NCBI GenBank assembly: GCA_030681555.1
Contig: JAUXRW010000122.1
Coordinates: 1-43,358, forward strand
Origin: Acidimicrobiales bacterium
Lineage (GTDB): Bacteria > Actinomycetota > Acidimicrobiia > Acidimicrobiales > VFJN01
Direction: 5' to 3'
Length of the DNA stretch: 43,358 nucleotides
Shown: one piece after another, positions 1 to 43,358 of the stretch
Layout of the letters: each line of letters opens with the position of its first letter
Numbering within the stretch: the stretch's first letter is position 1
Program-made: the position numbers and the translations under genes
Notes under the pieces: model-generated
What the model was told of the DNA's origin: nothing
Seen by the model: only the letters and a program-made list of their open reading frames with translations
Database searches by the model: none

Positions 1-1
1 C

Positions 2-450
2 CGCCTTCTGGGCCTGGCCCGCCTTCTGGGCCTTGTCCGCCTTCTCGGCGTGGTGCGACTGCACCGCGGTCATGACGGCGGTGGTGGCGGCGCTGATGAA
101 CTCCGGGCGGTTGTCCGCCGCCCAGTCCCGGCTGGCCTCGGTGGCGCCCGCCGAACCCTGGAAGCGGGGGAACACATAGCGGGCGAGCAGCTCATAGCTC
201 CGCCTGGTGGCCGCGGTGTCGGCCCACTCGTGCGCCATGTTCAGGAACGTCCCGAACCCGCCGGACTGGTCGACGAGCCGCTGGACCTGCGCCGCCGCGT
301 CGTCGGGCGTGCCGATGACGGCGAAGCCGGACGCGTTCATGGCGTCGGCCATCTCGTCCACGTCGGTCGTGTCCGGGCCGAGGGGAAGGGCGGCGACGCG
401 CTGGAAGTAGTCGACCCACTGGGGCAGCCCGAAGCGCACGTCCTCGTAGG
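2..450 (-). pseudogene. LLM-class flavin-dependent oxidoreductase, C-terminal fragment
   Basis: Reading the minus strand from about 450 down to the window edge gives a continuous frame with the C-terminal style of LLM (luciferase-like) flavin oxidoreductases: YEDVRFGLPQWVDYFQRVA, then IGTPDDAAAQVQRLVDQ, GGFGTFLNMAHEWAD and YELLARYVFPRFQGS. It continues into an Ala/Lys-rich tail (AEKADKAQKAGQAQKA) still open at position 1. No start codon is in frame: homology stops at about 450, where the 3' end of an IS3-type transposase begins on the other strand, so the N-terminal barrel has been cut off. The family call rests on motif resemblance, and the loss of the 5' part is visible directly. The substrate cannot be told. 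Confidence 0.6.
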
Positions 451-587
451 ATCGAGCGGACCTACCACCGCCGTCGCCGCCAACTCGCTCTCGGACGGTT
501 GACGCCCATCGAGTTCGAACTGATCATGACCCCACAGGCCACCCAGGCCGCCTGACCCAACCTGTCACCAGATCGTGCAGCAGTCCC
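451..587 (+). mobile_element. IS3-family element, 3' remnant with right end
   Basis: A short plus-strand frame reads IERTYHRRRRQLALGRLTP followed by IEFELIM and TQAA, ending at a TGA at 551-554. This is the usual C-terminus of IS3-type OrfB transposases (YNxRRxHxxLGxLTPxEFE). After the stop comes a short tail ending in GCAGCAGTCCC at 577-587, which resembles the right terminal repeat of actinobacterial IS3 elements. Only about 30 codons are left and the catalytic DDE core is missing. The element cuts the LLM gene on its left and abuts an rpmA fragment on its right. The exact outer end is inferred. Confidence 0.55.
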
Positions 588-712
588 AAGTTCCACCCTG
601 GGGAGAACGTCGGCCGCGTGGCGACGACACGTTGTTCGCTCGCACCCCGGGCAAGGTGAAGTTCGGACGGCGCAAGGGCCGCAAGCTCGTCGATGTCCTG
701 CCCTCGGAGTAG
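588..712 (+). pseudogene. rpmA: rpmA (50S ribosomal protein L27), 3' fragment with frameshift
   Basis: The sequence reads [10 protein letters not shown] in one frame, and after a missing base continues [20 protein letters not shown] and [10 protein letters not shown] before a TAG at 710-712. This is the conserved second half of bacterial L27 (FHPGxNVGRGGDDTLFA...VKFxRRxGRKxV). The N-terminal half is absent and the IS3 end lies directly upstream. The fragment cannot encode a working L27, so an intact rpmA must exist elsewhere. In most bacteria rpmA lies immediately before obg, and a 5' fragment of obg is found at 3280, which suggests that both pieces came from one ancestral locus. Confidence 0.75.
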
Positions 713-783
713 ACACCGCCGAGCGGCGGCTACCGGGACATAGCGCCCGACTCGGCCGTCGAAGGACATATCTCCGCCGCAGA

Positions 784-824
784 TGAGCCTTTTGGCCCTC
801 ACGCGGCGCGCGCCAAAAGGCTCA
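784..824 (+). other. 13-bp perfect inverted repeat just upstream of tadE
   Basis: TGAGCCTTTTGGC (784-796) is matched exactly by GCCAAAAGGCTCA (812-824), leaving a 15-nt GC-rich loop. The hairpin ends seven bases before the first ATG of the TadE-like gene, so it occupies the ribosome-binding region. No T-run follows, so it does not look like an ordinary intrinsic terminator. An operator or a translation-controlling hairpin are both possible. Confidence 0.55.
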
Positions 825-831
825 CACTGAG

Positions 832-1356
832 ATGATGCACGTGACCTCCGCCGCTGTTCGTGTTGGCCGACGGTGCGCTGACCGCGGCACGGCGACGCTC
901 GAGTTCGCGCTGATCCTGCCGGTGCTGTTGATGCTGACCATGGGGATGCTGTGGGGCGGCATCGTCCTCAACCACAAGCTGGACCTCGCGGGCGCCTCCC
1001 GGGAGGGTGCCCGCTACGGCGCCACGATCCCCGAGAACCAGTGCGCCATCACGACGACCTGTGGTGGGAACAACTGGGCGCAGCTCGTACAGTCCGTCGT
1101 CGTGGACCGCTCGAACGGGTCCCTGTCGACGGCTCAGGTCTGCGTGGCGCTCGTGACTGGCTCATCGGGCAGCCCCCTCGGGTCGTCGTTCACGACGCAA
1201 GCTGGCGGTGTCACCAACTGCTACAACGACGGCAACGCAGACCCAGGCCATCGCGTACAGGTCAAGGTCACCCGCGAGGGCGATTCGATCGACGGTGTGT
1301 TCTTCCGGGTGCCCGTCACATTGACGAGCAGCGCCACCGCGAAGTTCGAGCAATGA
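832..1356 (+). CDS. TadE-like pilus/secreted pseudopilin protein
   Basis: This 174-aa protein has the TadE layout: a short N-terminal basic stretch, the motif GTATLEFALILPVLLMLTMG at about residues 22-41 (glutamate followed by a single membrane helix), then an extracytoplasmic domain with two likely disulphide pairs (CAITTTC, and CVALV with NCYND). TadE/TadG-type proteins are minor pilins or envelope proteins exported with Flp/Tad pili. Two adjacent ATGs (832, 835) could serve as start, and 832 was chosen for length. The stop overlaps the ATG of the next gene (ATGA), indicating coupled translation. No tadA, tadB or tadC genes are visible nearby, so the machinery must lie elsewhere. Confidence 0.75.
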   Translation: MMHVTSAAVRVGRRCADRGTATLEFALILPVLLMLTMGMLWGGIVLNHKLDLAGASREGARYGATIPENQCAITTTCGGNNWAQLVQSVVVDRSNGSLSTAQVCVALVTGSSGSPLGSSFTTQAGGVTNCYNDGNADPGHRVQVKVTREGDSIDGVFFRVPVTLTSSATAKFEQ

Positions 1357-3110
1357 AGCCGCGGCTCGGCCCCCCGCCCGATGGGGAGTCGGACCGGGGC
1401 GTCGTGGTCATCCTGGTCACGCTCCTTCTCTTCGCGCTGGTCGCTGTGACGGCGATCGTGATCGATCTGGGTGCGCTGCGGAGCAGCGCTCAGGCAAACC
1501 AGAACATCGCGGACTTCGCAGCCCTTACCGCTGGCCGGACCCTCATGACGGAGCCGGCCACGGCCTGCCAGGCGGCGGTGGGCTCGGTCAACGCGAACGC
1601 CAAGCTCTCGCCGGCGATCAACGCGGTGACGTTCTGCGCGCCCATGGGAACGACCACGTGCACTGGCGGCGCCGCCGCGCAAGTCACCCCGAGCGCCACC
1701 GTCGGCAAGTACACGGTCAGCATGCACTACCCGGTGCCAGACACCGAGATACCGGATGCCCGAATCGTGGGTGGCGTTCGCCTCAACGACGGGCCGGCCT
1801 GCCAACGGTTCCGGGTGCTGATCACCTCGAGGCAACAGACGCTGTTCGCGGGCATCCTCCGATCCGGTGACCTGAGCGCGACACGGTCGGCGACGGCGCG
1901 TCCGTCGCGGGCGGTCAGCATCAAGCCCCCCGCGATGTGGATGCTCGATCCGACCGGCTGCACGGCGTTGTCGGTCACTGGCGGATCGCGGGTGACCGCG
2001 GGCTCGAGCACCGTGGCGGGGGTCATCACCATCGATTCTGACGGGTCGGGCTGTGCGAGCAACCAGGTCACCGTCAGCTCCTCTGGTGCTGGCTCGCTGC
2101 TCCAGGCGGTGTCGACGAGCTCGGAGGCCGGCGAGATCGACCTCTTCGCGCTCCCACCTGCCGCCACGGCCTGCACCGGGACCGCCTGCAGCCCCGCCGA
2201 CGTGGATGCCGGGCGGCTGGTACCCCAACCCGTCTCGACGGTCAACCGTGCCACTCGCGCGATCGTCGACGACGTCTACAACTGCCACGCCGTCGATCCG
2301 TACTCGCCCTTCCACGGCATCAACCTGGTGTCTAGCTGCGACCCGTCCACGACGTCGCCGTACATCGACCAGCTCAAGAGCGCCGTGGGTACGAGCGGTG
2401 TCCCCGTTGTGTCCTTCGGCGGTGGGCCGGGGTACCAGCAATGGTCGCCTACGCACAGCTGCAACGCGCCGGCGGGGGACACCCTGGTGACGGGGAACTG
2501 GTGGATCAACTGTCCCAGCGGCCTGTCCGTCGGCAACCTCAGCACCGTCCAGTTCGCCAACGGCAACGTCGTGATCGACAACGGCATCAAGATGACGGGC
2601 GGAGCCCTCAGCTTCAACCAGGTCCCCAACGCGGGGAACCTCTCCAACGAGTGCCTCATCGATGTCTGCATCGGCCGAGCGGTCGCAGGCGCCTCGTTCG
2701 TGTACCTCCGCAGCGGCGACATCGCCATCACCGGCGGAGTGCTCACTGCGAGCCACACGATGATCTATTCCAAGTCGGGCTATGTCCAGGTCAACTCGTC
2801 GCCCCCCATCTGGCTGGCGCCCACCCAGGGGCCGTTCAACTACCTCGCGCTCTGGTCGGACATGCCCGCCACCAGCAACAACGTCGGCAAGTTCGCCATG
2901 GCCGGCGGCGCCGGGGTCCAGCTGTCGGGCGTGTTCTTCACGCCCGAGGCGGCCCCGTTCACACTCTCCGGCGGTGGCACCTGGGGCCAGCAGCAGGCGC
3001 AGTTCGTCAGCTACCGGCTCCATGTCAGCGGCGGGGGCGACATCACCCTGTCCCCCGACCCACAGAACGCTGTAAACGCTCCGAGCGTGGCCCCCACGCT
3101 CATCCGGTAG
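1353..3110 (+). CDS. TadG-like membrane-anchored surface protein
   Basis: This 585-aa protein starts at an ATG overlapping the TadE stop. Residues about 16-40 form one membrane helix (VVVILVTLLLFALVAVTAIV), followed by IDLGALRSSAQANQNIADFA, the typical TadG beginning with many small residues and DxAALAAG. The remaining ~500 residues are extracytoplasmic, rich in Gly, Ser, Thr and Cys, and contain many short beta-like repeats (for example GNVVIDNGIKMTGGALSF, SGDIAITGGVLTASHTMI), which suggest a beta-helix or a polymer-like surface domain. No von Willebrand MIDAS motif was seen. It probably works with the TadE-like partner at the cell surface. The role beyond that is unknown. Confidence 0.65.
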   Translation: MKPRLGPPPDGESDRGVVVILVTLLLFALVAVTAIVIDLGALRSSAQANQNIADFAALTAGRTLMTEPATACQAAVGSVNANAKLSPAINAVTFCAPMGTTTCTGGAAAQVTPSATVGKYTVSMHYPVPDTEIPDARIVGGVRLNDGPACQRFRVLITSRQQTLFAGILRSGDLSATRSATARPSRAVSIKPPAMWMLDPTGCTALSVTGGSRVTAGSSTVAGVITIDSDGSGCASNQVTVSSSGAGSLLQAVSTSSEAGEIDLFALPPAATACTGTACSPADVDAGRLVPQPVSTVNRATRAIVDDVYNCHAVDPYSPFHGINLVSSCDPSTTSPYIDQLKSAVGTSGVPVVSFGGGPGYQQWSPTHSCNAPAGDTLVTGNWWINCPSGLSVGNLSTVQFANGNVVIDNGIKMTGGALSFNQVPNAGNLSNECLIDVCIGRAVAGASFVYLRSGDIAITGGVLTASHTMIYSKSGYVQVNSSPPIWLAPTQGPFNYLALWSDMPATSNNVGKFAMAGGAGVQLSGVFFTPEAAPFTLSGGGTWGQQQAQFVSYRLHVSGGGDITLSPDPQNAVNAPSVAPTLIR

Positions 3111-3279
3111 CCGCGCGGTTCCGACCGTCGAACTCGCCGGCCGGATCAGGCTGAGGGTAGGCCTGGCGGACAGATCACGCTCGTGCCTCGACCAGTTGAA
3201 GAGACGTCCCTGTGCTGTCTGGTCACCTCGCCTGCGGCTCGGCTCCGTGGCCGGACAGCCCGGCCAGTAGCCTCCTCGG

Positions 3280-3411
3280 GTGACGCAGTTCGTCGACGAG
3301 TGCGGCCTCCACGTCAAGGGAGGCGATGGAGGCGCGGGATGCGTGTCGTTCCGTCGCGAGGCGCCACCCCGATGGGCGGCCCCGACGGGGGCGACGCCGG
3401 CACGGGCGGCA
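3280..3411 (+). pseudogene. obg: obg (GTPase ObgE/CgtA), 5' fragment with frameshift
   Basis: A GTG start gives TQFVDECGLHVKGGDGGAGC and VSFRREA, the near-invariant beginning of the Obg domain. A missing base shifts the frame, and the expected MGGPDGGDAGTGGN follows in the next frame. Homology ends at about residue 44, far short of the ~430-500 residues of the family, so the Obg fold and the whole GTPase domain are gone. The next bases belong to an opposite-strand DUF3644 fragment. With the rpmA tail at 588-712 this matches the usual rpmA-obg gene order, here separated by the tad pair. The 169 bases between the TadG stop and this GTG contain nothing I recognise. Confidence 0.75.
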
Positions 3412-3658
3412 ACCGAGCTTCTTCCAGGTCTTCGGCTCCCCATCGACCTTCTCGAAGCGACCGTTCGGCTTGCGGTACCAGTAATCGATGTCGTCCCGGT
3501 GGAATCGCGCGTGGAGCAGGGTAGAGCCAGGCCATGTGCATGTGAACGAAGAAGGCCGCCTCCAGCCGGCGGGGCTGGGTCGGCTGGTTGTAGAGGTCCA
3601 CGGCGAGGAGGACCTCCTCCCTGGAGGCTTGGACCATCAGAGACCGCTTGGAGCGCAC
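3412..3658 (-). pseudogene. DUF3644-type protein, frameshifted N-terminal fragment
   Basis: From a GTG at 3658 the minus strand reads SREEVLLAVDLYNQPTQPRR and FFVHMHMAWLY. An extra C then breaks the frame, and the continuation is LLHARFHRDDIDYWYRKPNG and RFEKVDGEPKTWKKLG. This matches the N-terminal region of DUF3644 proteins, whose function is not established. The rest of the gene is missing because the sequence runs into the obg fragment at about 3411. Two broken genes facing each other at one breakpoint indicate a rearrangement. The family call is by pattern and the frameshift is seen directly. Confidence 0.6.
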
Positions 3659-3763
3659 GGCGAAAGGCTACGAGCCTGGTGCGACAGGAAGCCCACCGCA
3701 TTCATGTGTTGATGATTCACTCCTGAGCATGGCTCGACGCAGGTCAAGCGCGAGGTTGCCTGA

Positions 3764-3985
3764 TCAGCAGAGGTCGAGGCCCCGGTCGATGAGCGGGCCG
3801 ATGTCGACCTTGGTCCCTGGAATGTCGGGGTTGTCGCGCCAGATCTCATCGATCTCGCGCCACCCGTTCTCCTCCGCCGAGCCCCTCGCCAAGCCATTGA
3901 GGGCGTACGTCACCCCTTCGCGGACGAAGACGACGTGGATCGTGGCCAATCCATGGCCGCGGAGCCTAGGCGGAAACTTGACCGC
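3764..3985 (-). pseudogene. DUF2511-like protein, C-terminal fragment
   Basis: The minus strand encodes [20 protein letters not shown], then [13 protein letters not shown] and [15 protein letters not shown] before TGA. The pattern of a YALNG motif, a later WRD motif and a terminal GLxLC resembles the end of DUF2511 proteins (small secreted proteins found in actinobacteria). There is no credible start codon and no signal peptide: the open frame simply runs back into the out-of-frame end of the aldolase gene. I read it as the surviving tail of a truncated gene. Assignment to the family is tentative. Confidence 0.4.
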
Positions 3986-4002
3986 CCGGTCTAGTTGTGC
4001 GG

Positions 4003-4767
4003 CTACTCGAGTAGATCGGGCTGCTCGGCGACGATCTTGTCGTACAGCGGCTGGAAGCTGAGCCAGCAGGCGAAGTGGCCCCCGACCTGATCGCGGGTGT
4101 GGCGCGCCATCTCGGGGTCGATGGAGACGGGCCGGCCGGCCGCCTCGGCGAGCAGCTGGACCTCGGCGCTGCGCTCCATCGCGATGTAGAGCCACGCGGC
4201 CTCGTCAACGGAGTGCCCGACGGTGAGGATGCCGTGGTTCCGGAGGATGGCCGCCTTGTGGTCGCCGAGGGCGTGAGCGATCCGCTTGCCCTCTTCGGTG
4301 TCGATGACGACGCCGGTGTAGTCGTCGAAGAGGCCGTGATCCTCGAAGAACGAGCAGGAGTCCTGCGTGATCGGGTCGAGCAGCCGTCCGAGGGTGGACC
4401 AGGCCCGACCGTGCTTGCTGTGGGTGTGGGCAGCGGCCTGGACGTCGGGCCGGGCGGCGTGGATCTGCGAGTGGATCGCGAAGGCGGCGATGTTGACCGG
4501 CCATTCGCCCTCGACCACGACGCCGTCGTGGTTCACGAGGATGATGTCGGAGGCACGGATCAGGCCGAACGACATGCCGAAGGGGTTCACCCAGAAGCAG
4601 TCCGGGCGCTCGGGATCGCGAGCCGTGAGGTGACCGGCCACCCCCTCGTTGAAGCCGAACCGATCGAAGAGCCGGAACGCCGCGGCCATGCGCTGCTTGA
4701 TGTGCGTGCGCTCGGCCTCAGGTGAGTCGAAGCTCGGCAGCGTGTGCGGGGCGGTGGGTCGGATCAT
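4003..4767 (-). CDS. Class II aldolase/adducin family protein
   Basis: The protein has 254 residues, close to the usual size of this zinc-dependent fold. It shows the family path: [20 protein letters not shown] then [41 protein letters not shown] followed by [11 protein letters not shown] (the metal-binding HxH); [19 protein letters not shown]; and the C-terminal helix [18 protein letters not shown]. The ATG at 4767 is preceded by AGGAGG, a strong ribosome-binding site. Members cleave or decarboxylate sugar phosphates and related hydroxy acids, but this sub-group is usually annotated only as class II aldolase, so no substrate is claimed. The TetR gene directly upstream on the same strand may control it. 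Confidence 0.85.
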
Positions 4768-4812
4768 GGTGACGTCCTCCTGCGGCGCACCAGGAGCGCC
4801 TCGCCCCCGATC

Positions 4813-5460
4813 CTACGTGTCGATCGATTCGACGGCTGCGCTCGTGGCCAGGGCGGCGGCGGCCTCGAGCCCGCTCCAGACGAGGTCGGTGAGGTAACGG
4901 ACCAGCTGCTGCCGGCTCATGGAGCGGTCGTCGAGCCACCAGTCGCCGGCCTGGTGGACGAGCCCCACGATGCCGAAGGCCCAGGGCACGGCGGCACCGG
5001 AGTCGAGCCCGGCCGCCCGGAGCTGGTCGCCGATGGTGACGGCGACCCGTCGGGCGATGGCATCGATCAGCGGGCTGATGCGACTCAGCCCGTCGGCGTC
5101 GCCCACGTGCTGCAGCAGGAACCGGTACAGGCTCGGCTCTCGCTCGATGAACCGGAGATAGGTGTCGACCGTCGAGTCGAGGAGCTCCCTGCTATCGGCC
5201 GTGCCGGCGAGCGCGGCGTCGAGCTCGTCCATCAGGCTCAACGAGAAGCGGTCGGCCAGCGCGGTGATCAAGCCCTGCCGGTCGCGGAAGTGGCGGTACA
5301 GGATCGGCTTGGTGACGCCGCCTTGCCGGGCCAGCTGCTCCATCGTGGCGCCGGGCCCGAGCGTGGCGATGGCCTCGACCGCCGCATCGAGCAGCTGCGC
5401 CCGCCGGAGCTCGCGGCGGGCATCGCGCTCGGGATGCCCGCCGTGGGGAAGCCGCGTCAT
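4813..5460 (-). CDS. TetR-family transcriptional regulator
   Basis: From the ATG at 5460 this gives 215 residues. The N-terminal DNA-binding domain is clear: RAQLLDAAVEAIATLGPGAT, then MEQLARQGGVTKPILYRHFR with the recognition helix, and DRQGLITALADRF. The remaining helical domain would bind a ligand and dimerise. The open frame could reach back to 5622, but the extra N-terminal residues are unlike a TetR protein. It ends about 45 bases before the aldolase start on the same strand, so the two are probably co-transcribed. The 199 bases upstream, back to the CxxC gene, carry no gene I can support. Confidence 0.85.
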   Translation of the reverse strand: MTRLPHGGHPERDARRELRRAQLLDAAVEAIATLGPGATMEQLARQGGVTKPILYRHFRDRQGLITALADRFSLSLMDELDAALAGTADSRELLDSTVDTYLRFIEREPSLYRFLLQHVGDADGLSRISPLIDAIARRVAVTIGDQLRAAGLDSGAAVPWAFGIVGLVHQAGDWWLDDRSMSRQQLVRYLTDLVWSGLEAAAALATSAAVESIDT

Positions 5461-5659
5461 CAACGCCGAGGGTAGTCGAGCGTTAGGAGGACCTACCGCC
5501 CGACAGCCCCCGGCCTCGCTGGATGGCGCGCTTGGCTGCGCCGAACACGAGCGCGTCAGCACGATGCCGATCAGGCGGACCCGGCCCCGCCGCCAGTCGC
5601 ATACCGGGGCAAAGGCCGGCATGATCGGTGCCCGCTCCGCTATCCGCCGATAATGCTCC

Positions 5660-5998
5660 TTATGTCAAGTTGCTGGCCACCAGCGGCCGGGCGGCCTCGA
5701 GCAGCCAAGCCAGTGCGTCCCGGAGGTCCTGCTCTCCCGCGGCCGCGTCGATGTCCCGCTCGACGTCCTGGACGGCGGCCTCCAGCACGTAGAGCCGGTC
5801 CCGGAGGTCGTCGAGCGCCGCTCGCGTGACGATGAGCTCGGCATCGCTGATGCCGGACTCGGCGCTGCGCTGACGTGCGACGTAGTCGGCTTGTCGGCAG
5901 CTGGCCTTGCAGAACTCCCTCGGGCGGCCGGGACCGGGCGGGACCTCGATCGGGCGGCCACACCACCGGCATCGCCGGGTCACGGGTAGTTTCGTCAC
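5660..5998 (-). CDS. Small CxxC zinc-ribbon-like hypothetical protein
   Basis: A 112-aa protein opens with CRWCGRPIEV and PREFCKASCRQADYVARQR: two CxxC-like pairs (CRWC and CKASC) that could hold one zinc ion. The rest is predicted helical and acidic (AALDDLRDRLYVLEAAVQDV), ending with a Leu/Ala-rich helix. I know the N-terminal pattern from actinobacterial proteins of unknown function. The start is uncertain: the GTG at 5998 sits at the exact centre of a 26-bp palindrome, while a second in-frame GTG at 5983 would begin just in front of CRWCG and put the palindrome upstream of the start. Confidence 0.6.
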   Translation of the reverse strand: MTKLPVTRRCRWCGRPIEVPPGPGRPREFCKASCRQADYVARQRSAESGISDAELIVTRAALDDLRDRLYVLEAAVQDVERDIDAAAGEQDLRDALAWLLEAARPLVASNLT

Positions 5999-6011
5999 GT
6001 GACGAAACTAC
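5986..6011. promoter_or_regulatory. 26-bp perfect palindrome over the start of the CxxC gene
   Basis: The half-site GTAGTTTCGTCAC is followed immediately by its exact reverse complement, with no spacer and CACGTG at the centre. It lies between the end of the VOC gene and the CxxC gene. Dimeric repressors commonly bind such sites. With no loop and only moderate GC it is a poor terminator. The bound protein is unknown. Confidence 0.6.
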
Positions 6012-6036
6012 TGTGCCCGAGGGGGCCCGGACGGGA

Positions 6037-6438
6037 TCAGGTGCCGGGAGGCGCGAACAGCTCGAGGGCGATGCCGTCCGGATCGCGGAACGAGAGGCCA
6101 GAGCCGTAGCCCGCGTCGACGACGCCACCGTGCTCGATGCCGAGGCCGTCCAGCCGGTCGGCCCACTCGACGAGCTCCCCCCGGCTGGCGCACCCGAAGG
6201 CCACGTGGTCGAGGCCGGGGCGTCGCTCGTCGAAGCGCTCGCCGCTCTTGAGGTCGGGGAAGCCGTGCAGGCCGAGCAGGGTGCCGCCGACCATGTACAC
6301 GATGTGGCGGAACGGCCCCGTGTCCTCGTCGAGCACCGGGGCGGATCCGAGAAGCTCCGTGTACCACGGCTCGCTCGTGGCCAGGTCGCTCACCGTGAGG
6401 GCGACGTGGGTGATGGCAGGCATAGTGGGATTGGGCAT
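6037..6438 (-). CDS. VOC (glyoxalase/bleomycin-resistance) superfamily protein
   Basis: A 133-residue protein with paired beta-alpha-beta-beta-beta modules: ITHVALTVSDLATSEPWYTE at the start, LLGLHGFPDLKSGERFDE, GLDHVAFGCASRGELVEWAD in the middle, and the ending GLSFRDPDGIALELFAPPGT. The three metal-ligand positions of the VOC fold look present (H in THVAL, H in DHVAF, E in LELF). The ATG at 6438 was chosen because AGAGGAG lies just upstream. The open frame extends to 6651, but that part is not conserved-looking. Substrate unknown: the fold covers dioxygenases, isomerases and resistance proteins. Confidence 0.8.
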   Translation of the reverse strand: MPNPTMPAITHVALTVSDLATSEPWYTELLGSAPVLDEDTGPFRHIVYMVGGTLLGLHGFPDLKSGERFDERRPGLDHVAFGCASRGELVEWADRLDGLGIEHGGVVDAGYGSGLSFRDPDGIALELFAPPGT

Positions 6439-6499
6439 CGGGTGCTCCTCTGGGTTGCGATCGGCGCCGAGCGGTTCTCGCCCGTCCGAACCTCGAACC

Positions 6500-6539
6500 G
6501 GTGGACAAAGCACTGCACACCTGCGGGGAAATGTCCACC
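6500..6539. other. 8-bp inverted repeat between VOC and CHAP genes
   Basis: GGTGGACA (6500-6507) is matched by TGTCCACC (6532-6539) across a 24-nt spacer. It is downstream of the CHAP gene stop and about 60 bases upstream of the VOC start. It could be an operator of the VOC gene or a weak terminator of the CHAP gene, and chance is not excluded. Confidence 0.3.
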
Positions 6540-6556
6540 ATTTCGCACTGGGGGAG

Positions 6557-7819
6557 CTAGCGGCCGACCCCGATGGTGTCGCCTGTGCGGCCGTCCCAGT
6601 CCCCCACCAGGGGCACGTCGCCCACCTGGCCGAAGCGGACCTGCGTGGCATCGAGCGGCGATCCCGCGACCAGCTGCGTCAGCAGGAACGTGCCGCTGCG
6701 GAAGACGGCGACCGTGTCGCCCCTGCGGCCGTCCCAGTCGCCCACGACCGGCAGATCGCCCGGCTCGCCGTAGTCGAACCGCTGCTGGCCGAGCGCGCTC
6801 GCGTAGTGCGTGTTCGACAGGATCCACGTGCCCTGGCGGTACACACCAACGGTGTCCCCTCCCCTGCCGTCCCAGTCGCCCACGACGGGCACGTCGCCGG
6901 CCTCGCCGAACCCGACCTGGAACGTGCGGGCCGGGTCGTAGGCGTTGACGTTGGACAGGAACCACGCACCGTCGCGGTACACGCCGACGGTGTCGTCGCC
7001 GTCGCCGTCCCAGTCGCCGACGACCGGCAGGTCGCCCGCCCGGCCGAAGGCCACCTCGATGGTGCGCCCGGGCGTGCCCGGCGTGGCGTTCGAGAGCAGC
7101 CAGGTGCCGTCGCGGAACGTGCCGATGCTGTCGCTGCCCTTCCCGTCCCAGTTGCCGACGACCGGCGTGGCCCCGGCCGCACCGAACGCCGCGCTCACGA
7201 CCCCGGCCACGCCGTCGACGTTGGCGTTCGACAGGTGCCAGCGGGCCTCGCGGAACCCGGGGGGCTGACCCACGTCGTGGATGTGCATGAAGTCGTCGGG
7301 CCAGTACGGCGAGCTGCGGTGGATGCGGAGGCGGCGCGTGACGCCTGCGTTCGTGTCGTCGGTGACCTCGATGAAGTCGGGGGCGACGACGTCCACGTAG
7401 GCGACGTGACCGGACGGGCCGGGCGCGAGGCGGGTGCCGCCCTCCCACTGGGCCACGGACCCGACCACGGGGATGTCGTCGATCAGGGTCTTCCCGGCGC
7501 CGTTGTCATCCCACCGGTTGGCGTTGCCCATGGGCCGCCACGGCTGGCCGGCGCCGTTCCGGTCGAGCATGTAGCTGACGTACGACGTGCAGTTGTGGCC
7601 CCGGGTGCCGTAGTTGGCGCCCCAGAGGGACTGGCCGGCGTAGCCCGTGCCGGCGGTGCAGGCGTAGCCGGCGTCGACGCACAGGACCTCGTAGCCCTCC
7701 CCCGCCGACGCCGGTGCGGCCCCGGTGAGCCCCCCGACGGCGGCGACCGTGGCGACGAGGACCAGCAGTGCGGCGAGGGCCGCCCTCCGCAACATCGATC
7801 GTGGTCCGCCCGCGTCCAT
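6557..7819 (-). CDS. Secreted CHAP-domain protein with five VVGDWDG repeats
   Basis: The 420-aa protein has a Sec signal (RRAALAALLVLVATVAAVGG) ending near ASA at residue 39. Residues ~42-165 look like a CHAP amidase/peptidase domain: HNCTSYVSYML supplies the putative catalytic Cys77 and GHVAYVDVV the His138. Residues ~185-420 hold five repeats of about 45-50 aa, each with a core such as LPVVGDWDGDGDDTVGVYRD and WFLSN. These resemble FG-GAP/VCBS-like beta-propeller blades that bind calcium through the acidic DWDGxGxD loop. CHAP enzymes cut peptidoglycan or amide bonds. The combination suggests an exported wall hydrolase or toxin-like protein carrying an adhesive or binding domain. No clear ribosome-binding site was seen, and the second ATG (codon 9) is also possible. 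Confidence 0.75.
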   Translation of the reverse strand: MDAGGPRSMLRRAALAALLVLVATVAAVGGLTGAAPASAGEGYEVLCVDAGYACTAGTGYAGQSLWGANYGTRGHNCTSYVSYMLDRNGAGQPWRPMGNANRWDDNGAGKTLIDDIPVVGSVAQWEGGTRLAPGPSGHVAYVDVVAPDFIEVTDDTNAGVTRRLRIHRSSPYWPDDFMHIHDVGQPPGFREARWHLSNANVDGVAGVVSAAFGAAGATPVVGNWDGKGSDSIGTFRDGTWLLSNATPGTPGRTIEVAFGRAGDLPVVGDWDGDGDDTVGVYRDGAWFLSNVNAYDPARTFQVGFGEAGDVPVVGDWDGRGGDTVGVYRQGTWILSNTHYASALGQQRFDYGEPGDLPVVGDWDGRRGDTVAVFRSGTFLLTQLVAGSPLDATQVRFGQVGDVPLVGDWDGRTGDTIGVGR

Positions 7820-7904
7820 GAAGGAGATGACGCTAGTCCGTCACCTCTTCGCAATGTCGGATCCGCCAGGAGGCCGGTGGTAGTCTCGGGGCGCTGACGA
7901 ACCC

Positions 7905-7997
7905 GTGTGGGAGAGTCCCGATGTCCTTGCCCCGGCAGGGGTGATCGGGCGCCGAAGGTGCAACCGCCCCGGAACCTCTCAGGCCCAAGGACCGCAC
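7905..7997 (+). promoter_or_regulatory. Glycine riboswitch (single aptamer) upstream of gcvP
   Basis: The segment holds the hallmark glycine-aptamer strings GGGAGAGTCCC, GGGCGCCGAAGGTGCAA and CCTCTCAGGCCCAAGGACCG. GTGTGG (7905-7910) can pair with CCGCAC (7992-7997) to close helix P1. No second aptamer follows: the next bases instead form a stem of TGGAGCCCGC (8012-8021) with GCGGGGGTCCA (8031-8041), which could be the expression platform. The glycine cleavage gene gcvP starts at 8079, the classic target. Glycine riboswitches normally turn this gene on when glycine is abundant. Confidence 0.9.
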
Positions 7998-8078
7998 AGG
8001 GGAGGCAACGCTGGAGCCCGCGAGGCGACAGCGGGGGTCCACCATCCCGCCCCGTCTGCCCCCACCCGAGGACCTGCC

Positions 8079-10910
8079 ATGCGCCAGCCCGCGACCACGT
8101 TCGCCGATCGCCACTTCGGGCCCCGTCCCGAGGACATCGACACCATCCTCTCCGCGCTCGGCCTCGCCTCCCTCCAGGAGCTGATCGACGAGGCGGTCCC
8201 CGCCTCGATCCGGGCCGACGAGCCGCTCGTGCTGCCGGCGGCGGGATCCGAGCCCGAGGTGCTGGCCGAGCTGCGGGCGCTGGCCGACCGCAACGAGGTG
8301 GTCACCTCGCTCATCGGCGCCGGCTACCACGGCACCCACACGCCCGGCGTCATCCTACGCAACGTCCTCGAGAACCCCGCCTGGTACACGGCCTACACGC
8401 CCTACCAGCCCGAGATCAGCCAGGGCCGGCTCGAGGCGCTCCTCAACTTCCAGACGATGGTGACCGACCTCACCGGCATGGACATCGCCAACGCGTCGAT
8501 GCTCGACGAGTCGACGGCGGCGGCCGAGGCCATGACCCTGGTCCGCCGGTCGACCAAGCACGCCGGATCGTCCTTCTTCGTCGACGCCGAGACGCACCCG
8601 CAGACCGTGGCCGTCGTCGCCGCGCGCGCCGAGCCGATCGGCATCGAGATCGTCGTCGGCGACCCCTCCAACGACCTCGACCCCGCGGCCTGCTTCGGAG
8701 CCCTGCTCCAGCACCCGGGCACCACCGGGGTGGTGCGAGACCTCTCTCCCACCATCGCTGCCGTACACGACGCGGGCGGCCTCGTCGCCGTCGCCACGGA
8801 CCTCCTGGCCTGCTGCGTCCTGACGCCGCCCGGCGAGCAGGGGGCGGACGTCGTCGTCGGGTCGTCCCAGCGGTTCGGCGTGCCGATGGGCTACGGCGGC
8901 CCGCACGCCGGCTTCCTCGCCACCCGCGACGGCCTCCGCCGCTCGATGCCGGGCCGCCTCGTGGGCGTGTCCGTCGACAGCGCCGGTCGTCCCGCCCACC
9001 GCCTCGCCCTGCAGACCCGGGAGCAGCACATCCGCCGGGAGAAGGCCACGTCGAACATCTGCACCGCCCAGGTGCTGCTCGCCGTGATCGCCTCCATGTA
9101 CGCCGTGTACCACGGGCCCGAGGGCCTCCGGACGATCGCCGGGCGCGTGCACGGGAAGGCAGCGTGGCTGGCCGACTCGCTCGTCGCCGCCGGCTTCTCC
9201 GTCTACGACGACTTCTTCGACACGGTCGCCGTCGACGTCCCCGGGGGCGCCGACGGCATCCTCGCGGCCGCGCTGCGCCACGGCATCAACCTCCGACGGC
9301 TCGACGACCACACGGTCGCCGTGGCCGTCGACGAGACCACCACCGACGACGTCATCGAGCGAGTCGCCGCCGCCTTCGATGCGTCCCTCGTCGCCGATTC
9401 GGGCACCACGCGGTACCCCAAGGCGCTGGCCCGCACCTCCGACTACCTGACGCACCCGGTCTTCTCCTCGCACCGCTCCGAGACGGAGATGCTGCGCTAC
9501 CTCCGCCGCCTCGCCGACAAGGACGTCGCCCTCGACCGGTCGATGATCCCGCTCGGCAGCTGCACCATGAAGCTCAACGCCACCACGGAGATGGAACCGG
9601 TGACGTGGCCCGAGTTCGGCGGCCTCCACCCATTCGCCCCGCTCGAGCAGGCGGCCGGGTACCGCGACCTCATCACCGGCCTCGAGGGGTGGCTCGCCGA
9701 GATCACCGGCTACGACGCCGTGTCCCTGCAGCCCAACGCAGGGTCGCAGGGCGAGCTGGCCGGCCTCCTCGCCATCCGCGGCTACCACGCCGATCGGGGC
9801 GAGCCCGCCCGCGACGTCTGCCTGATCCCCTCCTCCGCGCACGGCACCAACGCCGCCTCCGCAGTGATGGCCGGGATGCGGGTCGTCGTCGTGGCGTGCG
9901 ACGACGAGGGGAACGTGGACGTCGCCGATATCGAGAAGCAGGTCGAGTACCACAGCGACGACCTCGCCGCCCTCATGGTCACCTATCCGTCGACCCACGG
10001 CGTGTTCGAGGAGCGCATCACCGAGATCTGCGACCTCGTGCACAGCCACGGCGGCCAGGTGTACGTCGACGGAGCCAACCTCAACGCCCTGGTCGGCGTG
10101 GCCCGGCCCGGGTGGTTCGGCGGCGACGTCAGCCACCTCAACCTCCACAAGACCTTCTGCATCCCGCACGGGGGCGGCGGACCCGGCGTCGGACCCGTGG
10201 CTGCCCGCGCCCACCTCGCGCCCTTCCTGCCCAACCACCCGCTCGTGCCCGAGGCGGGGCCGGCGACCGGGCCCGGACCCATCTCCGGTGCGCCGTGGGG
10301 GTCCGCGTCGATCCTGCCCATCTCCTGGGCCTACATCGCACTCATGGGCCCCGACGGCCTCCGCCGCGCCACCGAGATCGCCATCCTCAACGCCAACTAC
10401 ATCGCCGCCCGGCTGGCCGGCGCCTACCCCGTGCTGTACACGGGCGGGCACGGCCGCGTGGCCCACGAGTGCATCCTCGACCTTCGCGAGATCACCCGGG
10501 TCAGCGGCGTCACCGTCGACGACGTCGCCAAGCGACTCATCGACTACGGCTTCCACGCCCCGACGATGAGCTTCCCGGTCGCCGGCACCCTCATGGTCGA
10601 ACCCACCGAATCCGAGAGCCTCGAGGAGCTCGACCGCTTCTGCGAGGCCATGCTCGCCATCCGAGCCGAGATCGCCGCCATCGAATCCGGATCGGTGGCG
10701 CACGCCGACAGCGCCCTCGCCCACGCCCCCCACACCGCCGAGGACCTGCTCGCCGCCTCCTGGGAGCGCCCCTACTCGCGCGAGGAGGCCGCCTACCCCG
10801 TGCCGTCGCTCCGCCAGGGCAAGTACTGGCCGCCCGTCAGCCGCATCGACGGCGGCTACGGCGACCGCAACCTCGTCTGCGCCTGCCCGCCGGTGGAGGC
10901 CTATTCCTAG
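8079..10910 (+). CDS. gcvP: Glycine dehydrogenase (decarboxylating), P-protein
   Basis: The P-protein of the glycine cleavage system decarboxylates glycine with pyridoxal phosphate and passes the aminomethyl group to the lipoyl H-protein. At 943 residues it is the fused single-chain form. The N-terminal half begins [13 protein letters not shown] and carries [20 protein letters not shown]; the C-terminal half has [40 protein letters not shown] and the cofactor-lysine motif [20 protein letters not shown] (Lys691). The ATG at 8079 begins the conserved N-terminus, while the longer open frame reaches into the riboswitch. gcvT and gcvH are not in the window. Its stop is followed within a few bases by a ~220-bp repeat element. 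Confidence 0.97.
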
Positions 10911-10914
10911 GTTC

Positions 10915-11133
10915 ACACTCGCTCGCCTTGGGCCGGCCCCTGCGAGCTCCTCGGAACCGGCTTTCAGCGGGTTGCCTCGCTCCTGCCACCCCGCGTTTCT
11001 CAGGGCACGGGTCCACGCCGTTGCGGGACCCACTCGCCTCACGCGCCGGTCTCCTTGCGCCTCCACGCATCACCCTTCGCGACACCCCGGCTTCTTGGCC
11101 CGGCCCCTGCTCGAAAGTGTGCGCCCGCGCCAC
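10915..11133 (+). repeat. Gene-end-associated repeat, copy 1
   Basis: Beginning four bases after the gcvP stop (CACTCGCTCGCCTT...), this ~220-bp stretch matches, in inverted orientation, the stretch at 11718-11941. Judged by eye, identity is about 70-75 percent with small gaps. Shared anchors include CACTCGCTCGCCTT, GGGACCCACT, CACCCCG and GGCTTCTT. It contains no plausible gene. The hairpin found at the start of copy 2 is degraded here. Confidence 0.7.
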
Positions 11134-11220
11134 GCGGACGACCCCTCCCCCCACTCCCCGAAGCCGCGACTTCACTGAGGCCGCCGTTGGGGATGGACTG
11201 GGGCGCCTAGGGTCCCCTCG

Positions 11221-11604
11221 GTGCGTCCTCAGGATCGGCGGGCTCTGGGGTTGGCGGCGTTGATCGGCGGCGCGGGGATGATGCACTTCGTGCGGCCCGC
11301 CTTCTTCGACCCGATCGTGCCCGACTGGATGCCCGGCGCGGCCCGCACCACGACCTACGTCAGCGGCGTCGTCGAGCTCGCGGGCGCGGCGCTCGTCGCC
11401 AACCCGCGCACGCGTCGCCTCGGCGGCTGGTTCTGCGTGGCCACGTTGCTGGGCGTCTTCCCCGCCAACATCCAGTCCGCCCTCGACGGCGGCATCGCCG
11501 GCGCACCCCCGCCCCTCGACTCAGCCGCCGCCGCCTGGCTCCGCCTCCCCCTCCAGCTGCCCCTCATCTGGTGGGCCCGCAAGGTCACCAGAGAAGCCGG
11601 CTGA
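11221..11604 (+). CDS. DoxX-like small membrane protein
   Basis: A 127-aa hydrophobic protein with four predicted helices: ALGLAALIGGAGMMHFVRPA, TYVSGVVELAGAALVA, GGWFCVATLLGVFPANIQSA and a C-terminal WLRLPLQLPLIWWA. The motif HFVRPAFFDPIVPDWMPG after helix 1 and GVVELAGA in helix 2 are typical of the DoxX/MauE-like group, whose molecular role is mostly unknown (some act in thiosulfate or quinol oxidation). The start is a GTG at 11221, right after a GGGGTC-type region with no strong ribosome-binding site. It sits alone between two inverted copies of a dispersed repeat. About 110 bases without a gene follow it before copy 2. Confidence 0.7.
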   Translation: MRPQDRRALGLAALIGGAGMMHFVRPAFFDPIVPDWMPGAARTTTYVSGVVELAGAALVANPRTRRLGGWFCVATLLGVFPANIQSALDGGIAGAPPPLDSAAAAWLRLPLQLPLIWWARKVTREAG

Positions 11605-11717
11605 CGGCGGCGGTGTGGGTCGCGCGTGGCCCCCCCAGCCCCACCCGCGACGAAGCGCACACAGTTCTGTGCACGCCCCGTAGCGAGAGCTGGGGTCGGC
11701 AGCGCGCGATCCCGAGT

Positions 11718-11941
11718 GGCGCGACCGCAGACTCCCGAGAAGAAGCCAGGTCAGGGAGTCGGGGTGCCGAGAGGAGCGCTGCCGAAACGCGGCAACGGAT
11801 CGAGCAGCGGGGCAAGTGGGTCCCGCCGCGGTGTGGATTCGTGTTCTGAGAGGCGGGGGCTACGAGCGCGAGGCGGACAGCGAGCCGGCCGAGAGGCAGT
11901 TCCGAACAGCTCGCAGGAGCTCGCCGAAGGCGAGCGAGTGC
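11718..11941 (-). repeat. Gene-end-associated repeat, copy 2 (inverted)
   Basis: This is the reverse-oriented partner of 10915-11133. It begins seven bases beyond the stop of the F420-type oxidoreductase gene on the minus strand, so relative to its own neighbour gene it lies exactly as copy 1 does to gcvP. Shared blocks run through the whole length. Confidence 0.7.
11919..11935 (-). terminator. Hairpin after the LLM oxidoreductase gene
   Basis: GCTCGCC and GGCGAGC pair around a three-base loop, 13 bases beyond the LLM stop codon. It sits at the leading edge of repeat copy 2. There is no T-run, as is common for terminators in high-GC actinobacteria. Confidence 0.5.
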
Positions 11942-11947
11942 GACGAT

Positions 11948-12979
11948 CTACCCCTGCACCAGTTCCGCGATCTCTTCGAGCATGAAGCTGGGACCGCTGA
12001 CGAGGATGGTGGTGACGCAGGTCTCTCGCCAGCGCTCGAGGTCGTCTCGCACCTTGGCCTTGGGGCCGATGAGGTAGACGTCCTCGACCATGCCGGTGGG
12101 GACATGGGAGGCGGCTTCGTCCTTGCGGCCGGCGAGGTAGGCCTCCTGGATCTTCTGGCAGGCCTCCTCGTAGCCGAGCCGTGCGAAGACGTCCTTGTGG
12201 AAGTTGCGGTCTTTTGCGCCCATGCCGCCGATGTAGAGGGCGAGGGTGGGGCGGAGGAGGTCGGCGCAGGCCTCGACATCGTCGCCGACGATGGTCGGCA
12301 CGATGCACGCGACCTCGAAGGCGTCGTCGATGTGCTTGACGTCTCGCTTGGCGAAGCCTTCGGCGAGGGCCTGCCGGTAGAAGGTGTCTGCCTTTGGCGA
12401 GAAGAACATGGGCAGCCAGCCGTCGCAGATCTCGGCGGCGAGGGCGACGTTCTTCGGGCCTTCGGCGCCGAGGTAGATGGGGATGCGGGGGCGGAGGGGG
12501 CGGACGATGGACTTGAGCGGCTTGCCGAGGCCGGTGCCGCCCACGAGGGGCATCTGGTAGTGCTCCCCCACGTACTCGACGGGTTTCTCGCGGCCGATGA
12601 TCTCGCGCACGATGTCGATGTACTCGCGGGTGCGGGCCAGGGGCTTGGCGTACTCGGCCGAGTACCAGCCCTCCACGACCTGGGGACCGCTGACACCGAG
12701 ACCGAGGATCAGTCGCCCGCCCGAGAGGTGGTCGAGGGTGATCGCCGTCATCGCGGTGGAGGCCGGTGTGCGGGCCGAGATCTGGGTGATGGCCGTGCCG
12801 AGCTTCACCCGCGTCGTCCGGCTCCCCCACCACGCCAGCGGGGTGAAGCAGTCGGAGCCGTAGGCCTCGGAGGTCCAGATCGAGTCGAAGCCCAGGCGCT
12901 CCGCCGTGGCGATCTGATCCGCGGCGTCTGCCGGCGGTCCGGACGAGGGCCAGTAGCCGATGATCAAGCCGAGCTTCAT
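11948..12979 (-). CDS. LLM-class F420-dependent oxidoreductase
   Basis: The 343-residue protein is a TIM-barrel luciferase-like oxidoreductase of the F420-using type. Diagnostic stretches are MKLGLIIGYWPSSGPPADAA, SIWTSEAYGSDCFTPLAWWG, VKLGTAITQISARTPASTAM, LDHLSGGRLILGLGVSGPQV followed by VEGWY, and IPIYLGAEGPKNVALAAEIC. Mycobacterial relatives reduce or oxidise small organic substrates with coenzyme F420, but the substrate here is unknown. The ATG at 12979 begins the conserved N-terminus, although the open frame continues far upstream. A KstR-type operator lies 32-53 bases before it, suggesting a place in the lipid/sterol regulon. Repeat copy 2 follows the stop. Confidence 0.88.
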   Translation of the reverse strand: MKLGLIIGYWPSSGPPADAADQIATAERLGFDSIWTSEAYGSDCFTPLAWWGSRTTRVKLGTAITQISARTPASTAMTAITLDHLSGGRLILGLGVSGPQVVEGWYSAEYAKPLARTREYIDIVREIIGREKPVEYVGEHYQMPLVGGTGLGKPLKSIVRPLRPRIPIYLGAEGPKNVALAAEICDGWLPMFFSPKADTFYRQALAEGFAKRDVKHIDDAFEVACIVPTIVGDDVEACADLLRPTLALYIGGMGAKDRNFHKDVFARLGYEEACQKIQEAYLAGRKDEAASHVPTGMVEDVYLIGPKAKVRDDLERWRETCVTTILVSGPSFMLEEIAELVQG

Positions 12980-13010
12980 GAGTCGGACCCTAGCGGCCGT
13001 GGTTGGACCC

Positions 13011-13032
13011 GTACTAGAACGTGTTCTAGTAC
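13011..13032. promoter_or_regulatory. KstR-type operator (10-bp arms, 2-bp spacer)
   Basis: GTACTAGAAC is followed by GT and then its exact reverse complement. The core TAGAAC-GT-GTTCTA at 13015-13028 fits the published KstR operator pattern TNNAAC-nn-GTTNNA of mycobacteria. It is placed 32 bases upstream of the LLM oxidoreductase start, and 12 bases before a decayed reading frame on the plus strand. A related site is at 18121. Confidence 0.75.
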
Positions 13033-13044
13033 GAGCGGGTGACG

Positions 13045-13200
13045 ATGCCCTCCGACGTAGGCGTGATCGGCCTGGTGCTCGGCACCCCGGAGGCCTCGCC
13101 AGGAAAGAGGGGTACAGGTTCCTGCGGGCAGGCCTCGCCCTGGGACCCCGGCCGGGCCGACGAGGCCCCCGCCCAGGCGACGGCAGCGCCAAGCTCGACG
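13045..13200 (+). pseudogene. Possible decayed amidohydrolase gene start
   Basis: Directly after the operator the plus strand reads MPSDVGVIGLVLGTPEA, and in a shifted frame EGYRFLRAGL, then KLDDDVPARI. This recalls the N-terminus of an actinobacterial amidohydrolase group (VIDxMxGIP... WYxFMRPLL... PAQYMFKDIP). If correct, it is a frameshifted, truncated remnant that was once divergent from the LLM gene and shared its operator. The resemblance is weak and chance is possible. Confidence 0.3.
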
Positions 13201-13218
13201 ACGACGTACCCGCTCGGA

Positions 13219-13998
13219 TCAGCTGCCCCGCGGGCGGTAGATCGCAGTGTGCGAGGTGCGGGCGACCGGTCGGTGGTTGGCGAGGTGGAGCACGTCGAGC
13301 GTCACGAAGCGGTGGCCCTTGCGCTCCCACTCCGCCGTGACGAGCGCCCGAGCGGAGACGAGGTCGCAATCCCGCACGAGCGCGTGGTGCTGCACAGTCG
13401 ACTCCACGTGGATCCACGGGCCGAGCTGCACGTTGGCGGACAGCACGTAGTTGGCGTCGCGCAGGAGCCAGCCGGGGTGGGCCACGCTCTCGTCGCGATA
13501 CAGCGGAAGCGTCTCCCGTACGTCGGCCAGATACTCCTGGGCCCTGGCGGCGTGGAAGCGGTGCGGCTCGAGGCCCAACGCAGTGCCCGGCACAAGCACC
13601 TCCGGCGCGGCCGGCGGAGGGTAGGAGGTCTGCGGCACGTCGGGCCAGGCCGTCGGATCCGGAAGGGCCGGCGCGGTGGGCGGCAGGCCGGCGGTCGCCC
13701 TGGCGCAGACGGCCCCGGCTTCGTCGCGCACCTCGAGGGCCCCGTCGCCGACCGGCATGACGTCGGTGCGGGTGCCGTCGTACACGGGCTGCACGAAGCG
13801 AGCGCTGATCGTGCCCCGTTCGAGCCAGGCACGCCCCCACGCTTCTGCCGGCGGATGGGTCAGGTAGGCGTAGACGTCGACGCCAGGCACGAGGCCGCCG
13901 CGGAACCCGAGCTGCCGGGCCACAGCGTCGTCGTGGATCCGGTTCTTCGACGCCGTCGCGGTGTTATACGCCACCAGCGAGTAGGCCTGCACGGGCAC
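13219..13998 (-). CDS. MaoC-like hot-dog hydratase
   Basis: The protein has ~259 residues if started at the GTG at 13998 (a second GTG lies at 13992). The N-terminal part has ASKNRIHDDAVARQLGFRGG then LVPGVDVYAYLTHPP, close to the MaoC-type signature in which an Asp/His pair activates water across an enoyl-CoA double bond. A second hot-dog-like half follows (LPLYRDESVAHPGWLLRDAN, VLSANVQLGPWIHVESTVQH). Such double hot-dog proteins act as hydratases or thioesterases on acyl-CoA substrates. The upstream open frame to 14076 crosses a repeat and is not believed. The nearby F420-type oxidoreductase and KstR-type operator suggest lipid or sterol catabolism. Confidence 0.7.
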   Translation of the reverse strand: MPVQAYSLVAYNTATASKNRIHDDAVARQLGFRGGLVPGVDVYAYLTHPPAEAWGRAWLERGTISARFVQPVYDGTRTDVMPVGDGALEVRDEAGAVCARATAGLPPTAPALPDPTAWPDVPQTSYPPPAAPEVLVPGTALGLEPHRFHAARAQEYLADVRETLPLYRDESVAHPGWLLRDANYVLSANVQLGPWIHVESTVQHHALVRDCDLVSARALVTAEWERKGHRFVTLDVLHLANHRPVARTSHTAIYRPRGS

Positions 13999-14043
13999 GG
14001 ACCCTAGGTGCTCGACCTCGCTCGTGCGGCGAGGCGCCGACCC

Positions 14044-14179
14044 GCGACCAACCCGCGTTCCTGCGCTCCGCGGCACTCTTATACGTCGTCTGAGGGTGCA
14101 CGAACGGCCGGTGGGCGACCAACCCGCTTTTTCCTGCGCTCCGAGGCGCTCTTGTACGTCGTCTGAGGGTGCACGAACG
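14044..14179. repeat. Two direct copies of a 63-65-bp repeat
   Basis: Unit A (14044-14106) and unit B (14115-14179) share GCGACCAACCCGC, CCTGCGCTCCG and TACGTCGTCTGAGGGTGCAC and differ at only a few bases plus a 2-bp insertion; an 8-bp spacer separates them. Part of the unit (CCAACCCGCGTTC-TGCGCTCC) recurs at 40330-40351. This indicates a dispersed repeat family. Two copies with a spacer this short do not make a CRISPR array. Confidence 0.75.
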
Positions 14180-14463
14180 CGGCGGTGACGATGGGTCGAC
14201 GGCCACGGCCGCCGAGGCAGCGGCCCGGCTGGCGCCGCCGGCCGTGCTCCGCGGCACGAGGGCCAGGACGTGGCGGCGCACGGCCCGCGACAGGATCAGC
14301 AGAACGCCGGCCAGCACGAGGAGGGCGCACCCGCCGCAGCGATGGGCCAGGACGTGTCGACGTCGGCCAGGTCGGCGCGCGGGGCCGCGGCGCCGACGAG
14401 CACGGGGCCGGACGCGGCGCCTACGCCGGCCTCCGCCTCCAGGACGCGCCGTAGGGAGGCCAT
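14180..14463 (-). pseudogene. Possible frameshifted small membrane protein
   Basis: From an ATG at 14463 the minus strand reads ASLRRVLEAEAGVGAASGPV and ADLADVDTSWPIAAAG. In the next frame a clear membrane helix follows: CALLVLAGVLLILSRAVRRH. One base shift joins the two. Neither part matches a family I know. The end is unclear because the second frame runs into the direct repeats. It may be a pseudogene, a sequencing error or chance. Confidence 0.3.
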
Positions 14464-14601
14464 CGACCACGGAGCGATCAACGTGCTGTGAGCAGCGGTA
14501 CGGGGGGGCTGAGATGATGGTCATGGCCTCAGCCTGCGCTCGGGCGCCGAGGACGATTCCTGCGAGGTGAGGAGCCGTCGGTACACCGGAGGCTCCCGGC
14601 G

Positions 14602-14970
14602 TCAGTACGTGCGCAGCTCGACGCGGTTGCCGTCGGGATCGCTGACGTACACGCCGCGGCCGACGCCCTTTGCGCCGTACAGGTCGGCCGGCCCCATCTC
14701 GATCTCGAAGCGTCCAGACGTGGCGAGCTCGTCGAGGTCGACGCCCGCGACCGTCAGGGCGAGATGGTCGACGTTGCGCCCCGACCTCGCGCCCAGCATC
14801 ACGTCGATCAGGAACGTGGGGCTCACACGCAGGGAGACGAACGGCACCTCGTTGCGACGCCACTCCTCGAGGCGAAGCACCTCCAGGCCGAGCGACGAGG
14901 CGTACCAGGACACGAGCCGCTCCGGGTCCTCGGAGACGAGCACGATGTGATCAGGGCCGACCAGCTGCAT
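14602..14970 (-). CDS. VOC (glyoxalase-like) family protein
   Basis: A 122-aa protein with a compact VOC fold: LVGPDHIVLVSEDPERLVSW, then YASSLGLEVLRLEEW, VDHLALTVAGVDLDELATSG, and the terminal GVYVSDPDGNRVELRTY. The metal positions (H in PDHIVL, H in VDHLAL, E in VELRTY) are present. The ATG at 14970 has GAGG five bases upstream. It is divergent from the sugar dehydrogenase at 15020, with only 49 bases between the starts, so the two promoters must overlap. Substrate unknown. Confidence 0.8.
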   Translation of the reverse strand: MQLVGPDHIVLVSEDPERLVSWYASSLGLEVLRLEEWRRNEVPFVSLRVSPTFLIDVMLGARSGRNVDHLALTVAGVDLDELATSGRFEIEMGPADLYGAKGVGRGVYVSDPDGNRVELRTY

Positions 14971-15019
14971 GCCCTCAGCCTGCCCGGACTTCCCCCGGCC
15001 CGGCCACCATGATGGGACC

Positions 15020-16279
15020 GTGCGCCTTCCTCGCTCCCGCCGCTGGCGCATCCTTGCCGGCGTCGCCTGCGTGCTGGTCCTGGTCACCGGCATCGCAGCC
15101 GTGGTGTTCCGGGAGGAGCTGGGCTTCGCCGCAAAGCTGGCCGTGCCCGGGCCCAGCTACGACGACGCCGACCGCCGCACCTCGGACGCGGTCGCGAGGA
15201 GCGATGCCGCCTGGCCCCTGCCCACCGTCAGTGCCGCGCCCCGACCGACCGGGACCGACCCTGGGCTGCGCCTCGGCGACCTCCTCGAGCTGGAGGCACC
15301 CTCGGCGGTGGCGGATCCGCCGGGCCAGGGGCCGGTGCTGGTGACGACGCTCGGGGGACGGGTGCACAGCGTGGACCTCGCGGCGGGCACGAGCCGGGTC
15401 GTGCTCGACGTTGCCGACCGGATCTCCACCGGCGGCGAGCGGGGCCTCCTGGGCATCGCTATTGACGCAGCGGCCGAGCGGATGTACCTCGACATGACGA
15501 ACGACCAGGGCGACACCGAGGTCCGTTCGTGGCCGCTCGACGCCGACGGCCTCCCCGAGCCTGGCGACGGCGTGCTCCACCTGGAGATAGGGCAGCCCTT
15601 CGCCAACCACAACGGCGGGCACCTCGTGTTCGGGCCCGACGGCGCGCTCTGGATCGGCACCGGCGATGGCGGTGGCGCCGCCGATCCCGGCGAGGTGGCC
15701 CAGGACCCGTCGAGCCTCCTCGGCAAGATGCTCCGCGTCGTGCCGGATCCGGCGGGCGGGGTCATCGCCCCCACGACGAACCCGGCCTGGGGTCCGCGTC
15801 CCGAGGTGTGGGGCATAGGGCTCCGCAACCCCTGGCGGTACAGCTTCGACCGGGCGACGAACCGGCTCTGGATCGCCGACGTCGGCCAGAACACCATCGA
15901 GGAGGTGACGGTCGTCGACGCCACGGAGCCGAAGCCCAACTTCGGCTGGGACACCGTCGAAGGGGCCAACGACTACGAGGGGTCACCGTCCCCGGAGTTC
16001 ACGCCGCCGGCGGTCACGTACGGCCACGACCGCGGCTGCTCCATCACCGGCGGGTACGTCTACCGCGGCGAAGCCAACCCCGGCCTCTACGGTTGGTACC
16101 TCTACAGCGACTACTGCACCGGCTTCATCGAGGCGGTGCCTGCGGACGACCCGACCCGCGACCCCGTGGAGCTGGCCGCCGACCTGGGCGGCGTGATCGC
16201 CTTCGGCGAGCTCGACGACGGCGAGCTCCTCCTCCTCACCACCGAAGGCATCCGCCCTGTGACGGCGATCGGGCAATAG
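15020..16279 (+). CDS. PQQ-dependent sugar dehydrogenase-like protein (GSDH family)
   Basis: About 419 residues from the GTG at 15020. Residues ~9-30 form an N-terminal membrane anchor or signal (WRILAGVACVLVLVTGIAAV). The rest is a six-bladed beta-propeller of the glucose/sorbosone dehydrogenase family: GGERGLLGIAIDAAAERMYL, FANHNGGHLVFGPDGALWIG followed by TGDGG, EVWGIGLRNPWRYSFDRATN, LWIADVGQNTIEEVTVVD, and CSITGGYVYRGEANPGLYGW. The enzymes oxidise sugars with pyrroloquinoline quinone outside the membrane, but some relatives are eukaryotic-like HHIP proteins with no known activity, so the electron acceptor is inferred. It stands alone and is convergent with the channel-like gene. Confidence 0.85.
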   Translation: MRLPRSRRWRILAGVACVLVLVTGIAAVVFREELGFAAKLAVPGPSYDDADRRTSDAVARSDAAWPLPTVSAAPRPTGTDPGLRLGDLLELEAPSAVADPPGQGPVLVTTLGGRVHSVDLAAGTSRVVLDVADRISTGGERGLLGIAIDAAAERMYLDMTNDQGDTEVRSWPLDADGLPEPGDGVLHLEIGQPFANHNGGHLVFGPDGALWIGTGDGGGAADPGEVAQDPSSLLGKMLRVVPDPAGGVIAPTTNPAWGPRPEVWGIGLRNPWRYSFDRATNRLWIADVGQNTIEEVTVVDATEPKPNFGWDTVEGANDYEGSPSPEFTPPAVTYGHDRGCSITGGYVYRGEANPGLYGWYLYSDYCTGFIEAVPADDPTRDPVELAADLGGVIAFGELDDGELLLLTTEGIRPVTAIGQ

Positions 16280-16369
16280 CTGCCAGATTCGGTTCACAGA
16301 ACGGGTTGATCAGGTGAAGATGCCAGCTCCGCGACCCTTGCTGGGAGAACCGGGACAGCGCCATCTAGG

Positions 16370-17452
16370 TCAGCCGCGCCGCGTCCGCATGGGCGGGCGA
16401 TAGCGGGCCATGCCGCGATCGCTCGACCAAGCCGCGACGGGCGGCACGATGAGCGCGCACAGCATCAGCAGCACCTGGTCGTAGTTCACGCGCCAGCCTG
16501 CGAAGGCGCTCCATGCTGCGTCGCGGTCGGCGCGCACCGGCAGTCCGGCGGTGGCCAGCTGGTCGCAGCGTGCGTCGAACTCCTCCCGGGTGATCGAGAT
16601 GGGATCGCCGGGGCGCGGGTCGGGGTCGTACGGGATCTCATAGAGGTGGGCGAGGCGGCGGAGGGTGAGGTACCCCGAGCGCAGGCAGAGCTCGGCACGG
16701 AAGTCTCTGGGCAGGTCGAGGATCGACGCGCGGAGCGCCGCTGTGTCGAGGATGCAGCCGGCGGCGGTGATCCAGGAGCGCTCCGGATGCTGGCTGCGGA
16801 AGAAGGCCAGCGCCGCGTTTGACGTGTGCGACTCCTCGACCTCCACGAACCAGCGCTCCCAGTCCATCCAGAGCTCCTCGAGCTGGTCGAGCCACCCGAT
16901 GCGGTGGGCGCGGAGCAGCAGCTCGCCCGCATCCGGTGGGGTGCCGGCCCGCGTGTCGAGCTGGCCCACGAGGATTTCCCGCCTGGAGAACTGGGAGTAG
17001 ATGGCCGGCAGGAAGGAGATGAGGAGGGCGACGAGGCCGAGGCCGATGGTGGCGGCGACGAAGCTCAGCACGGTCCCCGGCAGGTCTCGGGCGAAGGCAA
17101 AGCCGAGGGTCAGGAGGGACGACCCGCTCCTGGTGAACGCCTCGCGCGGAAAGGTGCTGCCCAAGGCCCAGAACATGGGCGTGAAGGCCAGGATCATCGT
17201 GCCGATCCAGACAGCCGGCAGGACGATCAGGGCCACCGGCGCGTAGCGGGCCATGATCCGGTCCGCGTCCTCCCACGACGACGTCCGGCGCACGCGGAGG
17301 TCGAAGAGGCGGCGCACGCCACCGAACACGACCCGGCTCAGGATGCTGGCCTCGGCGCGTGGCACCACGACGGTGCGCAGCGCCGAGCCCAGCACGGCGA
17401 GAGCCAGCGCCGCCCCCACGACGAAAGCCAGGCTGCGGGCGGCGACGTCCAC
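16370..17452 (-). CDS. Channel-like integral membrane protein
   Basis: A 360-aa protein with an N-terminal helix (SLAFVVGAALALAVLG), then YAPVALIVLPAVWIGTMILA, a re-entrant-looking loop SGSSLLTLGFAFARDLPG, and the long helix TVLSFVAATIGLGLVALLIS. A soluble region of ~180 residues follows (ILVGQLDTRAG, WLDQLEELWMDWERW), ending in a last helix (VLLMLCALIVPPVAAW). The helix-loop-helix with TLGFAF resembles a degenerate two-helix potassium channel pore. I do not know a characterised homologue. The GTG start at 17452 touches the TAG of the KstR-like regulator, so the two are translated as a pair. Confidence 0.6.
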   Translation of the reverse strand: MDVAARSLAFVVGAALALAVLGSALRTVVVPRAEASILSRVVFGGVRRLFDLRVRRTSSWEDADRIMARYAPVALIVLPAVWIGTMILAFTPMFWALGSTFPREAFTRSGSSLLTLGFAFARDLPGTVLSFVAATIGLGLVALLISFLPAIYSQFSRREILVGQLDTRAGTPPDAGELLLRAHRIGWLDQLEELWMDWERWFVEVEESHTSNAALAFFRSQHPERSWITAAGCILDTAALRASILDLPRDFRAELCLRSGYLTLRRLAHLYEIPYDPDPRPGDPISITREEFDARCDQLATAGLPVRADRDAAWSAFAGWRVNYDQVLLMLCALIVPPVAAWSSDRGMARYRPPMRTRRG

Positions 17453-18040
17453 CTAGTCGAGGTGCCCGCAGGTGAGCTGGCAGGCGACGTCGAGCTCCGC
17501 GGCCATCCAGGCCATGTCCCCCACGCCGTTCTTCCAGGCCACCAGGCAGGAAAACCAGACGTGGCCGAGCACCTTGGCGATGGCGGCCTCGGTGGCCGGG
17601 TCGACGTCGTCGGGGAAGGCCTGCAGCATCACCCGCGTCATGACGTCGGTCGTCGAGATGGAGGCCCGACCTGCGGCGGTATCGTCCGACGTCAAGGCGG
17701 TGATGACGGCTCCGGCCAGCTGCGGCTGGCGCTCCATCGTGGCCACCGCCCGGCGGAACACGTCGTAGACCCTCTCGGCGGTGGTGGCGCCCCGCGGACC
17801 GCGTTGGGTCACCCGCCGCTCGAGGTCCTCCATCCACTCGACCATCGCCGCCGCGAGCAGCGCGTCCTTCGACGGGAAGTACCGGTAGATCGTGCCGAGG
17901 GCGACACCGGCCGTGGTGGCGACGTCGCGCATCTGGACGGCCTCGTAGCCGCCCTCTGCGGCGAGCTCGAGGGCCGACACCAGCACGCGCCGCCGCCGCG
18001 CGGCCTGGGTCATCGTCAGGGCGTCGGCGGCTATCGCCAT
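17453..18040 (-). CDS. TetR-family regulator, KstR-like
   Basis: The 195-residue protein has the KstR-type DNA-binding domain: TQAARRRRVLVSALELAAEG, then YEAVQMRDVATTAGVALGTI and YRYFPSKDALLAAAM. KstR of mycobacteria (GGYEAVQMREVAERADVAVG at the same place) represses cholesterol catabolism and lipid-import genes until a steroid-CoA binds. A matching operator with one off-consensus base lies 86-101 bases upstream of the start, and a perfect one at 13011, so self-control is likely. The start may be 18040 or codon 10 (MTQAA). It is followed without a gap by the channel-like gene. Direct identity with KstR is inferred from sequence resemblance plus the operators. Confidence 0.75.
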   Translation of the reverse strand: MAIAADALTMTQAARRRRVLVSALELAAEGGYEAVQMRDVATTAGVALGTIYRYFPSKDALLAAAMVEWMEDLERRVTQRGPRGATTAERVYDVFRRAVATMERQPQLAGAVITALTSDDTAAGRASISTTDVMTRVMLQAFPDDVDPATEAAIAKVLGHVWFSCLVAWKNGVGDMAWMAAELDVACQLTCGHLD

Positions 18041-18120
18041 GCGCCGAACCTACCGCTCGACCCGAGGCTCCTGGGCAAGCCCAGGACCCGTTCGCGGAGT
18101 GTCGTCGACGGCCACCGATC

Positions 18121-18141
18121 AGTACTAGAACACGTTCTCGT
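18121..18141. promoter_or_regulatory. Second KstR-type operator, imperfect
   Basis: TAGAACACGTTCTC (18126-18139) is the KstR-type palindrome with a single off-consensus base in the right arm. It is between the divergent KstR-like gene (start 18040) and the broken aldehyde dehydrogenase on the other side. Both would be controlled from here. Confidence 0.7.
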
Positions 18142-18220
18142 TAGGATGGGCCGCGGGACTAATCCGTCGGCCAGTGTGACCTCCCAAGGGAGCTCGGGCG
18201 AAGCGGGCCGGATGAGACGG

Positions 18221-18845
18221 GTGCACGACGGAACGACCACCCCGCCGGCTCCGAGGTCATCGAGGTCATCTCGCCGCACACCGAAGAGGTCGTGGGACGC
18301 GTCCCCGACGGCACCGCCGTCGACATCGACCGCGCCGTGGCGGCCGCCCGCACGGCGTTCGACGAGGGCGAGTGGCCCCGCATGGAGCCGGCCGACCGCA
18401 TCGCCGCCGTGCAGCGCTTCTCGCACCTCTACGCCGCCCGGATGATGGACATGGCGCAGGTCATCACCACGGAGATGGGCTCCCCCATCACGTTCTCGCA
18501 GCTGGCGCAGGCGCCCGCCGCCTGGATGATGCTCAACAACTTCATCGAGGTCGCCACCGCCCATCAGTGGGAGGAGGAGCGCATGGGCGTCCTCGGGTCC
18601 CCAGTGATCGTCCGCAGCGAGCCGGTCGGCGTGGTCGGGGCCATCGTGCCGTGGAACGTCCCGCAGTTCGTGACGATGTCGAAGCTGGCCCCGGCGCTCC
18701 TGTCGGGTTCCACCATCGTCATCAAACCGTCGCCCGAGACGCCCCTCGACGCCTTTTCATGGCCGAGCTCCTCGAGGAGGCCGGCATCCCGAAGGGTGTC
18801 GTCAGCGTCATCCCCGCCGGCCGTGAGGTCGTCCCGCAGTCCTAG
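18221..18845 (+). pseudogene. Aldehyde dehydrogenase, truncated and frameshifted
   Basis: The N-terminal third of an NAD-dependent aldehyde dehydrogenase is recognisable: EVIEVISPHTEEVVGRVPDG, VAAARTAFDEGEWPRMEPAD, TTEMGSPITFSQLAQAPAAW, and the Rossmann stretch SEPVGVVGAIVPWNVPQFVT followed by KPSPETPLDAF. A base is missing after DAF, so MAELLEEAGIPKGVVSVIPA continues in another frame and stops at 18845. The first ~15 codons also need a frame change. The catalytic Cys and Glu regions, about 300 residues, are absent. It lies directly behind the second KstR-type operator, so it was once part of that regulon. Confidence 0.8.
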
Positions 18846-18983
18846 CCCCGCGGTGCCCGAGTCCTCGGCCAGCGCGTCGATGACCTGACGTTCCGTGCCG
18901 AGGGCATGCACTGCCGGCTCTCGGACGGTCGCGCCCCGCCCGCGAAGCTCGATGCGCTACGCCGACGGGAGCGACGGCGGTAG
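18846..18983 (+). pseudogene. Unassigned coding-like tail
   Basis: After the TAG of the dehydrogenase remnant the same frame reads GARVLGQRVDDLTFRAEGMH, CRLSDGRAPPAKLDALR and RRERRR before a TAG at 18981. Codon third positions are GC-rich and the end looks like a natural C-terminus, but it does not match an aldehyde dehydrogenase or another family I recognise. It is perhaps the tail of a different gene joined by deletion. Confidence 0.25.
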
Positions 18984-19077
18984 AGCCAGCAGCCCGGTGA
19001 CGGGACATGGTCGCGATCTCGGTCCGATCTCGACGAGTCATTGGGGGCCCGTCCGGGACGCCGAGTACCTTGGCCCG

Positions 19078-20592
19078 ATGCCCCGGAGGATCGAGATCGA
19101 GCTCACCAGCTCCCGCGACGACGGCACGTGGACGTGGCGCGCCGCAGGGGCCAAGGAGCCCCGTGGCACCGTCCCCAGCACGCTGCTCGAGGGCTCGCCG
19201 AAGGTGGGCGACGTCCTGCGCGTCGACGCCGAGTTCTTCGTCGATGGCATCCAGATCATCGGCGTGCTGCCCGCGAAGGGCGCCCGCCGGGAGCCGGAGC
19301 GCATCGAGATCCTCGGGAGCGGCAAGGCCGACGAGCCGCTCGTCACCTCCACCCTCGCCACCCGAGGGCGCGACGACCGCGGCCCGCGACGCGACGGCCC
19401 TCGACGCGACGGCCCGAGGCGCGACGGGCCACGCCGCGACCGCCCGACCGGCGAGCGCGGCTCGGGCGATCGGGAACGCTCGCCCGGGGGTCGCAGCAGC
19501 GGCCCCCGTTCTGAGGCCGATCGCACGGGCGATCACTCCAGCGATCCCTCCGGTGAGCGCTCGGATGATCGCCGCGAGCGCCGGGCCCGGCCGCCCCGTC
19601 AGGAGGCGCCGCCGATCCCCGTCGTGGAGCGTCCCAAGGCCAAGCGCCTGCGCCCCGCCAAGGCCCACCGCACCGCCCTCCTGGAGACGCTGCCCGAAGA
19701 GCAGCGCCCGATCGCCGAGCAGGTCGTGCTCGGGGGGTTGCCCGCCGTCCGGCAGGCCATCGAGAAGCAGAACGCCGAACGGTCGGCCGCGGGCGAGCCG
19801 ACCATCAGCGCCGGTCCGCTGGTGGAGCTGGCCGAGAAGCTCGTGCCGAAGGTGCGGGCCGCGGAGTGGCGCGACCGGGCCGAGGCGGCCCTGCGCGACC
19901 TCGACGTGCTCGACCTCCGAGACCTGCGCTCGGTGGTGTCGGCCGCCGACAACAGCTCGAAGGACGAAGCAGTCCGGGCTCTGGCCACCCAGCTCAAGGC
20001 CGGGCTCTCCTCCCGCGTCGACGCCGAGCACGCAGCCTGGCTCGCGGAGCTGACGGCCAACCTCGACGTCGGCCGCATCGTCCGCGCCCTGCGCCTGAGC
20101 TCCCGTCCCCCGAAGGCAGGCGCTCCCCTGCCCGCGGAGCTGGCGACGCGGCTCACCGACGGGGCGGGTGCTGCGCTCACCGCGGAGGCCGCCCCGGAGC
20201 GCTGGGTCGCCGTGCTCGATGCACTGGCCTTCGCCCCCGTTCGCGACAAGGTCATCCCAGCGTCGCTCCCGAAGGACCTGCACGCCGACGTCCAGGCCAC
20301 CATCGCCCGCCTCGCCACCCGCATCCCGAAGATCGCCCACATCTTCGAGGTCACCCCCGACCCCACCGCCCCTCGCCCCAAGCTGGAGCGCCGCCGGCCC
20401 AACAAGCAGAAGGGCCCCAAGGCGCCGCCGAAGGCCGCCCCAACGCCCACCGACGCCGAGCAGCCGGTGGCGCCGGCCGCCGAAGCGGCCCCTCCTGCGG
20501 CGCTGGTCGCCGAACGCCCTCTCATCGCGGCACCCACCTCAGAGGCCGCCGCTCCCGTGGCGACGCCGGAGCAGGCCGCTCCCGAGGCGTGA
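19078..20592 (+). CDS. Conserved hypothetical protein with basic GPRRD repeat
   Basis: About 504 residues. Residues 1-85 look like a small beta domain (IEIELTSSRDDGTWTWRAAG, VGDVLRVDAEFFVDGIQIIG), reminiscent of an RNA-binding or OB-like fold. Residues ~90-180 are disordered and very basic, with four copies of GPRRD encoded by a 60-bp stretch (19381-19440) with differing codons. Residues ~190-430 are helical (HRTALLETLPEEQRPIAEQV, LRDLDVLDLRDLRSVVSAAD). The tail is Ala/Pro/Glu-rich. The layout suggests a protein that binds nucleic acid or ribosomes, but I do not recognise the family. The ATG at 19078 begins the conserved-looking part, while the open frame upstream overlaps broken genes. The 250 bases after it hold no supported gene. 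Confidence 0.6.
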   Translation: MPRRIEIELTSSRDDGTWTWRAAGAKEPRGTVPSTLLEGSPKVGDVLRVDAEFFVDGIQIIGVLPAKGARREPERIEILGSGKADEPLVTSTLATRGRDDRGPRRDGPRRDGPRRDGPRRDRPTGERGSGDRERSPGGRSSGPRSEADRTGDHSSDPSGERSDDRRERRARPPRQEAPPIPVVERPKAKRLRPAKAHRTALLETLPEEQRPIAEQVVLGGLPAVRQAIEKQNAERSAAGEPTISAGPLVELAEKLVPKVRAAEWRDRAEAALRDLDVLDLRDLRSVVSAADNSSKDEAVRALATQLKAGLSSRVDAEHAAWLAELTANLDVGRIVRALRLSSRPPKAGAPLPAELATRLTDGAGAALTAEAAPERWVAVLDALAFAPVRDKVIPASLPKDLHADVQATIARLATRIPKIAHIFEVTPDPTAPRPKLERRRPNKQKGPKAPPKAAPTPTDAEQPVAPAAEAAPPAALVAERPLIAAPTSEAAAPVATPEQAAPEA

Positions 20593-20842
20593 CGACCGAC
20601 TCGGAGCCGGACCGTCCGATGGCCCCCGCTCGCCGGATCCTCGTCCCACCGGGCGCCGCACGACGAGCCGGCTAAGGCGTCCAGGTCGACCGTCGCCAGG
20701 TACGGGAGATCGACCTCGTAACCTCGCAGCACGGGGAGCGCAGATGGCCCGGCCGATCGCTCATCCCCACTCCTCCAGTCGTACGGCCGCGGATCGCCCC
20801 CCGGGGCGACCGGTCCAGCGCGGCGCAACTAGGGTGCCGCCC

Positions 20843-21607
20843 ATGTCCGTCGACTTCGAACAGCGAGGACCCTTCGCGGTCATTAAGATCAACCGACCGG
20901 AGGCCCGCAACGCCGTGAACGGCGCAGTGGCCCAGGGCATCGAGGACGCCATCGATCGCATCGAGGCGGACGACGAGATCTGGGTGGGCATCCTCACGGG
21001 CGAGCCCCCGGTGTTCTGCGCCGGGGCCGACCTGAAGGAGATCAACTCCGGCAACGCCGGCGGCCTGGCCACCTCCCGAGGTGGCTTCGGCGGCATCGTC
21101 CAGCGCGAGCGGACCAAGCCGATCATCGCTGCCGTGGACGGCCCCGCGCTCGCGGGCGGCACGGAGATCGTCCTGTCGTGCGACCTCGTCGTCGCCTCCG
21201 GCACCGCCACCTTCGGCATCCCCGAGGTGAAGCGCTCGCTCGTCGCCGGGGCCGGCGGCCTGTTCCGCCTCGGGCGGAAGATCCCGCTGAACATCGCGAT
21301 GGAGCTGGCCCTCACGGGTGACCCGATTGACGCCGCCCGGGCTCACCACTTCGGGCTCGTCAACCGGCTCGTCGAGCCGGGTCAGGCACTCGACCAGGCG
21401 ATCGCGCTGGCCGAGCAGATCTGCGCCAACGCACCCGTGGCGGTGCGGGAGTCGCGCAAGATCGTCATCGAGGCGACCAACGCCCCCGACGACGTCGGCT
21501 GGAAGATGTCGGCCAACGGCATGGGCGTGGCCATGCAGTCCGAGGACTTCTCCGAAGGCCTCACGGCCTTCATCGAGAAGCGGCCACCGTCCTGGAAGGG
21601 CCGCTGA
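20843..21607 (+). CDS. Enoyl-CoA hydratase/isomerase (crotonase) family protein
   Basis: 254 residues with the crotonase fold: FAVIKINRPEARNAVNGAVA, PPVFCAGADLKEINSGNAGG (oxyanion-hole Ala), KPIIAAVDGPALAGGTEIVL followed by SCDLVVAS, FGIPEVKRSLVAGAGGLFRL, and the C-terminal PDDVGWKMS with FIEKRPPSWKGR. A Glu in GIPEVK and another in IAMELALTG are at the two usual catalytic positions. Enzymes of this family hydrate trans-enoyl-CoA in fatty-acid and side-chain beta-oxidation. The KPIIAAV and RPPSWKGR forms are typical of actinobacterial family members. It is convergent with the Nudix gene, with 15 bases between the stops. Confidence 0.9.
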   Translation: MSVDFEQRGPFAVIKINRPEARNAVNGAVAQGIEDAIDRIEADDEIWVGILTGEPPVFCAGADLKEINSGNAGGLATSRGGFGGIVQRERTKPIIAAVDGPALAGGTEIVLSCDLVVASGTATFGIPEVKRSLVAGAGGLFRLGRKIPLNIAMELALTGDPIDAARAHHFGLVNRLVEPGQALDQAIALAEQICANAPVAVRESRKIVIEATNAPDDVGWKMSANGMGVAMQSEDFSEGLTAFIEKRPPSWKGR

Positions 21608-21622
21608 CCGATCTGCGGGCCT

Positions 21623-22036
21623 CTAGGTGAAGGTGGCGATGATGCCGTGGTCGTGGAGGAACTCGGCCAGCCCCGGCGCCAGCTGACGCTCGCCGACCTC
21701 GTAGAGGTGAACCCAGGCCACCTCGGCGGCATCGTCTCCCGCCACCGGCGCGTCGTCGCCCACCAGCGTCACCTCGAAATCGAGGAGCACGTAGTGACCG
21801 TCGGGCTCCACCCGTTCGGCCCAGCCGATCAGCGGGCCGCACACACCCTCGAGCGCCGTCTCCTCCAGGAGCTCACGGGTGACCGCCTCGGCCAGGGTCT
21901 CCCCCAGCTCCACGCGGCCCCCGGGCACCGACCAATCGCCTTGGGCGGGGCCACGCCCCCGGCGCACGAGCAGCAGCCGATCGTGATCCAGCACCACGGC
22001 GCCGACCGCCACGACGGGGTGGTCGATCGGGTTCAC
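21623..22036 (-). CDS. Nudix hydrolase
   Basis: A 137-residue protein containing the Nudix box GRVELGETLAEAVTRELLEE followed by T, matching GX5EX7REUXEEXG with ELGETLAEAVTRELLEET. The start is HPVVAVGAVVLDHDRLLLVR. These enzymes hydrolyse nucleoside diphosphate derivatives, as housecleaning or signalling. It is read from a GTG at 22036 that overlaps the TGA of the GNAT gene (GTGA), which is a sign of coupling. It is the last gene of the operon that begins with the DUF4193 protein. Confidence 0.9.
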   Translation of the reverse strand: MNPIDHPVVAVGAVVLDHDRLLLVRRGRGPAQGDWSVPGGRVELGETLAEAVTRELLEETALEGVCGPLIGWAERVEPDGHYVLLDFEVTLVGDDAPVAGDDAAEVAWVHLYEVGERQLAPGLAEFLHDHGIIATFT

Positions 22037-22524
22037 GACAGGCTGCGGTGCACGACGATGGCCCGCGCCACGAGGCCGAAGGACTCGAAGAAGTTCTTCG
22101 TGTGGCGGTCGCCCGGCAGCGCCAGGCTGTCGACGCCGAAGCACCCGGCCTCCCGGCACCAGGCGATCAGCGCGTCCATGGCGGCCTCGCCGATCCCGAC
22201 GCTGCGGCCACCGGGCTCGGTGTAGAGATCGGTGATGACGCCCAGCAGGCCGCCGTCGGGAAGCTGATCGATCCGGACCACGCCGTACCCGAGGACGTCG
22301 CCGTCCAGCGTGCCCACCACGACGTGGTGCCGAGCGGAGCGCACCTCGTCGGCCAGCCGATCCGCGTACGGCGGACGGCGCGCCGTCGCCCTGCTCCACA
22401 CCTCACCGCCGCGCCCGACGCGAAGCTCCTCGACAGCCTGCGCCGCCAGCTCGGCCAGTCGTGGCAGGTCGGCCTCGGTGGCGGCGCGACATCCTTCGTC
22501 GGCCGCCCTCACGCGCGTCGTCAT
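22033..22524 (-). CDS. GNAT-family N-acetyltransferase
   Basis: A 163-residue protein with GNAT motifs: CRAATEADLPRLAELAAQAV, VVVGTLDGDVLGYGVVRIDQ, and the acetyl-CoA binding segment LYTEPGGRSVGIGEAAMDAL followed by IAWCREAGCFGVDSLALP. The C-terminal part RHTKNFFESFGLVARAIVVH closes the fold. The substrate (amine or protein) is unknown. The ATG at 22524 begins a natural N-terminus; the upstream gene's stop is 22 bases away on the same strand. Confidence 0.85.
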   Translation of the reverse strand: MTTRVRAADEGCRAATEADLPRLAELAAQAVEELRVGRGGEVWSRATARRPPYADRLADEVRSARHHVVVGTLDGDVLGYGVVRIDQLPDGGLLGVITDLYTEPGGRSVGIGEAAMDALIAWCREAGCFGVDSLALPGDRHTKNFFESFGLVARAIVVHRSLS

Positions 22525-22546
22525 GGGGCCGCCAGTCGGTGGTCGG

Positions 22547-23116
22547 TCAGCTCGACTGGAGCTGGGCGATCTTCGACAGGATTGTCTTCCGCCCGCGGTT
22601 GGCGAGCTCGTAGAGGCGGACCGACTCGAGCTCGGGGACCGACAGGCCGGCGAGGCGGTTGACGACGTGCGAGGCCGAGAGGCCGTCGTAGTCCGGGATG
22701 GCGAGGCTGGCGACCTCGACGACCGCGCCCGCCACCTTGTCCGCTGCGTCCCGTCCGCTGGTGACGACCTGCCGGCCCGCCCGAGCCGCTGAGGCTGCGG
22801 CCGGTGCGACCGACGCCCCCGGGCCGGAGGAACCGGTGTCGCCGAGCCGTCCCAGCACGGTGGTGGCCTGATCCTGGAGGCGGCCCGCCAGCTTCTCGGC
22901 CTCCTGGCGCCCCTGCTCGGTGGCGAACTGTCCGATCATCCGGGCCATGGTCACTTGGTGTTTGCCCTTCTGGACGAGCTGCGGGAGCAACGATGCGCCC
23001 TCGAACAGTAGGCCGATAGGGGCGTAGACCAAGACGTCCAGCGCCTGTTCGACCGCTTGCTCGATCGGGGACTTGGCGGCGGCGGTGTCCGCCGGGTCGC
23101 TCTGCTGGTCGCTCAC
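22547..23116 (-). CDS. Helical conserved hypothetical protein
   Basis: A 189-residue protein in three parts: a helical N-terminal region (IEQAVEQALDVLVYAPIGLL, QVTMARMIGQFATEQGRQEA), a flexible Ala/Gly-rich linker, and a C-terminal module (DYDGLSASHVVNRLAGLSVP, ELESVRLYELANRGRKTILS) that looks like a small helix-turn-helix or SAP-like hairpin. I have seen that last module in other actinobacterial membrane- or granule-associated proteins, without a defined function. It follows the universal stress gene on the same strand with a 14-base gap. Confidence 0.5.
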   Translation of the reverse strand: MSDQQSDPADTAAAKSPIEQAVEQALDVLVYAPIGLLFEGASLLPQLVQKGKHQVTMARMIGQFATEQGRQEAEKLAGRLQDQATTVLGRLGDTGSSGPGASVAPAAASAARAGRQVVTSGRDAADKVAGAVVEVASLAIPDYDGLSASHVVNRLAGLSVPELESVRLYELANRGRKTILSKIAQLQSS

Positions 23117-23130
23117 GTGGTCATCCTGAC

Positions 23131-23583
23131 TTATCCCGCAGTGGTGTGTGCGACGAGGACGTCACAGGGGGCGTGGTGGGCGACCGAGGAGGCCACGCTC
23201 CCCATGATGAAGTGGGTGTGGCTGGTGAGGCCCTTCGAGCCGACGACGATCAGATCGGCGTCGAAGTCCTTGGCCGCCTCCAGGAGGACGCTCGAAGGGT
23301 CGCCGGAGATGGCCTGCACGACGACCTTCGGCGCGCCCGCCTCCTTTGCGATCGAACGGCCGCGCTGAGCCAGCTCCTCCGCCTGCACCCGGTCGGTGAG
23401 GGTGTGCCGGATGTCGGCGGGCACGGTGTCCATGACCGCCGACATGTCGGACGAACCAGGGGTGTAGGCGGTGACGATGATGACCCGTGCGCCGTCGATG
23501 GCGGAGAGCGCGCCGGCCCGGGCGACCGCTCGTTCGGCGGTCGGCGAGCCGTCGGTGCCGACCACGATGCTGGCGTAGGTCAC
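23131..23583 (-). CDS. Universal stress protein (UspA family)
   Basis: A 150-residue single Usp domain: TYASIVVGTDGSPTAERAVA at the N-terminus, GARVIIVTAYTP, AKEAGAPKVVVQAISGDPSS, and the ATP-binding loop DADLIVVGSKGLTSHTHFIM followed by GSVASSVAHHAPCDVLVAH. The pattern G-2X-G-9X-G(S/T) for nucleotide binding is close (GSKGLTSHTHFIMGS). It is read from the GTG at 23583 because that codon overlaps the cyclase TGA (GTGA). Usp proteins support survival under stress or dormancy; here the neighbour is a large signalling protein. Confidence 0.9.
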   Translation of the reverse strand: MTYASIVVGTDGSPTAERAVARAGALSAIDGARVIIVTAYTPGSSDMSAVMDTVPADIRHTLTDRVQAEELAQRGRSIAKEAGAPKVVVQAISGDPSSVLLEAAKDFDADLIVVGSKGLTSHTHFIMGSVASSVAHHAPCDVLVAHTTAG

Positions 23584-26500
23584 GGGTTCCCCTGGGCTGG
23601 CTCGAGAGCACGGATGTCGTTCCGAATCACGTCGAGGAACGCTAGCGGACGATCCCGGAAGCGCCCGAGAACCGCATCGAGGGTGGCGAGCGCGCCCGCG
23701 GTGTTTCCCTCCGCTCGCTGAGCGGCGGCCACGGCGCGCTGCGCGAGCACCCAGGTGCGGGCGCTCTCCCACGATCCGCTCAGGGCCTCAGCGGCCAGCC
23801 GGTGGGCGCGGTCCACCGCCCCGGACTCGGCGGCGATGATCGCCGACCACGCGACGGCACGGCGCCAGATGCTCGTGCGCACGTCTCCTGCCGCCAGGGC
23901 GATCGCCTCCTCGAGGAGCCGGCCGGCGTCCGGGTCGTCGGCCAGGTCACGGGCCCGCTTGGCGAGGACCACGAGCGCGCGGATCTCGCTGTCCCTGTCG
24001 CCGCCGCCGCTCCGCACGAGGGTCAGGGTGCGTCGCGCTTCTCGGGCTCCCCCGGTCTCGTCGCCGGCGTCGAGCAGCGTGGCCGCCAGCTCCGCCCGCA
24101 GCCGCGCCTCGGCACCGAGCGAGACCACCTGCTGTGCGATGGCCAGGCCCCGCTCCAGCGCGACGCGCGCCGCGCCGAGGTCCCCGGAGACCCGCTCCGC
24201 CATCCCCTGCACGAGGCGAGCGTTCGCCTCGCCCCACAGGTCGTCCAGCTCGGCGAAGGTGCGCAGCGCCGCGGCGGTGCACTGCCGCGCCGCCTCGACG
24301 TCGCCGGCCTCGAGCTGGCATCCGGCGAGGAGCACCAGCGAGGACCCGCCGCCCCAGGGGTCGCCGAGCCCACGCCCTGCCGCGAGGAGATTCTCGGCCA
24401 CGTGGCGGGCCTGGGCCACCCGCCCCTCCTGCCAGAGGCTGTTCCCAAGGATCTCGAAGCACCAGCTGAGGCCCACCCGGTCCTCGTCGGCCGAAAGCTC
24501 GCGCGCCGCCTCCCAGATGTGGCCTCTGGCGGCGGCGTGCTCGCCGACCAGGAACTCGCTCCAGGCGAGGCACTGGAGGGTGATCCCCCGGGGCCGGCCG
24601 GTCCGCTCGTCGAGCTCCCGCGCCCGCAGCAGCTTGGGCAGGGCGGCGCCCGGACGACCGGCCACCAGCTCGGCCCAGCCGTGGGTGCGCACCGAGCCCG
24701 CCTCGCCGGCGAGGTCGCCCGCCTCCTCCCATGCTTGTCGCCCGGCCTCGAAGCACGCGCTGGCCCGGTCGGTGTCGCCCAGCAGGCGGGCCACCAGACC
24801 GAGCCCCGTGTGGGCCTCGCCGGACGCCGCGGGGTCGGTGTTTCCCACCATCTGCAGGACCCCCGTCAGGACGGCGTGGGCATCGGCGAGCCGACGCAGG
24901 GCCAGCAGCGTGGCCCCGTGCTCGAGCGCCACCTCGACCTCGTCTCCATCGTCGACCAGGCGCAGCTCTCGGGCGCGCTGGTACCAGCGCGCCGCCTCGG
25001 CGGTCTCGTCCCGCTGGCGCGCCGCGCGGGCGGCGCGCACGAGGAAGCCGTTGGCAACGGGCGAGAGCGTCGGGCCCGGGTGGCCGAGCTCCCCACCGAG
25101 GGCCACGGCCCGCTCTACGTGGTGGGCGATCTCGGCGATGTGGGCGTCGTCGACGCGCCCGGCGGCTCCGTCGAGCAGCCACGTAGCGACGAGGGCGTGC
25201 TTCGTCGCCCGTTCGCCGAGCGGCACGGATGCGTACGCCGCGTCGCGCACCATCGCATGTCGGAAGGCGAGGGCAGGCTCGTCCGGTGCACCGTCCTCGG
25301 TCACCAGCAGCCCGCGGCGCGCGAGGTCCTCCAGGACGTCGTCGTCGACGGTCACGCCCAGCGCTCGCACCGCGGACGGCGTGAAGGACCGACCCACGAT
25401 CGCCGCGCCGTGCAGCACCGCCCGCTCGCCCGATGGCAGCCCGTCGAGCCGGGCGCCGAGGAGGGCCCGGGCGTCGTCGGGCAGGCCCGCTTCGTGTAGG
25501 TCTCGCACCGCCCGCCACCCGCCCTCGACGACCTCCAGCGAGCCGGTCTCGCGGAGGAACCGGACGAGCTGGTCGAGGAGCAGTGGGTTGCCGCCGGCGG
25601 CGGCCAGGATCTGCGCCTCCGGACGGGGCGCCAACGTGCCCATGTGCTGGTCCATCCCCGCGAGCGTGCGGTAGAGCAGCTCGTGGCTGGACGCGGCGTC
25701 GAGGGGCTGCAGTCGCAGCACGGCGTGGCGCATCCCCTGGCGGGTCGTGAGCCGGGGTCGCAGGTCCATCAGCTCGTCGCGCCCGACCACGATCACGGCG
25801 AGCGGGCGGCGGTCGGACGAGGAGCCGAGGCGCTCCAGCACCTCCAGCACCGCGACGTCGGCGAAGTGCGCGTCGTCGAGGAGGACCACGAGGGGCTCGT
25901 GATCGGCAGCCGCCTCCAGGACGAGGCGGGCGGCCGTCGTCAGCTCGTTCGCCAGCCGGCTGCGCGCCGGCCCGGCGTCGATCGGAGGCGCGTCCGGCAG
26001 GTCGGTGAGGCCGAGCAGCTGCAGAGTCCGCTGGGTGAGGTACCGGCGGTCCCCCTGACCGGACGGACCGAGCTCGGCGATCCGGGCCTCGACGGCCGCT
26101 CGCTGTGCAGCCGCGGGGAGGTCGTCGTCCACGCCGAGGGTGGCACGCAGCACGGCCGAGAGCGGAGCGAGCGGCCCCTCCGACCCGTAGGGAGCGCAGT
26201 TCGCCACGACCAGCCGGGGCGCCAGGCCCCGCCGGCGCAGGGCGGGCCCCAGCTCGCTGACGAGGCGGGTCTTGCCCAGCCCCGCCTCCCCCACCACGGA
26301 CACCAGCCAGGGCCCGTGCCCCGATGCGGCGTCGGCGACGGTCCCCACCAGCTCCGCCAGCTCCTCGTCGCGGCCGAGCATGGGGGTGAGGCGGCCAGGT
26401 GCGAGGCGCTCCCCCGGGCGGTGGCGGGTCCGGAGGGCCGGGTGGGCCACCACCGGCTCACGGCGGCCGCGAAGCACCCGGGAGGTCGGCGGCCCGAAGG

Positions 26501-27053
26501 CGATCGCGGCCCGGGTGGCGAGGTGGGTCCGCTCCCCCACCAGGACGGTGCCGCGCTCGGCCACGCCGACCAGGCGGTGGGCGGTGTTCACGGTGTCGCC
26601 CGTGACCGTATAGGCGCCGCCCGGGCCCACCGGCCCGGCCAGCACCTCGCCCGTGTTGATGCCGACGCGCATCTCGAGCGCGCCGTCCATGCGGTCCAGG
26701 GCCTCCAGGAGGGCCAGCGCGGCTCGCACGGCCCGCTCGGGATCGTCCTCGTGCGCGCGCGGCGCGCCCCAGACGGCCATGAGCTCGTCCCCGATGATCT
26801 TGTCGACGGTCCCGCCATGCGCCTCGATGACCGGGACGAGCACCCCGAAGCACGAGTCGAGGAGCTCCTTCACAGCCTCGGGGTCCCGCCCCTCGGCCAT
26901 CGTGGTGAAGCCCGCCAGGTCCGCAAACGCGACCGTGACGACCCGGCGCTCGCCGGTGGCGACGGCGCCGAGGGAGACGCCGCAGGACGGGCAGAACCTG
27001 GCCGACGGGGGCGGGGTGGCCCCGCAGGCGGGACAGCCGTGCGCCGTCACCAC
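23580..27053 (-). CDS. Class III adenylate cyclase - AAA ATPase - TPR signalling protein
   Basis: A 1157-aa multidomain regulator. Residues 7-25 form a zinc ribbon (CPACG, CPSCG). Residues ~36-210 are a class III nucleotide cyclase: VVTVAFADLAGFTTMAEGRD (first metal Asp), VDKIIGDELMAVWGAPRAHE (second), and MRVGINTGEVLAGPVGPGGA then YTVTGDTVNTAHRL. Residues ~230-600 are a STAND-type ATPase with Walker A GEAGLGKTRLV and Walker B LVVLLDDAHFAD. The remainder is TPR-like helical repeats. The GTG at 27053 was used (27050 also possible). The architecture is typical of actinobacterial cAMP-linked sensors. It overlaps the Usp start and follows DUF4193 by 7 bases. Confidence 0.85.
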   Translation of the reverse strand: MVTAHGCPACGATPPPSARFCPSCGVSLGAVATGERRVVTVAFADLAGFTTMAEGRDPEAVKELLDSCFGVLVPVIEAHGGTVDKIIGDELMAVWGAPRAHEDDPERAVRAALALLEALDRMDGALEMRVGINTGEVLAGPVGPGGAYTVTGDTVNTAHRLVGVAERGTVLVGERTHLATRAAIAFGPPTSRVLRGRREPVVAHPALRTRHRPGERLAPGRLTPMLGRDEELAELVGTVADAASGHGPWLVSVVGEAGLGKTRLVSELGPALRRRGLAPRLVVANCAPYGSEGPLAPLSAVLRATLGVDDDLPAAAQRAAVEARIAELGPSGQGDRRYLTQRTLQLLGLTDLPDAPPIDAGPARSRLANELTTAARLVLEAAADHEPLVVLLDDAHFADVAVLEVLERLGSSSDRRPLAVIVVGRDELMDLRPRLTTRQGMRHAVLRLQPLDAASSHELLYRTLAGMDQHMGTLAPRPEAQILAAAGGNPLLLDQLVRFLRETGSLEVVEGGWRAVRDLHEAGLPDDARALLGARLDGLPSGERAVLHGAAIVGRSFTPSAVRALGVTVDDDVLEDLARRGLLVTEDGAPDEPALAFRHAMVRDAAYASVPLGERATKHALVATWLLDGAAGRVDDAHIAEIAHHVERAVALGGELGHPGPTLSPVANGFLVRAARAARQRDETAEAARWYQRARELRLVDDGDEVEVALEHGATLLALRRLADAHAVLTGVLQMVGNTDPAASGEAHTGLGLVARLLGDTDRASACFEAGRQAWEEAGDLAGEAGSVRTHGWAELVAGRPGAALPKLLRARELDERTGRPRGITLQCLAWSEFLVGEHAAARGHIWEAARELSADEDRVGLSWCFEILGNSLWQEGRVAQARHVAENLLAAGRGLGDPWGGGSSLVLLAGCQLEAGDVEAARQCTAAALRTFAELDDLWGEANARLVQGMAERVSGDLGAARVALERGLAIAQQVVSLGAEARLRAELAATLLDAGDETGGAREARRTLTLVRSGGGDRDSEIRALVVLAKRARDLADDPDAGRLLEEAIALAAGDVRTSIWRRAVAWSAIIAAESGAVDRAHRLAAEALSGSWESARTWVLAQRAVAAAQRAEGNTAGALATLDAVLGRFRDRPLAFLDVIRNDIRALEPAQGNP

Positions 27054-27060
27054 GCGCTGC

Positions 27061-27576
27061 TCACACGCAGTCGGCGCAGAGCTGCTGCTTGGCGTCCGCC
27101 AGCTGGCTCGGGTGCTTCACGAGGAAGCACGACTGGCACACGAACTCACCGGGGCGCTTCGGGAGGATGCGACCGGTGCCGTCGCCGCGGTCCTCGGCCT
27201 CGGGCGCCTCCTCCTCCTCGTCCTCTTCTTCCTCGGCCGCCGCGATGCGGTCCTTGAGGATGGCGTCGAGATCCGCCTCGACGTCGTCGGGGTCGGCTTC
27301 CTCCTCGTCCTCCTCGTCGCTGTCGTCGTCGTCCCGCTTGGCCTTGACCGGCGCGACTGCGTCGTCCTCCTCTTCCTCCTCCGCGTCGGCCACGACGACG
27401 TCGTCGTCCCCGACCAGCTCGTCGGCGACGAGGAGGTCGTCGGCGACGAGGAGGTCGTCGTCCGCGAGGTCGGGGTCGATGATGTCGTCCTCGAGCTCCT
27501 CGGGCTCGTCTTCGAGGTCGGTCAGGTCGTCGTCGATCTCGACGTCCTCTTCGATGACATCCTCGTCATCAGCCAT
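27061..27576 (-). CDS. DUF4193-type protein with long acidic region
   Basis: 171 residues. The C-terminal 35 match DUF4193: PGEFVCQSCFLVKHPSQLA and a closing LCADCV, giving two CxxC pairs for a zinc site. DUF4193 proteins are usually ~100 aa; here the N-terminal region is stretched by runs of Asp and Glu (DDLLVADDLLVADELVGDDD, AEEEEDEEEE) to about 130 highly acidic residues. Part of the stretch arises from an 18-bp tandem repeat at 27419-27454 that encodes ADDLLV copies. Function of the family is unknown. It is the first gene of the operon leading into the cyclase. Confidence 0.8.
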   Translation of the reverse strand: MADDEDVIEEDVEIDDDLTDLEDEPEELEDDIIDPDLADDDLLVADDLLVADELVGDDDVVVADAEEEEEDDAVAPVKAKRDDDDSDEEDEEEADPDDVEADLDAILKDRIAAAEEEEDEEEEAPEAEDRGDGTGRILPKRPGEFVCQSCFLVKHPSQLADAKQQLCADCV

Positions 27577-27704
27577 GCCAGTCCTCGCTGCGGGGGTCGG
27601 GGGGTTGGGGGGTTGCGGCGGGATCATAGGCCCGGGTCTCGACCAGCGGGCAACACCACTCGCCGCGCAGGGCGCTCAGGGTACCGGGCAGCTCGCGGAA
27701 GCGG

Positions 27705-28343
27705 TTACGGCGCCGCGGAGGTGCTGGGCGGGGTGGCGGCAGGCGCCGTCGTCGGCGTGGCCGTGGCCCCCGGGTCCGCCCCCGCCTCCGCGAAGTTGAG
27801 GTCGGTGACCTGGTCGACCTTCCACTCGCCGTCGACGCGCACGAACGTCAGCAGCACGTAGATGTCGAAGAGCGTGCGGGGGCCACCGGCGCCGTCGCGC
27901 TCGACGTCGGCCACGACGACGGCCTCGGCCCGCTCCTCGTCGATCTCGGAGACGTAGACCTCCTTGACGAACCCGCGCGAGGTGGCCTGCACCTCGGTGA
28001 TGAGCTGCGCCAGGCCTTGGTCGAAGGCGTCTTCGTATTCCCCCCGGAACGAGCCGGTGGCGAGGGCCAGCACCCCGTCGCGGTGTGCGTCGGGGTCGTT
28101 GAAGTCGTAGGTGAGCAGCGCCTCGCCCACCGCTCCGGCGGCGCTGCGGAGCGAGTCCGAACCCCCGGCGCCGTCGTCGTTGCCCGCCGCGAGGACGCCG
28201 AGCACCGCCGCCGCGACACCGAACAGCACGGCCAGGCTGATCGCCAGGACGAGGAGGGGTGTGCGCGTGCCCGATCGCAGCTCGGCGTCCCCGGTGGAGA
28301 CAGCGGGCGACGAAGACGCGTCGTCCGAGGGCGCGTCGGTCAT
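27705..28343 (-). CDS. Mce-associated membrane protein
   Basis: A 212-residue protein: acidic N-terminal tail, one membrane helix (PLLVLAISLAVLFGVAAAVL), then an extracytoplasmic domain of alpha-beta type (GEALLTYDFNDPDAHRDGVL, SRGFVKEVYVSEIDEERAEA, LFDIYVLLTFVRVDGEWKVD). This is the layout of Mas/OmamA-type accessory proteins that stabilise Mce transporters. The C-terminal 30 residues are low-complexity Ala/Thr/Pro. The ATG overlaps the MceF stop (ATGA), so it is the last gene of the Mce operon. Confidence 0.8.
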   Translation of the reverse strand: MTDAPSDDASSSPAVSTGDAELRSGTRTPLLVLAISLAVLFGVAAAVLGVLAAGNDDGAGGSDSLRSAAGAVGEALLTYDFNDPDAHRDGVLALATGSFRGEYEDAFDQGLAQLITEVQATSRGFVKEVYVSEIDEERAEAVVVADVERDGAGGPRTLFDIYVLLTFVRVDGEWKVDQVTDLNFAEAGADPGATATPTTAPAATPPSTSAAP

Positions 28344-29629
28344 CGTGGCCGCGATGCGGGCCGCTGGGTGCACCAGGCGGCCAGAGCGCTGGCCGCCAGG
28401 AACAGGGCCAGCGCCGCCATCGGCCTCCCGCCTGTGTTCGGAAGCTCTCCGTCGGCACCGAGAGCATCGGCCACGCCGGACGCGGGGCGAGGGGCGGGCC
28501 GCGGATTCGACGCGGCGCTCGAGCCCCCGGCGGGGGCGGCGGTCGCCGCGCCAGAGGGCGCTCCGGACGCCAACGCGGCGGGCTGGAGCGTCGAGGCGCA
28601 CGGCGACACGGTGGGCACGACCGGCAGGCTCGGACGGGGGACGTAGATCTCGGCCGGTTCGCCGTCCAGCGGCATGATGAGGTTGACCCGGATCCACGGC
28701 CCGTCCGGCTCCTGGTCAACGGCGTTGAACACGTACCCGAACGCCGTGGGGGCGTTCAGGAGCAGCGCTTCCACGTCCTCCAGGGACTCGGCATCGCCTG
28801 TGGTGCGGATGGTGGGCGCCAGGTCGGTGAGCAGGCAGTCCAGGTTCTGCTTCTGGTCGGCGACGAGGTCGGCGGTGGTGCGGAGGAACCCGGGCCCGAT
28901 CTCCAAGAGGTTGCGGAGGTCGCCCTGCGCGTTGCGCAACGACTCGGCCACGGCCCGGAGGTTGCTGATCGACCGACCGAGGCTGAGGCGGTGGTCGGCC
29001 AGCACGCGGGTGACCCGGGTGCTGTTCTCGGCGAGCCGATCCAGCTGGTCGGTGCGTTCCACGAAGGTCTGCGTCAGCGTGTCGAACGAGGTCGTGATGT
29101 CGCGGAGGGCCTGGCCTCGCCCGCTCAGGGCGAGCGACAGCTCGTGGAGGAGCCCGCCGGCCGCATCCGGGTCGATGCTCGAGATCAGGGCACTGGCCGA
29201 CCGCAGGAGCTCGGAGAACTCGAGCGGCACGGTCGTGCGCTCGATCGGCACGTTGTCGCCGGGCTCGATGCTGTCGCCGTCTTCGTCGAATTCCTCCGGC
29301 GGGACGAAGTCGATGTACGGCTCACCGATGGCGGACTTCCGGAAGATGCGGGCGATGGAACCGGCGGGGATGTCCTTGCCGCGGTCGATCTTCATCGTGA
29401 CCGAGACGCCCCCGTCGGTGCGCTCCACGCCGGACACGTTGCCGTAGTGGACGCCGAGGTAGGTCACCTCGGCGTTGGCCTTCACGCCCGCCGCCTGTGC
29501 GAACTCGCCGGAGATCTTGTACGGCCGCTCGACGGCATCGAGGCTGACGATGTTCCCCAGGGCCCAGAGGATCATCACGCCGAACACGACGTTGAAGAAG
29601 ATGAGGTTGATCAGGACCCGACGGCTCAT
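28340..29629 (-). CDS. mceF: Mce-family protein, MceF position, with LPxTG-type sorting signal
   Basis: A 429-aa sixth Mce subunit. An N-terminal anchor helix (INLIFFNVVFGVMILWALGN) is followed by an MCE/MlaD domain (YKISGEFAQAAGVKANAEVT, VSVTMKIDRGKDIPAGSIAR, SAIGEPYIDFVPP) and a long helical region to about residue 300 (SSIDPDAAGGLLHELSLALS). Residues ~345-395 are a Pro/Ala/Gly/Ser linker. The tail is LPNTG (396-400), a hydrophobic stretch (MAALALFLAASALAAW) and a basic end (RPASRPR): a textbook sortase signal. Mce subunits are normally anchored only at the N-terminus. ATG start at 29629 overlaps the MceE stop. Only the sorting signal is unusual, and it is seen directly. Confidence 0.9.
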   Translation of the reverse strand: MSRRVLINLIFFNVVFGVMILWALGNIVSLDAVERPYKISGEFAQAAGVKANAEVTYLGVHYGNVSGVERTDGGVSVTMKIDRGKDIPAGSIARIFRKSAIGEPYIDFVPPEEFDEDGDSIEPGDNVPIERTTVPLEFSELLRSASALISSIDPDAAGGLLHELSLALSGRGQALRDITTSFDTLTQTFVERTDQLDRLAENSTRVTRVLADHRLSLGRSISNLRAVAESLRNAQGDLRNLLEIGPGFLRTTADLVADQKQNLDCLLTDLAPTIRTTGDAESLEDVEALLLNAPTAFGYVFNAVDQEPDGPWIRVNLIMPLDGEPAEIYVPRPSLPVVPTVSPCASTLQPAALASGAPSGAATAAPAGGSSAASNPRPAPRPASGVADALGADGELPNTGGRPMAALALFLAASALAAWCTQRPASRPR

Positions 29630-30600
29630 GCCCCGTCCTCCAGCGGCGGAAGCTCGAACCAGCCGTAGACCTGCGCGAAGTCGTCCGGGATGCCGAGCGG
29701 CGTTTTTCGCGTGAACTCCGCGAGCCAGTCCACGAGGATCCCCACCTCTTCCCGGCGCTCCGCCACGAGGGCGAGGATCGCATCGAGCTGCTGCACCTGT
29801 CGCTCCACGTCCGCCCGGTAGGGCTCGAACACGAGCTCGTTCTGAGCCTGGGTCATGCGCGTCAGGTCCCGGAGCGTCTGAAGGGTCAGCTCACGGTTGT
29901 CGGCCAGCACCTCGGTGGTGCGAGACAGGTTGACCAGGAGGGCGTCGATCCGCTCCGAGCCGCCGGCGAGGGTCGCGCTGGCCCGGTCGAGGCCGTCGAT
30001 GATGCTGACGATGTTGCCCGTCTGGTCGGCGAGGGTGGAGCTCACCGCCGAGAGGCTGTCGATGAGGCTCCCCAGCTCGGCGGCCCGCCCGCCGAAGCCG
30101 ACGCCACCGGTTTCGATCATCGTGGCCAGGTCCTCGTGGGCCACGCCCGCAAGCACGTTGACGGCCTCCTCGGCGACGAACTCCAGCTCGGGGGCCTCGG
30201 CCGTGCAGCTGATGCTCGACTCGTGGACGAGGATCGCCGGATCGGCGTCGCACGGACCTTCCTCGCCCTCGCGGGGCGCCCGGATCTCGACGAACTTCTC
30301 GCCCAAGAGCGAGGTGGTGCGGAGCACGGCGGTGGAGTTGCCCGGCAGCTCCAGCCCCTCCTTGACCTTCATGGTGACGGTGGCCTTGTAGTCGTCGGTC
30401 AGCTCGATCTTGTCGATCGAGCCCACCCGCACGTCCGCGACCTGCACGGAGTGGCCGGACACGAGGTCGCCGACGTCGTCGAACGTGGCCGTGAGCTGGA
30501 CCGGCCCCTCCACCCGCCCGGGGAGGGTGCACCCCGCAGCGGCCAGGCCCACCGCGAGGACGGCCAGGCCGGCGGCGCGCAGGCGGGGCGAGCTCCTCAC
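29626..30600 (-). CDS. mceE: Mce-family lipoprotein, MceE position
   Basis: 324 residues from the GTG at 30600, overlapping the stop of the upstream gene (GTGA). A signal peptide ends in a lipobox-like LAAAGC with Cys24, as in the mycobacterial LprK/MceE lipoproteins. The MCE domain follows: VQLTATFDDVGDLVSGHSVQ, VADVRVGSIDKIELTDDYKA, and TSLLGEKFVEIRAP. The helical part (LASVSSTLADQ-like, SLIDSLSAVSSTLADQTGNI) would form the tunnel needle. The C-terminus IPDDFAQVYGWFELPP is short. It would be fixed in the membrane by lipid and form one wall of the six-subunit channel. Confidence 0.9.
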   Translation of the reverse strand: MRSSPRLRAAGLAVLAVGLAAAGCTLPGRVEGPVQLTATFDDVGDLVSGHSVQVADVRVGSIDKIELTDDYKATVTMKVKEGLELPGNSTAVLRTTSLLGEKFVEIRAPREGEEGPCDADPAILVHESSISCTAEAPELEFVAEEAVNVLAGVAHEDLATMIETGGVGFGGRAAELGSLIDSLSAVSSTLADQTGNIVSIIDGLDRASATLAGGSERIDALLVNLSRTTEVLADNRELTLQTLRDLTRMTQAQNELVFEPYRADVERQVQQLDAILALVAERREEVGILVDWLAEFTRKTPLGIPDDFAQVYGWFELPPLEDGA

Positions 30601-31811
30601 GAGCCGACCCCCAGCAGGGTGCCGACGGCGTCGCCGAGGAGGTCGGCACCGGACTCGACGACGCCCCGGCCATCCCGGGTAGCGGGCGGCGCCTGGTCGG
30701 GTGCGCCGAGCAGGGCGAGGAAAGAGGCAATGGGCGCCGAGGAGCCGGCGTCGGTGATGCGGGCGGGCGTGGCCTCCGAGGCGACGTCGCCGGCCACGCC
30801 GCACTCGGCCATGATCGGCAGGCAGATCGAGGGCAGCCCGAGCTGTCCGAGAAGGAGGTCGACGAGCTCCGGCACCAACGGCGAGAAGTTGTTGCGCAGG
30901 TTGAGCGAGTTGGTGGCGGGGTCGTACGCGTCCCGCAGGCCTGCGGTCAGAACACCGCCGGACTCGAGGAGCAGGTCGACCGACGCCAGGTTGGCGTCGA
31001 TGATCGCGGCGGCATCGGTGAGGGTGCTGATGTCGGCGCGCAGCTCCGTAGCGTGCTCGCCGACCAGCCCGAGGCCCTCCTGCGAGAGCGTGGCGAGGCC
31101 GCTGACCAGCTCCTCGATGCTCTGCCGCTCATCGGCCAGCACCTGGCTGGCCGACGCGAACGCGTCGAGCACCTCGCCGAGCTGCTGCTCGCGGGTGACC
31201 AGGGTGGCGGTGAGCTGGTCGAAGCTGTCGACGATCCGGGCGAGTGCGTCGTCCTTCTCGGCGAAGGTGGAGACGAGGTCGGACAGCGAACCGAGCGTGC
31301 TGTTGAGCGCCGAGCCGTTGCCCCGCAGGTCCTCGTCGAGGTTGGTCACCAGGCGTCCGATGCCGTCGGGATCGAGGCTGTCGAGGAACTCCTTGATGGC
31401 GGCGAGGGCCTCGTCCGGCTCCACGGGGATGATGGTGTGGTCCTGGTCGATGACGTGCCCGTCCTCGGCGGCCTCCATCCCCTCCTTGAACGCGGGTGAC
31501 AGCTGGATGTAGCGCTCGCCGATCAGCGACTGCGGCACGATCTGGGCAAAGCCGTCCGCGGGCACCTTGATGTCACCCGGGATCGACATCTCGACCCGCA
31601 CGCGGTCGCCGTCGACGGCCACGTCGGTCACGGTGCCGGCGGGGAGGCCGAGCACGCGGACGTCGGAGCTGGCGAAGACCGAGACGGCGCGAGGGAAGTA
31701 GGCGGTGACCTCGTAGCTGTCGCCGCCCCCTCCCACGAAGGGCACGCTGCACGCGGGGAGCACGAGGCCGACGGCGAGGAGCGCCGCGAGGGCGAGGCGC
31801 GGACGCGTCAC
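30597..31811 (-). CDS. mceD: Mce-family lipoprotein, MceD position
   Basis: 404 residues from the GTG at 31811. The signal peptide LALAALLAVGLVLPACSVP holds a clear lipobox LPAC with Cys21, so this subunit also looks like a lipoprotein; in mycobacteria usually only MceE is. The MCE domain has YEVTAYFPRAVSVFASSDVR, LGLPAGTVTDVAVDGDRVRV and PQSLIGERYIQLSP. The long helical region includes LDSLDPDGIGRLVTNLDEDL and VLADERQSIEELVSGLATLS. The C-terminal ~80 residues are variable. The longer open frame upstream was rejected because it covers the end of MceC out of frame. Confidence 0.9.
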   Translation of the reverse strand: MTRPRLALAALLAVGLVLPACSVPFVGGGGDSYEVTAYFPRAVSVFASSDVRVLGLPAGTVTDVAVDGDRVRVEMSIPGDIKVPADGFAQIVPQSLIGERYIQLSPAFKEGMEAAEDGHVIDQDHTIIPVEPDEALAAIKEFLDSLDPDGIGRLVTNLDEDLRGNGSALNSTLGSLSDLVSTFAEKDDALARIVDSFDQLTATLVTREQQLGEVLDAFASASQVLADERQSIEELVSGLATLSQEGLGLVGEHATELRADISTLTDAAAIIDANLASVDLLLESGGVLTAGLRDAYDPATNSLNLRNNFSPLVPELVDLLLGQLGLPSICLPIMAECGVAGDVASEATPARITDAGSSAPIASFLALLGAPDQAPPATRDGRGVVESGADLLGDAVGTLLGVGS

Positions 31812-32869
31812 AGTCCCGCCGCCCCCTGCACGTCCTCGATGATCCCGATCAGGTCGGGGCCCAGCGCGGCCACGTAGATGTCCTGCCACGGGCCGTGCGT
31901 GCCGGCGAGGGACTGGCCGTAGAAGGCGGGGCCGGCGATGGCCAGCGCGCTGTTGAGATCAGGGAGGTTCTGGTCGACCGTGCGGAGCGTCGGGTGGAGA
32001 TCGCTCAGGATCGCGTCGAGCTGGGCGCGGTTGTCGGAGATGAGCCGCGAGAGCGCCTTCACCGCCGCGCTCCCCTCGCCCAGGGCAGTCGACAGCTGAT
32101 CGCGGCGCTGCACCAGGAAGTCGAGGATCGTGCGGGAGCTGTCGATGAGCTGGACCAGCGTCTGGTCCTTGGCCGCCAAGTTCGCCCCCAGCTCGTCGGC
32201 CTCGTCGAGCAGGGCCTCGAGCTCCCCTTCCCGCTCGGTCAGCGCGGCCGACACCTCGCCGATGCCGTTGATCAGGTCGGTCACCGTGGCCCGCTTGCCC
32301 TCGGTGACGTCCGCCAGCTGGTTCACGAGCTGGTTGAGGCGGTCGTTGTCGGTCTGCTCGATTCGCTCCGTCGCCTCCCGCGTGAGGTCGAAGACGTCCA
32401 CGGCGGTGCGGGTCCGCTGCTCGCAGATCTCCTCCTCGCCGTTCGCGGCGGGTGTGCAGTCCTGGTACGGGATCGCCCGCTGCTCCCGCGGGAGGTCCTC
32501 CATCAGCTCCTCGCCGGTGGCGGCGTTCGTGATGCGGACGAACTTCGAGCCCAGGAGGGTCTCGAGGGCAAGGTCGGCGCCGGCGCCCTCGCGGATGTCG
32601 ACCCCGCTGTTCACCACCCACTCCACCCGGACGAGCCCCTCGTCCCGGTCGGCGTGGATGCCGGTGACGCGACCGACCTTCACGCCCGCCACCTTCACGT
32701 CGTCGCCGCTGCGGAGCCCGGCGGCGTCGGTGAAGGTGCCCTCCATCTCGTAGGTGTCCTCGAGGAGGTGGAGCAGGCCGACCATGAAGGCGAAGCCGGT
32801 GATGGCCCCGATGATCAGCAGCGAGACGAGGCCCACGGCGTACGGGTTGCGGTCCCGGAAGGACCTCAT
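31808..32869 (-). CDS. mceC: Mce-family protein, MceC position
   Basis: 353 residues with an N-terminal anchor helix (VGLVSLLIIGAITGFAFMVG), an MCE domain (YEMEGTFTDAAGLRSGDDVK, VAGVKVGRVTGIHADRDEGL, LETLLGSKFVRIT) and then a long helical part (DNDRLNQLVNQLADVTEGKR, SRLISDNRAQLDAILSDLHP). A Cys pair (QDCTPAANGEEEIC) sits between the MCE domain and the helices, as in other MceC proteins. ATG start at 32869, overlapping the MceB stop. Confidence 0.9.
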   Translation of the reverse strand: MRSFRDRNPYAVGLVSLLIIGAITGFAFMVGLLHLLEDTYEMEGTFTDAAGLRSGDDVKVAGVKVGRVTGIHADRDEGLVRVEWVVNSGVDIREGAGADLALETLLGSKFVRITNAATGEELMEDLPREQRAIPYQDCTPAANGEEEICEQRTRTAVDVFDLTREATERIEQTDNDRLNQLVNQLADVTEGKRATVTDLINGIGEVSAALTEREGELEALLDEADELGANLAAKDQTLVQLIDSSRTILDFLVQRRDQLSTALGEGSAAVKALSRLISDNRAQLDAILSDLHPTLRTVDQNLPDLNSALAIAGPAFYGQSLAGTHGPWQDIYVAALGPDLIGIIEDVQGAAGL

Positions 32870-33972
32870 CCGCCCACCGCCTTCTCCAGGAGGGAGGTGA
32901 TGGCGGTGGCCCCGGTGGTGGGCGCCGGCGTGAACAGCTGCGCCGCCGTCGACAGGCCGGTGATCGGGTCACTGGTGGGGCACCCCGCCTCGGACGAGGT
33001 CGGTGGTCCGACGAACGCACAGAGGATCTTCTGGTTGAGGAACTCGCCCCGGTTGCCGGCGCGGAACACGGCTGCGTTGGCCTCGGCGAACCCGGCGAGG
33101 AAGACGTCGAGCTCGGGCAGGCGGCCCACGGCCGTCTCCGTCACCTGGGCCAGGCTGGCCAGGAGCTGATCGAGCTCGGTGGCGTTGTTGGTCAGGATCC
33201 CGTTGAGGTCCGTGCCGAACGCCCCGAGCTCGTTCAGAGCCGCATCGAGGGTGGCGGTGTTGTCCCCGAACGTGTCCGCCAGGCTCACGAGGTTCTGCAG
33301 CATCGCCTCGATCTGGGCGTCCCTGCGGTTGAGCGTGCTGGCGACGGTGTCGAGGTCGCCCACCAGCCGCTGGATCGCCTCGTCGCGGGTGGCCAGGCCT
33401 CGGGCCAGCACGGCGAGATCGTCGAGCGCCTGCCCTACCTTGTCCTCTCGACCGTCGAGCGCCTGGGTGAGCGTCTCGAGCAGCTGGTTGACCTGCGACG
33501 GATCGATGGCGCCGACGATCGGGCCGAGGCGGTTGAACAGCTGACCGAGGTCGACGACCTCGACGTTCTTGCAGACCTCGGCGCGAGGGCACACTTCGTC
33601 GCCGTCCTGGAACGCCTCGGGCGACTTGCCCGGGTACAGGTAGAGGTAGCGCTGGCCGATGAGGTTGCGCCACCGGATGGCGGCGTAGGAGTCCTTGGGG
33701 ATGTTGTCATGGTCGTCGGCGACCTGGAACTCGACGACCGCCTTGCCGGCCTCGGTGCTCACGGCGGTCACCTTGCCGACCACGACGCCGGCGACCTTGA
33801 CGTTGTCGTTGACGAGCAGCCCGGTGACGTCGTCGAACGTGGCGCTGAGGCGGTAGTTGTCGCGGTTCAGCGGGTCGCGCACGTCGAGGTTGCCGATGGT
33901 GAAGGCCAGGTAGCCCGTGAAGATGAGGCAGATGACCACGAAGGCGCCGAACTTCACGGCGACGCGGATCAT
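32866..33972 (-). CDS. mceB: Mce-family protein, MceB position
   Basis: 368 residues: helix VVICLIFTGYLAFTIGNLDV, an MCE domain (YRLSATFDDVTGLLVNDNVK, VAGVVVGKVTAVSTEAGKAV, IRWRNLIGQRYLYLYPG), and the extended helical region (GPIVGAIDPSQVNQLLETLT, DEAIQRLVGDLDTVASTLNR). C-terminal cysteines (ILCAFVG, EAGCPTS) may pair, as in MceB homologues. ATG at 33972; the upstream MceA stop overlaps it by ATGA. Confidence 0.9.
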   Translation of the reverse strand: MIRVAVKFGAFVVICLIFTGYLAFTIGNLDVRDPLNRDNYRLSATFDDVTGLLVNDNVKVAGVVVGKVTAVSTEAGKAVVEFQVADDHDNIPKDSYAAIRWRNLIGQRYLYLYPGKSPEAFQDGDEVCPRAEVCKNVEVVDLGQLFNRLGPIVGAIDPSQVNQLLETLTQALDGREDKVGQALDDLAVLARGLATRDEAIQRLVGDLDTVASTLNRRDAQIEAMLQNLVSLADTFGDNTATLDAALNELGAFGTDLNGILTNNATELDQLLASLAQVTETAVGRLPELDVFLAGFAEANAAVFRAGNRGEFLNQKILCAFVGPPTSSEAGCPTSDPITGLSTAAQLFTPAPTTGATAITSLLEKAVGG

Positions 33973-35117
33973 GCGCCCAGCACCCGTCGGAGCAGGTCGC
34001 TGATGTCACCATCAGCGGTGGCGACCTCGGGCGTGTCGAGCAGCGGTGCCTCCGGCACGACCGGCGGAGGGCCTGTGGCGGGGAGCGCAGCTCCGGTGCC
34101 GTCGCGACCCGGCCCACCCGCGCACGGGAGGAGAGCACAGGCCTCCTTACCGACGAGTGCCTTCACGGCCGCCATCAGGGTGCCGTCACCCACCCGGATC
34201 CGGATGACCGAGGACAGCGACTGCAGGTACTGCCGGAGCCCGGTGACCACGGGCATGACCTGGTCGCGGTGCTCGAACAGCACCTCGACGGTGTCGCTGC
34301 CCTCGTTGAGCGCGGCGTCGATGAAGGGCTCGTTGCTCCGCAGCAGGTCGGCGACGTCGTTCGAGAGCCGTCCCGTCTGCTGGAGGAGGTCGATGAGCTC
34401 GTCCTCCCGCTCGTTGATCACCGGCAGGGCCGAGTTGGCGGCGTCGCCGAGGGCGAGGAGGTCGTCGGCGTCGTCCGCCAGCTCGTCGGAGAGGGCGGCG
34501 AAGTCCTGGAGGAACTGCCGGGTGTTGTCGACGTTGTCGGCGAACACCTCGCTGAGCTCCGCCCCGTTCACCAACGACCGGTTGATCGTGTCGCCCAGGC
34601 CGTCCCCGGCGTCGGCCAGGGCGCTCAGGACCGTCATCAGCTCGTCGGGATCGATGGCCTGCAGCAGCGGATGGGTGTCGGCCAGCACCTCTTCGAGCTC
34701 GAAGCCGCCCTCGGTCCGCTCCGGGTCGAGGTGGTCCCCCGCCTCGTAGAACGGTCCCTTCGCCTCGTCCGCGTCGGACAGATCGATGTCGACGAACTTC
34801 TCGCCGAACAGTGTCTTGGCACGGATGCGCGCGGTCGCCGCCTTCGGCACCTCCTCGCCATCCTTGATGGTCAGGGTGACCTGGGCCTGCCCGTCCACGA
34901 GGTCGATGCGCCGGACCTCGCCGATGTTCACCCCCCGCACCTTCACGTCCGAACCCGGAAGGAGCCCCTGCCCGGCGGCGGAGAACGTGCCGATCAGCCG
35001 GTAGCCGCCGTCGTAGGCGCCGAAGGCCGCCTTCACGCCGACGCTGATCGCGCAGAGGAGCAGCACGAGCGCGATTGCGCCCGTGAGCATGTTCTGGCGT
35101 CGCTGCGTGATCGTCAC
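33969..35117 (-). CDS. mceA: Mce-family protein, MceA position
   Basis: 382 residues, first of the six substrate-binding subunits. It has an N-terminal helix (MLTGAIALVLLLCAISVGVK), then the MCE domain (YRLIGTFSAAGQGLLPGSDV, VRGVNIGEVRRIDLVDGQAQ, AKTLFGEKFVDIDLS) and helical repeats (LQAIDPDELMTVLSALADAG). The last 60 residues are Pro-rich and variable (ALLPCAGGPG, PATGPPPVVPEAP). A GTG start at 35117 is used, with GAGGGG upstream, 7 bases from the YrbE stop. The six Mce proteins are thought to form a hexameric tunnel carrying lipids such as sterols or fatty acids to the YrbE pair. Confidence 0.9.
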   Translation of the reverse strand: MTITQRRQNMLTGAIALVLLLCAISVGVKAAFGAYDGGYRLIGTFSAAGQGLLPGSDVKVRGVNIGEVRRIDLVDGQAQVTLTIKDGEEVPKAATARIRAKTLFGEKFVDIDLSDADEAKGPFYEAGDHLDPERTEGGFELEEVLADTHPLLQAIDPDELMTVLSALADAGDGLGDTINRSLVNGAELSEVFADNVDNTRQFLQDFAALSDELADDADDLLALGDAANSALPVINEREDELIDLLQQTGRLSNDVADLLRSNEPFIDAALNEGSDTVEVLFEHRDQVMPVVTGLRQYLQSLSSVIRIRVGDGTLMAAVKALVGKEACALLPCAGGPGRDGTGAALPATGPPPVVPEAPLLDTPEVATADGDISDLLRRVLGA

Positions 35118-35124
35118 GTGCCCC

Positions 35125-35982
35125 TCACCCTGTGAGGCTCACCGTGTTGCCGCCGCCCCAGAAGATGAGCGACAGGACCAGGTTCAGAACCACCACGCTC
35201 ACGATCGACAGCCGGATGGCTCGGCCCACCGCCACACCGACGCCCGCCGGGCCGCCCGTGGCGTAGTAGCCGTAGTAGCAGTGGATGAGGGCCACGACGA
35301 TGGCGAAGATGCCGGCCTTGATCAGGCTGTACACGACGTCGATCAAAGGGAGGTACAGGCGGAAGTAGTAGTCGTACACGCCGTTGGAGAGGCCGAAGAA
35401 CTGGGTGGAGACGACCTTCGTCGCGTAGAAGCTGGCGAAGAGCGAGATGAGGTAGAGCGGGATGATCGCCAGCAGGGCGGCCACCACCCGTGTGGCCACG
35501 AGGTAGGCCTTCGACGGCACCGACATGACCTCGAGGGCGTCGATCTCCTCGGAGATCCTCATGGCGCCCAGCTCCGCGGTGAAGCCGGCGCCCACCTGGG
35601 CGGCGAAGGCGACACCTGCGATGAGCGGGGTCACCTCGCGGGTGTTGGCGAAGCTGCCGATCAGGCCGGTGAAGGCCTCGGCACCGATCTGCTCGAGGCC
35701 CTTGAAGCCCTGGAGTCCGACCTCGGTGCCGGTGAAGAACGACATGGAGAAGATCACGAAGATCATGCCCCCGCCGACGATCATCGCCCCGGCGCCGATC
35801 GTGATGTCGGACACGAGGTTGAAGATCACGTTTCGGTACTTCAGGCGCACGATGATCTGCGTGAAGATCTCGTAGAACACCTGCGCGTAGAAGAGCAGCT
35901 GCTTGCCGACGTCCTCCAGCAGGTCGCCGATGGCGCGGCCGGTCTTGCGGACGGGGCGGGAGACGCGGGTGACGGCAGTCAT
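35125..35982 (-). CDS. MlaE/YrbE permease, second subunit (YrbEB position)
   Basis: 285 residues with at least five membrane helices (AGAMIVGGGMIFVIFSMSFF, LIAGVAFAAQVGAGFTAELG, ATRVVAALLAIIPLYLISLF, IKAGIFAIVVALIHCYYGYY, IVSVVVLNLVLSLIFWGGGN). The family coupling motif is present: MRISEEIDALEVMSVPSKAY, which contacts the ATPase. An extra basic N-terminal stretch (~40 residues) precedes the first helix. Its ATG overlaps the TGA of the first permease by one base (TGATG). Together the two form the membrane core of the lipid importer. Confidence 0.93.
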   Translation of the reverse strand: MTAVTRVSRPVRKTGRAIGDLLEDVGKQLLFYAQVFYEIFTQIIVRLKYRNVIFNLVSDITIGAGAMIVGGGMIFVIFSMSFFTGTEVGLQGFKGLEQIGAEAFTGLIGSFANTREVTPLIAGVAFAAQVGAGFTAELGAMRISEEIDALEVMSVPSKAYLVATRVVAALLAIIPLYLISLFASFYATKVVSTQFFGLSNGVYDYYFRLYLPLIDVVYSLIKAGIFAIVVALIHCYYGYYATGGPAGVGVAVGRAIRLSIVSVVVLNLVLSLIFWGGGNTVSLTG

Positions 35983-36752
35983 CAGAACTTCTGCGGCACC
36001 AGCGCGAAGTACAGCGACGTCATCACGAAGTTGGCGAAGAAGATGAGGATGAAGGTGATGACGACGGCCTGGTTCACGGCGTCGCCGACGCCCTTCGGCC
36101 CACCCTTGGCGTAGATGCCCTTGTAGCAAGCGACCATCGCTGCGATGAAGCCGAACACCCAGGCCTTGGCCAGCGAGGAGTAGAGGTCGGGCAGTTGCAC
36201 GAGCGAGGTGAAGCCCTGGAAGTAGGCCCCCGGGGTGACCTTCTGGATGACGACGTTGAAGAAGTACCCGCCGCCGATGCCGGCCACGGACACGAGCGAC
36301 ACGAGGAAGAGCCCCACGGTGCTGGCCGCCCACAGGCGGGGCGTGACCAGGCGGTGCACCGGGTTGACCGACATGACCTCCATGGCGGCGAGCTCGTCAC
36401 GGATCTTCCGGGCGCCGAGATCCGCGGTCATGGCCGACCCGCCGGCCCCGGCGATGAGCAGCGCAGTGGCCACCGGGGACGCCTCTCGCACGATGGCGAG
36501 CACCATCGCGGCGCCCGTCGTCGACTCGGCGCCGAGCTGACGCGAGAAGGCGCCCACGTGGAGGGCGATGACCGCTCCGAACGGGATCGAGATGAGCACC
36601 GAGGGGATGCTCGTCACCTTCGCGATGAACCAGCACTGGCGTAGGTACTCCTTCCACCAGTGCCGCACGTCCGGCGTCCGGCGCAGCCCCTCCAGGGAGA
36701 TCGCGAAGAGGTTCCCGGTCTCGCGGAGGACGAACTGGACCTTGCCGATCAT
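35982..36752 (-). CDS. MlaE/YrbE permease, first subunit (YrbEA position)
   Basis: 256 residues with the MlaE fold: VTSIPSVLISIPFGAVIALH, VREASPVATALLIAGAGGSA, the coupling motif KIRDELAAMEVMSVNPVHRL, WAASTVGLFLVSLVSVAGIG, and a C-terminal helix FILIFFANFVMTSLYFALVP. ATG at 36752, 13 bases after the stop of the damaged ATPase frame. This is the first intact gene of the transporter. Confidence 0.93.
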   Translation of the reverse strand: MIGKVQFVLRETGNLFAISLEGLRRTPDVRHWWKEYLRQCWFIAKVTSIPSVLISIPFGAVIALHVGAFSRQLGAESTTGAAMVLAIVREASPVATALLIAGAGGSAMTADLGARKIRDELAAMEVMSVNPVHRLVTPRLWAASTVGLFLVSLVSVAGIGGGYFFNVVIQKVTPGAYFQGFTSLVQLPDLYSSLAKAWVFGFIAAMVACYKGIYAKGGPKGVGDAVNQAVVITFILIFFANFVMTSLYFALVPQKF

Positions 36753-36765
36753 CGCGGGCGCCCGC

Positions 36766-37350
36766 TCACACCGTGACGATGTCGCGGTCGGCGCCCTTGG
36801 GACCCTCGGACGTGAGGCGCTTCACCTCGCGCTCCACCAGATCCTTCTCGATGTCGCTCTGCTCGGTCGCCATCTCGTCATGCCGATGGGTCCGAGCGCC
36901 CGGCCGGACAGGAAATGCTTGATGATCGGATCCTTGGATGATCGGATCCTTGGATGCCCGCATACCGACCATGTCCGCCTTGCCGAGGACGATCTGGCGG
37001 ATCTCCTTCCCCGTCTTCCGGGTGTGCTCCCGCAACGGGAAGGCCATGCTGTCGAACATGGTCATCGAACCGAACAGTGCGCCGTCCTGGAACAGGACGC
37101 CGAACTTCCGGCGCACGCGGTAGAGGTCCCGACCGCCCATGGCGACGGTCTCCTCGCCCTCGACCCAGATCTCGCCGGAGTCGGGCCGGAGCAGGCCGAT
37201 GATGTTCTTCAGGAGGACCGACTTGCCCGTGCCGGACGGGCCCATGACCCCGGTGATCTTGCCGCGCGGAACGTCGAAGGTGATGTCCTTCAGGACGGTG
37301 TGGTTGCCAAACGGCTTCGTGACACTGCGAAGCGAGATGACTGCGTCCAG
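36766..37350 (-). pseudogene. Mce ATPase (Mkl/MlaF-type), internally deleted
   Basis: The N-terminal half is normal: VISLRSVTKPFGNHTVLKDI, Walker A GPSGTGKSVLLKN, Q-loop FGVLFQDGALFGSMTMFDSM, then GKADMVGMR. Next the gene jumps straight to the family's C-terminal end, ASKDPII, with the expected KHFLSGRALGPIGM readable only in another frame; the final stretch EMATEQSDIEKDLVEREVKR is back in frame. The signature LSGG, Walker B, D-loop and H-loop, about 100 residues, are missing. A 16-bp tandem duplication (36921-36952) and a one-base loss explain the shift and its repair. No ATG, GTG or TTG is in frame at the usual start: CTG at 37350 stands in its place. It cannot hydrolyse ATP on its own. Confidence 0.8.
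36921..36952. repeat. 16-bp perfect tandem duplication inside the ATPase gene
   Basis: GATGATCGGATCCTTG occurs twice head to tail (36921-36936, 36937-36952) and GATG begins a third copy. It shifts the ATPase frame by one base and sits close to the deletion point. Confidence 0.9.
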
Positions 37351-37409
37351 TGGTCCCCTCTTCCTTTCGAGCCCGGCGTGACGGTGGGCACATGGCCCAG
37401 GCCAGCAAC

Positions 37410-39017
37410 CTAGCGGCTCTGTCGCCGGACCTCTGCGCGACGTTCGGCGTCGAGGCGCTCCAGGCTGGGCTCCGGCGAGTGGTCGACGTATCGCATCGCC
37501 TCGGCGACGGCCCGGTGGCCCGCCTTGTCGGCGATGAGCCGGTGCATCTCCTGGCCGACGACGCGGTAGGCGGGGTGGCCCTGCGGGGTCGTGCGCAGCT
37601 CCAGCATGTGCATCGCCTCGCGGGCGTTGAGGTGCAGGTAGAACCGCACCTTGTAGGCCAGCGACACGGCGTAGGCCGCCTGGGCCGGGAACCGGTCGAC
37701 CAGAGCATCGTGGAGGGCGCTCGAGCGCTCCATGGCCTCGTCGAACCGCTCGCCGCACCCGGCCAGGTCGACGGCCTCGGGCCTCGTGAACCCGTGTCGG
37801 GGGCTGAGCTGCTGCCACTCGATGGACAGCATCCGGTGGCGCTGGAGGTCTCGGAAGGCGCCGTAGTCGGCCAGGACGTCGAACCGGTAGGTGAGCCGCT
37901 CGAAGGCCCGGCCGGGCTTGTGCCGGCGGTTGGCCCGATCGCCCACGTAGGCGTTGATGACGGCCAGCCGCTCCCCCACGGTCATCGACCGGACCCGCTG
38001 CTCGAGCGCGGCCTCGCTCACGTGCGTGTGGGCGTAGAGCATCGCCGTGACCAGCTTCACCTCGCCGTCCGGGTCCCAGTCGAGCAGGGCGACCGACGGC
38101 CCGTCGTCCGCCGGCGCGCCCTCGGGGAACAGGGCACCGGCGATCTCGTCCACCGCGGAGCGGGTCGATGCCAGGTAGGTGCTCCACGCCACGCCCCGGT
38201 CGTCCAGGTCGACCCGCTTGAGGAAGCTCGGGATGACCTTGCGCAGCTCGCCGAGCATGAGATCGGCGTAGGCCCGCGCCTCGGGCAAGGGGTGCGACCG
38301 CATGCGGAGGAGGAGGGCCTCGTAACCCTGCCCGGTGCCGTAGATGCCGACGTTGGACACCGAGGCGGCCGGCAGCACCCCCCGGACAGCGTCAAAGGCC
38401 TTGGCCCGGATCGCCTGGCGGTAGACGAAATCCGAGTCGGACGCGTCCTTCGGGAACTGGTCCCGGTAGAAGTCGGTCATCGTCGGCACGAGCTCGGCGT
38501 AGGAGTCGAACAGCCGGTCCATGTCGCCGATGTAGCGGAGGCCCAGGCTCGAGCCCAGGACCTCGGGGTCGCGGTAGTAGCGGTAGCGGCCGCCGAGCCG
38601 GGCGTCGTAGGCGATGTAGCGGGTGGACTGCTCCAGGTAGGCCATCAGGCGGCCCCACTCGAGCACCTTCGTGAGCAGGTTGGACGCTTGCTCGCACGCC
38701 AGGTGCACCCCCCCGAGCTGGGCGACGGAGTCGTCGCCGTACTCGAAGAACACCCGGTCGTAGAGCTCCTCGGCCCGGCGGAGCCCGACGGTGGCGTCGA
38801 TGGTGGCGTCACCGGTGATGTCCAGATCGCCGACGAACTCGTCGAGGAACAGCCGGCGGAGGCTCTTCGAGCTGCGGGAGTAGCGGGCGAACAGGGCGCC
38901 CTTCACGACCTCCGGCAGATTCACCAGGGCGAACACCGGGCCGTCCAGGTTCGTGAAGTAGCGCCGCAGGATGTCCGCCTCGTCGGGCGTGAAGTCCTCG
39001 GCGATGTAGACGGTCAT
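37410..39017 (-). CDS. thyX: FAD-dependent thymidylate synthase, double-length ThyX
   Basis: ThyX methylates dUMP with FAD, NADPH and methylene-tetrahydrofolate. At 535 residues it is about twice the usual 220-250. The C-terminal half holds the ThyX motif as LQRHRMLSIEWQQLSPRHGF (RHRxxSx...SxR form, around residue 394), followed by AYKVRFYLHLNAREAMHMLE and LRTTPQGHPAYRVV. The N-terminal half has a second ThyX-like pattern: NLLTKVLEWGRLMAYLEQST with RYIAYD, and GDDSVAQLGGVHLACEQASN. So two tandem Thy1 domains, one probably not catalytic. ATG at 39017 with VYIAEDFTPDEADILRRYFT is the conserved start. It lies between the M20 gene and the Mce ATPase, all on one strand. Confidence 0.88.
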   Translation of the reverse strand: MTVYIAEDFTPDEADILRRYFTNLDGPVFALVNLPEVVKGALFARYSRSSKSLRRLFLDEFVGDLDITGDATIDATVGLRRAEELYDRVFFEYGDDSVAQLGGVHLACEQASNLLTKVLEWGRLMAYLEQSTRYIAYDARLGGRYRYYRDPEVLGSSLGLRYIGDMDRLFDSYAELVPTMTDFYRDQFPKDASDSDFVYRQAIRAKAFDAVRGVLPAASVSNVGIYGTGQGYEALLLRMRSHPLPEARAYADLMLGELRKVIPSFLKRVDLDDRGVAWSTYLASTRSAVDEIAGALFPEGAPADDGPSVALLDWDPDGEVKLVTAMLYAHTHVSEAALEQRVRSMTVGERLAVINAYVGDRANRRHKPGRAFERLTYRFDVLADYGAFRDLQRHRMLSIEWQQLSPRHGFTRPEAVDLAGCGERFDEAMERSSALHDALVDRFPAQAAYAVSLAYKVRFYLHLNAREAMHMLELRTTPQGHPAYRVVGQEMHRLIADKAGHRAVAEAMRYVDHSPEPSLERLDAERRAEVRRQSR

Positions 39018-39030
39018 CCGGGGCGTGATG

Positions 39031-40260
39031 CTACGCGCCGACGCCCCCGTCGATCGCGGACCTCCGGGCGTCGGGCCCCACGGCGGCCATCGTGGCCGCG
39101 AACTCGGCCCGCACGGCGTCGAGCACCCCGTCGGCCAGCCACAGGTCGGCCACCGTCCAGGCCATGGCCAGGGCGCCGTCGACGACGGCCCGATCGCCGG
39201 TCTCGCTGCGGGCGTGGCCCGTGAACTCGGGGGTGTGGATGGGCACGCCCGGCGGGGCGGCCTGGATCATCGGGTGGATCGAGGGCACGACGTAGCTGAT
39301 GTTGCCCATGTCGGTGCTGCCCACGACCGCCTGCTTGGGGTCGGGCTCCACGAGCGTGCGGCCGAGGGCCTCGCTGTTCGCCTTGTAGAGGTCGACCATC
39401 ACCTCGTTGTCGAGCATGTCGGCGTAGACCACGGGCTTCCACTGCAGGCTGACGTCGCACCCGCTGGCCGTGGCCCCCGCCTCCAGGCACGCCGCCACCC
39501 GCTCCTTCAGCGGCCCGAGCGTGAGGATGCTGGACGAGCGGACCATCCAGTGCGTCTCCGCCCGCGCCGGGACGATGTTCGGCTTGTCCCCGCCGATCGT
39601 GAAGATCCCGTGGATGCGCTCGGTCGGGCGGATGTGCTGCCGCAGCGCGGCCACGTTGAGGTAGCCCAGGACGGCTCCGTCGAGCGCGTTGCGGCCCTTG
39701 TGGGGGAAGGCGGCAGCATGGGCCGCAGCCCCCCGGTAGGTGGCGGTGACCTCCTGCACGGCGATCACGTCCATCCGGGCCAGGTCGAACCCGGCGGGGT
39801 GGACCATCAGCGCGGCATCTACGCCGTCGAAGGCGCCTCGTCGGGCCATCAGGATCTTGCCCCCGCCGCCCTCCTCGGCCGGGGTACCCATGACCACGAC
39901 TCGACCCCCGACCTCCTCGGCGATGGAGGCAGCCGCGAGACCGGCCCCCAGCCCAGCAGTGGCGATGATGTTGTGCCCGCAGGCGTGGCCGATGCCGGGG
40001 AGCGCGTCGTACTCGCAGAGGATGGCGATGGTGGGGCCCGTGTGCCCCGCCCGGGCCACGAAGGCGGTGTCGAGGCCGTGGGCCTGGCGCTCCACCTGCA
40101 GCCCCTCGCCGGCGAGGAGGTCGCTGAGCAGATCATGGGCGAAGCGCTCCTCGAAGTTCAACTCCGGATGCTCATGGATCTGATGGGAGGCCTCCACCAA
40201 CACGTCGGACCGGGCCTCCACCGCTGCTCGGAGCCGCTCTTTGACCGCCGTGAGATCCAC
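39031..40260 (-). CDS. M20-family metallopeptidase (amidohydrolase type)
   Basis: 409 residues from a GTG at 40260. It has the M20 zinc path: ASHQIHEHPELNFEERFAHD, ALPGIGHACGHNIIATAGLG, VVMGTPAEEGGGGKILMARR (the catalytic Glu), VTATYRGAAAHAAAFPHKGR (dimerisation-domain His), and STDMGNISYVVPSIHPMIQA. It is closest in style to p-aminobenzoyl-glutamate or acyl-amino-acid hydrolases (AbgB/HipO type), which remove acyl groups from amino acids. No clear ribosome-binding site was seen at the start. It ends 13 bases before thyX, so they may be co-transcribed. Confidence 0.88.
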   Translation of the reverse strand: MDLTAVKERLRAAVEARSDVLVEASHQIHEHPELNFEERFAHDLLSDLLAGEGLQVERQAHGLDTAFVARAGHTGPTIAILCEYDALPGIGHACGHNIIATAGLGAGLAAASIAEEVGGRVVVMGTPAEEGGGGKILMARRGAFDGVDAALMVHPAGFDLARMDVIAVQEVTATYRGAAAHAAAFPHKGRNALDGAVLGYLNVAALRQHIRPTERIHGIFTIGGDKPNIVPARAETHWMVRSSSILTLGPLKERVAACLEAGATASGCDVSLQWKPVVYADMLDNEVMVDLYKANSEALGRTLVEPDPKQAVVGSTDMGNISYVVPSIHPMIQAAPPGVPIHTPEFTGHARSETGDRAVVDGALAMAWTVADLWLADGVLDAVRAEFAATMAAVGPDARRSAIDGGVGA

Positions 40261-40335
40261 CTGGGGAGGGTACCCCCAGCCGGTTCGCCGCCCTCGACGA
40301 CGCACGGGAGCACCGTCGAGGACTCCCGGCCAACC

Positions 40336-40390
40336 CGCGTTCTTGCGCTCCCAGACGCCGCCAGAGGGCGGCTCACAGCGCAAGAACGCG
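40336..40390. repeat. Hairpin repeat, relative of the 14044 repeat
   Basis: CGCGTTCTTGCGCT (40336-40349) pairs perfectly with AGCGCAAGAACGCG (40377-40390), and an inner GCCGCC/GGCGGC stem fills the loop. The left side (CCAACCCGCGTTCTTGCGCTCC) differs by one base from unit A at 14047. It is downstream of the diacylglycerol-kinase-like gene and upstream of the M20 start. It resembles a REP-type element and may also end transcription. Confidence 0.65.
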
Positions 40391-40422
40391 TGGATGGGGG
40401 GGATTTTGACGGATGCTGGGGG

Positions 40423-41034
40423 TTAGACGATGCAGAGGAGGGCGTCGGGCTCGACCCGGAGGGACAGGGAGGTGGCCTCGCCCAGCACGACGCCATCGAG
40501 GTGGATGGGCGTCGGACGGTCGAGCTCGACCTGCAGGGCGGTGACGTGGCGCTCGTGGATGTCGGGGTGGGGCACGTGCGTGCCGCTGGCGAGCCGCGAG
40601 CGGGCGGACCAGCGCTGGCCCAGCGGCAGGTCCGCGTCGAAGACGTCCAGGCGGCCGTCGCCGGGATGGCCCTTGGGGGCCACGTTCCAGGTCCCCAGGA
40701 ACTGCGCGTTCATGGCCGCCACCACCTGCCCCCGCCACCAGCCGCGACGCGCTACCAGGTGGGCGACGAACCAGTGGAGGCGGCCGTCGAGGAGAACGGC
40801 GCCGAGGTCGACCGGCAGGCGGACGGCGTCCGGTCCACGGAGACGCTCCGGATCCCCGGTGCCGCCGAGCGTGCGACACAGGTCGCCGCCGAGCAGGCCC
40901 AGCGCCGGGACGGGCTCGCCGGCCCGGCGGGCGGCGGTGACGACGGCCCGGGCCTCGGCGTCGGAGTGGACCACCACCCCGTCGCCCGGCAGCGGCCCGG
41001 GGGTGCCCCAGGGCTCACCCTTCCGGATCGGCAT
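40423..41034 (-). CDS. Short diacylglycerol-kinase-like protein
   Basis: A 203-aa protein resembling the lipid-kinase (DAGK/YegS) fold: LGLLGGDLCRTLGG stands where kinases have GGDGTxxxV, VAAMNAQFLGTWNVAPKGHP is the usual C-domain entry, and PDIHERHVTALQVELDRPTP then HLDGVVLGEATSLSLRVEPD and ALLCIV give the ending. It lacks much of the N-terminal ATP-binding domain and the GGDGT core is altered, so activity is uncertain. The ATG at 41034 lies inside the end of the helicase frame (20-base overlap), implying translational coupling. Confidence 0.6.
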   Translation of the reverse strand: MPIRKGEPWGTPGPLPGDGVVVHSDAEARAVVTAARRAGEPVPALGLLGGDLCRTLGGTGDPERLRGPDAVRLPVDLGAVLLDGRLHWFVAHLVARRGWWRGQVVAAMNAQFLGTWNVAPKGHPGDGRLDVFDADLPLGQRWSARSRLASGTHVPHPDIHERHVTALQVELDRPTPIHLDGVVLGEATSLSLRVEPDALLCIV

Positions 41035-43357
41035 CGAACGTCTCGAGGGCGGAGGTGGCGGTGATGACGCCGCGGTGCAGCGCCTCCGCCGCTTGGCGCG
41101 CCCGCGTTGCTGTGGCCGGCACCGGAGCCACGTCCGCGATGCCGCGCAGCAGGTCGATCAGCTGCTTCACGTTGCGGACGAAGTCACCGCCGGACAGGTC
41201 CTCGTCCTCGAGCAACGTGGCCAGGCCCGTGCCGGCCGCCCAGGCGTAGGCCAGGTGGACGAACCCGGCATCCGGTGGCCGTGTGGTCGGCAGCCCCGCC
41301 TCTTCCTCATCGGCGGCCAGCTCCTCGGCGAGCTTCGCCAGCCGTCGGAAGCGGTCGCTGATCTGCGACGACGGGAACTGCGGAGGGGGCGGGCGGTCAC
41401 GCCCCCGGTGCTCGTAGGTGAGGCACGACACGACGGCGGCCAACGCCGGGGTGTCGAGGTCGTCGAGCAGACCGGAGGTCATGGCCTCGGCGACGAGCAG
41501 GTCGGCCTCGTGGTAGGTGCGGGCGAGGACCTCCCCGGCGTCGGTGAGCGCCCACCCTTCGAGGTAGCCCCACGCCTCGAGCAGCCGGAGCACGCGGTCG
41601 AACCGTCGGGCCAGCGACTCGGTGCGGCCGCGAACCCGCCGGTGGAGGTCCTCGAGGTCGCGAGCCACCCGGTCGGCCTGCGCCGCCGAGCGCAGGTGGG
41701 CATCCCGGTCGGGGCAGTCCGCCACCGGATGCGCCTCCGCGGCGGCGAAGGCCACGTCGACCGGGTCGATGGCGTGGGCCTCGTCGACCTCGACCTCCAC
41801 CTGCTCGACCGCCCCCTTGCCGCGGGCCACCCGCGCCCGCCGCAGCGCCTCGCCGACCTGGTGCTGGAAGACCCGGTGGTTGGGGTGGTACGGGACCGGG
41901 AGCTCGACCGAGCCCACGGCCCGGGGCGGCTCCGTGAGGTCGTCGACGCCGATCATCCGTGGCTTGCTCCGCTCGTCGACGACGTGCATGCGGGGGTGGC
42001 CCTTGCGGAAGGCCACGCTCAGCACCGCCAGCTTCAGTCCGTCGATCACGATGACGTCACCGGGCGTGAGGCGGGTCAGCGCGGCGTTGGTGCGATCCGT
42101 GTCCGCCCGACCCGCCCGGGGCCTGGCCCGCCGGGCGTCGTCGGCCTCGGCGCGCAGCCGCCGGTACTCCTCGACGTCGCCGTGCTCGCAGCTGGCCTCG
42201 TGGCGGAGCCGGAGCAGGCGCTCCTGCTGCCGCTCGATGCGCGCCTCGATCCGAACGACCGCCTTGTCGGCCTGGAACTGGGCGAAGGAGAGGTTGAGGA
42301 GGTGGTGGGCCTGCTCCGGCTGGTACCGCCGGATGAGGTTCGCGGCCATGTTGTAGGTGGGCCGGAACGCCGACCTGAGCGCGTACGTCCGGCTGGAGGC
42401 CAGCGCCGCCACCTGCTCGAAGGGCACGAAGGGCGACCAGAGCACGATGGCGTGACCCACGTCGTCGATGCCCCGGCGGCCGGCCCGCCCCGTCAGCTGG
42501 GTGTACTCCCCCGGTGTGAGCAGCTCCCGGGTCTCCCCGTTGAACTTCGTCAGCCGCTCGATCACGACGGACCGAGCCGGCATGTTGACGCCCAGGGCGA
42601 GCGTCTCGGTGGCGAAGACGGCTTTCGTGAGGCCCTCGACGAAGCAGGCCTCCACCGCCTCCTTGAAGGGGGGCACCATGCCGGCGTGGTGGGCGGCGAT
42701 CCCCGCTTCGAGGGCGGCCAGGAAGCGGTCGTAGCCGAGGATGTCCAGGTCGGCGTCGGTGAGGTTGGCGGTCCGCTCGTCGACGATGTGCCGGATGCGG
42801 GCCCGCTCGTCCGCCGTGGTGAGTCGCAGCCCGGCGTCGAGGCAGTGGTCGCGCGCCTCGTCACAGGCGATGCGGCTGAAGATGAAGGTGATCGCCGGCA
42901 GCATCTCCTCTTCGTCGAGGCGCTCGATGACCTCGAGCCGCCGAGGCGTGAAGAACCGACGGCGCGGTCGCCCGCGAGACGCGCCGCCGCGTGCGTGGAG
43001 CGCCTCGTCGTCGAGGCGGTCGGCCTCGGGGTTGGGGCGGCTGTCGACCAGCGTCGGCAGCAGGTGCAGGTCCTGCGTGCTCTTGTCGCCCACGCAGTAG
43101 AGGTTCTGCAGCTCCACCGGCCGGCGCTCCTCGATCACGGCCTCGGTGGGACCTCGCACCGTGGTGATCCAGTCGGCCAGCTCCTCGGCGTTCGACACCG
43201 TGGCGGAAAGGCACACGAGGTCGACCGTCGAAGCCAGGTGGATCATCACCTCCTCCCACACCGCGCCTCGGTACGCGTCCTGGAGGAAGTGGACCTCGTC
43301 GAGCACCACGTAGCGCAGGTCGTCGAGCGCCCGCGACCCGGCGTAGATCATGTTGCG
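41015..43357 (-). CDS. helY: Ski2/HelY-type DEAD/DEAH-box RNA helicase, C-terminal ~780 residues
   Basis: The N-terminus with Walker A is beyond the window. Visible are YVVLDEVHFLQD (DEVH box), VDLVCLSATVSNAEELADWI (motif III), AITFIFSRIACDEARDHCLD, then AHHAGMVPPFKEAVEACFVE and TKAVFATETLALGVNMPARS, and QLTGRAGRRGIDDVGHAIVL (motif VI). The rest is helical with a beta insertion (LTPGDVIVIDGLKLAVLSVA) and a C-terminal DSHCT-like end (LLRGIADVAPVPATATRARQ). The order matches actinobacterial HelY, an Mtr4/Ski2-like helicase presumed to act on RNA. The frame is open to the last base. The stop is overlapped by the kinase-like gene. Confidence 0.9.
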   Translation of the reverse strand, partial: RNMIYAGSRALDDLRYVVLDEVHFLQDAYRGAVWEEVMIHLASTVDLVCLSATVSNAEELADWITTVRGPTEAVIEERRPVELQNLYCVGDKSTQDLHLLPTLVDSRPNPEADRLDDEALHARGGASRGRPRRRFFTPRRLEVIERLDEEEMLPAITFIFSRIACDEARDHCLDAGLRLTTADERARIRHIVDERTANLTDADLDILGYDRFLAALEAGIAAHHAGMVPPFKEAVEACFVEGLTKAVFATETLALGVNMPARSVVIERLTKFNGETRELLTPGEYTQLTGRAGRRGIDDVGHAIVLWSPFVPFEQVAALASSRTYALRSAFRPTYNMAANLIRRYQPEQAHHLLNLSFAQFQADKAVVRIEARIERQQERLLRLRHEASCEHGDVEEYRRLRAEADDARRARPRAGRADTDRTNAALTRLTPGDVIVIDGLKLAVLSVAFRKGHPRMHVVDERSKPRMIGVDDLTEPPRAVGSVELPVPYHPNHRVFQHQVGEALRRARVARGKGAVEQVEVEVDEAHAIDPVDVAFAAAEAHPVADCPDRDAHLRSAAQADRVARDLEDLHRRVRGRTESLARRFDRVLRLLEAWGYLEGWALTDAGEVLARTYHEADLLVAEAMTSGLLDDLDTPALAAVVSCLTYEHRGRDRPPPPQFPSSQISDRFRRLAKLAEELAADEEEAGLPTTRPPDAGFVHLAYAWAAGTGLATLLEDEDLSGGDFVRNVKQLIDLLRGIADVAPVPATATRARQAAEALHRGVITATSALETFDADPEG

Positions 43358-43358
43358 G

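Follow-up and report, generated by a model that had tools for sequence, protein, structure and literature searches.

Mce machines are known chiefly from diderms and from mycolate-bearing bacteria, where their outer end contacts the outer membrane. In the structure of mycobacterial Mce1, ~310 Å long, the N-terminal helices surround the permease and a portal built from the C-termini of all six Mce proteins stands at the outer end (PMC9882608). Phylogenomic work on mce operons describes the C-termini as variable and Pro-rich and notes an RGD motif (PMC1810536). A text search of PMC9882608 and PMC1810536 for LPXTG returned nothing, and no sorting signal is reported in the accessible text of either. 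Among sortases, the class E enzyme SrtE1 of Streptomyces coelicolor prefers LAxTG and accepts Pro as well at P3 (PMC5148588), and the Rhodococcus equi genome is reported to hold no sortase-type proteins beyond the srt islands, one peptidase excepted (PMC2947987). We found no description of a sortase-anchored or LPXTG-bearing Mce protein in the open-access literature searched, in line with the earlier note on this DNA, which knew of none.

We analysed a stretch of 43,358 nucleotides (the window) from an Acidimicrobiales bacterium (contig JAUXRW010000122.1), which contains an mce operon. Judged by sequence, we put at roughly 0.7 the probability that a sortase joins its MceF, via LPNTG, to peptidoglycan and so tethers the Mce tunnel at its outer end.

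The mce operon

The genes of the operon, all on the minus strand, are as follows.

28340..29629, minus strand: mceF, 429 aa, final Mce gene of the operon (translation; Pfam; TIGR00996)
29626..30804, minus strand: mceE, open reading frame with the true start probably inside (Pfam; C-terminal helix and sorting signal absent)
30597..31889, minus strand: mceD, open reading frame with the true start probably inside (Pfam; C-terminus inspected)
31808..32869, minus strand: mceC (Pfam; C-terminus inspected)
32866..33972, minus strand: mceB (Pfam; C-terminus inspected)
33969..35117, minus strand: mceA, with an internal LPATG lacking a hydrophobic tail (Pfam; C-terminus inspected)
35125..36333, minus strand: MlaE/YrbE permease gene, open reading frame with the true start inside (Pfam, 205 bits)
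35982..36752, minus strand: second MlaE/YrbE permease gene (Pfam, 229 bits)
36766..37349, minus strand: MceG-type ATPase gene, damaged (middle missing; frame change; repeat)

All six Mce frames and both permease frames are open. In the ATPase gene, which heads the operon, the signature, Walker B and H-loop are gone and the reading frame shifts, with a 16-nt direct tandem repeat (36921-36952) at the junction. This damage may be real or may be a misassembly (the assembly has 162 contigs). Unless a different ATPase steps in, the damage may leave this strain without a working Mce system. It has no bearing on the relatives, in which the ATPase orthologues are whole. The lost ATPase motifs and the frame change would also fit a decaying operon in which no working MceF is made and its sorting signal is vestigial in this strain. 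We regard this as very improbable, since the six Mce and two permease frames are open, misassembly at the repeat is a simple alternative, and the relatives with their whole ATPases are untouched. Moreover, mycobacterial mceG is unlinked and one MceG serves several Mce systems. In the Acidimicrobiia L226, L227, L229, L071, L074 and L076, by contrast, the mce operon has an MceG-type ATPase gene at its head. Downstream of the operon in the window, 23580-27053 (minus strand) encodes a 1157-aa protein of the large-regulator type, with nucleotide cyclase, AAA ATPase and TPR parts.

Domain structure of MceF

Translation of 28340-29629 (minus strand) gave a 429-aa MceF with the N-terminus MSRRVLINLIFFNVVFGVMILWALGNIV and the C-terminus GADGELPNTGGRPMAALALFLAASALAAWCTQRPASRPR, followed by the stop codon. 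Pfam MlaD (residues 36-111, 54 bits) and Mce4_CUP1 (119-275, 57 bits) both matched above their cut-offs, and NCBIfam TIGR00996 matched at 179 bits against a cut-off of 140.5. The gene is the sixth Mce gene downstream of two yrbE genes, in a Mce gene order identical in relatives. Position and domain matches thus agree with its earlier description as the last Mce protein. By sequence match, the closest solved chain is Mycobacterium smegmatis Mce1F (PDB 8fed_F, E 1.2e-17). The AlphaFold2 model (mean pLDDT 66, MCE domain modelled well) has a helix at 3-33, the MCE domain, needle helices at 138-302, strands at 304-313, a disordered region and a second terminal helix at 403-421. The first of these helices, hydrophobic and present in both sequence and model, supplies an export signal and is the N-terminal membrane anchor that the earlier note had assigned.

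29546..29617, minus strand: N-terminal membrane helix, residues 5-28 (sequence; model helix 3-33)
29297..29524, minus strand: MCE (MlaD) domain, residues 36-111 (Pfam; pLDDT >90 across most)
28724..29218, minus strand: needle-type helices, residues 138-302 (AlphaFold2; match to Mce1F)
28691..28720, minus strand: putative portal strand, modelled as two short strands at residues 304-313 (AlphaFold2; analogy with Mce1, PMC9882608)
28445..28687, minus strand: disordered Pro/Ala/Gly-rich linker, residues 315-395 (sequence; pLDDT mostly <50)
28430..28444, minus strand: LPNTG sortase motif, residues 396-400 (sequence; orthologue conservation)
28370..28420, minus strand: C-terminal hydrophobic stretch, residues 404-420 (sequence; model helix 403-421)
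28343..28369, minus strand: basic tail TQRPASRPR (sequence)

The sorting signal

On translation, LPNTG occupies residues 396-400 (codons 28444-28430), exact to the base where it had first been placed. The hydrophobic stretch that follows, MAALALFLAASALAAWC, has a mean hydropathy of 2.06 and is 17 residues long (404-420), rather than the 16 first counted, and the tail TQRPASRPR holds three Arg. A 51-residue segment with abundant Pro, Ala, Gly and Ser separates the last conserved Cys (344) from the motif, close to the Pro/Ala-rich linker of about 50 residues noted before. The C-terminus is, by its sequence, a complete three-part sortase signal (LPNTG, hydrophobic stretch and basic tail), so that the central observation of the earlier note stands with only a length corrected. 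The Pfam anchor model PF00746 missed its cut-off on this tail (E = 4.9, 9.6 bits against 20). Several other evident LPxTG tails of the same genome are also below the cut-off, so the model is insensitive here, and a match to it is no strict defining feature of a sorting signal.

Among the six Mce subunits of the window and of the operons compared, a hydrophobic or sorting-type tail is limited to MceF; no C-terminal helix was found in MceA to MceE of the window or of the relatives' operons L066-L076 (some of them partial). The internal LPATG of MceA (33969-35117, minus strand) lies ~35 residues from the C-terminus, fails the three-part test and is evidently a chance motif. Its occurrence in the same operon speaks for an alternative in which the MceF tail is only a second membrane anchor, as in other MceF, the LPNTG is incidental and uncut, and the protein loops back with both ends in the cytoplasmic membrane. 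We consider this unlikely, on grounds given with the comparisons below.

Motif conservation in MceF orthologues

Whole genomes of the same order, together with GTDB contigs, supplied the MceF orthologues (42-55 % identical). A single-protein scan of genome contigs found none and a profile scan succeeded; a family-by-family search for further orthologues added no species. In 10 of 17 orthologue species, L[PA]xTG stands at one fixed position directly before the C-terminal helix, and these ten span six families of one order. The signal sought in other Acidimicrobiia Mce operons therefore recurs, while seven of the 17 orthologues are without it, so the motif is not universal even inside its clade. 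The isolate EGI L10123 (L066) is one that lacks the motif. Its forms are LPNTG in the window, LPATG (L025, L026, L029, L031), LPVTG (L028), LAATG (L027) and LATTG (L032, L073, L092). In motif-bearing orthologues the hydrophobic stretch starts within a few residues of the motif and the preceding linkers hardly align. Tail charge is weak (net -3 to +1) in the LPxTG orthologues L029, L031, L032 and L025, a point against their use as sortase substrates. TPATG (L076) and ISASG (L030), found in motif-less clade members, look like decayed motifs.

When each protein's own linker was shuffled, 0.05 motifs were expected at that place against the 10 observed in the 17 orthologues, whose related rows are not independent though six families are represented. 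When 101 MceF were placed on a tree, every motif-bearing row fell within a single 18-row clade (SH-aLRT 96), with 5 changes on the tree against 9.7 with shuffled labels, and none of the 83 MceF outside the clade carries L[PA]xTG. Judging from these comparisons, the motif is not there by chance. The shuffling result and the confinement to one clade both weigh against an incidental LPNTG in a simple membrane anchor, which the seven motif-less clade members would favour.

The eighteenth row of the clade, L037 (G046), has a broken mceF frame and was left out of the tail counts, which gives the 17 orthologues. Its mceF (G046:C4) breaks after ~149 codons and continues into an antisense MceG-type ATPase fragment; it is either a pseudogene or a misjoin.

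C-terminal helix and linker

A C-terminal hydrophobic helix, mostly with a basic tail, is present in 92 of the 101 MceF, and 82 of these are without LPxTG, among them nearly all the MceF of Nonomuraea, Actinomadura, Planomonospora and relatives. The general helix was seen in rows L077-L143 (Streptosporangiales), L015, L033-L036 and L038-L049. The accessible text of the mce papers PMC9882608 and PMC1810536 makes no mention of such a helix in MceF. Since most helix-bearing MceF are motif-less, the C-terminal membrane anchor is probably the older part and LPxTG a later addition to it; with the helix general in MceF of these actinobacteria, only the LPxTG step would be new. The second Mce operon of the genome (contig C16) was considered as a second case and rejected, its MceF having the helix and basic tail and no motif.

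The prevalence of motif-less helices supports a tail that serves as anchor only. Against it stands linker length, counted between the last strand and the helix, with a median of 59 residues in motif-bearing MceF against 91 in motif-less MceF with the helix. The shorter value is about the minimum for a return to the membrane along a needle as long as that of Mce1, although the motif-less members of the clade have short linkers too.

The same geometry bears on a different role for the cut. The C-termini of Mce1 make up its portal, which is the distal end of the ~310 Å complex (PMC9882608), so a C-terminus tied to the cytoplasmic membrane by a short linker would be at odds with the assembled state. 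Sortase cleavage could then release MceF rather than anchor it, with the freed C-terminus letting the portal rise and any wall bond being a by-product or hydrolysed, a reading that we hold to be quite unlikely. Its further step, that the helix holds MceF during assembly before the cut at LPNTG, seems just as improbable. Release would agree with the lower sequence conservation of the hydrophobic tail in LPxTG members. At equal core divergence, tail identity above shuffled was +0.11 in these members and that of the C-terminal helix +0.19 to +0.32 in Streptosporangiales MceF (50-75 % core-identity bins, few pairs); in the 40-50 % bin the two groups did not differ. The lower identity in the 50-75 % bins fits a part that gets cut off, as it would be in wall anchoring too. 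However, most helix-bearing MceF manage without LPxTG, and sortases normally transfer their substrate to lipid II, which would make release without bonding unusual.

Sortases and other LPxTG proteins

Whether the genome encodes a sortase at all had been left as a decisive point for wall anchoring. We found five PF04203 (sortase) matches in the genome of the window, of which a class E sortase on contig C55 (174 bits against a curated cut-off of 160) and a class D sortase on C162 exceed curated cut-offs. An LPDTG protein (L018, G000:C162) is encoded immediately upstream of, and adjoining, the class D gene. For the matches on C52 and C122, class E is the closest class, and both have retained the catalytic Cys. 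On C130, a protein of sortase fold (L005, 1120-2415, minus strand; L021, G000:C130) lacks the catalytic Cys and, it seems, the usual His as well; it adjoins LPATG and LPLTG proteins and is a probable dead sortase. A search for a sortase gene beside the mce operon found none anywhere on the window's contig, which counts against wall anchoring. At least seven proteins of the genome besides MceF have LPxTG tails, at least eight with MceF included.

Sortases were present in 15 of 16 related genomes tested, and in all tested genomes with an LPxTG-MceF (seven relatives and the window's own). A strict tie of motif loss to sortase loss was ruled out, as motif-less genomes have sortases too. When the LP or LA dialect of MceF was set against the other substrates of each genome, the other tails were nearly all LPxTG, with one LAETG. 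The swaps between LPxTG and LAxTG in MceF fit the tolerance of SrtE1 for Ala or Pro at P3. The presence of sortases of a class that can accept L[PA]xTG also counts against a tail that is never cut.

Proposed tethering of MceF

Under wall tethering, the N-terminal membrane helix would export MceF and the hydrophobic stop would hold its C-terminus. A housekeeping sortase, most likely of class E, would cut LPNTG between Thr and Gly, and the chain would pass via lipid II to peptidoglycan. The N-terminal helix would keep MceF in the cytoplasmic membrane as one of six needle subunits on the YrbE permease, while the flexible C-terminal linker would exit, wall-bonded, at the outer (portal) end; such an exit is expected if the complex is built like Mce1. 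Each six-subunit Mce tunnel would then have one covalent wall tether. Acidimicrobiia are not known to make mycolates, and the tether would give the importer's mouth a set position inside the cell wall where there is no mycolate outer membrane. Cleavage, wall bonding, sortase class, geometry and positioning role are what we infer for MceF, which would be held at both ends, by its membrane helix and by the wall, much as the earlier note had supposed.

The lipid importer is thus probably wall-bonded. We also lean, with less assurance than for the tether itself, towards the view that in one branch of Acidimicrobiia the ancestral MceF helix became a sortase signal, so that each tunnel, instead of docking to a mycolate outer membrane, has one subunit joined to peptidoglycan at its outer mouth. 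If true, a wall tether on one defined subunit would place the outer end of Mce in actinobacteria without an outer membrane, and MceF would be, as far as the open-access search reaches, the first subunit of such a transporter with a sortase anchor.

Comparison with known systems

Like the window, mycobacterial Mce1 has mceA-F after two yrbE genes, and Mce1F (PDB 8fed/8fee/8fef) shares the N-terminal helix, MCE domain and needle helices of our MceF. Mce1 faces a mycolate outer membrane, whereas the MceF of the window has a sortase signal at its C-terminus. A second difference from the mycobacterial structure is the C-terminal helix that MceF proteins generally have. The MceF of Streptosporangiales (Nonomuraea, Actinomadura, Planomonospora and others) are 30-37 % identical to that of the window and have the disordered linker, C-terminal helix and basic tail, but their linkers are longer and none carries LPxTG or LAxTG. 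Finally, class E substrates such as the Streptomyces chaplins and Actinoplanes SspA resemble MceF in having L[PA]xTG, a hydrophobic stretch and a basic tail in genomes with class E sortases. Those substrates are surface or spore-coat proteins, whereas MceF has an N-terminal membrane helix and belongs to an ABC-type lipid importer.
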